Below are positions 1 to 64,000 of a DNA stretch of 64,000 nt, in pieces (the first letter of the stretch is position 1; each line of letters starts with the position of its first letter). The position numbers were made by a program, and so were the translations under genes. The stretch covers positions 1 through 64,000 of the forward strand of contig VHCJ01000010.1 in the NCBI GenBank assembly GCA_016871755.1, in the 5' to 3' direction. Source of the DNA: Verrucomicrobiota bacterium. Its GTDB lineage: Bacteria; Verrucomicrobiota; Verrucomicrobiia; Opitutales; Opitutaceae. The notes under the pieces were generated by a model that did no database searches, was not told where the DNA came from, and saw nothing but the letters and a program-made list of their open reading frames with translations.

Positions 1-176
1 AGCTCCTTGAGCCGCTTGGCCTCGTTGACCTCCATCATCCCGAACTGTCGCTTCCAACGGTGGAAGGTCTGCTCCGAGATGTTCTTCTCCTTACAGATCT
101 CCACGATGCTCTTGCCGCCGTCGGCGATCCGCAAAATGCGGATCTTGTCCTCAGTCGTATGTCGTTTGCCTTTCAT
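1..176 (-). CDS. IS3-family transposase OrfA, N-terminal fragment (truncated by window edge)
   Basis: The minus strand starts with an ATG at 176 and reads MKGKRHTTEDKIRILRIADG, followed by a helix-turn-helix ending in SEQTFHRWKRQFG. This is the N-terminal DNA-binding part of the OrfA protein of IS3/IS911-type elements, which binds the IS ends and is frameshift-fused to the OrfB catalytic part. Only about 58 codons are visible; the rest lies beyond position 1. The family match is from recognised motif content, not from a search. It is the only mobile-element gene in the window. Confidence 0.85.
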   Translation of the reverse strand, partial: MKGKRHTTEDKIRILRIADGGKSIVEICKEKNISEQTFHRWKRQFGMMEVNEAKRLKE

Positions 177-242
177 GGTCTGGGTCCTCTCTTGTGGCCC
201 AGACTAACACCCAAGGCGGCTCAAAATTTCGGGGTCAGGTCA
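1..242 (-). mobile_element. End of an IS3-family insertion sequence
   Basis: Upstream of the orfA start the minus strand ends in TGACCTGACCCC (plus-strand positions 231-242), which resembles the TG-starting terminal inverted repeats of IS3-family elements. The distance from this end to the orfA start (about 55-65 bases) is normal for the family. The other end and any target duplication are outside the window, so the boundary at 242 is an inference. Confidence 0.55.
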
Positions 243-619
243 GGCGCATCCGGCGCAACAATTCCGGATAACCCCCACCCGACCCAACCCCAGCAAAATC
301 CGGTTTCCTTTCAACCGCCCGCCGCTAGGGCAATCGAGTCCGGGCAGCACCTCCCCACAGGCTGATCCTGGCTGATTGCGTCGTGCTTACGGGGCGGTTG
401 GCGAGGTGCCTAGGGTTAGCATGGGCAGGGCCGATGCGCCATGGCCATGGTCTTGTGGGGGGCGGTCGCGGGGCGCTGGGAGGCCCGCCGTCGCCACGCT
501 GACCGTGGTCCGGCTGTTGATGCCCGGTGGGGGGCAGCGCTCGAAAAACCGGACAAAAACCGGACAAACCAAAAATCGGCATTCCGGCGAGTTTCGCGTA
601 ACTCGTTGATTGAAAGTGG
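243..619. other. Gene-free stretch between IS end and tRNA-Arg
   Basis: I see no convincing gene here. The open frames are short, lack recognisable motifs and run into the tRNA. There is a short direct repeat of an AAACCGGACAA unit around 545-568. The stretch lies just 3' of a tRNA gene, where integrative elements often insert, but no integrase or att duplication is visible. Confidence 0.5.
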
Positions 620-693
620 CGCAGCCGTAGGGAGTCGAACCCCAAACCTTCTGATCCGTAGTCAGATGCTCTATCCAATTGAGCTACGGCTGC
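620..693 (-). tRNA. tRNA-Arg (anticodon ACG)
   Basis: The minus strand folds as a tRNA of 74 bases without the encoded CCA. The acceptor arm GCAGCCG pairs with CGGCTGC and is followed by a G discriminator. The D arm is GCTC/GAGC. The anticodon stem TCTGA/TCAGA encloses the loop CTACGGA with anticodon ACG, and the T arm carries TTCGA in its loop. The ACG anticodon, normally edited to ICG, reads CGU, CGC and CGA arginine codons. Confidence 0.95.
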
Positions 694-788
694 GTGACGG
701 AAGGTAGAAAAAGGAAGGAGCGAGGCGGAAGTGCAAGCGGAATTTTCGCTCGGGAACCCAGTGGGACTGCCGGGCGACGGGCGGCGGG

Positions 789-1565
789 TCAGCGAACGTG
801 TTCGAGTCGTTGGCCGGGCGTCACTTCATCGATCTCGCCGGCGCGATAGACGCGCCCGTAACCCACGATGAAGGTCACTTTCCCCTCGTGCAGGCGGGCG
901 ATCGAGGCATCCCCCAGGGCCAGCACGGTCTCCGCCGGATTGAAGCGGAGGTAGCTCTGGATCTTGCCCGCCCGCGCCCCGAAGTCCGGAGCGCCGGGAC
1001 AGGGATGGTGCGGGTTGATCACCGCCGGGAAGATCGCGAGCGCGTCGCGCGTCGGAATGTCCGCGACCGGGAAATCATTGGTCGTGCCGATCCGCTGCCC
1101 CGCCACGTTCGCTCCGGCACTCGAACCAGCATAGGGAACGCCGGCGCTGACGCGCTCGCGGATGACCTCCCACTGCCCCGTCCGGTAGAGCTCACGCAGC
1201 AGTACAAAGGTCTCCCCACCGCCGACGAAGATCCCATCCGCCGCAAGCAGGCGACGCCGCGCTTCGGCTTCGTCCACGCGATGAAGGGACTCCGCCGCGA
1301 TGTCACCGAGGTGCGCAAACGCCCGCTGCAGGCGCAGTTCCGTCCGGTCGCGGTCCTCCGGATGCGAGGCGTGCAATACGAGAACGACGCGACGGCAGCC
1401 GGCAAAGTGCTCACGCATCACCGGCAGGGTCGCGTCCGCAAAGTGATCGCCGTTCATCATGCTGCCCCCGACGACGAGCACCGAGGGTGAAGGCGCGGCC
1501 GAAGCCCACGCCGCCGAGACCCAGATCCCGACCATCCACGCTGCCCGCCAAAGTCGTTTGCGCAT
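789..1565 (-). CDS. Exported peptidase E-like serine peptidase (family S51)
   Basis: The 258-residue product starts MRKRLWRAAWMVGIW, a basic then hydrophobic signal peptide ending in ASAAPS. The body carries VGGGETF and the S51 nucleophile motif GSSAGANVAG followed by TTNDFP, very close to dipeptidase E, which cleaves Asp-X dipeptides. An open frame extends upstream to 1682, but it overlaps the preceding gene, and the ATG at 1565 gives the signal peptide, so I use 1565. Cytosolic PepE lacks a signal peptide; here export is predicted. It is the last gene of a tightly packed four-gene operon behind an M28 peptidase (17-base gap), which suggests stepwise peptide or amide hydrolysis outside the cytoplasm. 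Cyanophycinase-like activity is an alternative. Confidence 0.85.
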   Translation of the reverse strand: MRKRLWRAAWMVGIWVSAAWASAAPSPSVLVVGGSMMNGDHFADATLPVMREHFAGCRRVVLVLHASHPEDRDRTELRLQRAFAHLGDIAAESLHRVDEAEARRRLLAADGIFVGGGETFVLLRELYRTGQWEVIRERVSAGVPYAGSSAGANVAGQRIGTTNDFPVADIPTRDALAIFPAVINPHHPCPGAPDFGARAGKIQSYLRFNPAETVLALGDASIARLHEGKVTFIVGYGRVYRAGEIDEVTPGQRLEHVR

Positions 1566-1582
1566 AGAGAAGGTGCCGGTGA

Positions 1583-3172
1583 TCAACGAGGGCCGAAGGG
1601 CCAGTAACCCACCGCCTGCATCCGGCGCTCGAGCCCAAACCGGGTGAACAGTTGCTCCGTCTCCTGCGGCGGCCGCCGCCACGCGCCCAGGGAGGTGTCG
1701 GCGGCAAGCGCGAGCACGAGATCCGCAATCACGCCCGTCGAATCCACCACGATCTGCTCCGGCAACTTGTCGATGGTATCCGCCAGATCGTGATAATAGC
1801 GGACCGAGTCCCGGGGAATAGGTGCGTTGAAGGTGATCGCCCTCACGCCGGCGAGTTGGTAGGGCGTGTGATCGCTGGCGAACCAGTTGATGTTCTGGAC
1901 GCCCGTGGGAAGACGCTTCGCCCCACGGAGATCGTTCCAGCGCTCGAGGAAGGGTACGAGCGTGTCGTCGCCAAGCGCGTTCACCGCGATCGGGACGCCC
2001 ACCATGTCGAGGTTGATCATCGCCACCACCGGTTCATCCCCGAGACGGGCGGCCTGATGGCGCGATCCCCAGAAGCCCTGTTCCTCGCCGTTGAGCCAGA
2101 CGATCTCCACCGTCCGCCCAAGGTCGCGGCCTCGCAGCAGGTCTGCGAGCGCAAATAGTTGCGCGACCCCGAGTCCGTTGTCCAACGCACCTTGACCGAG
2201 ATCCCAGCTGTCCACGTGCGCCCCCACCACGATCCGCTCCGGGGAGCGACCCGGAAAGCGCAGCACCAAGTTCGCAGTCTCGACCTCAAGGCAGCGCGAG
2301 CGCGTCTCGACCCGGAGCCGCACCGGGGTGCCGCGCTCCCGCAGGCGGCGGAGCCAGTTGCCTTCTTCCTGTGCGATCGAATACACGGGCAGCGGCAGCG
2401 GCGCTCCGACGAAGCTTCCGGTCCGCGCCAATAATTGCCCACCCCCTTCCCGATTGATGAACAGGAGCGCTCCGACGCGACGCTCCGCGGCGATGCGAAC
2501 GAACTCCGCCGTCTGGAGCGGCGTGCCCGGGCTGATCAGGCCGACCTTGCCGGACACGTCCTCATCGGGATAGTCCGCCGGGCCACCGTTTCTCAGGTCG
2601 ATCAGCTCCGCCGCGAAGGGCGCGTGCGGCTGCGAATACCCGAGGGCGGCCACCCGCAACCGTCGGCCGAACGGGGCGACCACATCCACCCGATCTTCCA
2701 AGCGCTCCCAACCCGGCATCCGGAAAGGCTCCCGCTCGGGTTCCAGCCCGAGGGCGCGGAGTTCCCGGACGAGCACCTCAATCGCCCGGCGATCTGCAGG
2801 CGACCCGGTCAGGCGGCCCCCGGCGTCATCGCACAGGTGGGTGAGCATGGCATGGGCCCGCGCCCCGGCCTCCACCGCCGTGGACGGAACCGCGTTCGCC
2901 GCCGCCGGGAGCATCGTTCCCGCAGGAGACGACGTCGCCGCCGGGGCCAGGTTCGCCACCGGTGAGGACGCGCCCGCTGGGTTGGAAGCCGCAGCGGCCG
3001 ATGCAGCCGCAACCGGGGCCGCCGACTGGGCGAAGAGCGGACTCGCCGCGACACCGGCGCCGCCAGCCAGAAGGGTCAGAAGCGCGCAGCGGAAACCCGA
3101 CGGGAGCAGCGCGGGGACGAAGCGCGGGGAACAATGCATGGAAGGAGAAGAGCCTGGACCGCTTTTCCGCAT
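1583..3172 (-). CDS. Exported M28 zinc aminopeptidase with PA-like insert
   Basis: The 529-residue product has a signal region (hydrophobic core ALLTLLAGGAGVAA, then FAQS), an Ala/Pro/Ser-rich linker, a PA-like segment and a C-terminal M28 catalytic domain. Visible metal and catalytic motifs are GAHVDSWD, GALDNGLG, NGEEQGFWG, NLDMVG and SDHTPYQ, matching the His-Asp-Glu-Asp-His pattern of M28 peptidases and carboxypeptidase Q. The start is the ATG at 3172, which overlaps the upstream stop as TGATG and so suggests translational coupling; an ATG at 3139 is the alternative. It lies in one operon with a BNR protein, a toroid protein and an S51 peptidase. The substrate is unknown. Confidence 0.85.
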   Translation of the reverse strand: MRKSGPGSSPSMHCSPRFVPALLPSGFRCALLTLLAGGAGVAASPLFAQSAAPVAAASAAAASNPAGASSPVANLAPAATSSPAGTMLPAAANAVPSTAVEAGARAHAMLTHLCDDAGGRLTGSPADRRAIEVLVRELRALGLEPEREPFRMPGWERLEDRVDVVAPFGRRLRVAALGYSQPHAPFAAELIDLRNGGPADYPDEDVSGKVGLISPGTPLQTAEFVRIAAERRVGALLFINREGGGQLLARTGSFVGAPLPLPVYSIAQEEGNWLRRLRERGTPVRLRVETRSRCLEVETANLVLRFPGRSPERIVVGAHVDSWDLGQGALDNGLGVAQLFALADLLRGRDLGRTVEIVWLNGEEQGFWGSRHQAARLGDEPVVAMINLDMVGVPIAVNALGDDTLVPFLERWNDLRGAKRLPTGVQNINWFASDHTPYQLAGVRAITFNAPIPRDSVRYYHDLADTIDKLPEQIVVDSTGVIADLVLALAADTSLGAWRRPPQETEQLFTRFGLERRMQAVGYWPFGPR

Positions 3173-5097
3173 CAGGGATTCCTGATCCGGTCGGTGATCG
3201 TGAGCGTGTTGAAGTCGAGGATTCGCTCGAGACGCCCGTTCGTCAACGTGAGCTTCTGCGAGCCGCGCTCGGCATTCAGGTAGGGGCCTTCGAACAGCTT
3301 CCACGCGGACGTGTCGCTGGGCCGGCCGTTTACCACCGGCGTACGCCCGTAGGTGAACTCCAGCTTCCGGCCGCGCAGCGACGTGAAGCTCACCGTCGGC
3401 ACCGGCTCCAGCGAGAACCGGAGCGGCAGCGCGCGGATCGCGGCCTGAAAGGCGGCGAATGAAGGGAATTCCGAAGCACTCGCCGCTTGGACGATCGTCC
3501 CGTTCCTGAGATGCGGGCTGTACAGCCGGCGATCCCCGGAGTCCTGCTTCGAGCCAGTCCACGAGGAGCGGTACACGAGCGACCGCTGCAGTTCGTAGGG
3601 CGCGAGCGGCCGGTAGGCGAGGAAGGCGTTGCCGCCGCGCGCGAAGATCCAGCCCGACGCGTCCTCCGTGAGGTCGACCAGGTCCTTCGACAAGAACCCG
3701 TTGATGTGGGGAAAGCGGGTGCCGGGGGCGATGTTGTACAGCGCGATGACCGTATCCTGATCCTGCAGGACCTGCTCGTAGCGCGAGGCCCCGAGGAACT
3801 TGTCCGGCGAGTCATACGAGGCCTTACCCTCGGTCGTCACCGAGCGCATCATCTGCTCCGGGAACTCCGCGAAGTACATCCGCAGGTCCTCCATGGACGA
3901 GACGGGGTGCATGGAGAACATTGTGTTGTGCACCCCGCGCGGATCCGGGACCGACCACGTCACGTCCCAGACGTGGGCTTGGATCGGGTCGCTGATGCCG
4001 CCCTGGTAGGAGCCGACGGCGTAGTCGCGGCGGGAGTAGTTGAGCTTGTAGATCGGCGCCATCTCCACGTCGCTGCCGCGCCAGCGGCGGCGGGAGCGCT
4101 TCAGGTCGCGCTGCATGAAGTCGCCGCCGCGGTCGACGCCGATGCGGTAGATCACCTCGGGCAGGTCGTAGTGCCGAGCGACGGTCGCGAAATAGACGCC
4201 GAAGCCGCCGTAGGCCGCGGGCGGGGGCGTGTTGCCGAGCAGCAGCCAGCTGAAGAACGACGAGAGCGAGTTCCACCGCTCGATCACCGAGGTGTCGTCG
4301 GTGCGCGCATTGGCGCCGTGCAACACGCCGTCAAGGGAGTTGGCGAACTGGTCGGCGAAGATCCAATCCAACATCATCCTTGCCCTCAGCCGCATCGCCG
4401 GATCCTCGGCCCACGCCGCGAGGTAGGTGAGCGGGATCGCGTACTCGCCGATGTAGTGGGAGCAGGTGAATTCACCCTGTCCGATGGTCGTGGTCAGCCG
4501 CATCCAGTGAATGAGGTAGTCGCGCGCCTCGGCCAGGTTCTCCTCCGAACTCTTGCCGGTGTACCACGAGGAGCCGGGTTCGTTCGGGTACAACTGCGCC
4601 ATCAGATAAAGGGATGCGTAGTACATCGCCCAGTGGTTTTCAGTGTCACCGCGCAGCTGCATCACCGAGCTCCAGGCGCGCCGGATCGCAGCCCGCGCCT
4701 CCGGAGAAAGCCGGTCGCGGCCGAGGTAGGCCACGCCGGCCGCCGGGAACATCCAGAACGGGCTGCTGCCCGGCGACTTCATCAACTCGATCACGCTGCG
4801 GGAGCAACGCTCCAGATCGCGGCCCAACGCCAGTCGCACCGACACTCCGACGAGGTCGCCGATCAGGGGATCACTCGGCTTCGAGAGGCTGGAATACCAT
4901 TCGAGCACTTCCGCGATCCGCGCCTCGTAGGCGACCCGGCGCTCCTCCGCACTGGCCACCGGCAGGGTCGAGGGCATCGGCCCCACATGCGAAGGCTGGG
5001 CGCGGAGGATCGAAGCTCCTGCGAGAAGAAGGCAAACGGCGAACCACGCGGCAACGACGCAGGGGCGGCGGGAGGGGGTCGTCGTGGAACCACTCAT
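3172..5097 (-). CDS. Secreted toroid/polysaccharide-lyase-like protein of unknown function (paralogue A)
   Basis: The 641-residue product begins with a signal peptide (hydrophobic core AAWFAVCLLLAGASI, then LRAQ). A helical N-terminal half carries GDTENHWAMYYASL and GQGEFTCSHYIGEYAIP. A later part contains YDSPDKF, PGTRFPHI and GWIFARGGNAFLAYRPL, which recall the beta-sandwich of heparinase II/III-like lyases. I do not recognise an assigned family; an alpha/alpha-toroid lyase or hydrolase is an inference. A clear paralogue sits at 12399-14336, also paired with a BNR gene. The start overlaps the upstream stop as ATGA and the end overlaps the M28 start, so the operon is probably translationally coupled. 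Confidence 0.7.
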   Translation of the reverse strand: MSGSTTTPSRRPCVVAAWFAVCLLLAGASILRAQPSHVGPMPSTLPVASAEERRVAYEARIAEVLEWYSSLSKPSDPLIGDLVGVSVRLALGRDLERCSRSVIELMKSPGSSPFWMFPAAGVAYLGRDRLSPEARAAIRRAWSSVMQLRGDTENHWAMYYASLYLMAQLYPNEPGSSWYTGKSSEENLAEARDYLIHWMRLTTTIGQGEFTCSHYIGEYAIPLTYLAAWAEDPAMRLRARMMLDWIFADQFANSLDGVLHGANARTDDTSVIERWNSLSSFFSWLLLGNTPPPAAYGGFGVYFATVARHYDLPEVIYRIGVDRGGDFMQRDLKRSRRRWRGSDVEMAPIYKLNYSRRDYAVGSYQGGISDPIQAHVWDVTWSVPDPRGVHNTMFSMHPVSSMEDLRMYFAEFPEQMMRSVTTEGKASYDSPDKFLGASRYEQVLQDQDTVIALYNIAPGTRFPHINGFLSKDLVDLTEDASGWIFARGGNAFLAYRPLAPYELQRSLVYRSSWTGSKQDSGDRRLYSPHLRNGTIVQAASASEFPSFAAFQAAIRALPLRFSLEPVPTVSFTSLRGRKLEFTYGRTPVVNGRPSDTSAWKLFEGPYLNAERGSQKLTLTNGRLERILDFNTLTITDRIRNP

Positions 5098-6179
5098 GGA
5101 GAAGGCTTCCGAAGAAAGAGAAACTGGCTGACTGTCGATCCCTTCAGCCCCGTCTCACGCCAGGTCCGCCCGAAGTCATCCGAGCGGTAAACATCTTCGG
5201 TGCGCACGCTGACGTAGAGCGCATCGGTATCGGGATCGATCCCGACGCGCATGATCCGGCCGTCGGTCGGAAGCCCCTCCCGGCGGGGGGTCCAAGTCCG
5301 GCCGCCGTCCTCCGAAACCACGAGGCCCTGATTCCAGCTTGAGAGCGCGATGCGGTTGGGCTGGAGCGTGCCGAAGTCGATGTTGTACCACGCTCCGTCC
5401 TCGGCGAGGTCCGGGATGCGGGTCCAGGTGGCACCGGAGTCGCGCGAGACCTGGACGCCGTCCCGCTGCGTCGCCGCCATCCACCAGGCAGGGTTGGCGG
5501 GAGACTGACGCACGTCGTAGACCGTGGCGCGCGTCGGCAGCACCCGGCGCCAGCGCACCCCACCGTTCTCGGTCAGGAACACACCCGCCTCACAGCCGAT
5601 CAGCAGTCGGCCCGCCCGGGTGCGGTCCACTTCGATCGCCTGGGTGTACTTTCCCCGGTCCGGCAGGCCCTTCTCGCGGCGCCCCCACGTCCAGCCGCGA
5701 TCCGTGGACACCGCGAAGCCATCGGGCAACGCGAGGTAGACGGTATCCGGCGCGTTCGGGTCCACCGCCACATCCTTCGGCTCCGTCATGTCCCAACCGG
5801 TGGCGATGCGGAACCGCTCGCCGCCATCGCGGCTGACGAGCGCCCCGTTGAGCATCGCGAGATAAATCATCCGGTGGTCGCGCGGGTCGAACGACGCCGC
5901 GCTGACGTGCAGGAGGTTGGGCCCGAAGTGCTCGAAGGTCCCCTCTCCGGTACGGAGGTAGAGGCCGCTCAGCGTGACCAGCTTCGAGCCGATGACGTAG
6001 CTCCGGTTGATGCTGGCGGAGAGAATCAGCTCATGGGCGGGCGCAGCAGGCACGGCCGCGGGCTCGGGTACCGCCGCGCCTGCGGCCATACTGGCCAAGC
6101 CCAGCCCAACCACGCCCGCAAGCGAGCGGAGCCAGCGGAGTCCGGCCCGGCCCGCCTTCTGGCGTTGCCCCGCACGCAC
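5094..6179 (-). CDS. Exported BNR-repeat beta-propeller protein (paralogue A)
   Basis: About 361 residues with six Asp-box/BNR motifs (SRDGGERF, STDRGWTW, TENGGVRW, SRDSGATW, SEDGGRTW, SDDFGRTW), the pattern of sialidase- and sortilin-like beta-propellers. The start is uncertain because no ATG precedes the hydrophobic segment LRSLAGVVGLGLASMAAG. The GTG at 6179 gives a basic N-terminus and a signal peptide; a GTG at 6203 is possible. The longer frame to 6848 crosses the divergent RidA gene and is rejected. No catalytic sialidase residues could be confirmed, so it may bind rather than cleave glycans. It is the first gene of the four-gene operon ending at 789 and has a paralogue at 11380-12402. 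Confidence 0.75.
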   Translation of the reverse strand: MRAGQRQKAGRAGLRWLRSLAGVVGLGLASMAAGAAVPEPAAVPAAPAHELILSASINRSYVIGSKLVTLSGLYLRTGEGTFEHFGPNLLHVSAASFDPRDHRMIYLAMLNGALVSRDGGERFRIATGWDMTEPKDVAVDPNAPDTVYLALPDGFAVSTDRGWTWGRREKGLPDRGKYTQAIEVDRTRAGRLLIGCEAGVFLTENGGVRWRRVLPTRATVYDVRQSPANPAWWMAATQRDGVQVSRDSGATWTRIPDLAEDGAWYNIDFGTLQPNRIALSSWNQGLVVSEDGGRTWTPRREGLPTDGRIMRVGIDPDTDALYVSVRTEDVYRSDDFGRTWRETGLKGSTVSQFLFLRKPSP

Positions 6180-6209
6180 GAACGCGCCAACACCGTTGTC
6201 CACACCGCC

Positions 6210-6746
6210 ATGACACTCGCGTCGCGACTCCTCCTGACCGCCCTCCTCACCCTGCCCGGACTGGCCTGCGGCGCACCCGCTTCCGACCATCCCGAGGCGA
6301 AGCTCGCCGCGTTGGGCCTGACCCTGCCGACACCCGCTCCGGTCGTCGCCAACTACGTTCCCGCCGTCCGCAGCGGCAACCTCGTCTTCCTCGCCGGCCA
6401 GATCCCGCGCTCCGCCGACGGGAAAGTCATCGTCGGCAAAGTGCCGACGACCGCCTCCGAGGAACAGGGCCAGGCCGCCGCCCGCACCTGCGCGCTGCAG
6501 CTGCTGGCCGCGCTGAAGGCCGAGATCGGCGACTTGGGCAAGGTCCGCCGCGTCGTCCGCGTGGGCGGCTTCATTCAGAGCGCGGACACGTTCACGCAGC
6601 AGCCGAAGGTCCTGAACGGCTGCTCGGACCTGCTGGTCGCGGTGTTCGGCGACCGCGGTCGCCATGCCCGAGCGGCCGTCGGCGTGAACGCTCTGCCGGC
6701 CGGAGCGGTGGTCGAGGTGGAAATGGTGGTCGAGGTCGCGGACTGA
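6210..6746 (+). CDS. Exported RidA/YjgF-family protein
   Basis: The 178-residue product starts MTLASRLLLTALLTLPGLACGAPA, a plausible Sec signal peptide, followed by a complete Rid domain: VANYVPAVRSGNLVFLAGQIP, a central helix, VRRVVRVGGFIQS, and HARAAVGVNALPAG, where the Arg matches the catalytic arginine of imine deaminases of this superfamily. Rid proteins hydrolyse reactive enamines and imines released by PLP enzymes and are normally cytosolic, so the signal peptide is notable. It diverges from the operon starting near 6179 and converges, with a 13-base gap, on an exported PLP enzyme. A longer in-frame extension upstream overlaps the divergent gene and is not used. Confidence 0.85.
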   Translation: MTLASRLLLTALLTLPGLACGAPASDHPEAKLAALGLTLPTPAPVVANYVPAVRSGNLVFLAGQIPRSADGKVIVGKVPTTASEEQGQAAARTCALQLLAALKAEIGDLGKVRRVVRVGGFIQSADTFTQQPKVLNGCSDLLVAVFGDRGRHARAAVGVNALPAGAVVEVEMVVEVAD

Positions 6747-6759
6747 CGGCATCGTCGGC

Positions 6760-8058
6760 TCAGAGTTCGCGGAGGGAGTCGCGGACGCCCGCGACGACGC
6801 GCTCGCATTCGTCGGGCAGGTTGCTGACGTGCGTGGAGACACGCACACCCTGCAACCCCTGCTCGGTCACCGGACGGCAACGGAGTCCACGCTGGTCGAG
6901 CAGGAACCGGAAGGTCCGGGCGGCGTTGGCCCGCGGGTGCTGGAACGTGACCATGGAGCCGCGCAAGGCGGGATCGCGGGGGCTGAGGAGGGTGACCCCA
7001 GAAAGGCGCGAAAGTTCGTCATGGAGGAAACTCGCCATCTCGTGTCCGCGCGCCGCGATCCGGTCCGTCCCGATCGCGCGCTGGAAGCGCATCGCCTCGG
7101 CCACCGCCTCGATGGTCGCGGCGTTGCGGGTACCGTACTCATGGCGCCACGCTCCGGGCGCGTAGTCGATGTCGCCGGGTAACCAGGACACCTCAGCCGA
7201 ATATGAGCCGATGCCGGTGGGGGCGACGTCGTTCCAGCGCGAACGGCGGAGGTAGAGAAGTCCGGTCTCGTGCGGAGCACCGAGCCACTTGTGTCCGCTC
7301 GCTGCATAGGAGTCGCACTCAAGCGCGGCCAGATTGAGCGGGACCATGCCGATCGCTTGGGCACCGTCGACGTGGAACCAGATGCCGCGGGAACGGGCCA
7401 CCGCCGCGATGGCGGCGACGGGAAGGATCAGTCCGGTCGTGCAGGTGATATGGCTCACCTGGATGACGCGCGTCCGGGGCGTGACGAGTGCGAGGATGCG
7501 CCGGAGGTTCTCCTCGGATGATTCGATCGCGGGCTCGAAGACCCGCGCGACCACGCCGCGCAGCCGCGCCTGATTGAGCCACGGAAAGGATCCGCCCGGG
7601 TGAGCGTGACTCTCAAAGATCACTTCGTCGCCCGCCCGCAGCGAGAGACCCGCTGCGACGATCGAAGTCGCCTCAGTCGCATTCCGCACGAAGCACAGCT
7701 CATCCCGCTCGGCCCCGAGAAACTCCGCCGCCACCGCCCGCGCGGCCGCGAGACGCTCGTGACCGGTCTCCGAATGCTCCTGCAGTTCGTTCGTGGTTCT
7801 TACGGCCCGGTCGAGCACCGCTTGGGGAGCGGGACCAAGCCCGCCGGTGTTCAGGTAAACGGGGTCCGTCCGCAACGGATAGCACGCCCGGACCGCCCGC
7901 CAAAACGCCTCCGGACGCGCGGCGTCGTAGGACGGCAGCGCCGTGGCCCCCGGGGCTGCGGAGACCTTTGGTCCCTCACCGGGCGAGGCACAGCCGGTCA
8001 GCGCCGAAAGGGCACCCAAGCCCAATCCTTGAACGAAACGACGACGGTGGGAATTCAT
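6760..8058 (-). CDS. Tat-exported lipoprotein class V aminotransferase-fold PLP enzyme
   Basis: The 432-residue product starts MNSHRRRFVQGLGLGALSALTGC, combining a twin-arginine motif (RRRF) with a lipobox (LTGC, Cys23), so Tat export and lipidation are predicted. The body is a fold-type I PLP enzyme of aminotransferase class V, resembling isopenicillin N epimerase-like proteins: FVRNATEATS for phosphate binding, FHVDGAQAIG with the pyridine-binding Asp, and SGHKWLGAPHETG with the Schiff-base Lys. Tat is the route for folded, cofactor-loaded proteins, which fits. It is the last gene of the 14336-6760 operon (ATGA overlap with the DUF6807 gene). The reaction (epimerase, desulfurase, lyase or aminotransferase) cannot be told. 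Confidence 0.85.
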   Translation of the reverse strand: MNSHRRRFVQGLGLGALSALTGCASPGEGPKVSAAPGATALPSYDAARPEAFWRAVRACYPLRTDPVYLNTGGLGPAPQAVLDRAVRTTNELQEHSETGHERLAAARAVAAEFLGAERDELCFVRNATEATSIVAAGLSLRAGDEVIFESHAHPGGSFPWLNQARLRGVVARVFEPAIESSEENLRRILALVTPRTRVIQVSHITCTTGLILPVAAIAAVARSRGIWFHVDGAQAIGMVPLNLAALECDSYAASGHKWLGAPHETGLLYLRRSRWNDVAPTGIGSYSAEVSWLPGDIDYAPGAWRHEYGTRNAATIEAVAEAMRFQRAIGTDRIAARGHEMASFLHDELSRLSGVTLLSPRDPALRGSMVTFQHPRANAARTFRFLLDQRGLRCRPVTEQGLQGVRVSTHVSNLPDECERVVAGVRDSLREL

Positions 8059-8918
8059 GGGACGCACGCAAACGTCAGGCGGTGATCGATCTCGAGCAAG
8101 CCGTCGGGGGCGATTCCCCGGTTGCGGTCGAACTCCGTGGGGAAGGCAGCAAGCGGGTAGTTGCGCCGCACGAACCAGGGCAACGGGCCGGTCAGGTTCT
8201 CGAAGCGGATCGTCACGCGATGGAGCGTGCCGTCGAGTTGGCCATGCCACTCCATCCAGCGTGCCGACGCACCATGGACCACCGCGACGCCTTCGAGGCC
8301 ACCGTCCGCGACCACCTTGATCGTCGGATCGAGGTGGTCGTCGAGCAATTCGCGCGCGCCCCGGAACTGAAGACCGCTGTAATGCGAGCCCGCGAGGCCG
8401 CCTTGGGAATGCGGATTCCCGAGCGACAGCGTCTCGCCGGAGACGTTGCGAAGCTTGCCCCGCCACCGCAGCGCCCACGACTTGGCCGCGAAGTCCACCG
8501 CCACGTCCAAGGTGCGCTCCTCGGTGAAAAGCACGCGCCCCCCCCGGGTCCAGCTGAGCCGATGCGCAAGCTGCGCCGTCGCTCCTTCCGCCATGCGGAC
8601 CAGCCACCCGTCGTGACGCTGTTCGCCGTGATCGTCGCGCCACGCATAGCCTTCTCCCCGGGCGCAGGTGGGACCACCCCAGAAGTTCACGCCGGAGACC
8701 TGATTCAGCGTGAAGCTGAGCGCGTGATGCCACGGGTGATCGTTCGGGCGGAAATTGGTCAGCGTGTCACCTTCAAGTGACCGCAGGGGATGCAGGTATG
8801 GCCGCGGCGATTCCTTGGCCGCGGTGCCGGGCATGATCACGTAGCGGAAAAGGAGGGCGCCCCGCGCGCGCACCTCCATCACTCCCGAGCCCTCTTCGTG
8901 CAGGGTCACGTCGCTCAT
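8055..8918 (-). CDS. DUF6807 (PmoA-like) family protein
   Basis: The 287-residue product lacks a signal peptide and shows the typical features of the family formerly labelled methane oxygenase PmoA, now DUF6807: PYLHPLRSLEGDTLT near the N-terminus, RPNDHPWHHAL, GVNFWGG, NPHSQGGLAGSHYSGL and a C-terminal NYPLAAFPTEFD. Such proteins are common in plant-polysaccharide loci of Verrucomicrobiota and Bacteroidota, and the old methane annotation is not functional evidence. The gene overlaps both neighbours by ATGA, so it is co-translated with the GH78 gene upstream and the PLP gene downstream. Confidence 0.8.
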   Translation of the reverse strand: MSDVTLHEEGSGVMEVRARGALLFRYVIMPGTAAKESPRPYLHPLRSLEGDTLTNFRPNDHPWHHALSFTLNQVSGVNFWGGPTCARGEGYAWRDDHGEQRHDGWLVRMAEGATAQLAHRLSWTRGGRVLFTEERTLDVAVDFAAKSWALRWRGKLRNVSGETLSLGNPHSQGGLAGSHYSGLQFRGARELLDDHLDPTIKVVADGGLEGVAVVHGASARWMEWHGQLDGTLHRVTIRFENLTGPLPWFVRRNYPLAAFPTEFDRNRGIAPDGLLEIDHRLTFACVP

Positions 8919-11356
8919 GACAGATTGAAGGATTCCTCGAAACGCGCGCCCGAGAAGCGCCGCTCGGCACCGCCGGGCACCCGCACGACCGCCGGAATGC
9001 CATCCGGCTTGGCGATCTTGAGCGAGAGGGCACGGCCCTCGCGACGCCACGCCACCTCGACGGGTCCGTGAGGGGTGCACACGCTGCCCTCCGCGTGCTC
9101 GAGTCCGCAGAGATTGGGCTCGATCCGGATTGCCGCGAAGCCCGGCTCGGACGGCGTGACCCCGAGAATCCGCTGCTGGAACTCCAGCACCGGATGCGCC
9201 GACCACGCATGGCAGAGGGAGCGCCAGTAGCTGTTCTCCTCGACAAAGGTCGAGAGACCAAAACCGAGGGACTCGCGCCACGGGCCGAGGTGCCGCGGCA
9301 TCTCGTCGTAGTGCCCCGCGCGCAGCAGCGCGGTGAAACCAGCGTGCCACCAGAAGAACGAGCCCGGCGCCAGCTTCGGGTCATCGGGAAAGCGCCGCAT
9401 CAGGATGGCCTTCTCCCGCTCGCCGGGCAATCCGGCCACCACCGCCCACGCGTTCCCGTACTGACTCACCTCCGGGCCACCCGGACGATCGAAGTAAAGC
9501 CCCTCGCTTTCCGACCAGAAGCGCCGATGCGCGATCGGGCGCAGCCGCTCCGCCTCTGCAGCGAGCGCCGCAGCCTCGGCCGTTCCGCCCGCCTGACTGA
9601 TCAGCCAGCCGGCTTCGTCCAAGGCTTGGATGAACTGGGCGCTGAAAATCACCGTCGCTCCGGTGTCCGCGCCCGGAACCACCCCGCGCGGCCACCAGGG
9701 ACACCAGTCGGTCACGTTCCAGAACGGCAGCTTGGACGGCAGTCCATCCTCATCCGCGTGCCGCCGGAACCAGTCCAGCACCGCCCGGATGCCCGGCAGC
9801 AGGTCCCGCACCGTCCCGAGGTCGCCCGTGCAGGCGAAGTAATCCTTGATCGTAGTGATCCAGTGAATACTCCACGCCGGAATCACCTGCACCAGCCGCG
9901 AGGGATAGCGGGACTGGGTCAGGCCCTCCGGCAGGCGCGACCAGTCGAAGTGATACAGCGCCTGCCGGCTGAGCCGCGCGTCGCCCGTCGTGAGCAGCGC
10001 GAGCTTGGAGGTGATCATGGTGTCACCCGCGTACTGCATCTGCTCGTAGTGCGGGCAGTCCTCGAAGGTCTCGTGGGAGCAGAGCCGCATCGTCCGCAGG
10101 CCGGCCTCCCAGATCTGATCGAGCGAGGGATCCGAGCACGTGAACCGCGCGGCCACGCGGTACGGATAGGCCGTGAAGCGCTGGCTCACGCGGCGCAGGG
10201 TCAGCGGCTCCGCACCGACCTCAATGCGGAGGCCGACGTAGCGGAACGCGCGCCAATGCAGGGGCTCAAAGGTCTCCTCCCGGCCCGCCGGCTCCCAGAT
10301 GTCGCCCCACCCCATCACCTCGCCGCGGCGGTCGAAGGTCCAGCCCCGGGTTTCGTCCGCGAAGTGCGAGGCCAGATTCGCGAGCGACTGGCGGCGTCCG
10401 AGCAGTTTGGCTCCGGGCGTATCCCACGGGAGCCGCAGCGCTTCCGCGTACGTCAGCCGCAACGTGCTCCCCGCCCCGCCCGCCGTCTGCAGCTGCGGAT
10501 AGGCCGTCGTCATGATGCCTGCATCCAGCACGATGTCCGTCACCGAGTGGGGCGCGAGCACCAGAGGCTCATTCGCCGCGAGGAGGCGACGCCACGCGTC
10601 GGAGATCTCTCCGCCGCCCTTGACGTAGGCGTCCGGGAAAGGTTCCGCCTCACCCTCCTCCAGCTGCGGAATCAGGCGGGGAATCAGCCCGTACGGGCTA
10701 GTGGGATCACGACGGTTCTGCAGCAGCTCCGCCTTGAAGAGGACGTGAGCCTCCGCCCATGCGGAATCGTCGAAACCGGGCGACCGCCAACCCGGCGGCT
10801 CGAGCCCGGAGACGCGGTGCTCGAAGTAGCCGTGATAGCCTTCGAAAAGAGTGTTCTCGTTCTGCACCCGATGGGCCTTGTCCACCGCGACGCGCCACTG
10901 CGCATCCGTCTTCAAGTCTTCGATCGCCGTGCCGTCGCGACCGACGAGCGCACCCTCGAGCACGAAGCCGCCCGTGTAGGTCATGATCGAGCACGGCGCG
11001 CCCAGCAGCGCCGGGCGGTGCGCGACCCGCGACATGTCGAGCACCAGCGCGGCGAGCACGTTGGCGCCGCGACGCAGCAAGGGCGCGAGGTCGAAGGTCT
11101 CGTAGAAGTGATGGTTGACGTCGCCCTTGGCCGGCCCGCGGCCGACCAGTTGCCCGTTGCAGAAGAGGAGGTAGCGGCTGTCGCCGGAGACCGCCACCGA
11201 CAACGTCGCCGCCGCGGGATCGGCCACCGTGAAGCTGCGACGGAAGCAACGCACTTGGTAGTGCGAAGGCGTCGCGTTTTCGGGCGCGGGAGCACCATGG
11301 GAGCCCTCAGCGGACCAGATCCACGAGGCGGAATTGACAAAGGGTTTGGCGGGCAC
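8915..11356 (-). CDS. GH78-family alpha-L-rhamnosidase-like glycoside hydrolase
   Basis: About 813 residues. The N-terminal part is beta-rich (SGDSRYLLFCNGQLVGRGP) like the GH78 accessory domains. The catalytic (alpha/alpha)6 barrel begins around AARFTCSDPSLDQIWEAG and contains FEDCPHYEQMQYAGD, the signature of the GH78 acid-residue region, then WSIHW and a C-terminal beta-sandwich (GPVEVAWRREGRALSL). No signal peptide is visible, so cytoplasmic action on imported oligosaccharides is likely. No in-frame ATG fits; the GTG at 11356 (MPAKPFVNSASWIW) lies 23 bases after the upstream stop and is my choice. GH106 is unlikely. The substrate may be terminal rhamnose, but this is inferred. Confidence 0.8.
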   Translation of the reverse strand: MPAKPFVNSASWIWSAEGSHGAPAPENATPSHYQVRCFRRSFTVADPAAATLSVAVSGDSRYLLFCNGQLVGRGPAKGDVNHHFYETFDLAPLLRRGANVLAALVLDMSRVAHRPALLGAPCSIMTYTGGFVLEGALVGRDGTAIEDLKTDAQWRVAVDKAHRVQNENTLFEGYHGYFEHRVSGLEPPGWRSPGFDDSAWAEAHVLFKAELLQNRRDPTSPYGLIPRLIPQLEEGEAEPFPDAYVKGGGEISDAWRRLLAANEPLVLAPHSVTDIVLDAGIMTTAYPQLQTAGGAGSTLRLTYAEALRLPWDTPGAKLLGRRQSLANLASHFADETRGWTFDRRGEVMGWGDIWEPAGREETFEPLHWRAFRYVGLRIEVGAEPLTLRRVSQRFTAYPYRVAARFTCSDPSLDQIWEAGLRTMRLCSHETFEDCPHYEQMQYAGDTMITSKLALLTTGDARLSRQALYHFDWSRLPEGLTQSRYPSRLVQVIPAWSIHWITTIKDYFACTGDLGTVRDLLPGIRAVLDWFRRHADEDGLPSKLPFWNVTDWCPWWPRGVVPGADTGATVIFSAQFIQALDEAGWLISQAGGTAEAAALAAEAERLRPIAHRRFWSESEGLYFDRPGGPEVSQYGNAWAVVAGLPGEREKAILMRRFPDDPKLAPGSFFWWHAGFTALLRAGHYDEMPRHLGPWRESLGFGLSTFVEENSYWRSLCHAWSAHPVLEFQQRILGVTPSEPGFAAIRIEPNLCGLEHAEGSVCTPHGPVEVAWRREGRALSLKIAKPDGIPAVVRVPGGAERRFSGARFEESFNLS

Positions 11357-11379
11357 GGCGAAAAGGGGGTGAAGATCGG

Positions 11380-12402
11380 TCAGCGGGACGCGGCGGGCAC
11401 AAAGGCATAGTCGTGCCCGTACGCGCCGTAAAGTCCCGCAAAGGTCCACGTGCGGCCGAGGTCGTCGCTCACGTAACTGCCTTCCTCGTGCACCGCCGCC
11501 GAGAGGCGCCCGGGATGATCCGGGTCGAACGCCAGCGCCTGCACCCACGGGTTGGGGAGTCCGGCTCCGCGAGCCGACCACGTCTCGCCTCCATCGGTGG
11601 AAACGCGGACTCCGGTCGCCCAGCCACCGATCGCAAGCACGTCGGGGTCATCCGCCCGGATCGCGACGGCGTACAGGTTCGCCTTCGCGGAACCGGGATC
11701 GACCGGCTGCCAGGAGCGGCCGCCATCGCGCGAGCGCCACGCGCCACGACCCTCGGTGCCGGCGAGGAGCAGCGCCGGGCGGGAGGCCGACTGCACGAGG
11801 CGCAGGATCGTGACCGGGGGACTGTTAACCGGCCGCCACGACGACGCCGCGTCCTCGGAGAGGAAGATGCCGCTCTCGGTTCCGAGCAGGACGCGCCCCG
11901 GAATGATGCGATCAGCGACCAGCGTCTGGGAGTAGCGCACGGGCAATCCCTCCGCCACCGACTCCCACGAACGTCCGCCATCAACGGAGCGGATCGGTCC
12001 CCACTGCGTGGCGGCGTAGACCCGGAGCGGATCGCCGGCATCGAAGGCAAAGGCGCGCACGTCGGCGATGCGCCACCCGGTGGTGAGTCGCCACGAGCGG
12101 CCACGATCCTCGGAACGCACGACGCCGTCCGCCGCCGCCAGCAGGAGAACATCGGGGTTGAACGGATCGTAGGCGAGGCCCGCAACGCCGAGGATGCGCG
12201 GTCCGAAGAGCGACCAGCCCTCCCGGCCATCGCGCCGGAACATTCCCCAATCCGTCGGAATCGAGGAATTGCGCTGAGAGCGGGTCATGCTCGCCGCAGC
12301 GAAAAGCTCATGCGCCGTTCCCGACGCCTGCAACGCGGAGACGGGGGCCGACACGGCCATCCCTACGGCGAGACCAGCGAAGCCGAGACATCGAGGCATC
12401 AT
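11380..12402 (-). CDS. Exported BNR-repeat beta-propeller protein (paralogue B)
   Basis: The 340-residue product has a signal peptide (FAGLAVGMAVSAPVSALQA) and repeated Asp-box motifs: SEDRGRSW, SVDGGRSW, a degenerate SEDAASSW, SRDGGRSW, STDGGETW and SDDLGRTW. Shared local phrases such as AHELFAAASMTRS versus AHELILSASINRS, and the similar position of every repeat, mark it as a paralogue of the protein at 5094-6179. It is preceded with ATGA overlap by the toroid paralogue B, so the same gene pair occurs twice in the window but in inverted order. Its role is probably glycan recognition or an exo-acting propeller hydrolase. Confidence 0.8.
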   Translation of the reverse strand: MMPRCLGFAGLAVGMAVSAPVSALQASGTAHELFAAASMTRSQRNSSIPTDWGMFRRDGREGWSLFGPRILGVAGLAYDPFNPDVLLLAAADGVVRSEDRGRSWRLTTGWRIADVRAFAFDAGDPLRVYAATQWGPIRSVDGGRSWESVAEGLPVRYSQTLVADRIIPGRVLLGTESGIFLSEDAASSWRPVNSPPVTILRLVQSASRPALLLAGTEGRGAWRSRDGGRSWQPVDPGSAKANLYAVAIRADDPDVLAIGGWATGVRVSTDGGETWSARGAGLPNPWVQALAFDPDHPGRLSAAVHEEGSYVSDDLGRTWTFAGLYGAYGHDYAFVPAASR

Positions 12403-14336
12403 GGTTGCTTGGCTCCGTTCGCGTCGGCTGCCGACCTGAAGTCACTCTTGAATTCCTTGCCCCCGTGGCTGACGGACAGCTGACCGCTCCCCACCTTCTC
12501 GTGGGCGAACGGATTGTCGAACAGCGGCCAGGCACCGTAATCAATGGGACGACCGTCGACCTTCGGAACCTCGCCATACCCGGCCGAGAGGACGCGTCCG
12601 GACAGGGTGGTGAATGCGACCTCCGGACCGCGATCGAGACGGAAACTCAGGGGCAAGGCACGGACCGCGCTCTGAAACGCGTCATAGGACGCGAAGTCCC
12701 GGGCGGGAGCCACCTGCACGACGTAGCCGTTGCGCGGGGCCTCGCTGACCAGCACCCGGTGGCCGTTGCCCCACGTGTCGAACGCGGAGCTGATCCACGC
12801 CCCCGCACCGCCGCGGAGCAGGCCCGTCCAGTCGTTCTCCTTCCACTGCCCCGCAACGAAAGGACGGTAAGCCAAATAAACCGCCCCCGCCCGGGCGAAG
12901 ATCCAACCGGAGGGATCCTCGACCACGTCGCGAAGATCGCGCGAGAACAGCGTGGACAGGTGCTTGAAGCGCGCGCCGGGAGGAATGTGAGAGAGCCCCA
13001 CGAGGGCGGGACCTTCCTGAAACACCTGTTCATACGGCGAGCCACTCGCGAGCTTGTCGGGCGAATCGTAATCCACCTTTGAACGCGCGATCACGTCGGT
13101 GCTCGCGTCCCAATCGAAGGTGAAGTACATCGTGCCCTCGTAGGGCGACGAATGTGGCTGCACGGTGAAGAACGTATTGGATGCCTGCGACGGGGCATCC
13201 ACCCGCCAGCGTAGGTTCCACGTCTGCTGCTGGATCGGCTGCAACAACCCCCCTTGCGACGAGCCGAGGATGAAGTCGGGGTGGACGTAGCTGTACTTGT
13301 AGACGGGGGTCGTCAGACGCTCACCGACACGAAAGGCATCGGGACCCGCGTGTCGGATGCGCCAGCGCGTCCGCTTGCGCTCCCGGTTCACGTACGGCCG
13401 CTCCGCTCCCTGCGCGATCGCGGCCAGCACCTCCGGTGGACGGTAACCGCTCAGCGCCAGGACCACGGCCTGCGCGTTCTGCAGGCGATCACCGACCCCG
13501 AAGGCAAGCCAGCCGAGTGCCGACGCCGTCGTCGCGCCGGGGAGAAGAATCTGCCTCGGATACACGCGGCTGTGCGCTCCGGCGTACTGACCGTTGATCT
13601 GATCGACGGCGTAATCGAACAAGAGGTAATCAATCATCCGCCTCGCCTCGTCGCGCCGCACGGGATCCGCCTCCCACCCCGCCAGCAACGCCAGCGGCAC
13701 CACGTACTCGCCGATGTATCCCGGAGAGTCATACTCACCCTGACCCTGCGTGGTCGTAACGCGAATCCACTCCCGGATGTACGCGGCCGACTCAGCCGCA
13801 TTCTCGTCTGAGGATCGACCATTGAACCACCAAGCCCCGGGACGACCGGCCCGGAGTTGGGAAACGATTCGCAGGCTCGCGTAGTACATCACCCAGTGGT
13901 TCTCCGTGTCGCCCCGACTCGGCCAGTAGGTCCGCCACAACTCATCAAAGCGCTGTTCATTTGCAGTGGAGAGACGCCCTTGGCCCGCCGTCATGACCAT
14001 CACCATCTGATACATCCAGAACATGTTCCCCGACGGGGGCGCAGCGAGGAGTTGGGCGAGGCGAGCATTCGCCGCCTCGACATTCAGACCTAATTGCAAC
14101 GCCGCTGCGACATCATACAAAGCCCCACCTGGCCGATCTCCCGCGCTCACGAGCCGCGCCGCCGTCTCCAAAAGATCAGCCCTTCTCCCGTTAAAATCCA
14201 CTGGTAAAGAGGAGCTTACCTCAGAAATCGATGACTCGCTAGGGGAAGCGGCGGCACCCAGTGACACTCCCTCTCCCATCAACGTTGCGCCGACTGCGAG
14301 CATGAGCCGACACAGAGGGGGCAGAATGAGACGCAT
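12399..14336 (-). CDS. Secreted toroid/polysaccharide-lyase-like protein (paralogue B)
   Basis: The 645-residue product starts MRLILPPLCRLMLAVGATLMG, a signal peptide. It shares landmarks with the protein at 3172-5097: GDTENHWVMYYASL, TTTQGQGEYDSPGYIGEY, YDSPDKLASGSPYEQV, PGARFKHL and GWIFARAGAVYLAYRPF, plus a matching C-terminus (VDGRPIDYGAWPLFDNPF against VNGRPSDTSAWKLFEGPY). An upstream ATG at 14396 would add a polar tail before the signal peptide; I prefer 14336. It leads the five-gene operon down to 6760. A TTTCANTGAAA palindrome lies about 60 bases upstream in the divergent promoter region, so LacI control is likely. Confidence 0.75.
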   Translation of the reverse strand: MRLILPPLCRLMLAVGATLMGEGVSLGAAASPSESSISEVSSSLPVDFNGRRADLLETAARLVSAGDRPGGALYDVAAALQLGLNVEAANARLAQLLAAPPSGNMFWMYQMVMVMTAGQGRLSTANEQRFDELWRTYWPSRGDTENHWVMYYASLRIVSQLRAGRPGAWWFNGRSSDENAAESAAYIREWIRVTTTQGQGEYDSPGYIGEYVVPLALLAGWEADPVRRDEARRMIDYLLFDYAVDQINGQYAGAHSRVYPRQILLPGATTASALGWLAFGVGDRLQNAQAVVLALSGYRPPEVLAAIAQGAERPYVNRERKRTRWRIRHAGPDAFRVGERLTTPVYKYSYVHPDFILGSSQGGLLQPIQQQTWNLRWRVDAPSQASNTFFTVQPHSSPYEGTMYFTFDWDASTDVIARSKVDYDSPDKLASGSPYEQVFQEGPALVGLSHIPPGARFKHLSTLFSRDLRDVVEDPSGWIFARAGAVYLAYRPFVAGQWKENDWTGLLRGGAGAWISSAFDTWGNGHRVLVSEAPRNGYVVQVAPARDFASYDAFQSAVRALPLSFRLDRGPEVAFTTLSGRVLSAGYGEVPKVDGRPIDYGAWPLFDNPFAHEKVGSGQLSVSHGGKEFKSDFRSAADANGAKQP

Positions 14337-14396
14337 CGAAATCACGGGGAAAACCGGCGAAGATGAGCTCGCTTTTTTTCGGTTTTCAATCAGCAT

Positions 14397-14407
14397 TTTC
14401 AATGAAA
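14397..14407. promoter_or_regulatory. LacI-type operator candidate 1
   Basis: TTTCAATGAAA is an 11-base palindrome around a central A. It lies in the 81-base divergent gap between the toroid B gene (start 14336, minus) and the sugar isomerase-like gene (start 14418, plus). The 14-mer TTTTCANTGAAATT is shared with the site in front of the LacI gene. Confidence 0.65.
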
Positions 14408-14417
14408 TTTCATAACG

Positions 14418-15284
14418 ATGCCCTCCCTCCGAAAAACCCCCGCTCCGCAACTCGTGCAATGCGCGACTCCATGGTCACTTGAAGGTCATCCGAGCCCGCA
14501 GCGGGAATGGTCGATGCGGCGCAAGATCGCGGCGATGAAGGCGGCGGGATTCGACGGTTTGGCCGCAATCATGACACCGGAGCGGAAGGCTCTGGCGGAC
14601 GAATACGGGCTGCGGGTGATGGGAGGCTTTGACGGGTCCTCGGTGACACAGGCGCGGAAACAGATCCTTGCGCAGCGGGAACTCGGGGTGCACTTCATGA
14701 ACGTCCAGTTGCTGGACCACGATACGCCCCCGGAAAAGGCCGCTGCCCTAGCCGTGAAGCTGATCGGGATTTCCCAGGAACTGGGGGTGGGCGTGCACAT
14801 TGAGACTCACCGGGACACGGCGACGGAAACTCCGGAAAAGTATACGGAGATCGCGCGCCTTTTTCAACGAGCGACCGGCCGCCTCATGCCCACCACGTGG
14901 GATCACTCCCACTTCGCGGTCTCGAAACACGTCCTTCCGAAGGATTATTCGCGTCGACTCCTCGCCTGGCCGAAGCTGATCCAAGCATCGCAGGTGTTCC
15001 ATCTGCGGCCGTTCAACAGCCAGCACTGTCAGGTTCCGGTGACCAACGGTAAGGGCGCCCTGACCCCGGAATTCCGCGACTATCTCGCGTTCGTGGAGGA
15101 CCTGTTCACGCTGTGGCTCGACGGGCCGCGGCCGGGCAACGAACTGTGGGTCTGTCCGGAACTCGGGACGAGCGTCGGCTACAACGTGAGCACGAATCCG
15201 CCGGTCTGGGCCGATGCGATCCGCGCCCGCGAAGAGTACGCCGGGGCGTGGAAACGGGCCCAGCGGCGCAGCCGCAAGTCCTGA
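14418..15284 (+). CDS. Sugar phosphate isomerase/epimerase-like TIM-barrel protein
   Basis: The 288-residue product has the layout of the xylose isomerase-like/AP endonuclease 2 superfamily: KIAAMKAAGFDGL near the N-terminus, ELGVHFMNVQLLDHD, GVGVHIETHRDTATE with the metal-binding Glu/His region, and TTWDHSHFA followed by LRPFNSQHCQ. Such proteins isomerise, epimerise or dehydrate sugars and use a divalent metal. There is no signal peptide. It diverges from the operon at 14336 and precedes the LacI regulator by 105 bases; a palindromic operator-like site lies just upstream, so it is probably part of the same regulon. The substrate is unknown. Confidence 0.75.
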   Translation: MPSLRKTPAPQLVQCATPWSLEGHPSPQREWSMRRKIAAMKAAGFDGLAAIMTPERKALADEYGLRVMGGFDGSSVTQARKQILAQRELGVHFMNVQLLDHDTPPEKAAALAVKLIGISQELGVGVHIETHRDTATETPEKYTEIARLFQRATGRLMPTTWDHSHFAVSKHVLPKDYSRRLLAWPKLIQASQVFHLRPFNSQHCQVPVTNGKGALTPEFRDYLAFVEDLFTLWLDGPRPGNELWVCPELGTSVGYNVSTNPPVWADAIRAREEYAGAWKRAQRRSRKS

Positions 15285-15352
15285 ACCGGACCAATCATTT
15301 CCGAAAACCACGCTGAAACGACTTGACCATCCCACGCACCTTTTCATCGACT

Positions 15353-15363
15353 TTTCAGTGAAA
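15353..15363. promoter_or_regulatory. LacI-type operator candidate 2 (autoregulatory)
   Basis: TTTCAGTGAAA sits 27 bases before the LacI start. It shares TTTTCANTGAAATT with the site at 14396-14409, including flanking bases. A weak TTGACC (15323-15328) upstream would place the operator just downstream of a promoter, as expected for autorepression. Confidence 0.65.
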
Positions 15364-15389
15364 TTCTCAGACAGGGCTTTCCCCACCCG

Positions 15390-16415
15390 ATGCTGATCAC
15401 CGAGATTGCCGTCAAGGCTCGCGTGTCGCCCGCGACTGTGTCGCGCGCGATCAATCAGCCGCAGCTGGTCGCTGCGGAGAGCTTGGCGCGTATCCGGGCC
15501 GTGATGGAGCAGCACAATTACGTGCCGGCGCCGCTGAATCGTCGCCGCGGACCCAAAGCGCGCCTGCCCGAGCAGCGGCGCATCGGGGTGTGGTTCGTGG
15601 GGGCGCGGGCCAATAACCCGAGCCTCAACTGGTTTCAGGACCAACTTCTGCAGGTGCAGTCGACCGATCCCCGTTACCGCGTCGATCTGCACGTGCTCTT
15701 CTCGAGCACCCCGGACGAACTCCCGCGCAACCTCGCGAGCGAGCGCCTGGACGGCGTGATCATCCAAGGCATGGAGCCCTCGGCGGAGTGCCTCGGCAAG
15801 CTGCGCGAGATTCCCCACGTGTGGTTCATGACCCGCCGCTCGTCGACGTATCCTGGCGACTACGTCGAACCGGACAATCAGGAGAACGGGCAGATCGCGG
15901 CCAATCATCTTTTTGAGCGCGGCCACTCGTGCGTCGCCGTCATCACGACGGACCCCGACTACAGCGCGATCGTCCACCGCAACCGGGCGTTTGTCGAGCG
16001 GGCCCGGGAACTTGGGCTGTCGGTGCACACGGTGCTCGGTGCGGCGAATCCAGGGGTGAGCTACTTGGAGGCGGCGATGAGCACAGAAGTGGACGCGCTG
16101 GTGCGGCGTTTGCTCGAAAGTTCGCCCCGGGCGACGGGCCTTTACATCCCCGTCGATCACTTCTGCGGCACGTTCTTCCGGTCGCTTCGGGAGTCGGGGC
16201 GAAAGGCGGGTCGCGATTTCGAGGCGATCCTCGGAAACTACAACCCCGTGATCTATCATAACTTGGATCACTCGCCGGCCGCCATCGACATCAATTTACC
16301 CCTCCTCGTGCGCAAGGTCGTGGACCACCTCTTGTGGCGCATCGAGAATCCAACCGTTGGCGGTCGGATCGGGATCACGATTTCTCCTCGGCTACTCACG
16401 AAAAACCTGTCTTAA
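15390..16415 (+). CDS. LacI-family transcriptional regulator
   Basis: The 341-residue product begins MLITEIAVKARVSPATVSRAIN, the helix-turn-helix of LacI/GalR regulators, followed by the hinge region (NYVPAPLNRRRG) and a periplasmic-binding-protein-like sensor domain (RIGVWFVG, LDGVIIQG, NQENGQIAANHLFERGHSCVAVI, GLYIPVDHFCGTFF). It should bind a palindromic operator as a dimer and respond to a sugar. The two near-identical TTTCANTGAAA sites, one in its own promoter and one in the neighbouring divergent promoter, are the likely operators. It probably controls the flanking glycan operons and the TonB receptor. Confidence 0.9.
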   Translation: MLITEIAVKARVSPATVSRAINQPQLVAAESLARIRAVMEQHNYVPAPLNRRRGPKARLPEQRRIGVWFVGARANNPSLNWFQDQLLQVQSTDPRYRVDLHVLFSSTPDELPRNLASERLDGVIIQGMEPSAECLGKLREIPHVWFMTRRSSTYPGDYVEPDNQENGQIAANHLFERGHSCVAVITTDPDYSAIVHRNRAFVERARELGLSVHTVLGAANPGVSYLEAAMSTEVDALVRRLLESSPRATGLYIPVDHFCGTFFRSLRESGRKAGRDFEAILGNYNPVIYHNLDHSPAAIDINLPLLVRKVVDHLLWRIENPTVGGRIGITISPRLLTKNLS

Positions 16416-16459
16416 CCAATCTCCCTCTGTTCCCAGCCGGGCTGCCCTTTTCCATTCCT

Positions 16460-16470
16460 TTCCACTGAAT
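16460..16470. promoter_or_regulatory. Weak third operator candidate upstream of the TonB receptor
   Basis: TTCCACTGAAT matches TTTCANTGAAA at 9 of the 10 specified positions minus one further mismatch (two mismatches in 11, counting the free centre as a match). It lies 45 bases before the receptor start in a 99-base gap. The match is weaker than sites 1 and 2 and could be chance. Confidence 0.3.
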
Positions 16471-16514
16471 GCGCCTATCGTGTTCAAGACCGGAAGCTAC
16501 AAACCACACAACAC

Positions 16515-19500
16515 ATGATACCCACCCCGCGTACCCCCGCTGACCGCGCCAAGCGAATGCTGGCGATCGGTCTCGCGGCGCTGATCACGGCGACCTCTGC
16601 CTCCGGGCAGCAGGACGCCGACTCGGTTCGCCGCCTCCAGGAAGAGAATGCCAGTCTCCGGCGTCGCCTCGCCGAGATGGAGGCAATCTCTCGTCCTGCG
16701 CCGTCTGCCGCTCCCGCTGCCGCTTCGGCCGCTGGTTCGTCGGTCGCCGCTCCGGCCGCTCCGGCGGAATCCGACGTCCTCACCCTGTCCGCCTTCGAGG
16801 TGAACACGGATCGTGACTTCGGTTACCTGAAGACGAACGCCGCCACCGCCACCAAGATCGGTATGGAGATCCAAAAGATCCCCATGAACGTCCAGGTGCT
16901 GTCGCGTGAGTTCCTCGACGACACGAATGCGCGTTCGCTGACCGACCTGTTCCGCTACTCCGCGGCGGCGTCCGGCGACACCCGCTTCGCGATGCGCGTT
17001 CCGGCCAACTCGGCGACCCCGCAGGGTAACTTCACCATGCGCGGCTTCGTCGTGAACAGCCTCATGAAGAACGGCATCTTCCGTTACACGGCCTATAACC
17101 TCGATACGATCGACCGCGTCGACGTGATCAAGGGTCCGGCGGCCGTGTTCTTCGGCCAAGGCTATCCCGGCGGCGTGATCAATTACATCAGCAAGCTGCC
17201 GCAGTTCACGGAGATCCCGACCACGCTGAGCGTAACCATCAACGACAACTCCGGCCAGAAGGTCGTCCTCGACCACAACGCCGTGCTGTCGAAGAAGGCC
17301 GCCTTCCGCGTCGTGGGCGCCTGGGATGACACGCAGGGCGAGCGCCGGTTCGAGTTCCGCCGGAACACGAACATCAATCCGTCCTTCGTCCTCGTGCCGT
17401 TCGACAGCGGCAAGGTGAAGATCACCCTCGAGGCCGAGCAGATGGACGAGACGTTCCAGTACAACGACTTCGACTGGATCTACAGCGACTTCGCGGGTTG
17501 GCAGAACGCCGCCACCACCGGCGCGTTCGGTTCCTCGACCGCCACGCTCGCGAACGTGATCCCGGCGAATGCCGGCAACGGACTCGCGGCGCCGGTGACC
17601 CAGAGCACCACGACCCCGACGCTGGCCTACACGACCTACATCAACAACAAGCGCGTGGCGACGGGCGACTGGGGTCTCCCGTCTTACACGAGCGTGGAAC
17701 GCGGTGCGTACATCACGAACGCCGCGGGCAAGCGGGTGAAGGACGAAGCGTTCAACTACACCAGCCGCGGTGCGCAGTTCAACAACAAGATCCGCAACGT
17801 CACCGCGACCATCGAAATCAGCCCGTTTGAATGGCTCGACGTCCGCTACAACTACTTCAAGGAGAACTCCGAGAACTACTCCATTGGTCAGGGTGGCGCG
17901 ATCCAGACCCCTTACGCGAACGGCGTGAACTGGAACGTGGCGACGGGTAACCTCTCCGGTTACTACCGCTATGCCCAGACGCACAACATCGACGCGGTGA
18001 CGAAGTTCGACCTGTTCGGCATCAAGAACAAGGTCCTCCTCGGCTTCCAGCGCATCAACCCGTACCAGCAGTTCCTCGGTGGTCAGGCGTTCAGCGACGT
18101 GCAGTGGGCGTTCCTCCCGGGCGCGCGCAACACGACGTCGAACCCGGACTACGCCGGCACCAACGTCCAGAAGTATGACTTCGGCGGCGTTCCGGTGAAT
18201 CAGGTCATTCGCGACCGCAACGGTGCGATCAAGCCGGTGCGTCAGATCTACTCGAACTTCGATCCGGGCTTCGAGATCTATCCTGACGTCAGCGTCTACC
18301 ACCAGACGGACCGCAACGCGCTCGACGGCTACAAGACCAAGCAGCACTCGGCCTACATCAACTATCAGGCCACGCTGCTGGATGACCGCCTGACCGTGCT
18401 CGCGGGTTACCGTGAGGAGAAGGACTGGGCCCGTGGCCAGTTCCAGCCGAACAACTATCCGTGGTACATCTACTTCCCGGATATGCACCTGAACCCGACG
18501 GCCTACCCTGAGAACGTCTGGGGTCACTCGATCTCCTACCAGCGCGGACTCAAGAACGATCGCAAGGGAGACTCCTACATGGGCGGTCTCTCCTACGCCA
18601 TCACGAAGGAAATCTCGCTCTACGCCTCCCACTCCAAGACCTTCAAGTTCAACTCGGGCCGTATCTCCGGCATCTTCGCCGGTGACGAGGCGCTGTGGTT
18701 CAATGACCTGCGGGCCTTCGGCTCTGGCGGCGTCCCCGGCCAGTCCTTCAGCTACCGCGGGCAGACGGTCACGACCCTGGAGCAGTTCCGCAGCATCCTC
18801 ACCCAGCGCGGCGTGTTCGAGTTCCTGAAGAACGAAACCGGCATGAACTGGGAAGTCGGCGCCAAGATCTCGAAGTCCACGATCGTTGGCACGCTCTCGA
18901 TCTTCCGCGGCGAGCGCGAGAACCAGATGCTGGATGACGGTGCCAAGCAGTCCAACCTCGAAGAGCCGCTGAACTTCAGCACCACGCTCTTCCCGGTCGG
19001 CTCGCCGTACCGTGGTCAGCGCCTCCTCCGCTGGCGCACCACCGATCTGCTCAACCGGATCGAGGGTACGGAAGCTGAAGTCATCTGGACCCCGCGCCGC
19101 AACTTCCAAGCCGTCATCAACGGTTCCTGGCTGAAGACGGCAAAGACGGTGACCGACAAGACCCGCGCGGCTCCTGGCACGACGGCCTACAACGCCCTCA
19201 CGCCGGCCGCCAAGGTCGCGTCTGACATCTACTACGGTGCACGCCTCGAAAACGTTCCGGAGTTCCGCTTCAACTTCTTCGGGAACTACACGTTCACCGA
19301 CGGCCTCATCAACGGTGTGGGCCGCGGCACGCGCGTCGGCGTCGGCGCCCGCTACTCGTCCGAGACCGTGGTCTCCCGCGGGGTGGACTGGAATCCCCTC
19401 CGCAACGGCTACCAGGCGGGCGACTACCTGGTGTTCGACCTGACCGCGACGTACCCGTGGGAAGTCCTCGGCTACCGCATCGACTCCACGTTCGGTCTCT

Positions 19501-19589
19501 ACAACGTGACCGACGAAAAGTATTCGGAAGGCTCCTTCGTGCTGTCCCCGGCGCGCAACTGGATCTTCCGCAACACGCTCAAGTTCTAA
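16515..19589 (+). CDS. TonB-dependent outer-membrane receptor with N-terminal coiled coil
   Basis: The 1024-residue product has a signal peptide (MLAIGLAALITATSASG), then a heptad-like coiled coil (VRRLQEENASLRRRLAEME), an Ala/Pro linker, a TonB-box-like VLTLSAFEV and a plug domain (MEIQKIPMNVQVLSREFLDD, NFTMRGFVVNS, IDRVDVIKGPAAVFFGQG, PGGVINYISK). A long beta-barrel follows and ends in the aromatic terminus NTLKF typical of outer-membrane proteins. It should import a large or scarce ligand, presumably an oligosaccharide. No SusD partner is seen. A strong terminator follows. The 1110-residue antisense frame is a shadow. Confidence 0.92.
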   Translation: MIPTPRTPADRAKRMLAIGLAALITATSASGQQDADSVRRLQEENASLRRRLAEMEAISRPAPSAAPAAASAAGSSVAAPAAPAESDVLTLSAFEVNTDRDFGYLKTNAATATKIGMEIQKIPMNVQVLSREFLDDTNARSLTDLFRYSAAASGDTRFAMRVPANSATPQGNFTMRGFVVNSLMKNGIFRYTAYNLDTIDRVDVIKGPAAVFFGQGYPGGVINYISKLPQFTEIPTTLSVTINDNSGQKVVLDHNAVLSKKAAFRVVGAWDDTQGERRFEFRRNTNINPSFVLVPFDSGKVKITLEAEQMDETFQYNDFDWIYSDFAGWQNAATTGAFGSSTATLANVIPANAGNGLAAPVTQSTTTPTLAYTTYINNKRVATGDWGLPSYTSVERGAYITNAAGKRVKDEAFNYTSRGAQFNNKIRNVTATIEISPFEWLDVRYNYFKENSENYSIGQGGAIQTPYANGVNWNVATGNLSGYYRYAQTHNIDAVTKFDLFGIKNKVLLGFQRINPYQQFLGGQAFSDVQWAFLPGARNTTSNPDYAGTNVQKYDFGGVPVNQVIRDRNGAIKPVRQIYSNFDPGFEIYPDVSVYHQTDRNALDGYKTKQHSAYINYQATLLDDRLTVLAGYREEKDWARGQFQPNNYPWYIYFPDMHLNPTAYPENVWGHSISYQRGLKNDRKGDSYMGGLSYAITKEISLYASHSKTFKFNSGRISGIFAGDEALWFNDLRAFGSGGVPGQSFSYRGQTVTTLEQFRSILTQRGVFEFLKNETGMNWEVGAKISKSTIVGTLSIFRGERENQMLDDGAKQSNLEEPLNFSTTLFPVGSPYRGQRLLRWRTTDLLNRIEGTEAEVIWTPRRNFQAVINGSWLKTAKTVTDKTRAAPGTTAYNALTPAAKVASDIYYGARLENVPEFRFNFFGNYTFTDGLINGVGRGTRVGVGARYSSETVVSRGVDWNPLRNGYQAGDYLVFDLTATYPWEVLGYRIDSTFGLYNVTDEKYSEGSFVLSPARNWIFRNTLKF

Positions 19590-19650
19590 TGTCCCGCCCG
19601 CGCCGCTCCTCCCGGAGCATCGCGGGATGACGTGACCGCTTGAGTCAAAC

Positions 19651-19685
19651 GGGGCGGAGGCCACAAGCCTCCGCCCCTTTTTCTT
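19651..19685 (+). terminator. Rho-independent terminator after the TonB receptor
   Basis: A perfect stem of GGGGCGGAGG with CCTCCGCCCC around a 7-base loop (CCACAAG) is followed by a T-rich tract. It separates the receptor from the downstream operon. Confidence 0.9.
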
Positions 19686-19699
19686 TTCTCCTCCCTTCC

Positions 19700-20320
19700 A
19701 TGACCGTCTCCCTTCTCTCCGTCCTGCGTTCTTCCCTCGCACTTTCGGCGAGCCTCCTCGTCGCCATCGCCACGGCCCACGCCTCTCCGGCATCCGCCGT
19801 CGCTCCCACCGCGTCACCCAGCCGCGCATCCGCGACTGCCACCGCGGCCGATTTCAATGGCACTTGGAAAATCGATCTTCACCGCAGCACTGAACTCAGC
19901 CCATGGAAGTCCCTCGAGCTGTCGTTCGACATCAAGGGCGATCATGTGGTCCTTCATCGCGTCTTCGCCTGGGGCCGTCGCACGTTCAAGGAAACGCTCG
20001 ATCTCAACCTCAAGCAGGAGGTCAATCTGGTCCCCACGCCGTGGTGGCCCGACAATCGCCATCTCGGGGCATACTCCACCGGCGATCACACCAAGCGCGT
20101 GCGCGTCGCGTGGCTCGACGGCGGACGCCTCCTGCGCCTTTCCAGCGACCTGACGCTCGAGACCCAGCAGGGTAACCGCGAGGTCAACATCCTCAGCGAC
20201 TACAAGCTCTCCGCCAACGGGGCCGTGCTCATGCTGACCGAGCTCCGCAGCACCCGCAATCGTCCCATCGTCTACGTCTTCACCCGCGTTGCCGCCGCGC
20301 CCGCCTCCGCCCAGCCATGA
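19700..20320 (+). CDS. Secreted lipocalin-like hypothetical protein
   Basis: The 206-residue product has a signal peptide (MTVSLLSVLRSSLALSASLLVAIATAHA, split by a basic residue), an Ala/Ser/Thr-rich linker, then a beta-rich domain beginning FNGTWKIDLHRST and including WWPDNRHLGAYSTG. The repeated strand pattern recalls small lipocalin-like barrels, but I do not recognise the family. It overlaps the GxGYxYP gene by ATGA, so the two products probably act together outside the cytoplasm. Confidence 0.65.
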   Translation: MTVSLLSVLRSSLALSASLLVAIATAHASPASAVAPTASPSRASATATAADFNGTWKIDLHRSTELSPWKSLELSFDIKGDHVVLHRVFAWGRRTFKETLDLNLKQEVNLVPTPWWPDNRHLGAYSTGDHTKRVRVAWLDGGRLLRLSSDLTLETQQGNREVNILSDYKLSANGAVLMLTELRSTRNRPIVYVFTRVAAAPASAQP

Positions 20321-21984
20321 AGCTCCTCGCCCGTTTGCTACGCACCGCCGCGCTCTCCGCCGCGCTTTCGCTCGTCGCCAGCGCCAGCGGCCTCGAGCCT
20401 AGGAAGGTCGATCGTGCCCCCGCCCAGGCGACGCTCATTCCCCTCTCGGAGAACTGGCGCATGGATGGCGACATCCCGACGCACGCTCTGATCCTCTCGC
20501 TCCAAGGGCTGGCCAACCGCGAGTCGCCGCGGCTCTATCTGGAGTACCCGAAATCCTGGCAATGGGAGATCGTTCGCCCCCTCGTCGGCTTCCTCGAGCG
20601 TCGACATGGCATGCGCTTCGATCGCCTCGCCGAGAACGACGCCGCCGGAGCCCTCCAGCGGTTCAGCCGTTTCGCCAAGGGGTACGTCGTGTGGGACCGC
20701 GAGGTCCGCAGTTCCCTCCTGGTCGCCTTCACCGCCGCCGGCGTGCTCGACGGCGTCGTGGTCAGCGAGGAACTCATCCCGCTGGCCGAGAAGCATGGCC
20801 TGAAGAAGCTCGAAGATCTCCGGGGACGCTTCCGCGGTCAGCCCGACCACCAGATCTACCGCTGGGCCAAGGATGCCTACTGGAGCCGCTGCTCCCGCGA
20901 CTACTATGTCGTGCTCGGCGGCCACGCCGGCATGGAGATGCAGCCGGGCGTCGCCGACTTCGCGATCAAGGCACGTGCGTTCTGCGCCGACCTGTCCGCG
21001 AACCCGGCCCACCCGGAGGAACTGGCGCTCCTGAACGAACTCCTCGCTCAGCAAAATCCAGGCAGCGTCGTGCTCGGATGGCACTCCTACGCCAAGGACA
21101 CCGAGGGCCAGCACACCACCCTGGTGGGCAACTACGGACTAATCATGGAGGGCCTGCACAATGTGCCCAACGTGTCCTTCACCTGCCAGATCCCGCTCAC
21201 CCCGGACTTCACGTTCCGCAACAACCACTCCGTCGCAAAGGACACGCGCCTCAAGCCCGAGAAGAAGGTGTATGTCGCGGCCCTCGCGACTGATTCGATG
21301 GGCATCGGCGCCTGGACCAAGCCGGGACGAGGCAAGATCCCCTACGGCTGGCAGGTCCTGATGAACTGGGTCTGGATGAATCCCCCCGCCCTCCAGTTCT
21401 TCTACGAGGACAAGACGCCGAACGACTACTTCATCGGCGGCCTGAGCGGCCCGGGCTACATGTACCCGAAGTCGATCCCACCCGATAAGTTTCCCCGGCT
21501 CATGGCCAGCGCCCGGGACCTCATGGCACGCCTCGATCTCCGCGTCATGGAGATCATGGACTACTCCGAGGGCAATCGCCACGTCGGCAACACCGATCTG
21601 CCGAAGGAAATCGTCGACCGCTACTACCACGAGTTCCCCGACGTGATCGGCTTCATCAATGGCTACGGCTCGGCGCGCACGTTCGACCTGCGCGACACGC
21701 GGCCCTTCCTCAGCTACGAATACTATCTGGATGTGGAGCGCCCCGAGGACGAGGCCGCCGCCGATGTCGAGGAACTGATCCAGCTCAATCCGCGGCGGCC
21801 CTACTTCCTGCTCATGCACATCCGCGAAACGAATACGGTGGAGAAGGTCGCCTCGATCCTCGGTCGTCTGAGCGAGCCCGTAGAAGTCGTGCCGCTGGAT
21901 GTCTTCCTCAAACTCGCCGCCGCCGAGAAGACCTACCGAACGAACTACCAGAAACCGTCCGACCCGGTGGATTTGAATCCCTGA
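20317..21984 (+). CDS. Secreted GxGYxYP-family putative glycoside hydrolase
   Basis: The 555-residue product has a signal peptide (LLRTAALSAALSLVASASG) and the family-defining motif: GLSGPGYMYPKSIPP matches GxGYxYP exactly. Other landmarks are LSLQGLANRESPRLYLEY near the N-terminus and VLGWHSYAKDTEGQHTTLV in the middle. The family is annotated as putative glycoside hydrolase on the basis of its fold and PUL context; no activity is established to my knowledge. It is coupled by ATGA to the preceding small secreted protein and followed after 53 bases by an S9 peptidase gene with a hairpin in the gap. Confidence 0.85.
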   Translation: MKLLARLLRTAALSAALSLVASASGLEPRKVDRAPAQATLIPLSENWRMDGDIPTHALILSLQGLANRESPRLYLEYPKSWQWEIVRPLVGFLERRHGMRFDRLAENDAAGALQRFSRFAKGYVVWDREVRSSLLVAFTAAGVLDGVVVSEELIPLAEKHGLKKLEDLRGRFRGQPDHQIYRWAKDAYWSRCSRDYYVVLGGHAGMEMQPGVADFAIKARAFCADLSANPAHPEELALLNELLAQQNPGSVVLGWHSYAKDTEGQHTTLVGNYGLIMEGLHNVPNVSFTCQIPLTPDFTFRNNHSVAKDTRLKPEKKVYVAALATDSMGIGAWTKPGRGKIPYGWQVLMNWVWMNPPALQFFYEDKTPNDYFIGGLSGPGYMYPKSIPPDKFPRLMASARDLMARLDLRVMEIMDYSEGNRHVGNTDLPKEIVDRYYHEFPDVIGFINGYGSARTFDLRDTRPFLSYEYYLDVERPEDEAAADVEELIQLNPRRPYFLLMHIRETNTVEKVASILGRLSEPVEVVPLDVFLKLAAAEKTYRTNYQKPSDPVDLNP

Positions 21985-22002
21985 GCCCCTGATCCCGCTT
22001 CT

Positions 22003-22027
22003 GCCCGGACGGAGCCCCCGTCCGGGC
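22003..22027 (+). repeat. Perfect 10-bp hairpin between GxGYxYP and S9 peptidase genes
   Basis: GCCCGGACGG pairs with CCGTCCGGGC around the loop AGCCC. There is no T-tract after it, so it is not a canonical terminator. It ends 10 bases before the ATG of the S9 peptidase and could affect ribosome access or mRNA stability. Confidence 0.6.
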
Positions 22028-22037
22028 GCCTCGCCTC

Positions 22038-25013
22038 ATGATGCGACCGCGCCGCTCCTCCGTCCTGCTGTTTGCCGGCATCGTCACCCTCGTCACGTCG
22101 GCTACCCCCGGCGCACTCGCCGGCGACGCGACCCTGCGCCCGACGGTCGGGGTGGCGGCCGCGCCGTCGACGCCGGCCGCGCCGATTCCCACCCCCACGC
22201 TCCCGGGCACGGCACGCGCGCCGGCAGCGATCCCGGACCCGGCGGACGCGAAGCGGGCTTTGAGCCATTCCGACTACGACGGCTGGCGCTCGATCCAAAG
22301 ACCGGTGATTTCTCCGGACGGGCAGACCGTCGCCTATGCGTTCATGCCACTCGAGGGTGACGGCGAGTTGGTCGTGCGCTCCGTCGCTTCCGGCACGGAG
22401 TTCCGACAACCCATCGGCGCCCTGCCCCCATCCCCGACCGCCTCGGCAGACCACAATCCAGAGCGGCCTGCGCCGCGCCGCGAGCCGACTCTCACCTTCT
22501 CGGCCGACGGCCGCTGGATCATCGCCACCCGCTTTCCTTCCGACGCGGAGCGCAAGTCCGCGCGACGCGAGCGGAAACCGATCCCCGAGGGCCTGCTCGT
22601 CGTCGATGCCCGGAATCAACGTGCCGAACGGATCGAGTCGGTGCGAGGTCACCAAGTCGGAGGCCGAGGCCCCGGCCCGATTTGGCTCGCCGTTCTCACC
22701 GCAGCGAACGGGAACGCAAGCAAGGGAGCCGATCTGCAGGTGTGGTCTCTCGGGACCCATGGGGCAGCGATGACACGGCGCCTTGCCGGCGTCACCGAGT
22801 ACGCGCTCGCGCACGACGGCGGCGCGCTCGTCTTCGCCACCGCCGCGGAGGGCGATCAGCCCGCCGGACTCTTCCGCGTCACGCCGGGGAACGACGGACC
22901 GCCGGAGCCGATCCTTTCGGGTGCCCGCGAGTACCGGCGGCTGACGTGGGACCGCCGCCAGCAGCGACTGGCGGTGATTGCGTCCACGGCACGGAAGTCC
23001 GACGACCTTGGCTCGACGGAGGCGTTGGTGTGGGAAAGCGGTTCGTCACGGGCCCGGCCGCTCGTTTCTGCCGCAGCGGGAGCACGCGCGCTGCCCGAGG
23101 GGTTCACGGTGAGTGCCGATCACACGCCCGTCTTCTCGTTCGATGGCTCCCACCTCCTTCTGATGCTGCAGCGATCGCAGGTCGCCCCGGTCGCCGCCGC
23201 CCCGGCGGATGACGAGGACCGCGTCACGGCGGATATCTGGCACTGGCAGGATGAAGTCCTCCAACCCATGCAGGCGCAGCGGGCGCCCAAGGACCGCCTC
23301 CGTGGCCTCTCCGTACGAATCGAGATCGCTTCCGGGAACGCGGAGACGCTGGGCGACTTCGTCCCCGCCCAACTGGCGTTGAGTCCGGACGGACGCCGCG
23401 CCTTCGCGCGCGATGATCGACCGTACCGGATCACGCTCGATTACGAGGGGCCCTTCCATGACCTTCTCCTCTTCCCCGGCACCGACTCGGGGCCGGTGGT
23501 CGTCGCCCGTCGTCTCAATGAGTGGGCGGCGAGCCAGTGGTCGCCCGATGGCCGCTGGATCGCGTTCCATCAGGACGGACACTGGCACGCGTTCGATGCA
23601 CAGGCCCGGCAGCGGATCACGCTTTCAACCGGGCTCGACGTCTCGCTGGTGAACGAAGACAACGACCTCCCTCGAGCCCCCCTGCCGCACGGGGCGGCCG
23701 GGTGGTCGAGCGATTCGGCGTCGTTTCTCGTCTATGACCGCTTCGACCTCTGGCAGCTCTTCGTCGATGGTCGGCCACCCCGCTCACTGACGGCCGGAGC
23801 CGGGCGCCAGGCGGAGACCGTGCTCCGGCTGGTCGCTCCCGCGCCCCGGCCACCCGGAGCGGAGACCCTCGGGGTGGATGTCAGCCAACCTCTGCTCCTG
23901 CGCGGCGAGAGCGAGCGAACCCGTGCCACCGGTTTTCTCCGTACTGCCGCGCGACCGGGAGAGAGCCCGGTGCGCCTGCGCTGGGAGGACTCCCTGCTCA
24001 CGGTGGCGGGCCGTGCCAGCGAGGCCGATTCCCTCCTCGTGACCCGGGCACGGTTCGATCTCTTTCCGGATCTATACGCGACGGACGCCTCATTCTCGGC
24101 GATGCAGCCGCTGAGCCAGGGCGATGCGCAACGCGATCCCTTCCGCTGGGGCAAGGCCGAGCTGCGCTCGTATCGCTCGCTGCACGGCGAGACCCTGCCC
24201 ATGGCGGTCTTTCTTCCGGCGGACTTCGATCCCGCGAAGAATTATCCGCTCATCGTTTACCTGTACGAGCGTCTCTCGCAGACGGTGAACTGGTTCATCA
24301 ACCCGGTGCCGGGAACGACGATCAACCCCTCCTACTACACGAGCAACGGGTACATGGTGGTGATGCCCGATATCGCATACCGCATCGGAGATCCGGGGGC
24401 CAGCGCCCTCGCCTGCGTGCTGCCGGCCGTCGATGAAGTCATCCGCGGCCGAGGTGTGGATGAAGATGCGATCGGAATCCAGGGCCATTCGTGGGGCGGG
24501 TACCAAACGGCGTTTCTCGTGACTCAGACCACGCAGTTCCGGGCCGCGGCGGCCGGCGCGACGGTGGGGAACATGACCAGTGCCTATGCCGGCATCAGCA
24601 TCGGCTCCGGCCGCTCGCGACAGTACAAGTACGAGAGCGAGCAGAGTCGCATCAGCCGACCGCTTTACGAGGACCCACTCGCCTACCTGCGGAATTCGCC
24701 GGTCTTCTTCGCGGATCGCGTCCGCACGCCCCTGCTCCTCCTGCACAACGACGGGGATGACACCGTGCCCTTCAGTCAGGGCGTCGAACTCTTCCTTGCG
24801 CTGCGCCGCGCGGGACGGGAAGTCTACCTCATCAACTACCACGGCGAATTCCACGGCCTGCGCCGTCGGGCGGACCAGAAGGACTACGCCCGGCGCATGA
24901 GCCAGTTCTTCGATCATCACCTCAAGGGAGCCCCGCGGCCGGAATGGATGGAGCGCGGCGTACCCTTCCTCGATCGCGAGGCCGAGAAGCTTCGCTTTCC
25001 TTCGTCACCATGA
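22038..25013 (+). CDS. Exported S9-family prolyl oligopeptidase-like serine peptidase
   Basis: The 991-residue product has a signal peptide (VLLFAGIVTLVTSATPGALAG), an Ala/Pro linker, an N-terminal beta-propeller with WD40-like PD repeats (ISPDGQTVAYAF, LSPDGRRAFARD, WSPDGRWIAFHQ) and a C-terminal alpha/beta-hydrolase domain. The catalytic triad is visible: Ser818 in GHSWGGYQ, Asp in LLLLHNDGDDTVPF, and His in YHGEFHGLRRR. Esterase-like activity on acylated or peptidyl substrates is possible. The start could be the second Met. The stop overlaps the ROK kinase start (ATGA), which ties a peptidase to sugar metabolism in one transcript. Confidence 0.9.
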   Translation: MMRPRRSSVLLFAGIVTLVTSATPGALAGDATLRPTVGVAAAPSTPAAPIPTPTLPGTARAPAAIPDPADAKRALSHSDYDGWRSIQRPVISPDGQTVAYAFMPLEGDGELVVRSVASGTEFRQPIGALPPSPTASADHNPERPAPRREPTLTFSADGRWIIATRFPSDAERKSARRERKPIPEGLLVVDARNQRAERIESVRGHQVGGRGPGPIWLAVLTAANGNASKGADLQVWSLGTHGAAMTRRLAGVTEYALAHDGGALVFATAAEGDQPAGLFRVTPGNDGPPEPILSGAREYRRLTWDRRQQRLAVIASTARKSDDLGSTEALVWESGSSRARPLVSAAAGARALPEGFTVSADHTPVFSFDGSHLLLMLQRSQVAPVAAAPADDEDRVTADIWHWQDEVLQPMQAQRAPKDRLRGLSVRIEIASGNAETLGDFVPAQLALSPDGRRAFARDDRPYRITLDYEGPFHDLLLFPGTDSGPVVVARRLNEWAASQWSPDGRWIAFHQDGHWHAFDAQARQRITLSTGLDVSLVNEDNDLPRAPLPHGAAGWSSDSASFLVYDRFDLWQLFVDGRPPRSLTAGAGRQAETVLRLVAPAPRPPGAETLGVDVSQPLLLRGESERTRATGFLRTAARPGESPVRLRWEDSLLTVAGRASEADSLLVTRARFDLFPDLYATDASFSAMQPLSQGDAQRDPFRWGKAELRSYRSLHGETLPMAVFLPADFDPAKNYPLIVYLYERLSQTVNWFINPVPGTTINPSYYTSNGYMVVMPDIAYRIGDPGASALACVLPAVDEVIRGRGVDEDAIGIQGHSWGGYQTAFLVTQTTQFRAAAAGATVGNMTSAYAGISIGSGRSRQYKYESEQSRISRPLYEDPLAYLRNSPVFFADRVRTPLLLLHNDGDDTVPFSQGVELFLALRRAGREVYLINYHGEFHGLRRRADQKDYARRMSQFFDHHLKGAPRPEWMERGVPFLDREAEKLRFPSSP

Positions 25014-25960
25014 CCTCGAATCCCGTAATCGGCATCGACCTCGGCGGCACCAAGTGCGCCGTCAGCATTCCCGTCGGCGATCACGGCGTGCAGGAGGTCG
25101 CGCGCTTCGCGACCAGCACCCCTGAGGCAACGCTGGAGCGCCTCTTTGCCGAGGTTGCCGCCCTGCGGCCGGCTCCCGGCACGGCGTTCGGCATATCCTG
25201 CGGTGGACCGCTGGATGCGAAGCGCGGATTGATCCTCTCGCCGCCGAACCTGCCCGGCTGGGATCGCATCGCGATCTGCGAGCAGATCACGGCGCGCTTC
25301 GGTGGCCGGGCTTGGCTGATGAACGACGCCAACGCCTGTGCGCTGGCGGAGTGGCAGGACGGCGCCGGCCGCGGCACGCGGAACATGATCTTCCTGACCT
25401 TCGGCACCGGGATGGGTGGCGGCCTGATTCTGGATGGCCGCCTCTTCGAGGGCACCACCGGCGATGCCGGAGAGGTGGGTCACCTCCGCCTCGCCCCGGA
25501 AGGGCCGGTGGGGTATAACAAGGCCGGGTCCTTTGAAGGCTTCTGTTCCGGCGGCGGCGTCGCGCAACTCGCGCGCCGCGCCCTCGCCGCGTCGAGTCGG
25601 CCCTCCCACCTCCGCTCTCAGCCCATCGAAACCGTGACCGCCAAGGACGTCGGCCTCGCCGCCGCGGCCGGCGACACGCTGGCGCTGGAGATCTGGCGCG
25701 ACGTCGGGACCCGCCTCGGCGAAGCGCTGGCGCTGCTCATCGACATCCTGAACCCCGAGCGCATCGTGATCGGCAGTGTCTTCGCCCGCTGCGAGCAGTT
25801 TATCCGCCCGGCGATGAACGAGGTCCTTGAGCGCGAGGCCCTCGGACCCAGCCTCCGCGCCTGCCGCGTCGTTCCCGCTGAACTCGGCGACACGATCGGC
25901 AGCCATGCCGCCGTCGCCATCGCCCGTTACCACATCATGCTCGCTTCCTCCTCCCGATGA
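25010..25960 (+). CDS. ROK-family sugar kinase
   Basis: The 316-residue product begins with the phosphate-1 motif GIDLGGTKCAVSI and contains WLMNDANACALAEW, FLTFGTGMGGGLI and EVGHLRL. The zinc-binding cysteine cluster of classical ROK proteins is replaced by KAGSFEGFCSGGGVAQ, so it belongs to the zinc-free ROK group. No helix-turn-helix is present, so it is a kinase rather than a ROK repressor. The substrate would be a hexose or amino sugar released by the pathway. ATGA overlaps link it to the S9 peptidase before and the heparinase-like gene after it. Confidence 0.88.
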   Translation: MTSNPVIGIDLGGTKCAVSIPVGDHGVQEVARFATSTPEATLERLFAEVAALRPAPGTAFGISCGGPLDAKRGLILSPPNLPGWDRIAICEQITARFGGRAWLMNDANACALAEWQDGAGRGTRNMIFLTFGTGMGGGLILDGRLFEGTTGDAGEVGHLRLAPEGPVGYNKAGSFEGFCSGGGVAQLARRALAASSRPSHLRSQPIETVTAKDVGLAAAAGDTLALEIWRDVGTRLGEALALLIDILNPERIVIGSVFARCEQFIRPAMNEVLEREALGPSLRACRVVPAELGDTIGSHAAVAIARYHIMLASSSR

Positions 25961-28050
25961 ACTCCACCACGCGACGTCACTTCCTCCAAACCGGCGTCGC
26001 CCTTTCGGCGCTGGCTCCGCTTTCCCGCCTCGGTGCCACCAGCCCGTCCAGCCCGCCGGCTTCGTCGTCCGGGGCGTCAGGCGCGGGCCGCGGCCTGCTG
26101 TTCGATCGGTCGGATCTACCCCGGATCCGGGAGAACCTTGAGCATCCCCGCCTCGCCGAGGTCCGGGCCATGCTTCGCAACGCGGACCTCGCCGCCGAGA
26201 CCCGCTTCCTCACCACCGAGTTGCGGCTGACCAACCATGTCACCGACTTCATGCGCTGCTGGCGACTGGTGCAGAACTCCGCCTTCGCCTATGCCGTCTG
26301 GGGTGAAGCGCCGCAGCGGGACCTGTGCCTCCTCGCGATCCGGCGGCTCTGCGACTACAAGCGCTGGGACTACTTTCTTGAGGGCGGATCGCTGACGATC
26401 GGACTGCAGCGCGCACCGGAGGCGACCATCGCCACCGTTTACGCGTTGGACTGGCTCGGCGATGCGATCCCGAGCGACCTGCGCGCGCGGGTCGAGCAAC
26501 GCATCCAGGACGAAGGCGCGCCAGCCTGTTACCGCACACTCTATGGCCTGAAGTACCCCGACCGCGTGCGGGGATGGTCGATCGATCCGGAAGACGACAT
26601 GAAGTTCCGCTTCGATCTGAGCCGCTGGCCCCTGATCCTCAACTCCACGAACCTGAAGGTGATTCCCACCTGCGGCCTCGGACTCGCCGGACTGTGGTTC
26701 CAAGGGCGCCATCCGCAGGCGGAGCGCTGGCTTGAGATGGCTCGCCAGAGCGCCCAGGCCTTCGCGGTCATGTACGGCAAGGATGGCTCCTACGACGAAG
26801 GAATCGGCTACTGGGGCTATACGACCTCGCATCTGGCCATCCTGGCGGAGGCGCTGCACCGACGCCTCGGTGTCGACGACCGCGGGCTGATCAACTACCC
26901 GGGCACGGTGCGCCACGCGCTCGCCATGGCGATGCCCTGCGCGGGCGAGGTGATCAAGGACCCGAACATGGACAAAGCCTACAACGCCACGCCCAAGATC
27001 AACTACGCACCCACGCAGGACGTCGTGAACTTCGGCGATGCCGGCAGCGGCATGGACGTAACGGTGGCAGGCTGGGTCGGCCGCAACGCCAACGATCCGC
27101 TCTGCCACTACGTCTCGCACGAGATCGGGGGACTCAAGCAACTGCAGGCGGCCGTCTGGTTCTGGCCTCAGACCAAGACCGCACCTCCGGGTCCCGCACT
27201 CCACGACGTCCGCATGAGCAACGATTGGGTGGTCTCCCGCACGGGTTGGAGCCCCGAGGACACGGTGATGGCCCTGCGCAGTGGCGGTCCGGCGAACCAC
27301 GAGCACGCCGACCGCAACAGCGTGATCCTGAAGGCGCACGGCGAGCGCCTCTTCCACGACCCCTTCCGGGCCGCTTACTCACCGACCCTGCCCCACTGGC
27401 TGCTCCGTCAGACGGAGGCGCACACGGCCGTGCTGATCGACGGCAAGGGGCACCAGTACCACGACGGTCGTGAAGGAACGAACTCCTCGTTTGCTGAAGC
27501 GCGGGTCACGGCGTACGCGACCGGCCAGCAGTGGATGTGCGTGACCAGCGATGCCACCGACGCGTATGCACTCGTCTTGCCCGACGTACGTCACGTCGAA
27601 CGCACGGTGGTGGTCTTGAAGCCCGACGTCGTGCTCCTGCTGGACCGCGTTCAGCTGGAGAAGGCGCGGTCGGTGCAGCTTCGTTTTCAAGCCTTCAATG
27701 ACGATGGTCGGGCGCAGGTCACGGCGAGCGAGACGCGTTTCGCGATCCAGCGTCCGCTCGCGGTCGCCCACGGTGTCGCGTACTCCTCCGCTCCGCTCCG
27801 GACGGAAACAGCCCGGCTGGCGCTGCCGGAGGCAGACGGGGTCTTCCCCTACGCCCAGGTCTCCTCACCCTCCGCCACCCGTCACGAGATCCTGACGGTG
27901 GTGAGCACCGGCCCATCCGGCAGTGCGCCAGGCGGCCTCGTGGCCGTCAGGGAGGCGGACGGATGGTCAATCCGCGGCGAGCACCGGGGCCGCCGCTATA
28001 CGGCTCGCCTCCGCGTCGCCGACGGCACCGCCCCGCAGTTCGTTGCCTGA
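25957..28050 (+). CDS. Tat-exported heparinase II/III-family protein
   Basis: The 697-residue product starts with a twin-arginine signal (TTRRHFLQTGVALSALAPLSRLG). The body has an N-terminal alpha/alpha toroid (YDEGIGYWGYTTSHLAILAE, typical of the lyase active-site Tyr/His region) and a C-terminal beta-sandwich (GGPANHEHADRNSVILKAHGERLFHD, then VRHVERTVVVLKPDVVLLLDRV). Heparinase II/III-like enzymes cleave uronate-containing polysaccharides by beta-elimination. It is distinct from, but similar in build to, the two toroid paralogues in the window. It is followed after 2 bases by a symporter gene, fitting degradation then uptake. Confidence 0.85.
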   Translation: MNSTTRRHFLQTGVALSALAPLSRLGATSPSSPPASSSGASGAGRGLLFDRSDLPRIRENLEHPRLAEVRAMLRNADLAAETRFLTTELRLTNHVTDFMRCWRLVQNSAFAYAVWGEAPQRDLCLLAIRRLCDYKRWDYFLEGGSLTIGLQRAPEATIATVYALDWLGDAIPSDLRARVEQRIQDEGAPACYRTLYGLKYPDRVRGWSIDPEDDMKFRFDLSRWPLILNSTNLKVIPTCGLGLAGLWFQGRHPQAERWLEMARQSAQAFAVMYGKDGSYDEGIGYWGYTTSHLAILAEALHRRLGVDDRGLINYPGTVRHALAMAMPCAGEVIKDPNMDKAYNATPKINYAPTQDVVNFGDAGSGMDVTVAGWVGRNANDPLCHYVSHEIGGLKQLQAAVWFWPQTKTAPPGPALHDVRMSNDWVVSRTGWSPEDTVMALRSGGPANHEHADRNSVILKAHGERLFHDPFRAAYSPTLPHWLLRQTEAHTAVLIDGKGHQYHDGREGTNSSFAEARVTAYATGQQWMCVTSDATDAYALVLPDVRHVERTVVVLKPDVVLLLDRVQLEKARSVQLRFQAFNDDGRAQVTASETRFAIQRPLAVAHGVAYSSAPLRTETARLALPEADGVFPYAQVSSPSATRHEILTVVSTGPSGSAPGGLVAVREADGWSIRGEHRGRRYTARLRVADGTAPQFVA

Positions 28051-28052
28051 CC

Positions 28053-29828
28053 ATGCCCGCCTTCAACACCGTCAACGCCTACGACTACGGGCTGATCCTC
28101 CTGTACTTCGTGATCGTGGTTCTGGTCGGCTTCTATGCCGCCCGGAAGAATCGGGGGACGGATGATTACTTCCGCGCCGGCGGACAGATTCCGTGGGTGC
28201 TGGCGGGGTTATCGAACTGGGTCTCCGGCTTCTCGGCGTTCATGTTCGTCGCGGCCGCCGGATACACCTACCGCATCGGGGTCGGCGCGATCCTGCTCTT
28301 CACGATGGCGGCACCGGCGTACCTCGTCGGCTACTTCTACTTCGCGAAGATGTGGCGACGGGCGCGCCTCGACACGCCCCTGCAGTTCCTGACGCGCCGC
28401 TTCTCTCCCTCGACCACGTACTTCTATTCCGTGACCGCGATCGTTCCGCAGGTGGTCGGGATTGGGCAAGGCCTGTACATCCTCTGCATCTTCGTCTCCA
28501 CCGCGCTCGGCTTCGGCGGGCGCATGTTCAACCTGGGTGGATTGGAATTGAGCGGGTTGCAGGTCTCGATCCTCGTCGTGGGCGCGGTGATGGTCCTGTA
28601 CACGGTCATCGGCGGACTCTGGGCAGCCGTGTTATCCGATGCCGTTCAGTCCGTGATCATCGTGGTGATGACCGTGATCATCTTCCCGGTCTCGTACCTG
28701 CATCTCGGCGGCGAGGGAGGCTGGTCGGCCGGCGTGCAACGCCTCATCGATGAAGTTCCCGCCGGCTACTTCTCCCTGCAGGGAACCGCGGCGGATCCGT
28801 GGTTCCTCCTTGGGTACGCGATCAACTGCCTGCTCGGCTACAATGTCGCCTGGCATCTTGCGCAACGGTACTATTCGGTGCCCGATGAGCGCGGTGCCCG
28901 CAAGATGGCCCTGCTCTGCGCGATCCTCTCTTTCGTCGGCCCGCTGCTTTGGATCCTGCCGGTGATGGCGGCGCGGGTGATCTTCCCGGACATTGGCTCG
29001 CTCTGGCCCACGCTGAAGGAGCCAGCTGAGGCCTCCTACGTCTCGCTCGCACTGCTGCTCCTGCCGCACGGCTTGATCGGCTTCGTCGTCTCCGCCGTGC
29101 TCTCCGCGACGCTGGGTCAGGCCAACGATGCGTTCAACTGGCTGTCCGCAACCACCACGCGCGACATCTACGTGCCCCTGCACCGCCGCTGGCGGGGCGG
29201 GGAGCCCTCGGATCGCCGCCAACTCCGGGTGGCGCAGGCGACGATGTTCGTCGTGGGAGCGCTCGGCATCGCCGTGGCGCTGTACATCCCGCGCTTCGGC
29301 GGCGCCTTCGAATTCGCCCTGCAGTACTACTCCCTCATGGCGGCGTTCATGATGCCTGTCGCGCTTGGCATGGTCTTCCGCCGGACCCCCTGGTGGTCAG
29401 GCATCGCCTCGTGCTCCGCCGCGCTGGTCGTGGCGATCACGCTGATGGTGCTGGGCGTGTGGGAGTCCAATCCGCTCGCCCGCAACGTCCTCAGCGAAGC
29501 GGTCGCCGCGACGATCGTGTTCGCGCTGTCCGCCCGCTGGTACCGCGCGGAGGACCCGCGCCACGCGGAGATCGAGCGCCTCGACCGCGATTTGCGCACG
29601 CCGGTGCCGGATGCGCCGGTCGCCTCGCACGCCGGGCTCGCGGTGTATGGCGTCATCGGGACGATGACGTTGGTGCTCGGTGCCGTGCTCTCGCTCTGCA
29701 CCCTCCTGCCGGGCTCGGCCCTCGCTCCCGCCAGCCGCAACCTCGTCGCGGGCCTTCTCCTCATTGCCATCGGTCTCGCCCTGCGCAAGGTTGCCTCCCG
29801 CGCCGCCGTTCCCTTGCCGCGCCCATGA
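28053..29828 (+). CDS. Sodium:solute symporter (SSS/SLC5 family)
   Basis: The 591-residue product is a multi-spanning membrane protein with SSS features: YGLILLYFVIVVLVGFYAA as first helix, TDDYFRAGGQIPWVLAGLSNW, YTVIGGLWAAVLSDAVQSVI and FVVSAVLSATLGQANDAFNW. These carriers couple sodium influx to uptake of sugars, amino acids or other small molecules; relatives in glycan loci often carry uronates or monosaccharides. The ATG at 28053 is used because the upstream in-frame extension overlaps the heparinase gene. It overlaps the isochorismatase-like gene by ATGA. Confidence 0.9.
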   Translation: MPAFNTVNAYDYGLILLYFVIVVLVGFYAARKNRGTDDYFRAGGQIPWVLAGLSNWVSGFSAFMFVAAAGYTYRIGVGAILLFTMAAPAYLVGYFYFAKMWRRARLDTPLQFLTRRFSPSTTYFYSVTAIVPQVVGIGQGLYILCIFVSTALGFGGRMFNLGGLELSGLQVSILVVGAVMVLYTVIGGLWAAVLSDAVQSVIIVVMTVIIFPVSYLHLGGEGGWSAGVQRLIDEVPAGYFSLQGTAADPWFLLGYAINCLLGYNVAWHLAQRYYSVPDERGARKMALLCAILSFVGPLLWILPVMAARVIFPDIGSLWPTLKEPAEASYVSLALLLLPHGLIGFVVSAVLSATLGQANDAFNWLSATTTRDIYVPLHRRWRGGEPSDRRQLRVAQATMFVVGALGIAVALYIPRFGGAFEFALQYYSLMAAFMMPVALGMVFRRTPWWSGIASCSAALVVAITLMVLGVWESNPLARNVLSEAVAATIVFALSARWYRAEDPRHAEIERLDRDLRTPVPDAPVASHAGLAVYGVIGTMTLVLGAVLSLCTLLPGSALAPASRNLVAGLLLIAIGLALRKVASRAAVPLPRP

Positions 29829-30664
29829 GCCGCGTCCTCCGCCTTCCCACTCGCCTGTACCAGCAGTTCGACGCGGACATCTCGCGCCCGGTGCCGGCGG
29901 AGTCCTACGGCGGCTGGACCGTGGGCGAGGTTGATCTTTCCCTCGATCACACCGCCGTCGTCGTGATGCACGCCTGGGACTGCGGCCGTCCCGAGGAGTA
30001 CCCCGGCTGGCGGCGCGCCGTGGAATACCACGGGCGCGCCGAACGCATCCTGCGCGACGTCTTTCCTCCCCTCCTTCGGGGCGTCCGTCACTCAGGCCTG
30101 CCGCTGTTCCACGTCGTCGGTGGAGGGCGTGACTACTACTCTCACCTTCCGGGCCATCGCCGCGCCCGCACCCTCGCGGGACCCACGCCCGAGCGCCTTC
30201 CCGTCGCCGCCGATCCCGTCTACGACGCACTCCGGGCACAACGCCCCAGCCAGATTTCTCCGGGGCGGCACAATCAAGCCGACATCGCGGCCGGATTCGA
30301 GAAACTGGACTTCGCTCCCACCGCTCGTCCGGTCGGCGACGAAGGCATCGCCGAGGATGCCCCTCAACTTGCCGCGCTTTGCCGGGCCGCCGGGATCAAT
30401 CACCTCATCTACGCCGGTTTTGCGATCAACTGGTGCCTGCTCATGTCGCCCGGCGGGATGGTCGACATGGCGCGCCACGGCGTGATCTGCTCCGCACTGG
30501 AGGACGCGGTCACGGCGGTGGAAAACCGCGAGACGGCGCGAGAGGAGCGCGAGAAGCAGCAGGCGCTCTGGCGCGTGTCCCTCGAATTCGGTTTTGTGTT
30601 CTCGTCCCGTGATCTGCTCGCGGGCCTCGCCGGAGCCGGCGGGTCCGCGTCGCCGGCCTCATGA
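29825..30664 (+). CDS. Isochorismatase-like cysteine hydrolase
   Basis: The 279-residue product has the isochorismatase-like fold pattern: DHTAVVVMHAWDCG carrying the catalytic-Asp strand, a central GLPLFHVVGGG strand and HLIYAGFAINWCLLMSPGGM, where Cys204 sits in the nucleophile position of amide hydrolases such as N-carbamoylsarcosine amidase and nicotinamidase. It lacks a signal peptide. The sequence is longer than typical members (about 180-200) through an insert around residues 95-150. Location between a symporter and a DegT aminotransferase with overlapping ends suggests it hydrolyses an amide or carbamoyl group of an imported substrate; this is inference. Confidence 0.75.
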   Translation: MSRVLRLPTRLYQQFDADISRPVPAESYGGWTVGEVDLSLDHTAVVVMHAWDCGRPEEYPGWRRAVEYHGRAERILRDVFPPLLRGVRHSGLPLFHVVGGGRDYYSHLPGHRRARTLAGPTPERLPVAADPVYDALRAQRPSQISPGRHNQADIAAGFEKLDFAPTARPVGDEGIAEDAPQLAALCRAAGINHLIYAGFAINWCLLMSPGGMVDMARHGVICSALEDAVTAVENRETAREEREKQQALWRVSLEFGFVFSSRDLLAGLAGAGGSASPAS

Positions 30665-31896
30665 GCACCGCCCGTTTCCGTCCCCCACTCGGTCTCGGCT
30701 CGGCCGCGATCGGCCCTGAGGAGGAGGCCCTCGTGCTCGACGTCCTCCGGCGCGGCGAACTGTTCCGCTATTACGGCAACGATCCGGCTCGCCCGCCCCC
30801 GATGGTGGCCGCCGTGGAACGCGAGGCCGCGGAGCGCTTCGGCATCCCCTACACGCTCGGCGTCACCAGCGGCACCGCAGCCCTCGAGGTCGCCCTCGCC
30901 GCGGCTGGCATCGGGCCTGGCGATGAGGTAATCATTCCGGCGTGGAGTTGGATCTCCTGCTTCACGTCCGTCGTGCGCACCGGGGCGCGTCCCGTGTTGG
31001 CGGAGATTGACGCTTCGCTCTGCCTCGATCCCGAGGAGGTGGCGCGGAGGGCCACGCCGCGCACGAGGGCGGTGCTGGTGGTGCATTACCAAGGTGCCGC
31101 AGCCGATCTTGAGCCGATGCTCCACGCCGCGCACCGCCGCGGCCTGTTCGTGATCGAGGACTGCGCGGAGGCACCCGGAGCGACCTACCGGGGCCGTCCG
31201 GTCGGGTCATGGGGCGACGCCGCCATCTACAGCTTTCAGCACAACAAACCCATCACCGCCGGAGAGGGTGGCCTCGTGGCCACGCGCGACCTCCGCCTCT
31301 ACGAGCGCGCTGTGCGATTGAGTGACCTTGGGCAGTACCGGCCCCACCACGCACAGGTCACACCCCCGCGAGAGGCCCCCTTCTCCGGCGGCCAGTGTCG
31401 CATGTCCGAGTTGACCGCCGCCGTGGCGCTGGCCCAGCTGCGCAAACTGGACCGCATCCGCGACCACTGTCGTCGGCTCAAGTCGCGTATCCTTGCCCAG
31501 GCGGGAAACCTGACTGGCTTCTCGTGGCGTCCCCTCGCTGACCCGGCCGGCGACTTTGGATTCGAGCTCTACGGCTATGCGCCATCCGCGGATGCGGCGG
31601 CTCAGCTCCGTGAACAACTCGATGCCTGCGGCGTCTGGTGCCAGAAGCGGACCGGAACCTATCCCCAGTACCATCGCGAGTACGTGAAGACCGGGCTCAC
31701 CGCGCATCCTGCGCTCTCGCCCTTCCGCGATCTGTCACCGTGGCCGGCACACGGCTATCGGGCGGAAGATTTCCCGCGGACCGAGGACCTGACGAGCCGG
31801 TTCGTCGCCCTGCCGATCGGCTGGCGTTTCACGGACGACGACGCCGATCACATCGCGTCGAGCCTCCGCGACGTGACGACGGGCACCTCGGGGTAA
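30661..31896 (+). CDS. DegT/DnrJ/EryC1/StrS-family PLP aminotransferase 1
   Basis: The 411-residue product matches sugar aminotransferases: VTSGTAALEVALAAAGIGPGDEVI, WSWISCF, VVHYQGAAADL, FVIEDCAEAPGATYRG and SFQHNKPITAGEGG with Lys196 as PLP Lys. The family makes or consumes amino sugars and aminocyclitols using keto sugars and usually Glu/Gln. It closes the 22.0-31.9 kb operon (ATGA overlap with the isochorismatase-like gene) and converges on a second DegT gene. Two such enzymes in a locus with degradative genes rather than a glycan-export locus are unusual. Confidence 0.88.
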   Translation: MSTARFRPPLGLGSAAIGPEEEALVLDVLRRGELFRYYGNDPARPPPMVAAVEREAAERFGIPYTLGVTSGTAALEVALAAAGIGPGDEVIIPAWSWISCFTSVVRTGARPVLAEIDASLCLDPEEVARRATPRTRAVLVVHYQGAAADLEPMLHAAHRRGLFVIEDCAEAPGATYRGRPVGSWGDAAIYSFQHNKPITAGEGGLVATRDLRLYERAVRLSDLGQYRPHHAQVTPPREAPFSGGQCRMSELTAAVALAQLRKLDRIRDHCRRLKSRILAQAGNLTGFSWRPLADPAGDFGFELYGYAPSADAAAQLREQLDACGVWCQKRTGTYPQYHREYVKTGLTAHPALSPFRDLSPWPAHGYRAEDFPRTEDLTSRFVALPIGWRFTDDDADHIASSLRDVTTGTSG

Positions 31897-31943
31897 GTGG
31901 CGACCTTCCGCGGTCGGAGTCCCCAGGCCGAAATCCCGACGTC

Positions 31944-31981
31944 GGGGCTTCGCGATGCCGCAGCCGGGAGTCCGAAGCCCC
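31944..31981. terminator. Hairpin between convergent DegT genes
   Basis: GGGGCTTCG and CGAAGCCCC form a perfect 9-bp stem around a 20-base loop in the 139-base gap between converging genes. No T-tract follows on either strand, so a terminator function is only plausible. Confidence 0.35.
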
Positions 31982-32035
31982 GCGACCACGACGTCGAAGT
32001 CCCGCCACCGCCGCCGGCAGACCAAGCGGACGATT

Positions 32036-33250
32036 TCAGGCGATCCGCAAGCGACCGGCGACCATCTCGATCGCCCGGGCGACCTTGTCGATGTAGCCGT
32101 CGCTCATGGCCTCGTTGATCGGAAGCGTGATGCCGTCGCGCAGGATCGCCTCCGCGACCGGGCATTCAACCGCACGGTAGTCCATCCGCGTCAGTCCCAG
32201 ATCGCGGACGGGCCAGTGACCGCCGAAGAAGTTGTGGTTCTGGAACACGGGATACCGATAAAGGGGAGCGGAGATGTAGCCGGCCCCCGCTGCCACTCCC
32301 TCCGTGCGCAACGCGGCGGCGAACGCATCCCGGTCGCCGGAGAAGCGGCCCAACTCCAGTCGAAGGAAGTAGAACCAGTAGGAGTGATAGGCGCCCGCGA
32401 GCGTCTCCGGTGGAAGAACGCCCGGAACGTTCCGCAGCGCCCGCGTCAACCGCTCACCCAAGCGGTTTCGCGCCGCGACCAGCGCCGCGAGCTTCGTGAG
32501 TTGCGCGGCGGCGACCGCCGCCTGCGGCTCGCTCATCCGGTAGTTGGGAGCGAGGTCCGCCGGTTCGCGACCGCCGCCCACGCGGTCGTAGCACTTGTCG
32601 CCCCACTTCGAGAGTCCGGCACCGCGGTCATCATCGTTGGTGGCGACGATCCCGCCATCACCGCAGCTCACGTGCTTGAAGTCATTGAATGAATAGCACG
32701 CCAAGTCCCCGGCGAGTCCGACCGGTCGGTTGTCGATGCGTGCGCCCCACGCCTGGGCGCAGTCCTCGATCACGGCGATCCCGCGCGGGCGGCACAGCGC
32801 GACCAAGGCTGCCAGGTCACAAGGATTGCCCGCCAGATGCACCGGCATGATCGCTCGGGTGCGCGGCGTGATCGCACGTGCGACGGACCCGGGATCGAGG
32901 GTGTACGTGCGGGGATCGACGTCGGCAAAGACGGGAACGCCCTGTTGGTACAGAATGCCGATGACCGATCCCATGTCGGTGATCGGCGGCACGATGACCT
33001 CGTCGCCCGGCTGCAGGCGCAGGGCCGCGACGGCCACATGCAAGGCCGCCGAGCCCGAGGACGTGGGGAATACGTGGCGCAGCGGAGTGTGATTCTGGAA
33101 CTCACGGGTCAGGGCGGTCGTCTGCGGGCCCTTCCAGTAGAAAAGGGAGTCCTGGCGCACCATCTCGGTGAGTCGGTGCAACTCGGCCTCCCCCCAGCGA
33201 CGGGGCCGGGGAACGGGTTCGTCGACGATCGGGATCGGCGGCATAGTCAT
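32036..33250 (-). CDS. DegT/DnrJ/EryC1/StrS-family PLP aminotransferase 2
   Basis: The 404-residue product has FPTSSGSAALHVAVAALRLQPGDEV, PVHLAGNPCDL, IEDCAQAWGA and NDFKHVSCGDGG with Lys192 in the PLP position. The GDGG after the Lys replaces the common GEGG. It differs clearly from the enzyme at 30661-31896, so it is not a recent duplicate. It is the last gene of the three-gene minus operon headed by two amidohydrolase-like genes; its ATG overlaps the upstream stop. An amino-sugar or aminocyclitol intermediate is the likely substrate. Confidence 0.88.
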   Translation of the reverse strand: MTMPPIPIVDEPVPRPRRWGEAELHRLTEMVRQDSLFYWKGPQTTALTREFQNHTPLRHVFPTSSGSAALHVAVAALRLQPGDEVIVPPITDMGSVIGILYQQGVPVFADVDPRTYTLDPGSVARAITPRTRAIMPVHLAGNPCDLAALVALCRPRGIAVIEDCAQAWGARIDNRPVGLAGDLACYSFNDFKHVSCGDGGIVATNDDDRGAGLSKWGDKCYDRVGGGREPADLAPNYRMSEPQAAVAAAQLTKLAALVAARNRLGERLTRALRNVPGVLPPETLAGAYHSYWFYFLRLELGRFSGDRDAFAAALRTEGVAAGAGYISAPLYRYPVFQNHNFFGGHWPVRDLGLTRMDYRAVECPVAEAILRDGITLPINEAMSDGYIDKVARAIEMVAGRLRIA

Positions 33251-34005
33251 GCGTTAAGGAAGCGCTCCAGATTGGCACCGAGCAGTGCGCGCTTGGCTGA
33301 GGGCGAAATGCGGGCGCGGGCGAATTTCGCCGGCGCCGCCGCGGTTTCGAGGATCGGTGTGTGCGAGGCGAACACGACCTGCCGGGCGGGCACCGCCGCC
33401 AGCGCGGTGCGCAGCGTCTCCAGCCACTCGACGAACGCGAGGTCCACCCTCACCTGCGGACGACCCGCGGTCAGCGTGGCGGCCTCGGTCCGGAGCACGC
33501 CGGAGAGGAGCACCGGCTCGCCGGGGAACGCATCGAGGAAGCGCGTCAACGCCGGCACCTTCGGCGGACGCAGGCTCACCGCATGATGCTCGTGTCGCTC
33601 GTCGATCAGCCGTACCTGGATCGCGACCTTCACGCCCCGCCGGCGACACTCGGCCATCAGGGAACGCATGGCGGGACCCGTCAGAACCACGCGATGGTAC
33701 GACGGCAGGACCCGCACCAGACGGACGGGGCCGCGGTCGAGACAGTCCTGCAGTTGATCCCGCCAGTCCGCCACCGCCGGGTTGATCACCGGTGCCACCT
33801 CAAGGCTGGGGACTCCGCGAACCGCGCGGAAGAGCGCTCGATTGGCCGGCCCCGGCTCCGGTGCGAACGCGGCATCGAGCGGCGAGACGAGCGCGCGATC
33901 GATGCCGTGCGCGCGGAGGTGGCGGGCGAGTCCAGCGGCGTTGCGCTGGGCGAGGAACGCGAAGGGCCAGTGGCCCAGCCAGGTAAGTGCGTCGAAGACC
34001 TTCAT
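33247..34005 (-). CDS. Amidohydrolase-2-like TIM-barrel protein without the HxH motif
   Basis: The 252-residue product starts MKVFDALTWLGHWPFAF, which occupies the place where metal-dependent amidohydrolases carry DxHxH; here the histidine pair is absent. Later strands (VAPVINPAV, VRLVRVLPSYH, GVKVAIQVRLID, VVFASHTPI) fit the barrel. It overlaps by ATGA with the next upstream gene, which keeps the HxH motif. It could be a catalytically weak partner of that enzyme or use other residues. The start at 34005 gives a complete barrel; the longer frame overlaps the neighbour and is rejected. Confidence 0.65.
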   Translation of the reverse strand: MKVFDALTWLGHWPFAFLAQRNAAGLARHLRAHGIDRALVSPLDAAFAPEPGPANRALFRAVRGVPSLEVAPVINPAVADWRDQLQDCLDRGPVRLVRVLPSYHRVVLTGPAMRSLMAECRRRGVKVAIQVRLIDERHEHHAVSLRPPKVPALTRFLDAFPGEPVLLSGVLRTEAATLTAGRPQVRVDLAFVEWLETLRTALAAVPARQVVFASHTPILETAAAPAKFARARISPSAKRALLGANLERFLNA

Positions 34006-34772
34006 GGCAGGCGCAGGAGTTCGCGGGCGTTCTCGCGGAGGATGCGACGTTCCGCGTCGCGGCCCAACCCCGCACCCGTGATGCGTGCGATCGCCACGGC
34101 GAAATCGCGGATCGGCGCGTCCGAGCCGTACAGCACGCGCTCGGCGCCCAGCTTCTCCACGGCATAAGCCACGATCCCCGCCTCGGGTGCGGCGCCGGAG
34201 GTGTCGACCACGAGGTTGTCGCAATCCCGCGCCGCCAGCACGCCCCGCACGCCGCAGCCGGTCAGATGGGCCATGATCACGCGGACATTCGGAAAGCGCC
34301 GGGCAAGCAGGACCGCATCCTCCGGATCCGTGTGAAAGCTCCGCTGCCGGATCTTGGTCATGCTCCAGGCGTGCTGCAGCACCACGAGTCCATGGCGCTC
34401 CGCCGCCTGCATCACCGGCCGCATGCACGCATCGCGGGCGTTGTTCGCCACCTCGAGCTTGAGGCCGCGCATCCCCGGCACCGCCACGCAGCGCTCCACC
34501 TCGCGCCAAACCGCCCGCTCACCCAGAGTCGGGTTCAGGTAGCAGAACCCGGTCACTCGCCGCGGGTGACGCTGCACCAGCCAGAGCGTGTCATCGTTGA
34601 TCGAGCGCAGTTGATCCTCATCCGGGTTCCGCCCGAAAGCCAGGACGTCGCCCAGCGCCACCACATGCTCAATGCCATGCCGCTGCGCCTCGCGCAGGAA
34701 CGCGTCCGCAGCCTCACGCCCCGCCTGATGCTCGCGGAAATGCGGGTGCGTGTGGGCATCCAGGACAGTCAT
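34002..34772 (-). CDS. Amidohydrolase-family (amidohydrolase 2) metal-dependent hydrolase
   Basis: The 256-residue product begins MTVLDAHTHPHF with the HxH metal motif, has GMRGLKLEV, GLVVLQHAWS, VRVIMAHLTGCG and ends with VLYGSDAPIRDF carrying the catalytic Asp. Enzymes of this group hydrolyse lactones or amides, or decarboxylate. It heads a minus operon (next genes overlap by 4 bases) and diverges from the epimerase-like gene across a 106-base gap. A lactonase or amidase step in the sugar pathway is plausible. Confidence 0.82.
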   Translation of the reverse strand: MTVLDAHTHPHFREHQAGREAADAFLREAQRHGIEHVVALGDVLAFGRNPDEDQLRSINDDTLWLVQRHPRRVTGFCYLNPTLGERAVWREVERCVAVPGMRGLKLEVANNARDACMRPVMQAAERHGLVVLQHAWSMTKIRQRSFHTDPEDAVLLARRFPNVRVIMAHLTGCGVRGVLAARDCDNLVVDTSGAAPEAGIVAYAVEKLGAERVLYGSDAPIRDFAVAIARITGAGLGRDAERRILRENARELLRLP

Positions 34773-34878
34773 GAAAATTCAGCCACGCGGAGACGCAGCG
34801 AAGATGAGTTTGGGGTCTGCGAAATCGCTGACAAGCTCCGGTTGACGGGAGCGCGGGTTGACCTTGAAACTGGCACCC

Positions 34879-35901
34879 ATGCCCAAGACGGACCACGAGA
34901 TCGAGTCCCTCCTTTCCCGGCCCACGCCCGGTGCCACGGAGGCGGTGCGGCAGTTGCCCGGCGATTTCCTTGTGCTCGGAGTCGGCGGCAAGATGGGCAC
35001 CACCACCGCCGTGATGCTGCGCCGGGCACTCGATGAGGCCGGGCGCACTGAGGCGCGGGTGGTGGGCGTGTCGCGGTTCAGCCGACCGGAGGCGCGACAG
35101 GAACTGGAATCATTCGGCGTCCAAACGCTTTCCTGCGACCTTGCCGACGCCGCGCAAGTGGCGCAATTGCCGCAGCTCCCGAACGTCCTGTACCTCGCCG
35201 GCCAGAAATTCGGCACCTCATCGGCTCCGGAAGTCACTTGGATCCAGAACACGGTCGTGCCGTCGCTCGTCGCGCAGCACTTCCGCAGTGCCCGCATCGT
35301 GGTGTTCTCCACCGGGTGCGTCTATCCCTTCACGTCCGTCGACGGGACGGGGTCACGGGAGGAGGACGACCTGGCCTTTCTCGGCGAATACGCCAGCACC
35401 TGCGTCGGGCGGGAACGGGTCTTCAGCTACTATTCGAAGGTCCATGGCACGCCCCAACTCATGTACCGGTTGAACTACGCCGTGGAGCTTCGCTACGGCG
35501 TGCTCGTCGACATCGCGCAGCGCGTGGTGGCGGGTGAGGCGGTGGATGCGACGATGGGGTGGTTCAACTGCATCTGGCAGGGGGATGCCTGCGCCCGGGC
35601 GATCCAATGCCTGCAACACACCGCGAGTCCCGTCAGCCGCCTGAATGTGACCGGGCCGGAGAAACTTTCGATCCGGGAGGTGGCGGCTGAGTTCGGCCGC
35701 CGCTTCGGACGCGAGGCCCGCGTCGTGGGTCAGGAGGCTCCCACCGCCTGGCTCGCCGACGCCAGCCGCTCCATTGCCCTCTTTGGTCCACCAACAGTCA
35801 GCGTCGACCAGATGATGGATCTCATCGTGGAGCACCTCTCGGCGGGTGGTCGCCTCCTCGGCAAGCCGACCCACTTCGAGGCGCGCAGCGGAAAATTCTG
35901 A
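34879..35901 (+). CDS. NAD-dependent epimerase/dehydratase-like Rossmann protein
   Basis: The 340-residue product has the dinucleotide-binding FLVLGVGGKMGTTT near residue 30, NVLYLAGQKFGTS, IVVFSTGCVYPF and a C-terminal half typical of extended short-chain dehydrogenases (RLNYAVELRYGVLVDIAQ). The usual YxxxK catalytic pair is not obvious: the expected place reads EYASTCVGRERVF. The ATG at 34879 is chosen over a TTG at 34858. It is followed after 2 bases by a DapA-like gene. It probably oxidises or epimerises a sugar intermediate. Confidence 0.75.
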   Translation: MPKTDHEIESLLSRPTPGATEAVRQLPGDFLVLGVGGKMGTTTAVMLRRALDEAGRTEARVVGVSRFSRPEARQELESFGVQTLSCDLADAAQVAQLPQLPNVLYLAGQKFGTSSAPEVTWIQNTVVPSLVAQHFRSARIVVFSTGCVYPFTSVDGTGSREEDDLAFLGEYASTCVGRERVFSYYSKVHGTPQLMYRLNYAVELRYGVLVDIAQRVVAGEAVDATMGWFNCIWQGDACARAIQCLQHTASPVSRLNVTGPEKLSIREVAAEFGRRFGREARVVGQEAPTAWLADASRSIALFGPPTVSVDQMMDLIVEHLSAGGRLLGKPTHFEARSGKF

Positions 35902-35903
35902 GC

Positions 35904-36950
35904 ATGAACCTACGCACCCATCTCCTCGCCGGCCACGTCATTCCGGCGCACCCCCTCGCGCTCGACCGCAATCGTCGCTTCTCGGAACGCCACCAGCGTG
36001 CCCTCACACGCTACTATCTGGATGCCGGCGCGGGCGGCCTGGCAGTCGGCGTGCATTCGACGCAGTTCGAGATCCGCGATCCGGCCCATGGCCTCTACCG
36101 TCCGGTCCTTGAATTGGCGGCGCACACCCAGCGTGAACATCAGGCCGCCGGCGGGCGCGCGGTGGCGATGATCGCCGGCATCTGCGGCAAGACGGGTCAG
36201 GCCCGGGCCGAGGCCGAACTCGCCCGCAGCCTCGGCTACCACGCCGGCCTCGTCAGCATGGCCGCATTCCGCGAGGAGCCCGAGTCAGTGATCCTCGATC
36301 ACATCGCGACCCTTTCGCGGATCATTCCCGTGGTCGGCTTCTACCTTCAGCCCGCAGTCGGCGGACGCGTGCTGAGCCACGACTTCTGGCGACGCTTCGT
36401 TGACATCCCGGACATCGTCGCGATCAAGATCGCGCCCTTCAACCGCTACCAGACGATCGACGTGGTGCGGGCCCTCGCGCTCTCCGGGCGGGAGGACATC
36501 GCGCTCTACACCGGGAACGACGACACGATCGTGGCCGACCTGCTGACGCCCTTCACCTTCGCCACGCCGGCCGGTCTGCGGACCTGCCGGATCGTTGGGG
36601 GCCTCCTCGGGCACTGGGGCGTTTGGACCCACGCCGCCGTCCGGCTCCTGACGGAGATTCAGGGGGTGAATCGCGGCTCGACGCTCGCCGCGCAGTGGCT
36701 CGACCGCGCGGTGGCGGTCACGGACATGAACGCGGCGCTCTTTGACGCCGCGAACCGGTTCCACGGCTGTATTCCGGGAATTCTGGAAGTGCTGAGACGG
36801 CAGGGACTGGTGGAGTCAATTCTCTGCCTGAATCCGACGGAGACGCTTTCGCCGGGGCAGGCCGAGGAGTTGACGCGGGTGTCGCGGGACTACCCGGAAT
36901 GGATCGACGACCGCTTTGTGGCGACCCATCGTGACCGCTGGCTGAACTGA
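35904..36950 (+). CDS. DapA/N-acetylneuraminate lyase-family aldolase
   Basis: The 348-residue product is a TIM barrel of the dihydrodipicolinate synthase family. It has GAGGLAVGVHST, GFYLQPAVGGR with Tyr147 and DIVAIKIAPFNRY with Lys175 as the Schiff-base Lys, then LYTGNDD. The family makes or splits 2-keto acids, including 2-keto-3-deoxy sugar acids, yielding pyruvate. It is longer than usual (about 300) through a C-terminal extension. Position between an epimerase-like gene and an M20 hydrolase fits a catabolic module. Confidence 0.85.
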   Translation: MNLRTHLLAGHVIPAHPLALDRNRRFSERHQRALTRYYLDAGAGGLAVGVHSTQFEIRDPAHGLYRPVLELAAHTQREHQAAGGRAVAMIAGICGKTGQARAEAELARSLGYHAGLVSMAAFREEPESVILDHIATLSRIIPVVGFYLQPAVGGRVLSHDFWRRFVDIPDIVAIKIAPFNRYQTIDVVRALALSGREDIALYTGNDDTIVADLLTPFTFATPAGLRTCRIVGGLLGHWGVWTHAAVRLLTEIQGVNRGSTLAAQWLDRAVAVTDMNAALFDAANRFHGCIPGILEVLRRQGLVESILCLNPTETLSPGQAEELTRVSRDYPEWIDDRFVATHRDRWLN

Positions 36951-36962
36951 GTCACACCCCCG

Positions 36963-38114
36963 ATGTCCATGCCCACCTTGCCTCAAACCGGCGAGCAGCT
37001 GCTCGCCCAGATGGTTGCGATCGACAGCGTCAACCCGCGCTACGGCGGTCCGGTCGGCGGGGAGGCCGATCTGGCCGCACACCTTGAGACGTTGGCGCAG
37101 GCTTGGGGCCTGCGGACCCGGCGGTGTCCGGTCGGGACCGACGGAAGCTTCAACCTGATTGTGGCGGCGCCGGAGATGGCGGGCGCGGAGTGGCTGATCT
37201 TTGAAAGCCACCTCGATACGGTCAGTTACGCCGGGATGGTGGTGCCGCCGCTGACCCTGACGGAGACGGATGGACGGCTCTTCGGTCGCGGCGCGTGCGA
37301 TACGAAGGCTTCTGGGGCGGCGATGCTCTGGGCGCTGCAGGCGTGGGCGGCCACGCCGGGCCGTTGCCGCAACGCGGCGATCGCCTTCGTGGTGGACGAA
37401 GAGGCTGGCATGACCGGGGCGCAGGCGTTCGCACGGGACGACCTCGCTCGGTATGCGCCCCTGCGTGGCGTGATCGTCGGCGAACCGACCCGGCTGCGGC
37501 CGGTGGTCTCCCATAACGGAGCCTTTCGTTGGCGCAGCGTCACGCGCGGCGTGGCGGCGCATTCGGCAGACCCGACGAAGGGACGCTCGGCAATCCGGGC
37601 CATGATGGCGGTGGTTGCGGCGCTGGAAGAGCGGATGATTCCGCTCGCGAACCGGGAGTCGCCCTTCACCGGACGTGCGGCCGCGAGCATCAACGTCATC
37701 CGCGGCGGATCCGCCCAAAACATCATCCCGGACCGATGCGAAATCCTCTGCGACCGCCGCTTGGTCCCGGGTGAGACCCTTGAACAGGTCATAACCGAGC
37801 GCGAGCGGGCGCTCGAGGGATTGGACGTCGAGCATGACGACGAGTACCTGGCCCCGCCGTTGCCGCCCGAGAACTCGGCAGCGCTGCACCGCTGGATGAC
37901 CTCGGCGCTGACCGGACAGGGACTCGACGCCACGGCCGTCGGCGCGCCGTACGCCACCGATGCCAGCCACTACGCGGCTGCGGGGGCCCAGGTCGTGGTC
38001 ATTGGCCCGGGCGACCTCGCGCAAGCGCACTGCAAGGACGAATGGCTGGAACGCGACCAGTTCGTGCGAGCCATCGCGCTCTACCGCGCGATGCTCGATT
38101 TGCCCGCTTCCTGA
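36963..38114 (+). CDS. M20-family metal-dependent deacylase/peptidase (ArgE/DapE-like)
   Basis: The 383-residue product has the dinuclear-zinc motifs of M20: FESHLDTV, GRGACDTKAS, VVDEEAG and GEPTRL, a dimerisation domain (RGVAAHSADPTKGRSAI) and a C-terminal QAHCKDEW. Members remove acyl groups from amino acids (ArgE, DapE) or cleave dipeptides. It follows the DapA-like gene by 12 bases and ends the 34.9-38.1 kb operon. In this context it may deacylate an N-acylated intermediate. No signal peptide. Confidence 0.87.
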   Translation: MSMPTLPQTGEQLLAQMVAIDSVNPRYGGPVGGEADLAAHLETLAQAWGLRTRRCPVGTDGSFNLIVAAPEMAGAEWLIFESHLDTVSYAGMVVPPLTLTETDGRLFGRGACDTKASGAAMLWALQAWAATPGRCRNAAIAFVVDEEAGMTGAQAFARDDLARYAPLRGVIVGEPTRLRPVVSHNGAFRWRSVTRGVAAHSADPTKGRSAIRAMMAVVAALEERMIPLANRESPFTGRAAASINVIRGGSAQNIIPDRCEILCDRRLVPGETLEQVITERERALEGLDVEHDDEYLAPPLPPENSAALHRWMTSALTGQGLDATAVGAPYATDASHYAAAGAQVVVIGPGDLAQAHCKDEWLERDQFVRAIALYRAMLDLPAS

Positions 38115-38158
38115 CGCATTCGAATGGCATTGGCATACGTTGGGGGCTGGCGGGTGCG

Positions 38159-38188
38159 TTGACAGGCGGATTCGGCCCCCGCTACCGT
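38159..38188 (+). promoter_or_regulatory. Possible accA promoter
   Basis: TTGACA (38159-38164) is followed after 18 bases by TACCGT (38183-38188), a weak -10 box. The accA ATG is only 7 bases further, so the transcript would have little or no leader. Confidence 0.3.
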
Positions 38189-38194
38189 GATCCG

Positions 38195-39175
38195 ATGGAT
38201 AAGCCGACGTACACGCTGGAGTTTGAGAAGCCCCTGCGGGAACTCAGCGCCCAGTTGGACCAACTCAAGCAGCAGTCCCTTGAGAGCAACGTCGATGTCA
38301 CGTCGGAAGTGGCGGCGATTGAGCGCAAGATCGCGGCGACGCAGCGGGAGATCTACTCCAACCTAACCCCTTGGCAGCGGGTGCAGATCGCGCGGCATCC
38401 GAAACGTCCGTACGCCTTGGATTACGTGGCGGAAATCTGCGAGGACTTCCGCGAGATGCACGGTGACCGGCAGTTCAACGATGATCGCGCCTTGGTGGGA
38501 GGAACCGCCTTCTTCCAAGGAAAGGCGGTCATGATCATCGCCCAGCACAAGGGCCGTGACACAAAGGAGAAGGTGGCGCGCAACTTCGGCATGCCCCAGC
38601 CGGAGGGGTACCGGAAGGCGTTGCGACTGATGAAGACGGCGGAGAAGTTCGGTCTGCCGGTCCTGACGTTCATCGACACGCCGGGAGCCTACCCCGGGCT
38701 GAGCTCCGAGGAGCGCCACGTCTCGGAGGCGATTGCCGTGAATCTGCGGGAGATGGCGCTGCTGCGCGTCCCCTCGATCGCGGTGGCGGTGGGGGAAGGC
38801 GGATCCGGCGGTGCGCTCGGGATTGGGGTGACGGACCGCGTGCTCATTTTCGAGAACAGCTATTACTCGGTGATCTCGCCGGAGGGCTGTGCGGCGATTC
38901 TGTGGAAGGATGCGGCGGCGGCACCCAAGGCGGCGGAGGCGATGAAGATCACCGCCCAGCATCTGGAGAAATTCGGGATCGTCGACGAAGTGATCGAGGA
39001 ACCCTTCGGCGGCGCGCATCACGACCCCAAGCAGGCGGCGGCCGCCCTCGGCTACACGCTCCAAAAACACCTCAACGACCTGCGGGCGATCAAGCCAGAC
39101 AAGCTCGTTGATCTACGCTACGAGCGCCTCCGCCACCTCGGCGTTTACCAAGAGGCGGGGCAAATTCGCTCCTAG
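38195..39175 (+). CDS. accA: Acetyl-CoA carboxylase carboxyltransferase subunit alpha
   Basis: The 326-residue product has the usual N-terminal coiled region (LEFEKPLRELSAQLDQLK), then WQRVQIARHPKRPY, GDRAFNDD-like HGDRQFNDDRALVGG, FGMPQPEGYRKALRLM, FIDTPGAYPG and EGGSGGALGIGV, as in AccA. With AccD it transfers carboxyl from carboxybiotin to acetyl-CoA in the first step of fatty acid synthesis, in the cytoplasm. The ATG at 38195 is chosen because the upstream extension overlaps the M20 gene. No accD is present nearby. Confidence 0.97.
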   Translation: MDKPTYTLEFEKPLRELSAQLDQLKQQSLESNVDVTSEVAAIERKIAATQREIYSNLTPWQRVQIARHPKRPYALDYVAEICEDFREMHGDRQFNDDRALVGGTAFFQGKAVMIIAQHKGRDTKEKVARNFGMPQPEGYRKALRLMKTAEKFGLPVLTFIDTPGAYPGLSSEERHVSEAIAVNLREMALLRVPSIAVAVGEGGSGGALGIGVTDRVLIFENSYYSVISPEGCAAILWKDAAAAPKAAEAMKITAQHLEKFGIVDEVIEEPFGGAHHDPKQAAAALGYTLQKHLNDLRAIKPDKLVDLRYERLRHLGVYQEAGQIRS

Positions 39176-39195
39176 GCGGCCCACGGCGGTCCGCC

Positions 39196-40389
39196 TTAGG
39201 GTCCGTGCACGCTGGCGGAGGACACCTGAACGCCGGCGGCGCTGATGGCCGTCGACCGACCGGTCTCCGTGTCGAGGATGAACAGACGCCGCGCATTCGG
39301 GGACCGCTGCGTGTAAACGAGGTGGCGCCCATCCGCGAGCCAGACCGGCTCGATGGCGTCGCTCGGAGCCTTGGACACCACGCGAGTCGGCGTACGACCG
39401 CTGGGGTCGTGCACCGCAACCTGGTAACCGCGCCCGACGCGGACGGTGAAGGCGATCAGGTCGGGATTGCCGCGGCTCCAGTCCGGCTCCGCACAGTAGC
39501 CGCTGATGTTGGTGGCGAGGCGACGCGACTGTCCGCCCGCGGCGGGCATGATGTAGAGTTGCGGTCCGCCCGCCGCGTCTGACGTGTAGACTAACTGAGC
39601 CCCGTCCGGCGAGAAGCACGGCGAAGCCTCCACCGCAGCCGTCCGCGTGCGCCGGGCCACCTGGCGGCCCTGCGCGTTGCTCACGTAAATCTCGGGATTG
39701 CCCTCACCGCTCAACACCATCGCCACCTGCTGCCCATTGGGACTGTACCGCGCACTGCTGTTCGTGCCGCGAAAGGTAACGAAGGACGTCCGCTGCAGGC
39801 TGCTGAGATCGATCTGATAGATGTCAGGGAATCCGTTTTTGAAGTAACTCGTGTAGAGCAGTTTACGCCCATCAGGCGACCACCGCGGTTTCAGGGCCTG
39901 GGAGTTGTCCCGGGTAATCTGGCGCACGTCGCCGAAGAACAGGTCGCCGGTGTGCACCTCCATCTTGCCGCCGCGCTCGACGATGAACGCCAGCTTGCTC
40001 GCAAAGAAGCCCTTCAGACCGCTCACCCGTTCCACGGCAAAATCCGCGGCGCGGAAGAGGGCTTGGCGCTGGGAACTGCCGGAAAACGCCTGGGTCGCCA
40101 CGACCGTTCCCCCTTTGCGGATCTGCGCCTCCACCTGCCCGCCGGCGGCGGGGGCGAAGCGGATGTCGAAGGCACCGCCGCTCGAGACGCGACGGAATCG
40201 CCCATGCGCGTTGAAGGCCACACTCGCGAGTTGATCGAGTTCCGGCGTCGCACCGGAGACCGTGACCGAAATGGTCTTTGCATCGATCTTGATCGAGACG
40301 TCGCCGAGGTCCCGAACTTGGGCGCGAAGCGCCAGTGCGGGCAGGGTCAGGGCGAGCAGCAGCAGGAAAAAACGCGACGAATTTTGCAT
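39196..40389 (-). CDS. TolB-like periplasmic beta-propeller protein
   Basis: The 397-residue product has a signal peptide (FFLLLLALTLPALALRAQ), an N-terminal domain (VSIKIDAKTISVTVSG) and a C-terminal propeller with TolB/PD40 repeats: PRWSPDGRKLLYTSY, ARYSPNGQQVAMVL, PCFSPDGAQLVYTSD and PVWLADGRHLVYTQR. TolB works with Pal and the Tol system in envelope integrity. No tolQRA or pal is in the window, so TolB identity is by architecture. The mrp gene is divergent, with a hairpin (GGACCA/TGGTCC) in the minus-strand leader at about 40406-40420. Confidence 0.8.
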   Translation of the reverse strand: MQNSSRFFLLLLALTLPALALRAQVRDLGDVSIKIDAKTISVTVSGATPELDQLASVAFNAHGRFRRVSSGGAFDIRFAPAAGGQVEAQIRKGGTVVATQAFSGSSQRQALFRAADFAVERVSGLKGFFASKLAFIVERGGKMEVHTGDLFFGDVRQITRDNSQALKPRWSPDGRKLLYTSYFKNGFPDIYQIDLSSLQRTSFVTFRGTNSSARYSPNGQQVAMVLSGEGNPEIYVSNAQGRQVARRTRTAAVEASPCFSPDGAQLVYTSDAAGGPQLYIMPAAGGQSRRLATNISGYCAEPDWSRGNPDLIAFTVRVGRGYQVAVHDPSGRTPTRVVSKAPSDAIEPVWLADGRHLVYTQRSPNARRLFILDTETGRSTAISAAGVQVSSASVHGP

Positions 40390-40490
40390 GGAGCGAGTTC
40401 TTGGACCACTCTGGTCCGACGGGCATTTCTATTTACAGCCGAAGCGCCGTTAACAACGTCAAAACCTTCCGACTAGACATTTCCCCTACC

Positions 40491-41588
40491 GTGTCACCCG
40501 AAGCCATCAAGGAACATCTCAAGCAGGTCAAGTACCCGGGATTCAGCCGGGACATTGTGTCCTTCGGCCTCGTGCGGTCCGCGGCCTGGATCGACGGTAC
40601 GATCAAGGTGAGCCTGCTGCTGACCACGCACGATCCGAAGACACCGCTGACGGTGAAGTCGGAGGTGGAGAAGTGCCTCCGGGCAATCCCGGGAGTGAAG
40701 GACATCATCCTCGACGTGGCGGTCCAACCGGTCCGTTCCCCCAGCACGCCCGCTCCGGGCGCCAACCAAGCGGGCACGGCTGCGGCACCGCGCAGCATCC
40801 GTCACTCGATTGCCATCGGTTCCGGCAAGGGCGGCGTGGGCAAGAGCACCTTTGCGGTCAATCTCGCCTGCGCCCTGGCCCAGGTCCTGACCGCGCAGGG
40901 TCGTCCGGGACGGGTCGGACTCATGGACTGCGACATCTACGGACCGAGCGTCCCCCTCATGATGGGTCTGCAAGGGCGACCGGAACTCGATGGTGAGGCC
41001 CTGGTGCCCTTGGAGGCCCACGGGGTGAAGGTCATGAGTATGGGGTTCCTCGTGGACGACAATACACCGGTGGTCTGGCGCGGACCCATGATCATGAAGA
41101 CCATTCAACAGTTCGTGCAGAACGTCCGGTGGGGCGAGTTGGACGTGCTGCTGATCGACCTCCCGCCGGGGACCGGGGACGCCCAGCTCTCGTTGGTCCA
41201 GACCCTGCCGCTCGACGGCGCGGTGATCGTGACCACCCCTCAGCCCGCCTCGACCCACGTGGCGCGGAAGGGCGGTCTAATGTTCCAGAAGGTCAACGTG
41301 CCGCTACTCGGTGTGGCTGAGAACATGAGTTGGTTCGAGGACTCTTCCGGCACCCGTCAGGCCTTGTTCGGGGCCGGGGGAGGCGCCAAGACGGCGGACT
41401 CGCTCGGAACCACCCTGCTGGGTCAGGTACCGCTGGTATCGGATATCCGCGCCGGCGGCGACGCCGGGAAGCCCTTGGTGGTCAGCCAGCCGTCGGCGCC
41501 GGCCAGCATCACTTTCCGCGAGATCGCCGAAGATCTCCTCAATCGGGTCGCCCGCAAGGCCGCGGCGCAGCTGCCGGCGACGAATTGA
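40491..41588 (+). CDS. Mrp/NBP35-family Fe-S cluster carrier ATPase
   Basis: The 365-residue product has an N-terminal MIP18-like domain (about residues 1-80) and a ParA-type ATPase domain with the P-loop GSGKGGVGKST, GLMDCDIYGPSVP and DLPPGTGDAQLSL. This is the ApbC/Mrp scaffold that carries iron-sulfur clusters. The CxxC near the C-terminus of classical Mrp is not visible (FEDSSGTRQALFGAGGG), so cluster binding may be weaker. No ATG fits; GTG at 40491 (MSPEAIKEHLK) gives the full N-terminal domain, while the longer frame starts over the divergent TolB gene. Confidence 0.88.
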   Translation: MSPEAIKEHLKQVKYPGFSRDIVSFGLVRSAAWIDGTIKVSLLLTTHDPKTPLTVKSEVEKCLRAIPGVKDIILDVAVQPVRSPSTPAPGANQAGTAAAPRSIRHSIAIGSGKGGVGKSTFAVNLACALAQVLTAQGRPGRVGLMDCDIYGPSVPLMMGLQGRPELDGEALVPLEAHGVKVMSMGFLVDDNTPVVWRGPMIMKTIQQFVQNVRWGELDVLLIDLPPGTGDAQLSLVQTLPLDGAVIVTTPQPASTHVARKGGLMFQKVNVPLLGVAENMSWFEDSSGTRQALFGAGGGAKTADSLGTTLLGQVPLVSDIRAGGDAGKPLVVSQPSAPASITFREIAEDLLNRVARKAAAQLPATN

Positions 41589-41753
41589 CAGTCGACCGCG
41601 GCCGAGGCATACACAGGGAGCCTGTCGCATGGTCCTCGTGCCCTCCTGCACCTTATTCCCCGCGTCTCATCGTCCCGGCTCTCCCGCCGGGGCCTTCGGA
41701 ACCGGACCCGTTCCGATGAGTGACGCGCTCCGGAGTGGAGGTGGAGCAAAGCC

Positions 41754-42023
41754 ATGAAGCCGGAGTCGCCTCAGCCCGAAGCGAGCGGCGGATTGGCCGA
41801 ATTTGCACGGCAGTCTTCGCTTTATCAGGAGTTTCTGGCCGAGCGGGAGGAAATCCTCCGTCACAAATGGCTGGAGTCCGAGCGCCTCGGCTACGACATC
41901 GGCTTCGAGCGAGCCCTGCTCGATTGGATTCGCCGCCATCGCGAGAAGTGGCGGGCGGCCCGCCGGGCGCAGGCGGCAGGAACGCCTCCCTCCTCGCCAA
42001 CCGCCACCCCACCGAGTTCCTAG
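41754..42023 (+). CDS. Small conserved-looking cytoplasmic protein
   Basis: The 89-residue product has a charged helical core, ILRHKWLESERLGYDIGFERALLDWIRRHREKWRAARR, here quoted only in parts: HKWLESERLGYDIGFERA then LLDWIRRHREKW. I recall similar short proteins in Verrucomicrobiota and Planctomycetota but do not know a function. The C-terminal tail is low-complexity Pro/Ser/Thr. The ATG at 41754 follows GGAGGTGGAG, a strong ribosome binding site, which supports a real gene. Confidence 0.65.
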   Translation: MKPESPQPEASGGLAEFARQSSLYQEFLAEREEILRHKWLESERLGYDIGFERALLDWIRRHREKWRAARRAQAAGTPPSSPTATPPSS

Positions 42024-42157
42024 CCAGCGTCGCTCAGCAACCGCCGCAGTCCAGATCCCCCCGAGTTGGATCGCCCCGGGGAGGGGATGATGTTCGATGG
42101 GCCGTCTCGGCCTCGGCCGACCGGACACTCGAGCGTCGAGGTCAGGATCGGGGCACG

Positions 42158-42185
42158 AAAAAAGGCCGAGCGAAGAAGCTCGGCC
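42158..42185 (-). terminator. Rho-independent terminator of rpmG
   Basis: On the minus strand GGCCGAGC pairs with GCTCGGCC around a short loop and is followed by TTTTTT. It lies 42 bases past the rpmG stop. Confidence 0.9.
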
Positions 42186-42226
42186 GTCGTTCGATCGAAA
42201 CCGGAGGGAACCCTCCGACTTTCGGT

Positions 42227-42391
42227 TTACTTGATTTCCTTGTGGACGGTGTGACGCTTGAGGAAGGGATTGTACTTCTTCTTCTCAATGCGCTCCGTCA
42301 CGGTCTTCTTGTTGCGCGTGGTGAGGTAACGCGACACCGGCTTGCCCTCTTTGCGGGCCTCAGTGCATTCCAGGGTGACGACTTCGTGCAT
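42227..42391 (-). CDS. rpmG: 50S ribosomal protein L33
   Basis: The minus strand encodes 54 residues starting [18 protein letters not shown] and ending [23 protein letters not shown] and [10 protein letters not shown] are diagnostic for bL33. The classical CxxC pairs are missing, so it is the zinc-free form. It stands alone with its own terminator. Confidence 0.95.
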
Positions 42392-42473
42392 GGTGGTGAA
42401 AAGGTTGAACCGAAGAGCAAAACCGCGCCGTCAACGGCCCGCAACCACAAAAGCACGGCGCGGCGGAACCGCT

Positions 42474-43829
42474 TCAGCCGGCGACCAAGGCCCGGTCGGT
42501 CAAGGAGAGCATCTCTCCGCGGCGGAAGAGTGTCACCTGTCCGGAACTGGAGGAAACCACGATCGAGATGCAGTCCGTCGCCACGCTGATCGCGGCCGCC
42601 GCGGCGTGCCGACTCCCCAACCCGCTGGGCAGGGTGTGCTCGACATCCGTCGCCTGGACCAGGCTGCCGGCCGACAGGAGCACGCCGTCACCCCGGATGA
42701 TGAACGCGCCATCAATCGACGAGAACTCCTTCACCGTCTCGTCCATGAACGGATTGAGGATGTTCCGATCCTCCTCCTTATAACCGTAGAAAGGATTGAG
42801 CACCAACGGCTTGATCAGGCGCTCAACCCGAGGCGTATCACCCACGACGAAGAGGCAGCCCACCGGGCGACCCTCCCGCCCCTCGACCGAAAGCTCAGTC
42901 GCGACTCCAATCACGCGCTCAAGGACCTCCGGTTTCACGTCGGCCGGCAGGAGGTCGGAATGACCGGTGAGCAAGGTCTGGAACTCACGCTCCACGTCCA
43001 CCACGACGACGGTGTCGAACTGGTTGCTTCCCGTGATTCCACCGATGCAGCAGATCCGATCCTGAAAGGAAATGACTCCTCGGGTGAGGGCGACCAGCAC
43101 GGCGCTGCGGAGTTGCGCGAGCCGACGGTTGGAGAACGAACGGACCTGAACCGTTTCAGCGAACTCGTTTTGGTCGTCGCCGGCGTCGATCACGTTGCGG
43201 GTCACGAGGATCGTCTTCAGCTTGGTTTGCAAGGACCGGGCCTCGATGCCCCCGACGAACGTATCACCAAAAACCATCAGGGCGCTGCAGCCCGCTCCCC
43301 GGGTGACCCGCTCGGCTTCGCGCAACATGAGCCGGTTGATGCGGTTCTGCTGGGCCTGGAGCGGACGGCCGGCGATGCCGCCGAAGCCCGCGAGAAGCCG
43401 CTCGTAGAGCACGTCGAGGTCGGCTGCGAGCAGGAGACCATCGATGAACTCCGGCTCCTTCAGCAGCCGCGCCAGCGAAGCGAGCACCTGCAGGTAGCTG
43501 CCGGCCTTCTCCCCGGCGAGCAGCATGACGATGAAGTGCACACGCTCGTCGCCCGCGACGCCATCGTGGCGGATGCCGACGCGACTCCGGCCGATTGCCA
43601 CGACGTAGGGCCGCGGCATGCGGACCCGTACATGCGGGAGCGAGACACCGCGCCCGAGGTAGGTCGTCATCGTGCTCTCCCGCTGCAGGAGACTCCGCAG
43701 CAACGCCTCCGGGCGGAGATCGGGGAATTTCTCGACCGAGACCGCGAGGAGTTCCTCCAAGGCCCCCTTGAGGTCCGTGCTCTTCAGCTCGACCAGGCGA
43801 CTGCGGGCAATGATTCGATCGAGTCTCAC
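42474..43829 (-). CDS. PTS EIIA (nitrogen-type)-linked diadenylate cyclase
   Basis: The 451-residue product has three parts. Residues about 1-150 are an EIIA-Ntr-like domain with the phospho-His motif GRGVSLPHVRV (His66). Residues about 160-300 resemble the C-terminal domain of pyruvate kinase as in archaeal CdaZ-type cyclases (SALMVFGDTFVGG, KTILVTRN). Residues about 330-451 are a DAC domain with the DGA motif (SIDGAFIIRG, Asp373) and the RH motif (GLGSRHAAAAAIS, Arg407-His408). The DAC domain makes cyclic di-AMP from two ATP. The fusion would put c-di-AMP synthesis under a PTS phosphorylation signal. It lies 61 bases after nuoA on the same strand. Domain boundaries are by eye. Confidence 0.82.
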   Translation of the reverse strand: MRLDRIIARSRLVELKSTDLKGALEELLAVSVEKFPDLRPEALLRSLLQRESTMTTYLGRGVSLPHVRVRMPRPYVVAIGRSRVGIRHDGVAGDERVHFIVMLLAGEKAGSYLQVLASLARLLKEPEFIDGLLLAADLDVLYERLLAGFGGIAGRPLQAQQNRINRLMLREAERVTRGAGCSALMVFGDTFVGGIEARSLQTKLKTILVTRNVIDAGDDQNEFAETVQVRSFSNRRLAQLRSAVLVALTRGVISFQDRICCIGGITGSNQFDTVVVVDVEREFQTLLTGHSDLLPADVKPEVLERVIGVATELSVEGREGRPVGCLFVVGDTPRVERLIKPLVLNPFYGYKEEDRNILNPFMDETVKEFSSIDGAFIIRGDGVLLSAGSLVQATDVEHTLPSGLGSRHAAAAAISVATDCISIVVSSSSGQVTLFRRGEMLSLTDRALVAG

Positions 43830-43890
43830 CGGGGCAACTCAGTCGAGGAGGGCGGCAGGAACCGGGCGGAGGTCCATGCCGGGGCGCTGT

Positions 43891-44280
43891 TCACTTCTCC
43901 CACTCCAGCGCGCCCTTCTTGACCTCGTACACGAGGCCCAGCACGAGCACGAAGAGGAAGAAACCGATGGGGGCGAGGATCGGAATCCCGGCCGCGAGGA
44001 ATTCCCGGTAGACGAACGTCCACGGAATCAGGAAGACCACCTCGATGTCGAAGAGGATGAAGAGCATCGCGGTGACGTAGAACTTCACCGAGAAGCGGGT
44101 ATGCGCGATGCCCTCGGGCTTCACGCCGCACTCGTAGGCGCTGTCCTTGATTGCTCCGCCACGGGCGCGCTGACCCAGCAGGTGGCTCACCGCGATGATC
44201 CCCGCCGCCAGCGCCGCAGCGAGCAGCGCCTGGATCAGCACCGGAAGGTAATCGGAAGACGAGTTCAGGACAGCCAGCAT
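43891..44280 (-). CDS. nuoA: NADH-quinone oxidoreductase subunit A (isolated gene)
   Basis: The 129-residue product has three hydrophobic segments and the NuoA signatures YECGVKPEG, RFSVKFYVTAMLFILFDIEVVFL and GLVYEVKKGALEWE. It is a membrane subunit of complex I. The usual nuoBCD genes do not follow; a diadenylate cyclase gene does. The gene is therefore outside a nuo operon. The ATG at 44280 gives a standard length. Confidence 0.93.
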   Translation of the reverse strand: MLAVLNSSSDYLPVLIQALLAAALAAGIIAVSHLLGQRARGGAIKDSAYECGVKPEGIAHTRFSVKFYVTAMLFILFDIEVVFLIPWTFVYREFLAAGIPILAPIGFFLFVLVLGLVYEVKKGALEWEK

Positions 44281-44333
44281 GGGGGGGAAAATCGCGGCGA
44301 TCGCCGGGTGGTGCAAGGGGTTTTTTCCTCCGC

Positions 44334-45431
44334 TCAGGGAGAGCCGTCGTTCAGCCGCACGAGGCGCGTGTCCAGCGACCGCGCCGTCCCAACCGCCAGC
44401 GTCTCGGCGAATTCGAGGGTGCGGATTTCGTCGGCCACCGGCTGGAAACCCGTCCGCTTCCGCCACTGATTGATCTTCCGCAGCGCGAGGGTGTCCATCG
44501 CGACCGGGTCCGCGCTCAGCCAGAGACGGGGCTCCGAGACCGTGTACAGCGAATTGAAGAAGGGCCCGCCGATGAATTGGTAACGCTCGAGCGTGGCGAT
44601 CGTGAAGGCCCACGTCGCGCGGAGCTCCGGGATCGCGCTCATCTCCGCCACCGCCGCCGGGGCATTGGCGGGCGAGCGGAAGAAACGCGACGTGTTGGAG
44701 GCGTTCCACAGGGTCGCGTTCACCAGCGCCCCGTTCACACCGAGGATTGGGTGGTCCGTGTAGACCGGGAGATTGATCCAGAAGTCGGCGTCGAGGAAAA
44801 GCGGCGTGGCGAGGAAGCTCTTGCGGTCCTGTTCCAGCGTCGAGTCGCCCGGAACCCCCTCGATCTGCTTGTCGGCCAGGATCGGATCGAAGCGCGTGGG
44901 CAGCGGACTGTCGTAAAACCAGGCCGGATCAAAGAACCGGCCCGACTCCAGCACGAACACCGGGTGGCCATCGTAGGCCGACTTACCGGTCACGAGAGAG
45001 GGAAGGAAACCGGTGATCCGCAGGCGCAGTTGGTTCAGACCAACCAGAAAGATGTCAGCCGTGGCGAAGCCGCGGCGCTCCAGTGCCGCAATGACGGAAT
45101 GGACCAAGGCATGCGGAGTGGAGAGTCCGGCTCCGGAATCGGCGTAAACCTTCAGCCCGACCTTGCGCTTCACCCCGGGTCGAAGCGGGCGACCCGTGGA
45201 CGCTTCGAACTGCACGATCAGGCGCTCCACCTCGCGTTCATAAATCGGCTGGTCGAAATTCTGCAGGCTCGTCTCCCAAACCGGGAGGAGCGGCGCCGGC
45301 GGCGGCGGCAACCCCGAGCCCGGACGACCACCGGCCTCCTGAGCATCCACCCGCAAGGCGGCCAGCGCCCAGGCGAGGAAAAAAGTCCACCAGCCCCGGC
45401 GGGTCGGAAAAAAGGAGGAAAGGACGGACAT
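44334..45431 (-). CDS. DUF362-like exported protein
   Basis: The 365-residue product has a signal segment (RRGWWTFFLAWALAALRVDA) and a body with VGLKVYADSGAGLSTPHALVHSVIAALERRGF and FWINLPVYTDHPILGVNGALVNAT, reported here as short landmarks: GLKVYADSGAGLSTP, FWINLPVYTDHPILGVNG, LWLSADPVAMDTLAL. These recall DUF362 proteins. The ferredoxin-like cysteines of some DUF362 members are absent. It has no clear link to nuoA beyond strand and a 53-base gap. Function unknown. Confidence 0.65.
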   Translation of the reverse strand: MSVLSSFFPTRRGWWTFFLAWALAALRVDAQEAGGRPGSGLPPPPAPLLPVWETSLQNFDQPIYEREVERLIVQFEASTGRPLRPGVKRKVGLKVYADSGAGLSTPHALVHSVIAALERRGFATADIFLVGLNQLRLRITGFLPSLVTGKSAYDGHPVFVLESGRFFDPAWFYDSPLPTRFDPILADKQIEGVPGDSTLEQDRKSFLATPLFLDADFWINLPVYTDHPILGVNGALVNATLWNASNTSRFFRSPANAPAAVAEMSAIPELRATWAFTIATLERYQFIGGPFFNSLYTVSEPRLWLSADPVAMDTLALRKINQWRKRTGFQPVADEIRTLEFAETLAVGTARSLDTRLVRLNDGSP

Positions 45432-45583
45432 GGAGAGTGAGTGGCCCCTGCCGGACGGAGGTTCCAACCGGACTCAGGCGGGTGTGACACTTGACACACC
45501 CCACGCCGCGCCGAAAGTCGATTTCTCAGGATTTTCTCCCGGCGCCGCCGATGCCCTGATCCGCCATCCCGGCTCCCTCCTCC

Positions 45584-47467
45584 ATGCCCGCCATCAAACC
45601 GACCTGCGTCCGCGACCTGAAGCTGCGGGTGAACCTGGTGGACGTGGTCTCGCGGGCCGTCGCCCTGCGCAAGGCCGGCTCCCGCTTCAAGGGGCTATGT
45701 CCCTTTCACGGAGAAAAGACGCCCTCCTTCTACGTCGATCCGGACAAGGGGTTCTACAAGTGTTTCGGCTGCGGTAAGGCCGGGGACGCGATTTCGTTCG
45801 TCCGCGAGACCGAGCAACTGTCGTTCACCGAGGCCGTGGAGACGCTCGGCAAGCGCTTCGGGGTCGTGATCGAGTACGAGGAAGGTGCCGGCCCCACTGC
45901 CGAGCAGCGTTCGCTGCGCCAGGAACTCTTCGACCTGCACGAGCAGGCGGCCGAGCACTTTTTCCAGGTGTTCCGCGGCCGGAGTGCGACGGCGGAGTTC
46001 ATGCGGAACTACTGGGTGCAGTCGCGCCGTTTCTCCGAGGCGATCGCCGACGAGTTCCGTATCGGGGCCGCCGAGCCTTCAGACAACAGCTTGGGCACCG
46101 CGCTCCTGCGCAAGCGTTTCTCGGAGGACGCCATCCGGCAATCCGGACTGTTCTTCGTGCGGGAGGGCGCACCCTTGACCATCGGTTCCCTCAAGCCACG
46201 TTTCCGGGGCCGATTGATGATCCCGATCCGGGATCACCAGGGCCGCGTCGTCGCCTTCACGGCCCGGCAGACCCAACTGACCCCGGATGACGATCCCGCG
46301 AAGGAGGCCAAGTACGTCAATTCCCCGGAAACCCCCATCTTCACCAAGGGCAACCTGCTGTTCAACCTCGACCGGGCGCGTGAACCGGCCGGAAAGGAAA
46401 ACCAGCCCTTTATTCTCGTGGAGGGCCAACTCGACGCGATCCGGTGCTGGAGCGTGGGCTTGAAGTCCGCCGTGGCGCCTCAGGGCACCTCGATCACCGA
46501 CGCGCAACTCGCCCTGCTCCGGCGTTACCAGACGCGGCTGGAGTGCCTCTTTGACGGCGACGCGGCCGGTCAGAAAGCGGCTCTCCGACTCATCCCACTG
46601 GCATTGCGGGCGGGCCTTGAAGTGCGGATTCTCGGCGCCCAAGAACCCAGCGGGAAGGTTGACCCGGATCTTCTCCTGTTGGAGCAGGGGACCCAAGGTT
46701 ACGAAGCGCTTCGTACCCGCGCACTCTCAGCGATCGGGTTTGCCTGCCGCTCGGTCCTCCCCGACGCGGAGCATGCCTCCCCGGAGGAAAAGACCCGCGC
46801 GGCCGAAGAGTTACAGCGCGTCATCAGCTCGGCCGAGTCAGAGGTGGCCCGCTCCCAGTTCCTCGCCGAAGCGGCCTCCCACCTGCGTCTGCCGCTGGCC
46901 GCACTCCAAAAGGACTTCCTTCGCACCGCTGAACGCCTGCGCGCCCAGGAAGGGGCCCGGGCGGCCGCCCGATCACCTGAACCCAAGGCTAGGTCCAACC
47001 CCTCCAAGGCACCCGATACGCGAAGCATCGCCCCCGAACAGGACCTCCTCCTCCTCCTCCTGCACTGGGAAACCTTCGGCAAGGCCCTCGCCGCCTCATT
47101 TCCTCACCAGTGGATCGATCTGAGCCACCCCGCCGGAGCCCTGCTGAACCGTTTTCTCGCGGAATTCGAACAGGACAACTGGCCAGGACGGGATCATCTC
47201 GATAGTCTCTTGGAGTCCGCCGACCAAAAAGCGTTGGTCGCCTCCCTCGCCTTCGATCCTCCCGAACTCGATGATCCAGCAAAAGCCCTGCAAGAGGGCC
47301 TGATGCGGCTTCGTTCGAGGGCGTTGGAGACGGAGTTGCGGAAAATCGACCTTGATTTAGCTAACTTACGTGCGGACAGTACGCTTGACGCAATTTCTCT
47401 CTTGAAACGCCGGTCTGAACTCCAGCGACAGTTGCGCACGCCCGTCGTGCTCGCATCCGTCGGATGA
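45584..47467 (+). CDS. dnaG: DNA primase
   Basis: The 627-residue product has the CHC2 zinc ribbon (CPFHGEKTPSF, then YKCFGCGKAGDA; Cys39, His42, Cys60, Cys63), the primase catalytic core and a TOPRIM domain (ILVEGQLDAIRCW, CLFDGDAAGQKAALR). The C-terminal helicase-binding part follows a Pro-rich linker. It makes RNA primers for replication. It sits 27 bases before rpoD, as in the macromolecular synthesis operon, but rpsU is missing. The frame starts at the ATG at 45584. Confidence 0.96.
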   Translation: MPAIKPTCVRDLKLRVNLVDVVSRAVALRKAGSRFKGLCPFHGEKTPSFYVDPDKGFYKCFGCGKAGDAISFVRETEQLSFTEAVETLGKRFGVVIEYEEGAGPTAEQRSLRQELFDLHEQAAEHFFQVFRGRSATAEFMRNYWVQSRRFSEAIADEFRIGAAEPSDNSLGTALLRKRFSEDAIRQSGLFFVREGAPLTIGSLKPRFRGRLMIPIRDHQGRVVAFTARQTQLTPDDDPAKEAKYVNSPETPIFTKGNLLFNLDRAREPAGKENQPFILVEGQLDAIRCWSVGLKSAVAPQGTSITDAQLALLRRYQTRLECLFDGDAAGQKAALRLIPLALRAGLEVRILGAQEPSGKVDPDLLLLEQGTQGYEALRTRALSAIGFACRSVLPDAEHASPEEKTRAAEELQRVISSAESEVARSQFLAEAASHLRLPLAALQKDFLRTAERLRAQEGARAAARSPEPKARSNPSKAPDTRSIAPEQDLLLLLLHWETFGKALAASFPHQWIDLSHPAGALLNRFLAEFEQDNWPGRDHLDSLLESADQKALVASLAFDPPELDDPAKALQEGLMRLRSRALETELRKIDLDLANLRADSTLDAISLLKRRSELQRQLRTPVVLASVG

Positions 47468-47494
47468 GTGAAGATCTTACCTTTCCCTTAATTC

Positions 47495-49291
47495 ATGGCC
47501 CGCAGCAGCAAAGCAAAGTCCGCCACCGTCGAAGAGCAGTCCGAAGCCGTGGAGGAGGTCCTCGCCAAGACGCCCGGCAACGGCCTTCCCGAGGGACCGG
47601 CGGGCGGCATCAACGAAAAGATCCGTCACCTGATCCGCCAGTCCAAGGAACAGGGATACCTGACCTTCGACGACATCAACGAGGCGCTGCCGGATTCCGT
47701 CGAGAATCAGGACGAGATCGATAACGTTCTGTCCATCCTCCAGAACCTCGACATCGAGATCATCGAGTCCGAGGAGGTCGAATCGTTCAAGCAGCGTCAG
47801 GAGGAGGCGGAGGAGGAGGAGACCCGTTCGTCGCAGAATGACATCCTCGACGATCCGGTCCGGATGTACCTCAAGCAGATGGGCCAGGTCCCGCTGCTGA
47901 CGCGCGAGCAGGAGGTCGAGATTTCGAAGCGCATCGAAGCGGCGGAGCTGAAGGCTCAGGACGTGCTGTTCGACGCATCGATCATCGCCCGGCACATCAT
48001 CTCGCTGGGAACCAAGCTCCTCAACCGCGAGGAGCGCTTCGATCGCATCGTCATCGACAAGAAGATCGAGAGCCGGGACGCCTACTTCAAGGGCCTGCCG
48101 CGGCTCGTGGAGCTCACGACCAAGGACGAGGGCTCCGTGGCGGAATCGTGGGAGGAACTGCTCGCTGCCCGCACTGAGGCGGACCGCAAACGCATTTCCC
48201 AGAAGCATCGGAAGCGTGAGACCGCGCTGAAGTCCCACCTCGCGAAGTTCTTTTTCAAGCTCAAGGTCTACGAGGAGTACCTGGAGGGAATCCGTCCGCT
48301 GCTGACGGAGATTCAGGAACTGCAGGGTCTTCTTGAGCGCGCCAAGCACCCGCGCACCAAGAAGGATGCCGCGATCGACACGAAGGTCATTCACGCCCGC
48401 TTCAAGGCGATCGAGGCCGGTCAACGCATCGCCCCCCAGTCCCTGCTGGATCTCGTGAATCGGGCCAACGTGCACGTGCGCGAAGCACACCAGGCCAAGA
48501 CGGAGATGGTCGAAGCCAACCTGCGCCTCGTCATCTCGATCGCGAAGAAGTACACGAACCGCGGACTCTCGTTCCTCGACCTGATTCAGGAAGGCAACAT
48601 GGGCCTGATGAAGGCGGTCGAGAAATTCGAGTACCGTCGCGGGTACAAGTTCTCCACCTACGCCACGTGGTGGATCCGGCAGGCCATCACCCGTTCCATC
48701 GCCGACCAAGCCCGCACCATCCGCATCCCGGTCCACATGATCGAGACGCTGAACAAGGTGATGCAGGTCCAGAAGCAACTCCTGCAGGAGTACGGTCACG
48801 AACCGACGCCCGACGAGGTGGCCGACGAGATGAATCTTCCCGTCGAGCGGGTGCAGCAGATCATGAAGATGGCGCAGCAGCCCATCTCGCTCCAGTCGCC
48901 CGTCGGTGACGGCGACGACACAAGCTTCGGTGATTTCATCGAGGACAAGAGCGCCGAGAATCCGTACGACATGACGGCGTTCTCCCTGCTGCGGGAAAAG
49001 ATCATCGACGTCCTCGATTCGCTCACCGAGCGCGAGCGCCGCGTGCTCTCGCTCCGCTTCGGACTGGTTGACGGTTACAGCCGTACGCTCGAGGAGGTCG
49101 GCAAGCAGTTCAAGGTCACGCGCGAGCGGATCCGCCAGATTGAGGCCAAGGCGCTCCGCAAGATGCGCCACCCGACGCGGCTCCGGCAGTTGACCGGCTT
49201 CTTCGACGCCGAGCAACCGGACAACGCCCAGAATCTGCTCAAGCAGGCTCAGGCCGGCCAGATCAAGCCGCCGCCTCCCCTGCCCCGCTGA
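47495..49291 (+). CDS. rpoD: RNA polymerase primary sigma factor (sigma-70)
   Basis: The 598-residue product has region 1.1 ([25 protein letters not shown]), split here as landmarks [17 protein letters not shown] and DDINEALP, region 1.2 ([19 protein letters not shown]), an acidic spacer, region 2 ([36 protein letters not shown]) and region 4 (RYGLVDG-like [34 protein letters not shown]). It directs housekeeping transcription. Pairing with dnaG supports the assignment. Confidence 0.96.
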
Positions 49292-49293
49292 TC

Positions 49294-49941
49294 GTGCACC
49301 CGGGACGCCGTGCCTCCCGCGCTCGACTCCTGTCGCAGGGGACTGCGTGGGGACTGATCGGACTGCTCGCGGCGAGCCTCCCGCTCCGCGCGAACCCCTC
49401 CGATCCACGCGCCCATCCGTCCCCTTTTCTCCCGCCGGCCGGTGACTCCGCGGCGGCCGCCACGCCGGCCGCAGCCAAGGATGCGCTTGAGTTCACGGGT
49501 GTCATCGTGACGGGCAAGACGGTGCTGCTCAACCTCACCGATCCGCAGGCGAAGAAGAGCTTCTGGATCGGGCTGGGCAAGGCGGAGGACGGGGTCGAGG
49601 CCGTTGACTACGACCGCCGTCAGGATGCCGCGACGGTCAAGGTGCGCGGCGAGACCCGACGCCTCGTGATGAAGCAACCCGTGGTGGCAGCCAGTTCGGG
49701 CAACACCGCTGCGACCGTCTCCATTTCCCCCGTCGTCCCCCTGCCGCCGCCGTCCACTCCGGCGGAGGCGGAGCGCGAGGCGCGGATGCTGGTCAGCGAT
49801 TTACTGGAAATCGGCATGCAGCAGCGCAAGGCCTACGAGGAAGCCCAGCGCAAGGCGGCCCTCGAGGCGGCCAAGACAAACGCAACGCCCGTCCCGCCCG
49901 CTGCAGGTCAGGCCGCCCCCGGCTTGGTTCCCCAGCCGTAG
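49294..49941 (+). CDS. Secreted hypothetical protein after rpoD
   Basis: The 215-residue product uses a GTG start 3 bases after the rpoD stop and has a signal peptide (TAWGLIGLLAASLPLRANP), an FTGVIVTGKTVLLNLTDP beta-strand region and a Pro/Ala-rich, helical C-terminal half (EAEREARMLVSDLLEIGMQQR). I do not recognise the family. The C-terminus overlaps the convergent methyltransferase gene by 34 bases. The tight spacing suggests co-transcription with rpoD. Confidence 0.6.
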   Translation: MHPGRRASRARLLSQGTAWGLIGLLAASLPLRANPSDPRAHPSPFLPPAGDSAAAATPAAAKDALEFTGVIVTGKTVLLNLTDPQAKKSFWIGLGKAEDGVEAVDYDRRQDAATVKVRGETRRLVMKQPVVAASSGNTAATVSISPVVPLPPPSTPAEAEREARMLVSDLLEIGMQQRKAYEEAQRKAALEAAKTNATPVPPAAGQAAPGLVPQP

Positions 49942-50603
49942 ACCCACATCGGCCGCGTGGCCACGTGCCAGTCCACAAATCCGGCGCGCCGCAGGAAGGT
50001 CTCAAACTCCGGCACGCTGGAGCACTTGGAAGACTGCGGGGGACGCTCCGCCGAAGGGAACCGCGTGCGCACGCTTTCAAACATCTCCCACCCTTCGTCG
50101 GAGGCGATGTTCGCGTTGTCGCAGTAGAAGCGCCCGCCGGGTTTCAGCACCCGAAACGCTTCAAGGCAGTAATTGTAGCGATCCCACTCGTCGAGGTGCA
50201 TGAACACGACGGTCGTGTAAACGACGTCGACAGAGTTGTCCGGCACCGGCTGGAGATCATAGCCCGAGACCTCGACGAAACGGACGTTGTCCAGGCCGAG
50301 GGTCTTGCGCCGCGCCTGACGGATCATCTCGCTGGAAACGTCACATCCGATCCACTCGCGGACGAACGGCGAGAGCCCGCGCCCGACGCGGCCCACGCCA
50401 CACCCGATTTCGAGGAAAACGTCATCCGGTCGGATCCCGACCGTCCGACGAAGAATCCCGAGGGTATCCTCCATCGTGGCGTGCAGTTGGTCCTCATCAT
50501 CGTAGCCGGAGACGTAGATCACCGCCCCCTCGGCGCCAAGGGCCAGATTCTGCCACGTCGTCTTGTAATGAGAGCGCACTGCCGGGGTCGACTCGGAGTT
50601 CAT
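49908..50603 (-). CDS. Class I SAM-dependent methyltransferase
   Basis: The 231-residue product has motif I FLEIGCGVGRVGRGL, the acidic residue at WIGCDVSSEM, VSGYDLQPVPDNSVDVVY and FRVLKPGGRFYCDN, the standard class I Rossmann methyltransferase pattern. The substrate is not deducible. It is convergent with the gene at 49294. Confidence 0.85.
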   Translation of the reverse strand: MNSESTPAVRSHYKTTWQNLALGAEGAVIYVSGYDDEDQLHATMEDTLGILRRTVGIRPDDVFLEIGCGVGRVGRGLSPFVREWIGCDVSSEMIRQARRKTLGLDNVRFVEVSGYDLQPVPDNSVDVVYTTVVFMHLDEWDRYNYCLEAFRVLKPGGRFYCDNANIASDEGWEMFESVRTRFPSAERPPQSSKCSSVPEFETFLRRAGFVDWHVATRPMWVYGWGTKPGAA

Positions 50604-50682
50604 GATCGACGCCGAACGTGACAGTCCGCGGCCGGAATGGCACGGCGAAAAGCGGACGAGCCGCCGACCCGGGTTCCGCTAG

Positions 50683-51506
50683 CTAGGCGGTCGCCGAGCC
50701 GCCGAAGGCCGTCAGCGAGGGCGGCGTCGACTCACGGTGGGAACCCGATCGCGCAAGCGCGGCGACCAGTTCCTCCCGGCGCAGCGGCTTGGTCATATAG
50801 TCGTCCATGCCCGCCTGCAGACACTTCTCGCGGTCACCCGTCATCGCGTTCGCCGTCAGCCCAATGATCCACGGTTGCCTCCCAGGGGGCAACTCACGAC
50901 GGATGGCGATGGTTGCCTCCAACCCGTTCATCTCGGGCATGTGCCAATCCATCAGGACGATGCCATAGTCCTTGTCGCGAACCGCAGCAAGACCTTCCCC
51001 GCCGTGGAACGCGACGTCTGCGGCGTAGCCAAGGCGGCTCAGCATCGTCAATGCCACCTTCTGGTTCACGGCGTTGCGGGCCAGAGACACTTCCAATCCG
51101 CGTAGATCACCAGCATCGCCACCGCGGTCAGGAAGAAAAAGTGCAACTCCGGCAGCAGCGGCACCTGATAGACATGAAGAGCGGCGAACAACTGCAGCGC
51201 AATCCCGCCCCCGGCCCGCGCGAAGAAGGAACCGGGATGGCGTTGCGCCGGGAGCCAGAACAGCAGGACGCTCAGGCCGATCACGACGATGGCCTCGAGC
51301 CACGTCCGCTGCACCGCCGCCAGTGCCAGCGCGAGCAAGGCGTGAAAACCAAGGAAAAGCCGCATCCACGCATCCCCACGCCGGAAGATGGGATCCAAAA
51401 TCTGCGCGTCGGTGAGGACCTCACCGGTCGGGGACTCCATCACTTCCTCGGTGCCGAAAGGCACGGGATGCGACAGCGAGTAGCGGATGCGCTCAAAGGT
51501 CGTCAC
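50683..51506 (-). pseudogene. Remnant of a hybrid histidine kinase with the kinase core deleted
   Basis: An ATG at 51506 starts a membrane sensor part: MTTFERIRYSLSHPVPF, hydrophobic segments FLGFHALLALALAAV and LHFFFLTAVAMLVIYADW, stopping at 51066. Directly after it, in another frame, a receiver domain begins at NAVNQKVALTMLSRLGY and continues through VLMDWHMPEMNG, GLTANAMTGD and YMTKPLRREE to 50683. The dimerisation and ATPase domains are absent and the receiver lacks its first strand with the acidic pocket. The simplest reading is one deletion with a frameshift around 51076-51085. Confidence 0.75.
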
Positions 51507-51646
51507 GAAGCCGGTCCTCCCGTTTCGGATGCGGCCAGTGTCCGAGCCCCCGACGGGACCGCAGGGCGGCCTGAACCGGGGCAGGATGCGCGGGACGTGG
51601 GGATCTGGGCGATCACTGGAACTACATCGACCCGCCGCGCCATCGA

Positions 51647-53011
51647 TTAAGCACTTGTCGAAGCCGCGACCGGGCTCCGGCCGCCGGTCCGCCCATCGAG
51701 CGCCCGGCGCAGTTGGTGACCCAATTCACCCAGACGGCAGGGTTTGGGCAGAAAGACGGGTTGGCCGACGTCCTCCAACTCCGCCCGGGCCGCCGCCGAA
51801 ACGTTGCCGCTGAGAATCAAAACCGGTGCCCGGGGGAGAAGTCGCCGCACCGTGGGATAAACCTCCAGACCCGACACCCGGGGCAGGTTAAGATCGAGGA
51901 GGACCGCATCGATCGGCCCGGGGTTGCCGAGCAGCAAGTCAAGTGCCTCGGCCCCGTCAGCCACCGTCCGCACCCGATACCCTTTCATCTCCAGCGAAAC
52001 CCGAAGCAGGGTCCGCAGGGCGACCTCGTCCTCGATGACGAGAATCGACTCGGTCCCGGCCGGAATCTCCGCCACGCCAGCGCCATCCGACGTTCCCGCC
52101 GCCGATTCCCGGCCGCCCAGCGGCAGGAACACCGAGAACGTGGTTCCCGCCCCCTCCTCGCTCTCGACATCGATCACACCACGGTGATGCGCCACGACTC
52201 CGTACACCACCGAGAGCCCGAGTCCCGTGCCCCCGGAATCCTGCTTCGTCGTAAAGAACGGCTCGAACATGCGCGCCCGGACGGGTTCCGGCATTCCGCA
52301 TCCCGTGTCCGAGATCCGGATCATCACGTAGTCCATCCGGGGATCGGCCCGCAGTCGGGCCAATTGATCCCCGCGCACCCGCCCCGTAATCAGGGTCAGG
52401 CGGCCCCCGCCGGGCATGACATCCCTGGCGTTGACGCAAAGGTTGAGCACAACCTGCTGCAGTTGATTTTGGTGTGCCGAGAGGTTCGGAAGGGTTTCGT
52501 CCAGACGGTAGTCGAACTCGATGGTGCGCGGAAAGGTCTCGTGGGCGCGTCGGAACGGCGGACGGCGAAGGCGTTCCTGCGCATCCCGCCAAGCAGGAAG
52601 ATCCTCTGGATGGATGAGCGGGACAACCTCGCGCCCAAGCCACTCCGGGACCGGAACGGCGAACTTGCGCGCAAACGCATGGTTGACCTCGGCGACGCCT
52701 CCCGCCGCATCCCGCAAGAGCGCGAGCTCGGCCGAGTCGCGCCAGGCTGAAAGTGAGCCCTGCGATGGCGGCGTGGGCCGCAGCAGAACAAGGGATAGGT
52801 CATCCCGCGACGCTCGCCCGCGAAGCGGTTCCTCCGCGGACGCAAGTTCCCGGCCGCGAAGGCACTCCTCAGGACTCCAGGCAGCACCCACCCACGCCTC
52901 AGGAGCGATCCCAAGCAGCGCCGCAGCCCCGGACGAAACCCGCCGGATGCGGCGCCGCGCGTCGACCAGCAGGTACGCTCCCTCCCCGGAAACTGTCGAC
53001 GAAGAAACCAT
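51647..53011 (-). CDS. PAS sensor histidine kinase-like protein with receiver, lacking the DHp His region
   Basis: The 454-residue product reads PAS-like N-terminus (YLLVDARRRIRRVSSGAAALLG), a second PAS, then directly a HATPase domain (NQLQQVVLNLCVNARDVMPGGG in parts: QLQQVVLNLCVNARDVMP, DTGCGMPEPV, GGTGLGLSVVYGVV) and a receiver (ILVIEDEVALRTLLRV, VLLDLNLPRVSG, PVFLPKPC). The dimerisation/His-phosphotransfer part with an HDFNN-type motif expected between RLRRPPFRRAHE and TFPRTIEFDYRL is missing, in frame. It neighbours the deleted kinase at 50683-51506. Autophosphorylation would not work in the usual way. Confidence 0.75.
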   Translation of the reverse strand: MVSSSTVSGEGAYLLVDARRRIRRVSSGAAALLGIAPEAWVGAAWSPEECLRGRELASAEEPLRGRASRDDLSLVLLRPTPPSQGSLSAWRDSAELALLRDAAGGVAEVNHAFARKFAVPVPEWLGREVVPLIHPEDLPAWRDAQERLRRPPFRRAHETFPRTIEFDYRLDETLPNLSAHQNQLQQVVLNLCVNARDVMPGGGRLTLITGRVRGDQLARLRADPRMDYVMIRISDTGCGMPEPVRARMFEPFFTTKQDSGGTGLGLSVVYGVVAHHRGVIDVESEEGAGTTFSVFLPLGGRESAAGTSDGAGVAEIPAGTESILVIEDEVALRTLLRVSLEMKGYRVRTVADGAEALDLLLGNPGPIDAVLLDLNLPRVSGLEVYPTVRRLLPRAPVLILSGNVSAAARAELEDVGQPVFLPKPCRLGELGHQLRRALDGRTGGRSPVAASTSA

Positions 53012-53046
53012 GGGACATCTCTGGGCGCGAAGAAAACCAGACCCGA

Positions 53047-53976
53047 TCAAACGAGGCCGTTGAGGACCGTGGGAAGCCGCTGCACGCTGTTCGCGAGGGC
53101 CGCCCGGGCCAGACGCGTCTCCCGCTCGCCGTCGCCGAAGAGGATGCGCCAGCCGGGCAGCGCGAGCCACGAGTCGTGCTCGATGGTCTCGACCTTCTCG
53201 AAACCTCCGGGAATTCCGGCGTAGCGAACGAGTTGGTCCGCGACCTGCACCGCGGCCGCGTAGAACGCATGGTTGGGGGCGCTTTCCGGAGCATGGTGGT
53301 AGAGCACGGCATCGGTGATCTCGCCGGGGAGTTGGTGGCGCTGCAGGTAGACGCCGCCGATGCGGGCATGGTCCCATCCGATCAATTCCCTCTCGGCCCG
53401 ACACACGTCCTGCGCCGAGGCAAACGACTGCTGCACGATCTGACTGAACTCCTCGGCGAACGTCGTCGCCAGGACCACCTTCCCGACATTGTGAAGCAGG
53501 CCGATGATGTAGTCGGTGTCGTCGTCCACCAGCAAAGTCGTGGTGGCGAGGATCTCGCGGGTCATGATCGCGGACCCGATCGAATGTTTCCACAGATCGC
53601 GCCAGGGCAGCCGTACCCCCGACTCCGTGAGTCGCTCCAGTTCCTCGATCACCGGTGTGGCCATCGAGAGTTCACGGATCTGCCGCAGCCCGAGATAGAA
53701 CACCGCCTCCTCGATGTTGTTCACCTTCGCGCTCAGCCCGAAGTAAACGCTGTTGACCATGCGCAGCAGACGGGCCGTCAGCGAAGGGTCGCGCCGGATG
53801 ATCTCAGCGATCTGGGAGTTGAAGCTCTGTTCCGCGCTCACCAGCCCGGCCAGCGCGCGGTTGATGCTCTGCAGTGACGCCAGCTTCGGGCACGCGTCGA
53901 TCCGACGCATGATTTCGGCATCACTGTAACGAGGCAGGGTGGTCGGCATGGGTAGTGGGCCCGTGGCGACAATCAT
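53047..53976 (-). CDS. HDOD-domain signalling protein
   Basis: The 309-residue product carries an HDOD domain: LASLQSINRALAGLVSAEQ, DPSLTARLLRMVNSVYFG, IGSAIMTREILA and IIGLLHNVGKVVLAT, where HN replaces the HD metal pair, as expected for a non-catalytic HDOD. These proteins act in signalling, often next to two-component systems. It lies 35 bases before a histidine kinase gene on the same strand. The start at 53976 or 53949 is open. Confidence 0.82.
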   Translation of the reverse strand: MIVATGPLPMPTTLPRYSDAEIMRRIDACPKLASLQSINRALAGLVSAEQSFNSQIAEIIRRDPSLTARLLRMVNSVYFGLSAKVNNIEEAVFYLGLRQIRELSMATPVIEELERLTESGVRLPWRDLWKHSIGSAIMTREILATTTLLVDDDTDYIIGLLHNVGKVVLATTFAEEFSQIVQQSFASAQDVCRAERELIGWDHARIGGVYLQRHQLPGEITDAVLYHHAPESAPNHAFYAAAVQVADQLVRYAGIPGGFEKVETIEHDSWLALPGWRILFGDGERETRLARAALANSVQRLPTVLNGLV

Positions 53977-54098
53977 CGCAACTCACCGAAGCATCGTCCG
54001 GGGCCCCCTCGCCAAGCGGACGCTCCTCCCCCGTGATTTAGGTATTTCCCCGACCGGGAAACCCGAAGGGCCGTAAACGCGACGTAAAGCCGCTGCTG

Positions 54099-54665
54099 CT
54101 AGGCGGAGGGAAGGATCGCGCGCAATAAATCCGGAAGGTTTCTCGCGGCCAACCGGGCTCCGGCGAAGGGTTTTTCCGTCTGCCACACCTCCACCGCCGG
54201 CACTGCTCCCACGGCACCCACGTTGACTCTCGCCCGCCCACCCGCCTCCCAGTCGGAGGGGGAGTCTCCGATCATCCATGACTTCGACTTCGCGAGCCCA
54301 TCGCGAGCGCACATCTCCTCGATGAACCGAGGCGAAGGTTTGCGGTACAGCGAGGGCTCACCCGGGGCTTCCGGAGCAATGCAGATCCCTGCGAACACCG
54401 GGGCGGGAAGACCAAGCAACTCCTCCATCCGCCGATTGACGGCGTGGACCGCAGCAAGAGGAAACATCCCCCGCCCGACTCCCGATTGGTTCGTGAAGAG
54501 ATAGAGGCGAAACCCCGCGGCCACGGCCTCGCGAAGAGCCTCACCCACACCCGGAACAATTACAACCTTTTCCGGTTCATGAAGATAAGGAATATGCTCA
54601 ATCACGGTCCCATCGCGATCCAAAAAGAGACCTTGGCCGACGGGGACGGGTGAGGACGGGGGCAC
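54099..54665 (-). CDS. GmhB-like HAD-IIIA phosphatase (histidinol/heptose bisphosphate phosphatase family)
   Basis: The 188-residue product has HAD motif I FLDRDGTVIE, motif II LYLFTNQSGVGRG, a YRKPSPRF Lys motif and motif IV MIGDSPSDWEAG, characteristic of D-glycero-D-manno-heptose 1,7-bisphosphate 7-phosphatase. The zinc-binding Cys/His loop of GmhB is not present (ICIAPEAPGEP), so heptose-bisphosphate activity is uncertain. No other LPS-heptose gene is in the window. Confidence 0.75.
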   Translation of the reverse strand: MPPSSPVPVGQGLFLDRDGTVIEHIPYLHEPEKVVIVPGVGEALREAVAAGFRLYLFTNQSGVGRGMFPLAAVHAVNRRMEELLGLPAPVFAGICIAPEAPGEPSLYRKPSPRFIEEMCARDGLAKSKSWMIGDSPSDWEAGGRARVNVGAVGAVPAVEVWQTEKPFAGARLAARNLPDLLRAILPSA

Positions 54666-55148
54666 GGTAACGGGGAGAGTTGATCCTGTTCAGAGCGGCG
54701 CAACCGGAAAAGGGGGAGCGTCGCCTAAGTGTCCCATCGGGGAGCCACTGTTCCTTCGTGGACGACTGCCCGACGACGGGCGGGCAACACCGGCCTGATG
54801 GCGAGACCTATAGTCGCTAATTAAATGCTCAAGCAACCCAGGCCCAGCGATCAGCAGACCGGTGTGACCCGATTCGCGAGGGGCGGAGCAGGGCTGGACG
54901 AACCGCTCAGCCCGTCCAATGCGTTACTAATGCAATTCAACATCCTAAAAAGGGCATGAGCCACGCGCTGATTTCCACTTTGCCGGCCTAATACTTGGAG
55001 CGCGCGATCCAGCCCGGGCAGCTATTTGTTGCGGTTTCTCTCTTGCGATGAACGTTCTTTAGCAAACGGGCTTGAAACACGCTGCGCATTCCCGACGCTC
55101 TCGGTTCGCGCGGAGGCTCTCGGGCTCCGCGAATTTCTTTTTGGCGAC
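54666..55148. other. 483-base intergenic region before the cox operon
   Basis: I see no gene. The frame of coxB extends upstream to 55026 but its N-terminal part has no sense as a signal peptide. A TAATAC box at 54989-54994 could be a -10 element for the cox operon; no good -35 is placed. There are AT-rich spots around 54815-54830 and 54930-54950. No repeat or RNA is evident. Confidence 0.4.
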
Positions 55149-56423
55149 ATGACCCTATCCTTCACCCTTCGCTCGGCGCTCCGACGCGCCAGTTCCCTGA
55201 TGTTTGTGGGACTGCTTCCGCTGCTTAACGGCGGCTGGATTTACGGGCCGCAGTCCACCTTTGAGACCCACGGGCCGGTGGCCAAGACGCAGCTCGACGT
55301 GTTCTACGTCACGCTCTGGGTGACGATGATCATCTTCGTCCTTGTCGCCTCCGTGCTGGCCTACGCCACGCTGCGTTTCCGGGTCCGCACCGGTGAATCA
55401 GCGAATCAGCCGCCCCCGGAGCAGAGCCATGGCAACCCGTTGATCGAGTTGGGCTTGATCGTTCTCTCGATCGCCGCCCTCGTCGTGATTGCGGTACCGA
55501 CGCTGCGCGCCATCTGGTACACGTATGACGTCCCGGAGGCGGAACGGGCCAATGCCTACGAGGTGACGGCAACCGGCCACCAATGGTGGTTCAAGTTTGA
55601 GTACCCCAAGGAACAGATCGAAGGGAGCGGCACACTGGTGACGGGCAACGAACTCGTGATTCCGGCGGGACGCCCGGTGCGGGTGAACCTCCGGACAGTC
55701 GATGTCATCCATTCGTTCTGGGTGCCGAAGCTGGCCGGCAAGGTGGACATGATGCCGAACCGCGGGAATCACCTCTGGCTGAAGGCGGATGAGCCAGGAT
55801 ACTTCTGGGGGCAGTGCGCCGAGTTCTGCGGCGAGTCGCATGCGGTGATGCGCTTCCGGGTGATCGCACTTTCGGAATCGGACTTTGCGGCGTGGGTCGC
55901 GCAGCAAAAGAACCCGGCCCGAACGGTCCCGGGCACCCAGATCGGTGCCACGCCGACCGCCTCTCCTCGCGTTGAATTTGCCTCCTACACGTACGAACGC
56001 CAGCGACCCAACGCCCCGGGATGGAGCGAGGGATTCAGTCGTTCCCCATTTGCGGCCTGGCAGCAGAAGCAGCAAGCTGACGCCGGAGAAAGCCCGGAAC
56101 TGATCGCCCACGGCCGCAAGCTCTTCATCGAGAAGAAGTGCGCTGGCTGCCACTCCGTTCGGGGGCATGAAGGTGCGGGTATCTCGGGTCCGGATCTCAC
56201 CCGGGTCGGGGCGCGCACCACCATCGCCGGCGGTCTGCTGGAGAACACGGAGCAGAACCTGCATCGGTGGTTGACCGAGCCCAACAACGTCAAACCCGGC
56301 AACAAGATGTGGTTCGGCGGCTACGTCGTCCGCAACAACGAGACGGGCGTTTGGGAACAACAGTTTTCGATCAACGACGACGAGGCCCGGGCGCTCGTTG
56401 CCTACCTCCACAGTCTGAAGTAA
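55149..56423 (+). CDS. coxB: Cytochrome c oxidase subunit II fused to cytochrome c (caa3 type)
   Basis: The 424-residue product has a signal/anchor, a second membrane helix (LWVTMIIFVLVASVLAYATL, quoted as VTMIIFVLVASVLAYA), the cupredoxin CuA site (VIHSFWVP, GQCAEFCGESHAVMRF) and a C-terminal cytochrome c domain with CAGCHSVRGHE and MWFGG as a candidate Met-ligand region. The fused cytochrome marks a caa3-type oxidase. The ATG at 55149 (MTLSFTLRSALRRASSL) is chosen because it yields an N-terminal signal. Confidence 0.93.
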   Translation: MTLSFTLRSALRRASSLMFVGLLPLLNGGWIYGPQSTFETHGPVAKTQLDVFYVTLWVTMIIFVLVASVLAYATLRFRVRTGESANQPPPEQSHGNPLIELGLIVLSIAALVVIAVPTLRAIWYTYDVPEAERANAYEVTATGHQWWFKFEYPKEQIEGSGTLVTGNELVIPAGRPVRVNLRTVDVIHSFWVPKLAGKVDMMPNRGNHLWLKADEPGYFWGQCAEFCGESHAVMRFRVIALSESDFAAWVAQQKNPARTVPGTQIGATPTASPRVEFASYTYERQRPNAPGWSEGFSRSPFAAWQQKQQADAGESPELIAHGRKLFIEKKCAGCHSVRGHEGAGISGPDLTRVGARTTIAGGLLENTEQNLHRWLTEPNNVKPGNKMWFGGYVVRNNETGVWEQQFSINDDEARALVAYLHSLK

Positions 56424-56446
56424 CCCCTTTCGAGGATTCACCGACC

Positions 56447-58405
56447 ATGCAAGCCATCACCAAGTCCGACTTCATCGGCAAGGACGCCCCTGTGGCGGAG
56501 AAGCGCCCGCTCATCTTCACGCGACCGACAGCCAAGACCGGCCTCGTGAGTTGGCTCACGACGGTGGACCACAAGCGAATCGGCCTTCTTTACGGGGTCT
56601 CCTCGCTGATCTTCTTCCTCGTCGGCGGCTTCGAGGCCCTGCTCATCCGCGTCCAGCTCGCGGTGCCAAACAACACGTTTCTCAGCGCGCAGGCGTACAA
56701 CGAGCTCTTCACGATGCACGCCACGACGATGATCTTCCTCGCCGTGATGCCGCTCTCGGCGGCGTTCTTCAACTACATCATGCCGCTGCAGATCGGGGCC
56801 CGCGACGTGGCCTTTCCCCGACTGAACGGGTTCGCCTTCTGGGTCTTCGTTGTCGGCGCGATCATCCTGAACGTTGGCTGGTTCGTGAAGTCCGGGGCTC
56901 CCGACGTCGGGTGGTTCGGCTATGCGCCGCTCACCAGCACGGCGTATTCGAACCAGTTCGCCACTGACATGTCCACGGACCTGTGGGTCATGGGCCTGCA
57001 GGTCCTGGGTGTCTCATCCATCGTGGGTTCGCTGAATTTCATTGTCACCATTATCAACCTGCGCGCCCCGGGCATGACGATGATGCGCCTGCCGGTCTTC
57101 ACTTGGATGACCTTGATCACGGCGTTCCTCATCGTGCTTTCCTTCCCGGCGATCACGATCGCGTTGGTGGCGCTGATGATGGACCGCTCGTTCGGGACGA
57201 GCTTCTTCGAGGTCTCCAACGGCGGCCTGCCGATTCTCTGGCAGCACCTATTCTGGATCTTCGGTCATCCTGAGGTGTACATTTTGATCCTCCCGGCGAT
57301 GGGCATCATCTCAGAGATTCTCCCCACCTTCTCCCGCAAGCCCCTCTTCGGTTATCCGATCATCGTCTTCTCCGGCGCCGTGATCGGGCTCCTTGGCTTC
57401 GGGGTGTGGTCGCACCACATGTTCACGACAGGCATGGGCACGATGGCGACCGCGGCATTCTCGGTCGCGACGATGGCCATCGCCGTGCCGACCGGCGTCA
57501 AGATCTTCAACTGGATCGGCACCCTGTGGAACGGCCAGTTGCAGATGCGCACACCGATGATGTTCGCGCTCGGCTTCGTCTGGATGTTCATGATGGGCGG
57601 TCTCTCGGGCATCATGCACTCGGCCGCTCCGGCGGACGCGCAGCAGCAGGACAGCTACTTCGTGGTCGCCCACTTCCACTACGTCCTGATCGGCGGATCG
57701 ATCTTCGGCCTCTTGGCCGGCATCCACTACTGGTTTCCGCTGATCTTCGGGCGAAAGGTCTCCGAAGCCTGGGGCAAGGCCTCGTTCTGGGTCATCTTTG
57801 TCGGCTTCAACGTCACGTTCTTCCCGATGCACTTCCTCGGGCTGAACGGGATGCCGCGCCGTACGTTCACCTACGACGGCAACATGGGTTGGAACTCCGC
57901 CAATTTCATCGCCTCCGTCGGCGCGATGATCCTCGGCATCGGCATGGCTGTCTACTTTGTGGTCATGCTCTACACCTACTTCAAGGGTGAGAAGGTCGGT
58001 CGTGATCCCTGGGGAGCCCGCACGCTGGAGTGGTCGATCCCGAATCCGCCGCCCGAGCACAATTTCTCCGTGATCCCCACGGTCCACGCCCGCGACGCCT
58101 TCTGGTACGAGAAGCATCACCGCGAAGAGATCGACCGCGAAAAGGCGCAGCACGCAGCGGACGAGGAGGCGCATGGGGGCATCCACATGCCGAGCCAGTC
58201 GTGGTTCCCGATCCTGGCGGCAACATCGATACTGATCGGCGGATTGTTCATCACGAACCACCATTTCCTCGGGGCAATCGGTGGCGGGGTCCTTCTCTTC
58301 ATCACGGTTTACCTCTGGGCTTGGGAGGGACCGGGCGGCTATCACCTGCACCTCGACAAACACGGCAATCCGATCGAGCCGAAGGACGGCCACGCCGGCC
58401 ACTGA
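56447..58405 (+). CDS. coxA: Cytochrome c oxidase subunit I
   Basis: The 652-residue product has all subunit I marks: NELFTMHATTMIFL (low-spin heme His), IFGHPEVYILILP (CuB His with Tyr), SHHMFTTGM and AHFHYVLIGG (heme a/a3 ligands). The start ATG at 56447 follows GAGG. The C-terminal extension with extra helices and a hydrophilic EKHHREEIDREKAQHAAD segment is common in Verrucomicrobiota oxidases. Second gene of the cox operon. Confidence 0.95.
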   Translation: MQAITKSDFIGKDAPVAEKRPLIFTRPTAKTGLVSWLTTVDHKRIGLLYGVSSLIFFLVGGFEALLIRVQLAVPNNTFLSAQAYNELFTMHATTMIFLAVMPLSAAFFNYIMPLQIGARDVAFPRLNGFAFWVFVVGAIILNVGWFVKSGAPDVGWFGYAPLTSTAYSNQFATDMSTDLWVMGLQVLGVSSIVGSLNFIVTIINLRAPGMTMMRLPVFTWMTLITAFLIVLSFPAITIALVALMMDRSFGTSFFEVSNGGLPILWQHLFWIFGHPEVYILILPAMGIISEILPTFSRKPLFGYPIIVFSGAVIGLLGFGVWSHHMFTTGMGTMATAAFSVATMAIAVPTGVKIFNWIGTLWNGQLQMRTPMMFALGFVWMFMMGGLSGIMHSAAPADAQQQDSYFVVAHFHYVLIGGSIFGLLAGIHYWFPLIFGRKVSEAWGKASFWVIFVGFNVTFFPMHFLGLNGMPRRTFTYDGNMGWNSANFIASVGAMILGIGMAVYFVVMLYTYFKGEKVGRDPWGARTLEWSIPNPPPEHNFSVIPTVHARDAFWYEKHHREEIDREKAQHAADEEAHGGIHMPSQSWFPILAATSILIGGLFITNHHFLGAIGGGVLLFITVYLWAWEGPGGYHLHLDKHGNPIEPKDGHAGH

Positions 58406-58447
58406 GCGCGCGCGTCCAAGCACACCCAACCCGATACTCTCTCGAAC

Positions 58448-59299
58448 ATGAGCAGCCACTCCGCCTCCGGGGCGATTGACCACCATCGCGACGCCACGAC
58501 GTCGACGGGCATCCCGAACAAGAAAGTGTTCATGTGGACGTTCCTCGCGTCCGACTGCATGTTCTTCGGCGCGCTCATCTCAATGCACGTCGTGTATCGG
58601 ATCCACCCGCCGGCCGGTTCGCCGGATCCGAGGAGCATCTTCTCGATCGAGCTCACCTCGTTCTCGACGTTCATCCTCCTGATGTCATCCCTCCTGATGG
58701 CGCTGGCGGTAAATGCCATCCAGAAGGGCAATCTGCGCAGCACGCGCAACAACCTCCTCGGGACAATCTTCTTCGGGCTGATCTTCCTCGCGTGCCAAGT
58801 CTACGAGTTCCAGCACTTCGTGCACGACCGCGGCCTGACGCTCTCGAGTAGCCTCTTCGGCTCCACCTTCTACACGCTCACCGGCACCCACGGGTGTCAC
58901 GTCGCGATCGGCGTCCTCTGGTTGATCCTGATGTACATCCGTACCTTCAAGCCGTCGGACGCGGATCAGTCGTCGAAGCCGTGGTTCATCATGAGCATCG
59001 TGCACCTCCTGGTGTTCGCGGTCGCCGTGATCCTCGGCGTCTACGTCGTCGTCGACTTCGGCCACCAGCTCCACGTTCCGACCTTCACGATCGGATCGTT
59101 CCTCGCCGGCCATCTCCTACCCCTGATCGGCCTCGCGGCCAGCATCGCCGGACTGATGTTCCTCGGTCGCTCCCGCGGCCCAGTCGACTTCGACGAGCGC
59201 AACGCCATCGACGTCGAGTCCATGGGCCTCTACTGGCACTTCGTCGACATCGTCTGGATCATCATCTTCCCGGTCGTGTACCTGCTCGAGTACATCTAA
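58448..59299 (+). CDS. coxC: Cytochrome c oxidase subunit III
   Basis: The 283-residue product is a multi-helix membrane protein with FLASDCMFFGALIS, FYTLTGTHGCHVAIG and WHFVDIVWIIIFPVVY, characteristic of subunit III. An insertion between the first helices carries SIFSIELTSFSTFILL. Position after coxA and before the subunit IV gene confirms it. Confidence 0.93.
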   Translation: MSSHSASGAIDHHRDATTSTGIPNKKVFMWTFLASDCMFFGALISMHVVYRIHPPAGSPDPRSIFSIELTSFSTFILLMSSLLMALAVNAIQKGNLRSTRNNLLGTIFFGLIFLACQVYEFQHFVHDRGLTLSSSLFGSTFYTLTGTHGCHVAIGVLWLILMYIRTFKPSDADQSSKPWFIMSIVHLLVFAVAVILGVYVVVDFGHQLHVPTFTIGSFLAGHLLPLIGLAASIAGLMFLGRSRGPVDFDERNAIDVESMGLYWHFVDIVWIIIFPVVYLLEYI

Positions 59300-59341
59300 G
59301 CCCGGCCTTTGACTCGCCCTTACGCCCCCTCTCCCGCCGCT

Positions 59342-59734
59342 ATGAGCGCCATCGCCGCCTCCCCTGCTCAGGATTCGCACGGTCACGACCACGGACAGAG
59401 CAAGTTCCACATCTTCGTCCAGATCGCCATGCTGCTGGCGGTGATCACCGGCATCGAGATCGTGGTGATCTACCTGCCGCTGCCTCATCTCCTTGTGCTG
59501 GGTGTGCTCGCAGTCTTCTCCTTGGTGAAGTTCATGCTCGTGATCTTCATCTTCATGCACCTGAAGTGGGACAAGCTGCTCTGCACGATCCTCTTCTTCA
59601 TCGGGTTGGTTTTGGCGACGGGTACCGTTACGGCCCTCTACTTCCTGTTCGCGGTCGGAGACAGCAAGCCCGTCGGCCCGGCCTACGAGGGTGCTACCTT
59701 GGCGCCCGTCGCGGCCCACGTCCTTTCTGTCTAG
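59342..59734 (+). CDS. coxD: Cytochrome c oxidase subunit IV (bacterial type)
   Basis: The 130-residue product has a His-rich N-terminus (SHGHDHGQS) and three hydrophobic helices (IAMLLAVITGIEIVVIY, VKFMLVIFIFMHLKW, FIGLVLATGTVTALYFLFAV) as in the prokaryotic COX4 family. The ATG at 59342 is used; a TTG at 59309 would add a tail. Fourth gene of the operon, 42 bases after coxC. Confidence 0.85.
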   Translation: MSAIAASPAQDSHGHDHGQSKFHIFVQIAMLLAVITGIEIVVIYLPLPHLLVLGVLAVFSLVKFMLVIFIFMHLKWDKLLCTILFFIGLVLATGTVTALYFLFAVGDSKPVGPAYEGATLAPVAAHVLSV

Positions 59735-59811
59735 TTGCAAGAGGCGCGGGCCCGGGTGTTCGCCGCCCCTCCCGCGTCCTCCGCTTCCGCGGCCTCGCCA
59801 CCCTGGCTCCA

Positions 59812-60612
59812 ATGATCGACTGGCGTCACTGGCACAATGAGCCATACCTCGTCGGCGGGCTGATCTTCCTCGGCTGGGCCTATGCGGTCGCGTGCGGTCC
59901 GTTGCGCGGGCGACTAGGCGGCGATGTCCTCCGTTTTCCTCGCTGGCAGGCGTGGATGTTCTATTCCGGGCTCACGATCTTCTACCTCGCGGTCGGCTCG
60001 CCGCTCGACCAAGCCGGGGAGCGGTTCCTGCTCAGCGCGCACATGATTCAGCACCAGTTGCTGATCTATCCCGCCGCCATCCTCTTCCTTCTCGGCCTGC
60101 CAACGTGGCTCGTGGACGGTGTCTTCGCCCGGCTTCCGTTTCCCGGCCTCCGGCGCCGACTGCTCCACCCCATCACCTGCGCCGCACTCTACGTCGGAGT
60201 GCTCAGCGCGTGGCACGTGCCCGAGATCTACGACTGGGCGCTGCAGGACAAACTCGTGCACGTGATCGAACACGTGATGTTCTTCGGGGCCGCGCTCTTC
60301 TATTGGTGGCCCGTCCTCGCTCCCTCACGCCTGCACCCGCCGGTGAACCCCGGCGTGCAGATCCTGTATCTGGTCGCCGTTACAATCGGTATGACCCCGC
60401 TCTTCGCCTTCATCGCCTTCTCGCAGGACGTGCTTTACCCGACGTATGAGTATGCACCTCGGCTGTTCGCCCGTCTCGGACCGGCGGAGGATCAGTTGCT
60501 CGGCGCAGTGATCATGAAGCTCGGGGGCCTGCTGGTCACCTTCTTCACCCTCGCCGTCGCCTTCTACCGCTGGCACTACGACAGCGAGGTCCGCAACTAC
60601 GGGCGCCCCTGA
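59812..60612 (+). CDS. ctaG: Cytochrome c oxidase assembly factor of the caa3_CtaG family
   Basis: The 266-residue product is a polytopic membrane protein with SAHMIQHQLLIYPAAIL, LSAWHVPEIYDW and IEHVMFFGAALFYWWPVL, the His-rich helices typical of caa3_CtaG proteins that help insert copper into the oxidase. It closes the cox operon, 77 bases after coxD, and converges on cysK. Confidence 0.88.
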   Translation: MIDWRHWHNEPYLVGGLIFLGWAYAVACGPLRGRLGGDVLRFPRWQAWMFYSGLTIFYLAVGSPLDQAGERFLLSAHMIQHQLLIYPAAILFLLGLPTWLVDGVFARLPFPGLRRRLLHPITCAALYVGVLSAWHVPEIYDWALQDKLVHVIEHVMFFGAALFYWWPVLAPSRLHPPVNPGVQILYLVAVTIGMTPLFAFIAFSQDVLYPTYEYAPRLFARLGPAEDQLLGAVIMKLGGLLVTFFTLAVAFYRWHYDSEVRNYGRP

Positions 60613-60654
60613 AGGCAGGCGGCGCTCCGTCGCAGCGATGCCGAAACCGGAATC

Positions 60655-61635
60655 TCAGCTGCCAGCCGGAACGAGATCGTCGACCGAGTCGCTGTCAGCG
60701 CTGATGTCCGCGAAGAGCCATGTCGAGAGGTACCGCTCGCTGCTCGAGGGAATGATGACGACGATCTGCTTGCCGCGGTTTTCCGGTCGCTTCGCCAGTT
60801 GAAGGGCGGCCCAGACCGCCGCGCCGGAGGAAATGCCAATCGGGATGCCGTCCTGCGTATTGACCTGCTTGGAGACCGGACCGGAGTCCGACTCCTTCAC
60901 GCGGATGACCTCGTCGTAGACCTGGGTGTTGAGCACTCCCGGGACGAATCCGGCACCGATGCCCTGAAGCTTATGGGGGCCGGGGGAACCGCCGGACAGC
61001 ACCGGGGAGGCATCGGGCTCAACGGCGACGATGCGGATGGAGGGTTTGTGGGCCTTGAGCACCTCACCCACACCGGTGATCGTGCCACCCGTGCCGATGC
61101 CGGACACCACGATGTCCACCTTGCCATCGGTATCACGCCAGATCTCCTCAGCCGTCGTGCGCCGGTGCACCGCCGGGTTCGACGGGTTCATGAACTGCTG
61201 GAGAATGACGCTGTTCGGGATTTTCGCCTGCAGTTCCTCGGCCTTCGCGATGGCTCCGCGCATGCCCTTTGGCCCCTCGGTCAGAACCACGCGGGCGCCG
61301 AGGATCTTCAACAGCTTCCTCCGCTCCAGGGACATCGTCTCGGGCATCGTGAGGACCAGTTTCAGCCCCTTCGCCGCGGCGACGAAGGCCAGCGCGATGC
61401 CGGTATTCCCGGACGTCGGCTCGATCAGCACGGTGCTCGCGTTGATCCGACCCGACTTGAGCGCATCGTCGATCATCGCGGCCCCGATGCGGTCCTTGAC
61501 GCTGGAAAGCGGATTGAAGAACTCCAGCTTGAGCAGGATCTCCGCCACCGCGCCGTGCGCGGCAGCCGTGCGGTTCAGGCGGACGAGGGGCGTGTTGCCG
61601 ATCGTCTCGGTGATGTCATTGTGGATTCTGGCCAT
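60655..61635 (-). CDS. cysK: Cysteine synthase A
   Basis: The 326-residue product is an O-acetylserine sulfhydrylase: [21 protein letters not shown] with PLP Lys47, [25 protein letters not shown] and [15 protein letters not shown]. It makes cysteine from O-acetylserine and sulfide. It is 25 bases downstream of a Rrf2 regulator on the same strand, so the regulator probably senses cysteine or Fe-S status. The extra C-terminal residues after [11 protein letters not shown] are normal. Confidence 0.96.
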
Positions 61636-61660
61636 AGGTAATCAGGGGAAAGGGGAACGC

Positions 61661-62242
61661 CTATATCGTGTAATCCGGGAGAAGATTCTGGATCAGGCCA
61701 TCCAAGGGTTGGAGCCGATTTGTAGGCGGGCTACCCGCAGCCCCACGCGCTCCACGGCCCGGGCCCGGACGATCCGGTTGGCTGAACGGGAGCGGGATGC
61801 CGTCCCGGCGCATCTTGCGCAGCGTCACCTCCACCACGTCCGCCAAGGAATAGCGGTCCAAGATGCCGGCGATCGCGTTACGCACATCCAGCATCAGCAT
61901 CCGCAGGCCGCAGTGAACCTCGTCCGGGCAACTGCACCGCTCGTAGGCGGTCTGGGAGACGCAGCCGATCGGGGCCAGCGGACCATCGATCAACCGCACC
62001 ACCTGACCCATCGGGATCTGCGCGGCCTCGCGCGCCAAGCGGTAGCCTCCGAACTTGCCGCGCTGGCTCCGAATGAACCCCCCACCCCGCAAGTCCTGCA
62101 TCACCTGCTCAAGGAACTTGGCCGGAATCTTTTCCTTCTCCGCAATCTCTCCCACCCGCAGCAAGTCACGACCGACCTCGGCCGCAATCCCTAGGTCAAT
62201 CAGCGCCCGCAAGGCATACTCGCCTTTCTTCGAAAGCTTCAT
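61661..62242 (-). CDS. Rrf2-family transcriptional regulator with cysteine cluster
   Basis: The 193-residue product begins MKLSKKGEYALRALIDLG, the Rrf2 winged helix, with GEIAEKEKIPAKFLEQVM and RGKFGGYRLA. Cys94, Cys103, Cys105 and Cys111 lie where Fe-S-binding IscR/Rrf2 members place their ligands, though the spacing differs from IscR. A Pro/Gly-rich C-terminal tail of about 40 residues follows. It precedes cysK, so it probably controls sulfur or cysteine metabolism. An AT-rich 85-base region lies upstream. Confidence 0.88.
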   Translation of the reverse strand: MKLSKKGEYALRALIDLGIAAEVGRDLLRVGEIAEKEKIPAKFLEQVMQDLRGGGFIRSQRGKFGGYRLAREAAQIPMGQVVRLIDGPLAPIGCVSQTAYERCSCPDEVHCGLRMLMLDVRNAIAGILDRYSLADVVEVTLRKMRRDGIPLPFSQPDRPGPGRGARGAAGSPPTNRLQPLDGLIQNLLPDYTI

Positions 62243-62327
62243 CGCACGTCCCTAACTCGATAAAGCCGATCTGAATTAAGGCAATCGATTTATGACTTTT
62301 TTGCCCTAGTTAGTCTAAACCTATCCA

Positions 62328-63107
62328 TCACAATGTGATGCGCAGACCGTCGTAGGCGAGGGCAATTCCTGACGGTAGCTGGTCACAGGTCCCTTGGTGA
62401 TCGAGGAAGTGGGTCATGTGGGTCAGCAGCGTCGAGCGAGCTCCGATCTCGGCGGCGGCGGCAAGTGCCTCGTCGAGGTTCATATGGGAGGGATGGGGCT
62501 CCGGGCGCAGGCCGTCGAGCACGACCAGATCGGCCCCCCGGGCGAGGGCGATCGCCTCGCGGGGGATGCGTTTGCAGTCCGTGTAGTAGGCGAAGCGGAC
62601 CCCGGAACTGGCCTCCGTGAAGAGGAGGCCGAGGGTGTTGACTCCGCCGTGGGGCAGGAGCGTCGATTCGATCCGGCCTTGGGGAAGATCGAGCACGGCC
62701 GGCATCTGCTGGAGCCGAAAGGCCGCATAGCCCCGCACGATCGGTCGGTCCATGATCGCGTAAGGAAACATGGCCAGCACCCGTCCCATGCCCTCGTCGG
62801 TCGAAAGCACCGGAAGGGCGTTGCCCCCCAGAAGGTCGCAGAAACGCCGAAGGTCGTCCATCCCGGCAACGTGATCTGCGTGACCGTGGGTCAAGATGAA
62901 CAGGTCAATCCAGTCGATGCGATGGCGCAGGCTCTGCAGACGGAACTCCGGGGCGGCGTCGACCTGGATGTGGAGTCCGTCCATCACCACATGGATCGAG
63001 GCGCGGGTCCGGTGGTTGCGAGGATCCGGGGACCGGCACACCGCGCAATCACAGGCGATCATCGGCACGCCCTGCGACGTGCCGGTGCCGAGGAAAACGA
63101 CTTCCAT
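62328..63107 (-). CDS. MBL-fold metal-dependent hydrolase (PhnP/RNase Z-like group)
   Basis: The 259-residue product begins MEVVFLGTGTSQGVPMIAC and has the metal motif THGHADHVAGMDDLRRF, then a DCKR region and LLTHMTHFLDH with the late His. CDCAVC near the N-terminus is typical of the PhnP-like branch. It probably hydrolyses a cyclic phosphate or a phosphodiester. The start at 63107 gives the full fold; the longer frame lacks support. It is downstream of groL on the same strand with a terminator between. Confidence 0.82.
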   Translation of the reverse strand: MEVVFLGTGTSQGVPMIACDCAVCRSPDPRNHRTRASIHVVMDGLHIQVDAAPEFRLQSLRHRIDWIDLFILTHGHADHVAGMDDLRRFCDLLGGNALPVLSTDEGMGRVLAMFPYAIMDRPIVRGYAAFRLQQMPAVLDLPQGRIESTLLPHGGVNTLGLLFTEASSGVRFAYYTDCKRIPREAIALARGADLVVLDGLRPEPHPSHMNLDEALAAAAEIGARSTLLTHMTHFLDHQGTCDQLPSGIALAYDGLRITL

Positions 63108-63234
63108 GACTCGACGGAAGCGGGGAAGCGGAACGATGGGAAGGGGAAAACCCGTTCGCTGACCGCCTCCCAGCAGCGCGCGGTGCGAGGTGGTGCGGCA
63201 GGCTCCAACACTGCGCCCGCCGCAGCGCCCCAGC

Positions 63235-63265
63235 AAAAAGCCGGCCGCCTTGACGGCGGCCGGCT
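63235..63265 (-). terminator. Rho-independent terminator of groL
   Basis: On the minus strand AGCCGGCCGCC pairs with GGCGGCCGGCT around a short loop and is followed by TTTTT. It lies just after the groL stop. Confidence 0.9.
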
Positions 63266-63303
63266 GGGGAGTTGGAACGAAACGGACGGACGGACGGACC
63301 GGA

Positions 63304-64000
63304 TCAGTAGTCCATCCCGCCGCCGCCGTGACCGAGGCCATGAGCCGGGGCGGCTTCCTTCTTCTCGGGGAGATCGGTGATGATCGCCTCGGTGGTGAGG
63401 AGCAGACCCGCGATCGAAGCCGCGTTCTGGAGGGCGGTGCGCGTGACCTTGGTGGGGTCGACGACGCCAGCCTTCACGAGGTCCTCGAAGTTGCCGGTGG
63501 CGACGTTGTAGCCCTGGTTCCCCTTGCTGGAGATGACCTGCTGGACCACGACGGCACCCTCGACGCCGGCGTTGAAGCAGAGCTGCTTCAGCGGCGACTC
63601 AATGGCGCGACGCACGATCTGGGCGCCGAGCTTCTCGTCGCCTTCGAGCGTGCCAGTGAGCACATCGACGGCCTTGGCGGTGCGGATGAGCGCCACGCCA
63701 CCGCCGGAGACGATGCCTTCCTCGACCGCCGCACGGGTGGCGTGGAGGGCGTCTTCGACGCGCATCTTCTTTTCCTTCATCTCGGCTTCGGTCGCCGCGC
63801 CGACGTTGATGACAGCGACGCCGCCCGCGAGCTTGGCGAGGCGCTCCTGGAGCTTCTCGCGATCGTAGTCGGAGGTCGTCTCCTCGATCTGACGGCGGAT
63901 CTGCTTGACGCGGCCCTGGATGTCCGAGGCCTTGCCGGAACCCTCGACGATCGTGGTGTTCTCCTTGTCGACGACGATGCGCTTGGCGCGGCCGAGATCG
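63304..64000 (-). CDS. groL: Chaperonin GroEL, C-terminal part (5' end outside window)
   Basis: About 231 residues of the C-terminal half are present. They include [45 protein letters not shown] (seen as [15 protein letters not shown]), [18 protein letters not shown] and [17 protein letters not shown]. The end is a His-containing Gly tail, [12 protein letters not shown], in place of the GGM repeats. GroEL forms the ATP-dependent folding cage with GroES. The gene is cut at 64000. Confidence 0.97.

Follow-up and report, generated by a model that had tools for sequence, protein, structure and literature searches.

An EIIA-DacZ_P-DAC fusion conserved in Opitutales is a candidate link between the PTS and c-di-AMP

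Main finding and proposed mechanism

The window, a stretch of 64,000 nucleotides from a Verrucomicrobiota bacterium of the Opitutaceae (order Opitutales), harbors a gene for a diadenylate cyclase (DAC) that carries a PTS EIIA domain and a DacZ_P domain ahead of its catalytic domain. EIIA-DacZ_P-DAC is a real and widely conserved fusion, and the domain facts are firm. The fusion is probably functional. Its sequence features, together with those of the genomes that encode it, suggest a PTS-regulated diadenylate cyclase, and we consider such a link from the PTS to c-di-AMP likely (probability of about 0.6). The domains, folds, catalytic motifs and conservation, as well as the presence of genes for EI, HPr, PgpH and an antiporter, are established by computation. 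To our knowledge, the signals that control diadenylate cyclases are poorly known. The chemistry of the candidate input is understood, from PEP through EI and HPr to a histidine, and control of this cyclase is thus open to direct test.

In the proposed mechanism, phosphoenolpyruvate would phosphorylate EI, from which the phosphoryl group would move to HPr and then to His66 in the EIIA domain of the cyclase. The phosphorylation state of EIIA may alter the assembly or the activity of the C-terminal DAC, with either sign. A ligand, presumably a metabolite, bound to a middle domain that resembles the C-terminal domain of pyruvate kinase may act jointly with the state of EIIA. The c-di-AMP made by the DAC would be removed by PgpH, and would probably act on cation/proton antiporters that bear TrkA_C domains.

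Domain architecture and predicted folds

The cyclase gene (42474..43829, minus strand) encodes 451 aa from a GTG start. This start is supported because most relatives in an alignment of 31 rows (A2) share M-R-L-D/E at this point. Relatives at 39-98% identity match the protein over nearly its whole length, which rules out an artefact of assembly or frame and a chance ORF. The three-domain layout put forward in the initial annotation is borne out, with every domain above its Pfam cut-off. PTS_EIIA_2 (PF00359) covers residues 15-145 (43395..43787, minus strand; 59.5 bits against a gathering score of 27, E 4.6e-16), DacZ_P (PF21755) covers residues 162-285 (42975..43346, minus strand; 99.9 bits against a cut-off of 27.4, E 1e-28), and DAC (PF02457) covers residues 314-439 (42513..42890, minus strand; 72.1 bits against a gathering score of 27, E 3.7e-20). 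The motifs quoted for the three parts are also in place: GRGVSLPHVRV, which includes His66, VFGDTFVGG and ILVTRN, and IDGAF (D373-A375) and SRH (R407-H408). The same PF02457 search gave no match in the E. coli control genome.

The cyclase missed the NCBIfam equivalog cut-offs for haloarchaeal DacZ (NF041371, 121 bits against 430) and CdaA (TIGR00159, 32.6 bits against 188.8), and its EIIA part missed that for PtsN, or EIIA-Ntr (TIGR01419, 30.3 bits against 138.7). These misses place the cyclase in the broad families and outside the haloarchaeal DacZ, CdaA and PtsN subfamilies. Judged by its sequence, the cyclase belongs to the DacZ superfamily and carries an additional EIIA domain in front. 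A phage-defence cyclase was considered and rejected, with no PADLOC match at E <= 0.001. No RNA family reached its gathering score near the gene, within positions 36000-50000.

Structure prediction, a check proposed with the initial annotation, recovered EIIA, pyruvate-kinase C-terminal-like and DAC folds. The full-length AlphaFold2 model, built with 58 relatives, is only moderate (pLDDT 74.8, pTM 0.52), so the relative placement of its domains is not to be trusted. The EIIA part matches EIIA-Ntr (1a6j; Z 19.9, rmsd 2.2, 147 aligned), and the DAC part matches 2fb5 (Z 16.8, rmsd 2.5, 135 aligned), DisA 9y4s (Z 16.2, rmsd 2.5, 131 aligned) and CdaA-AMP 8c4n (Z 15.3, rmsd 2.8, 130 aligned). The middle domain, modelled alone (pLDDT 82.2, pTM 0.77), matches the C-terminal domain of pyruvate kinase 5wrp (Z 13.7, rmsd 2.8, 121 aligned), and 48 of 50 among the Foldseek matches listed were named pyruvate kinases. 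The middle part, called CdaZ-like in the initial annotation and proposed there for a PK_C search, has the predicted fold of PK_C, although its Pfam match is DacZ_P rather than PK_C. The VIA-align structure matches listed each cover a single domain and have no bearing on the novelty of the arrangement. Archaeal DacZ has the same predicted pyruvate-kinase C-terminal fold, which in pyruvate kinase binds fructose-1,6-bisphosphate, according to PMC6741144.

The catalytic residues were compared across 62 rows, the fragment from G002 having been dropped beforehand. Alignment, as had been proposed, found Asp-Gly and Arg-His retained throughout: D373-G374, in the DGA motif (D373-A375; 42705..42713, minus strand), and R407-H408 (42606..42611, minus strand) are present in 62/62 rows, and the complete DGA in 59/62. 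The residue that follows RH is Ala in this cyclase, RHA is found in 53/62 rows, and CdaA has RHR. An annotated archaeal DacZ has RHH, in which the third residue is likewise not Arg, so the absence of the third Arg need not mean lost activity. From these residues we infer that the cyclase of the fusion is active.

Distribution of the fusion

A profile search found a single DAC copy in the genome under study. Within a set of 57 genomes (this one and 56 relatives), DAC scored above its cut-off in 51, and 50 of these 51 DAC frames also contain an EIIA_2 match; the remaining frame, from G047, is truncated by the end of its contig. A wider draw from the phylum comprised 387 genomes, requested at >= 85% completeness. 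The full-length fusion is encoded by 59 of the 63 drawn genomes of the same order (it is absent from G054, G192, G342 and G422), by none of the drawn genomes from other orders of the same class, and by six of the remaining genomes of the phylum (G362, G421, G292, G205, G089 and G059). Only the later part of the protein was matched in G162, G389 and G290, the last of which begins at a contig end. The DAC frame is without EIIA in G162, in G389 and in a second copy in G217. This second cyclase of G217 (L205:3762-4637) accompanies the fusion in the same genome, and within the order no loss of EIIA was seen except in this extra copy.

Proteins from both samples were aligned, namely 50 of the 51 DACs of the relatives' set (truncated G047 was left out) plus another 13 taken from the draw across the phylum. 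This set of 63 proteins is distinct from the 63 genomes of the order counted above. Two further alignments, A3 and A4, cover 58 of 80 loci and 51 of the same 80, respectively. The 80 loci include L070 and L072, from named Cephaloticoccus strains, and L054, from isolate IMCC26134. A tree was built from the DacZ_P-DAC region with 49 rows: the 63 proteins less 18 removed beforehand (the G002 fragment and close relatives), plus four that lack EIIA or are truncated. In this tree, a split with support of 96/84 separates the three proteins that lack EIIA from the remaining 46. A single origin of the fusion is only suggested by this split, because the root is a midpoint root and the branches are long. 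A search of plasmids matched four records, two with archaeal dacZ and two with EIIA only. G053 and G054, both of the same order, have EI and HPr and gave no match to DAC or to a PgpH-type protein; c-di-AMP signalling has apparently been lost in both.

The predicted phosphorylation site

The predicted phospho-acceptor is His66 (codon 43632..43634, minus strand), within LPHVR. In PtsN structures, the aligned position falls in a PH motif (PHGR), which we take to be their active site. His66 is kept in 59/63 proteins, and every one of the 59 rows of A3 has it. Arg50, presumably an active-site neighbour in EIIA folds, is retained in 60/63. Where classical EIIA has its second His, 57/63 proteins have Tyr (Tyr112), and the free EIIA of the same genome also has Tyr in the matching stretch when aligned by eye. 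Given Tyr in place of this second His, the cyclase EIIA might be a terminal acceptor rather than a domain that passes the phosphoryl group on, which is only a suggestion.

Control of the cyclase by phosphorylation, also part of the initial annotation, can still be put only conditionally, the four proteins without His66 being a counter-example. His66 is replaced by Ser, Ser and Cys in G220, G195 and G348, which belong to one genus, and by Tyr in G039; EI and HPr are present in each of these genomes. G042 retains His66, with His at the position of Arg50, in a genome of 0.9 Mb (93% complete) that has no match to EI or HPr. The EIIA domain can thus persist without phosphorylation of His66 by HPr. 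Strict co-loss of His66 with EI and HPr was tested and not found. Faster decay of EIIA after loss of the His was also considered. In a divergence fit to 51 core rows (62 rows in all, with G002 and five test rows excluded from the fit), the four proteins without His66 have z values of -0.3 to -2.3 for EIIA, and the lowest intact core row has -3.1; any such effect is weak and within the spread of intact rows. In G042, EIIA (z -3.6) and DacZ_P (z -5.0) both diverge much more than the DAC part, as would be expected if the input to both sensor parts had relaxed.

PTS components and gene neighbourhood

The genome encodes one EI and one HPr, the components whose presence the initial annotation had proposed to check, and no EIIC (PF02378). 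EI (589 aa) has three PEP-utiliser domains as its only Pfam matches at E <= 0.001, and no GAF domain. HPr carries the GIHARPA site, and a free EIIA of 158 aa is also encoded. With EI and HPr and without EIIC, as judged by PF02378 only, this is a permease-less (regulatory) PTS. The EI of the nitrogen PTS has an N-terminal GAF domain. Assignment to the nitrogen PTS was too specific, given an EI without GAF and an EIIA part far below the PtsN cut-off; the nearest predicted fold of that part is nonetheless EIIA-Ntr.

EI was found in 53/57 genomes, HPr in 55/57, EIIC (PF02378) in 3/57 and EIIA-man in 0/57. On this gene content, the PTS of these genomes shows little sign of transport. The cyclase holds the only EIIA_2 match in 13/57 genomes, and 10 of these 13 have EI and HPr; all ten have His66 and none has EIIC. 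The cyclase is the only acceptor in these genomes in the sense of PTS_EIIA_2 and EIIA-man; glucose-type EIIA, PRD regulators and HPr kinase fall outside this count and could be other targets that EI and HPr serve. The presence of EI does not track that of DAC across the 57 genomes (Fisher p 0.37). The possible link between the PTS and c-di-AMP raised in the initial annotation gains from the order-wide fusion, the conserved phospho-His, the presence of EI and HPr, the scarcity of sugar-PTS permeases and the ten genomes in which the cyclase carries the sole PTS_EIIA_2 found.

The genes for EI, HPr, the free EIIA and the cyclase lie on four separate contigs. An operon with PTS genes was rejected for this genome, and PTS genes neighbour the fusion in two of the six distant genomes only. 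In one of these, G205, an EI gene (L199:5455-7440) adjoins the fusion on the opposite strand, with a zinc-ribbon-EIIA protein nearby. In the other, G292, an amino-acid permease with a C-terminal EIIA adjoins the fusion, also with a zinc-ribbon-EIIA protein nearby (EIIA proteins at L198:1713-3566 and L198:6258-7100). The stretches from the other four distant genomes (L196, L197, L200 and L201) hold no further EIIA match around the fusion. The loci of G205 and G292 are the best context evidence that the PTS and DAC work together, and they come from one genus only.

Upstream of the cyclase gene by about 60 bp is nuoA (43891..44280, minus strand; Pfam Oxidored_q4), and downstream is rpmG, for ribosomal protein L33 (42227..42391, minus strand; Pfam). 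Where enough flank was available, nuoA precedes the cyclase gene by <=250 bp, with the strand shared, in 77/77 (of 80 loci) and in 18/20 loci, and rpmG lies within 550 bp downstream in 51/77 and 10/17 loci. By position, nuoA is a conserved neighbour of the cyclase gene and rpmG a frequent one.

c-di-AMP turnover and targets

The genome encodes a PgpH-type phosphodiesterase with extracellular, 7TM and HD domains. The PgpH extracellular domain was found in 48/57 genomes, comprising 46/51 with DAC versus 2/6 without (Fisher p 0.004, relatedness ignored). For genomes at least 90% complete, the counts are 42/43 versus 1/3 (p 0.009, relatedness ignored).

A Na_H_Exchanger protein with two TrkA_C domains is encoded on a contig other than that of the cyclase. 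Of the 47 loci that extend 6.5 kb or more upstream of dac, 15 have a homologue of this TrkA_C antiporter on the strand of dac, at a distance of 5.6-6.5 kb. We take TrkA_C to be the domain known as RCK_C in CpaA. CpaA binds c-di-AMP through its RCK_C domain, and in Staphylococcus aureus its potassium export is activated when c-di-AMP is high, as described in PMC10243994. By analogy, the antiporter of the genome studied here is inferred to bind c-di-AMP. G039, whose DAC-fused EIIA has Tyr at position 66, also encodes a cation/proton antiporter (L228:3097-5217) that bears TrkA_N and, at its C terminus, a PTS_EIIA_2 domain.

Alternative explanations

The EIIA domain could instead be a docking or oligomerisation module that tethers the cyclase to partners such as HPr, antiporters or PTS-linked enzymes, with phosphorylation not serving as the signal. 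This explanation accommodates the four His-less proteins, which retain EIIA despite the presence of EI and HPr, as well as G042, which keeps the His without either. It also has a precedent in E. coli, where unphosphorylated PtsN inhibits the potassium/proton antiporter YcgO by binding it, according to PMC11808508. However, docking would not require conservation of His66 and its LPHxR surroundings, which is strong across the aligned proteins and complete in A3, and pure docking is therefore disfavoured; we regard it as unlikely. Less probable still is that sensing resides in the pyruvate-kinase-C-like middle domain, as is presumed for DacZ proteins elsewhere, and that the role of EIIA is minor or lineage-specific. 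EIIA is present in 50/50 uncut DAC frames of the 57 genomes and its loss within the order is confined to the extra copy in G217, which counts against this reading. Nevertheless, EIIA-less frames do occur in the same phylum (G389, G162 and the second copy in G217), the archaeal form lacks EIIA and has a different N-terminal model (DACZ_N), and a regulatory role has been proposed for the pyruvate-kinase-C fold in DacZ in PMC6741144.

It is also highly improbable that the protein is a PTS-linked scaffold whose cyclase lacks activity or yields a different product. The replacement by Ala of the third residue of the CdaA RHR triplet would fit such a protein, but the conservation of DG and RH in every row, the RHH of the annotated archaeal DacZ and the co-occurrence of a PgpH-type phosphodiesterase with DAC all argue for a working cyclase. 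Regulation of an active diadenylate cyclase by the PTS is the preferred explanation. If this link is true, c-di-AMP may signal the status of central carbon metabolism in Opitutales. The link could explain why the order retains EI and HPr alongside few sugar-PTS permeases, and it would unite two separate potassium-control systems, EIIA-type PTS proteins and c-di-AMP.

A broader proposal is that the PTS of Opitutales is a relay with the cyclase as its main, and sometimes only, terminal acceptor, an idea that we put forward tentatively and consider somewhat doubtful. The PEP-pyruvate node would be read twice, by EIIA phosphorylation, which would report PEP supply, and by the pyruvate-kinase-like allosteric domain, which would respond to a glycolytic or other metabolite. 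The c-di-AMP output would set cation/proton antiport and turgor. Were the relay real, c-di-AMP would be a carbon-energy signal in Opitutales, and a cyclic dinucleotide cyclase would take direct input from PTS phosphorylation.

Comparison with known systems

The initial annotation knew of no characterised member with this layout, and no characterised EIIA-DAC protein is named among the literature matches listed, a scope outside which the DAC architecture survey Galperin 2023 falls. That survey, "All DACs in a row", reportedly treats DacZ-related domains and 22 DAC families. The EIIA-DacZ_P-DAC layout may already be catalogued there. In a term search of the main text of a 2026 review of the nitrogen PTS, neither c-di-AMP nor Verrucomicrob- occurs.

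The closest parallels to the later part of the fusion are archaeal. DacZ of Haloferax volcanii likewise combines a C-terminal DAC with an N-terminal predicted pyruvate-kinase C-terminal fold, as reported in PMC6741144. An annotated DacZ of Haladaptatus is 34% identical to residues 259-441 of the cyclase; it has DACZ_N where the cyclase has DacZ_P, and it has no EIIA domain. In CdaZ/DacY of Methanocaldococcus jannaschii, which was compared by description only, a PK_C-type domain precedes DAC as in the cyclase, and the passages of PMC6741144 that describe it mention no EIIA. CdaA (DacA) shares the catalytic DAC domain, with fold matches of Z 13.6-15.3 among the matches listed, but differs in its N-terminal part and in the equivalog cut-off that the cyclase missed. 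PtsN shares the fold and PH motif of the cyclase EIIA, whereas here the domain is fused to a cyclase, has Tyr112 in place of the second His and misses the PtsN equivalog cut-off.

PTS phosphorylation likewise sets a nucleotide second messenger in Caulobacter, where phosphorylation of PTS-Ntr raises (p)ppGpp; EIIA-Ntr in its phosphorylated form interacts with SpoT, whose hydrolase activity it inhibits, according to PMC4848567. The Caulobacter PTS-Ntr thus works in trans, affecting the turnover of (p)ppGpp by way of SpoT, whereas the EIIA of the fusion would act on the synthesis of c-di-AMP as part of the cyclase itself. DacA of Streptococcus mutans has the PTS protein FruI among its interactors, as given in PMC13289029.
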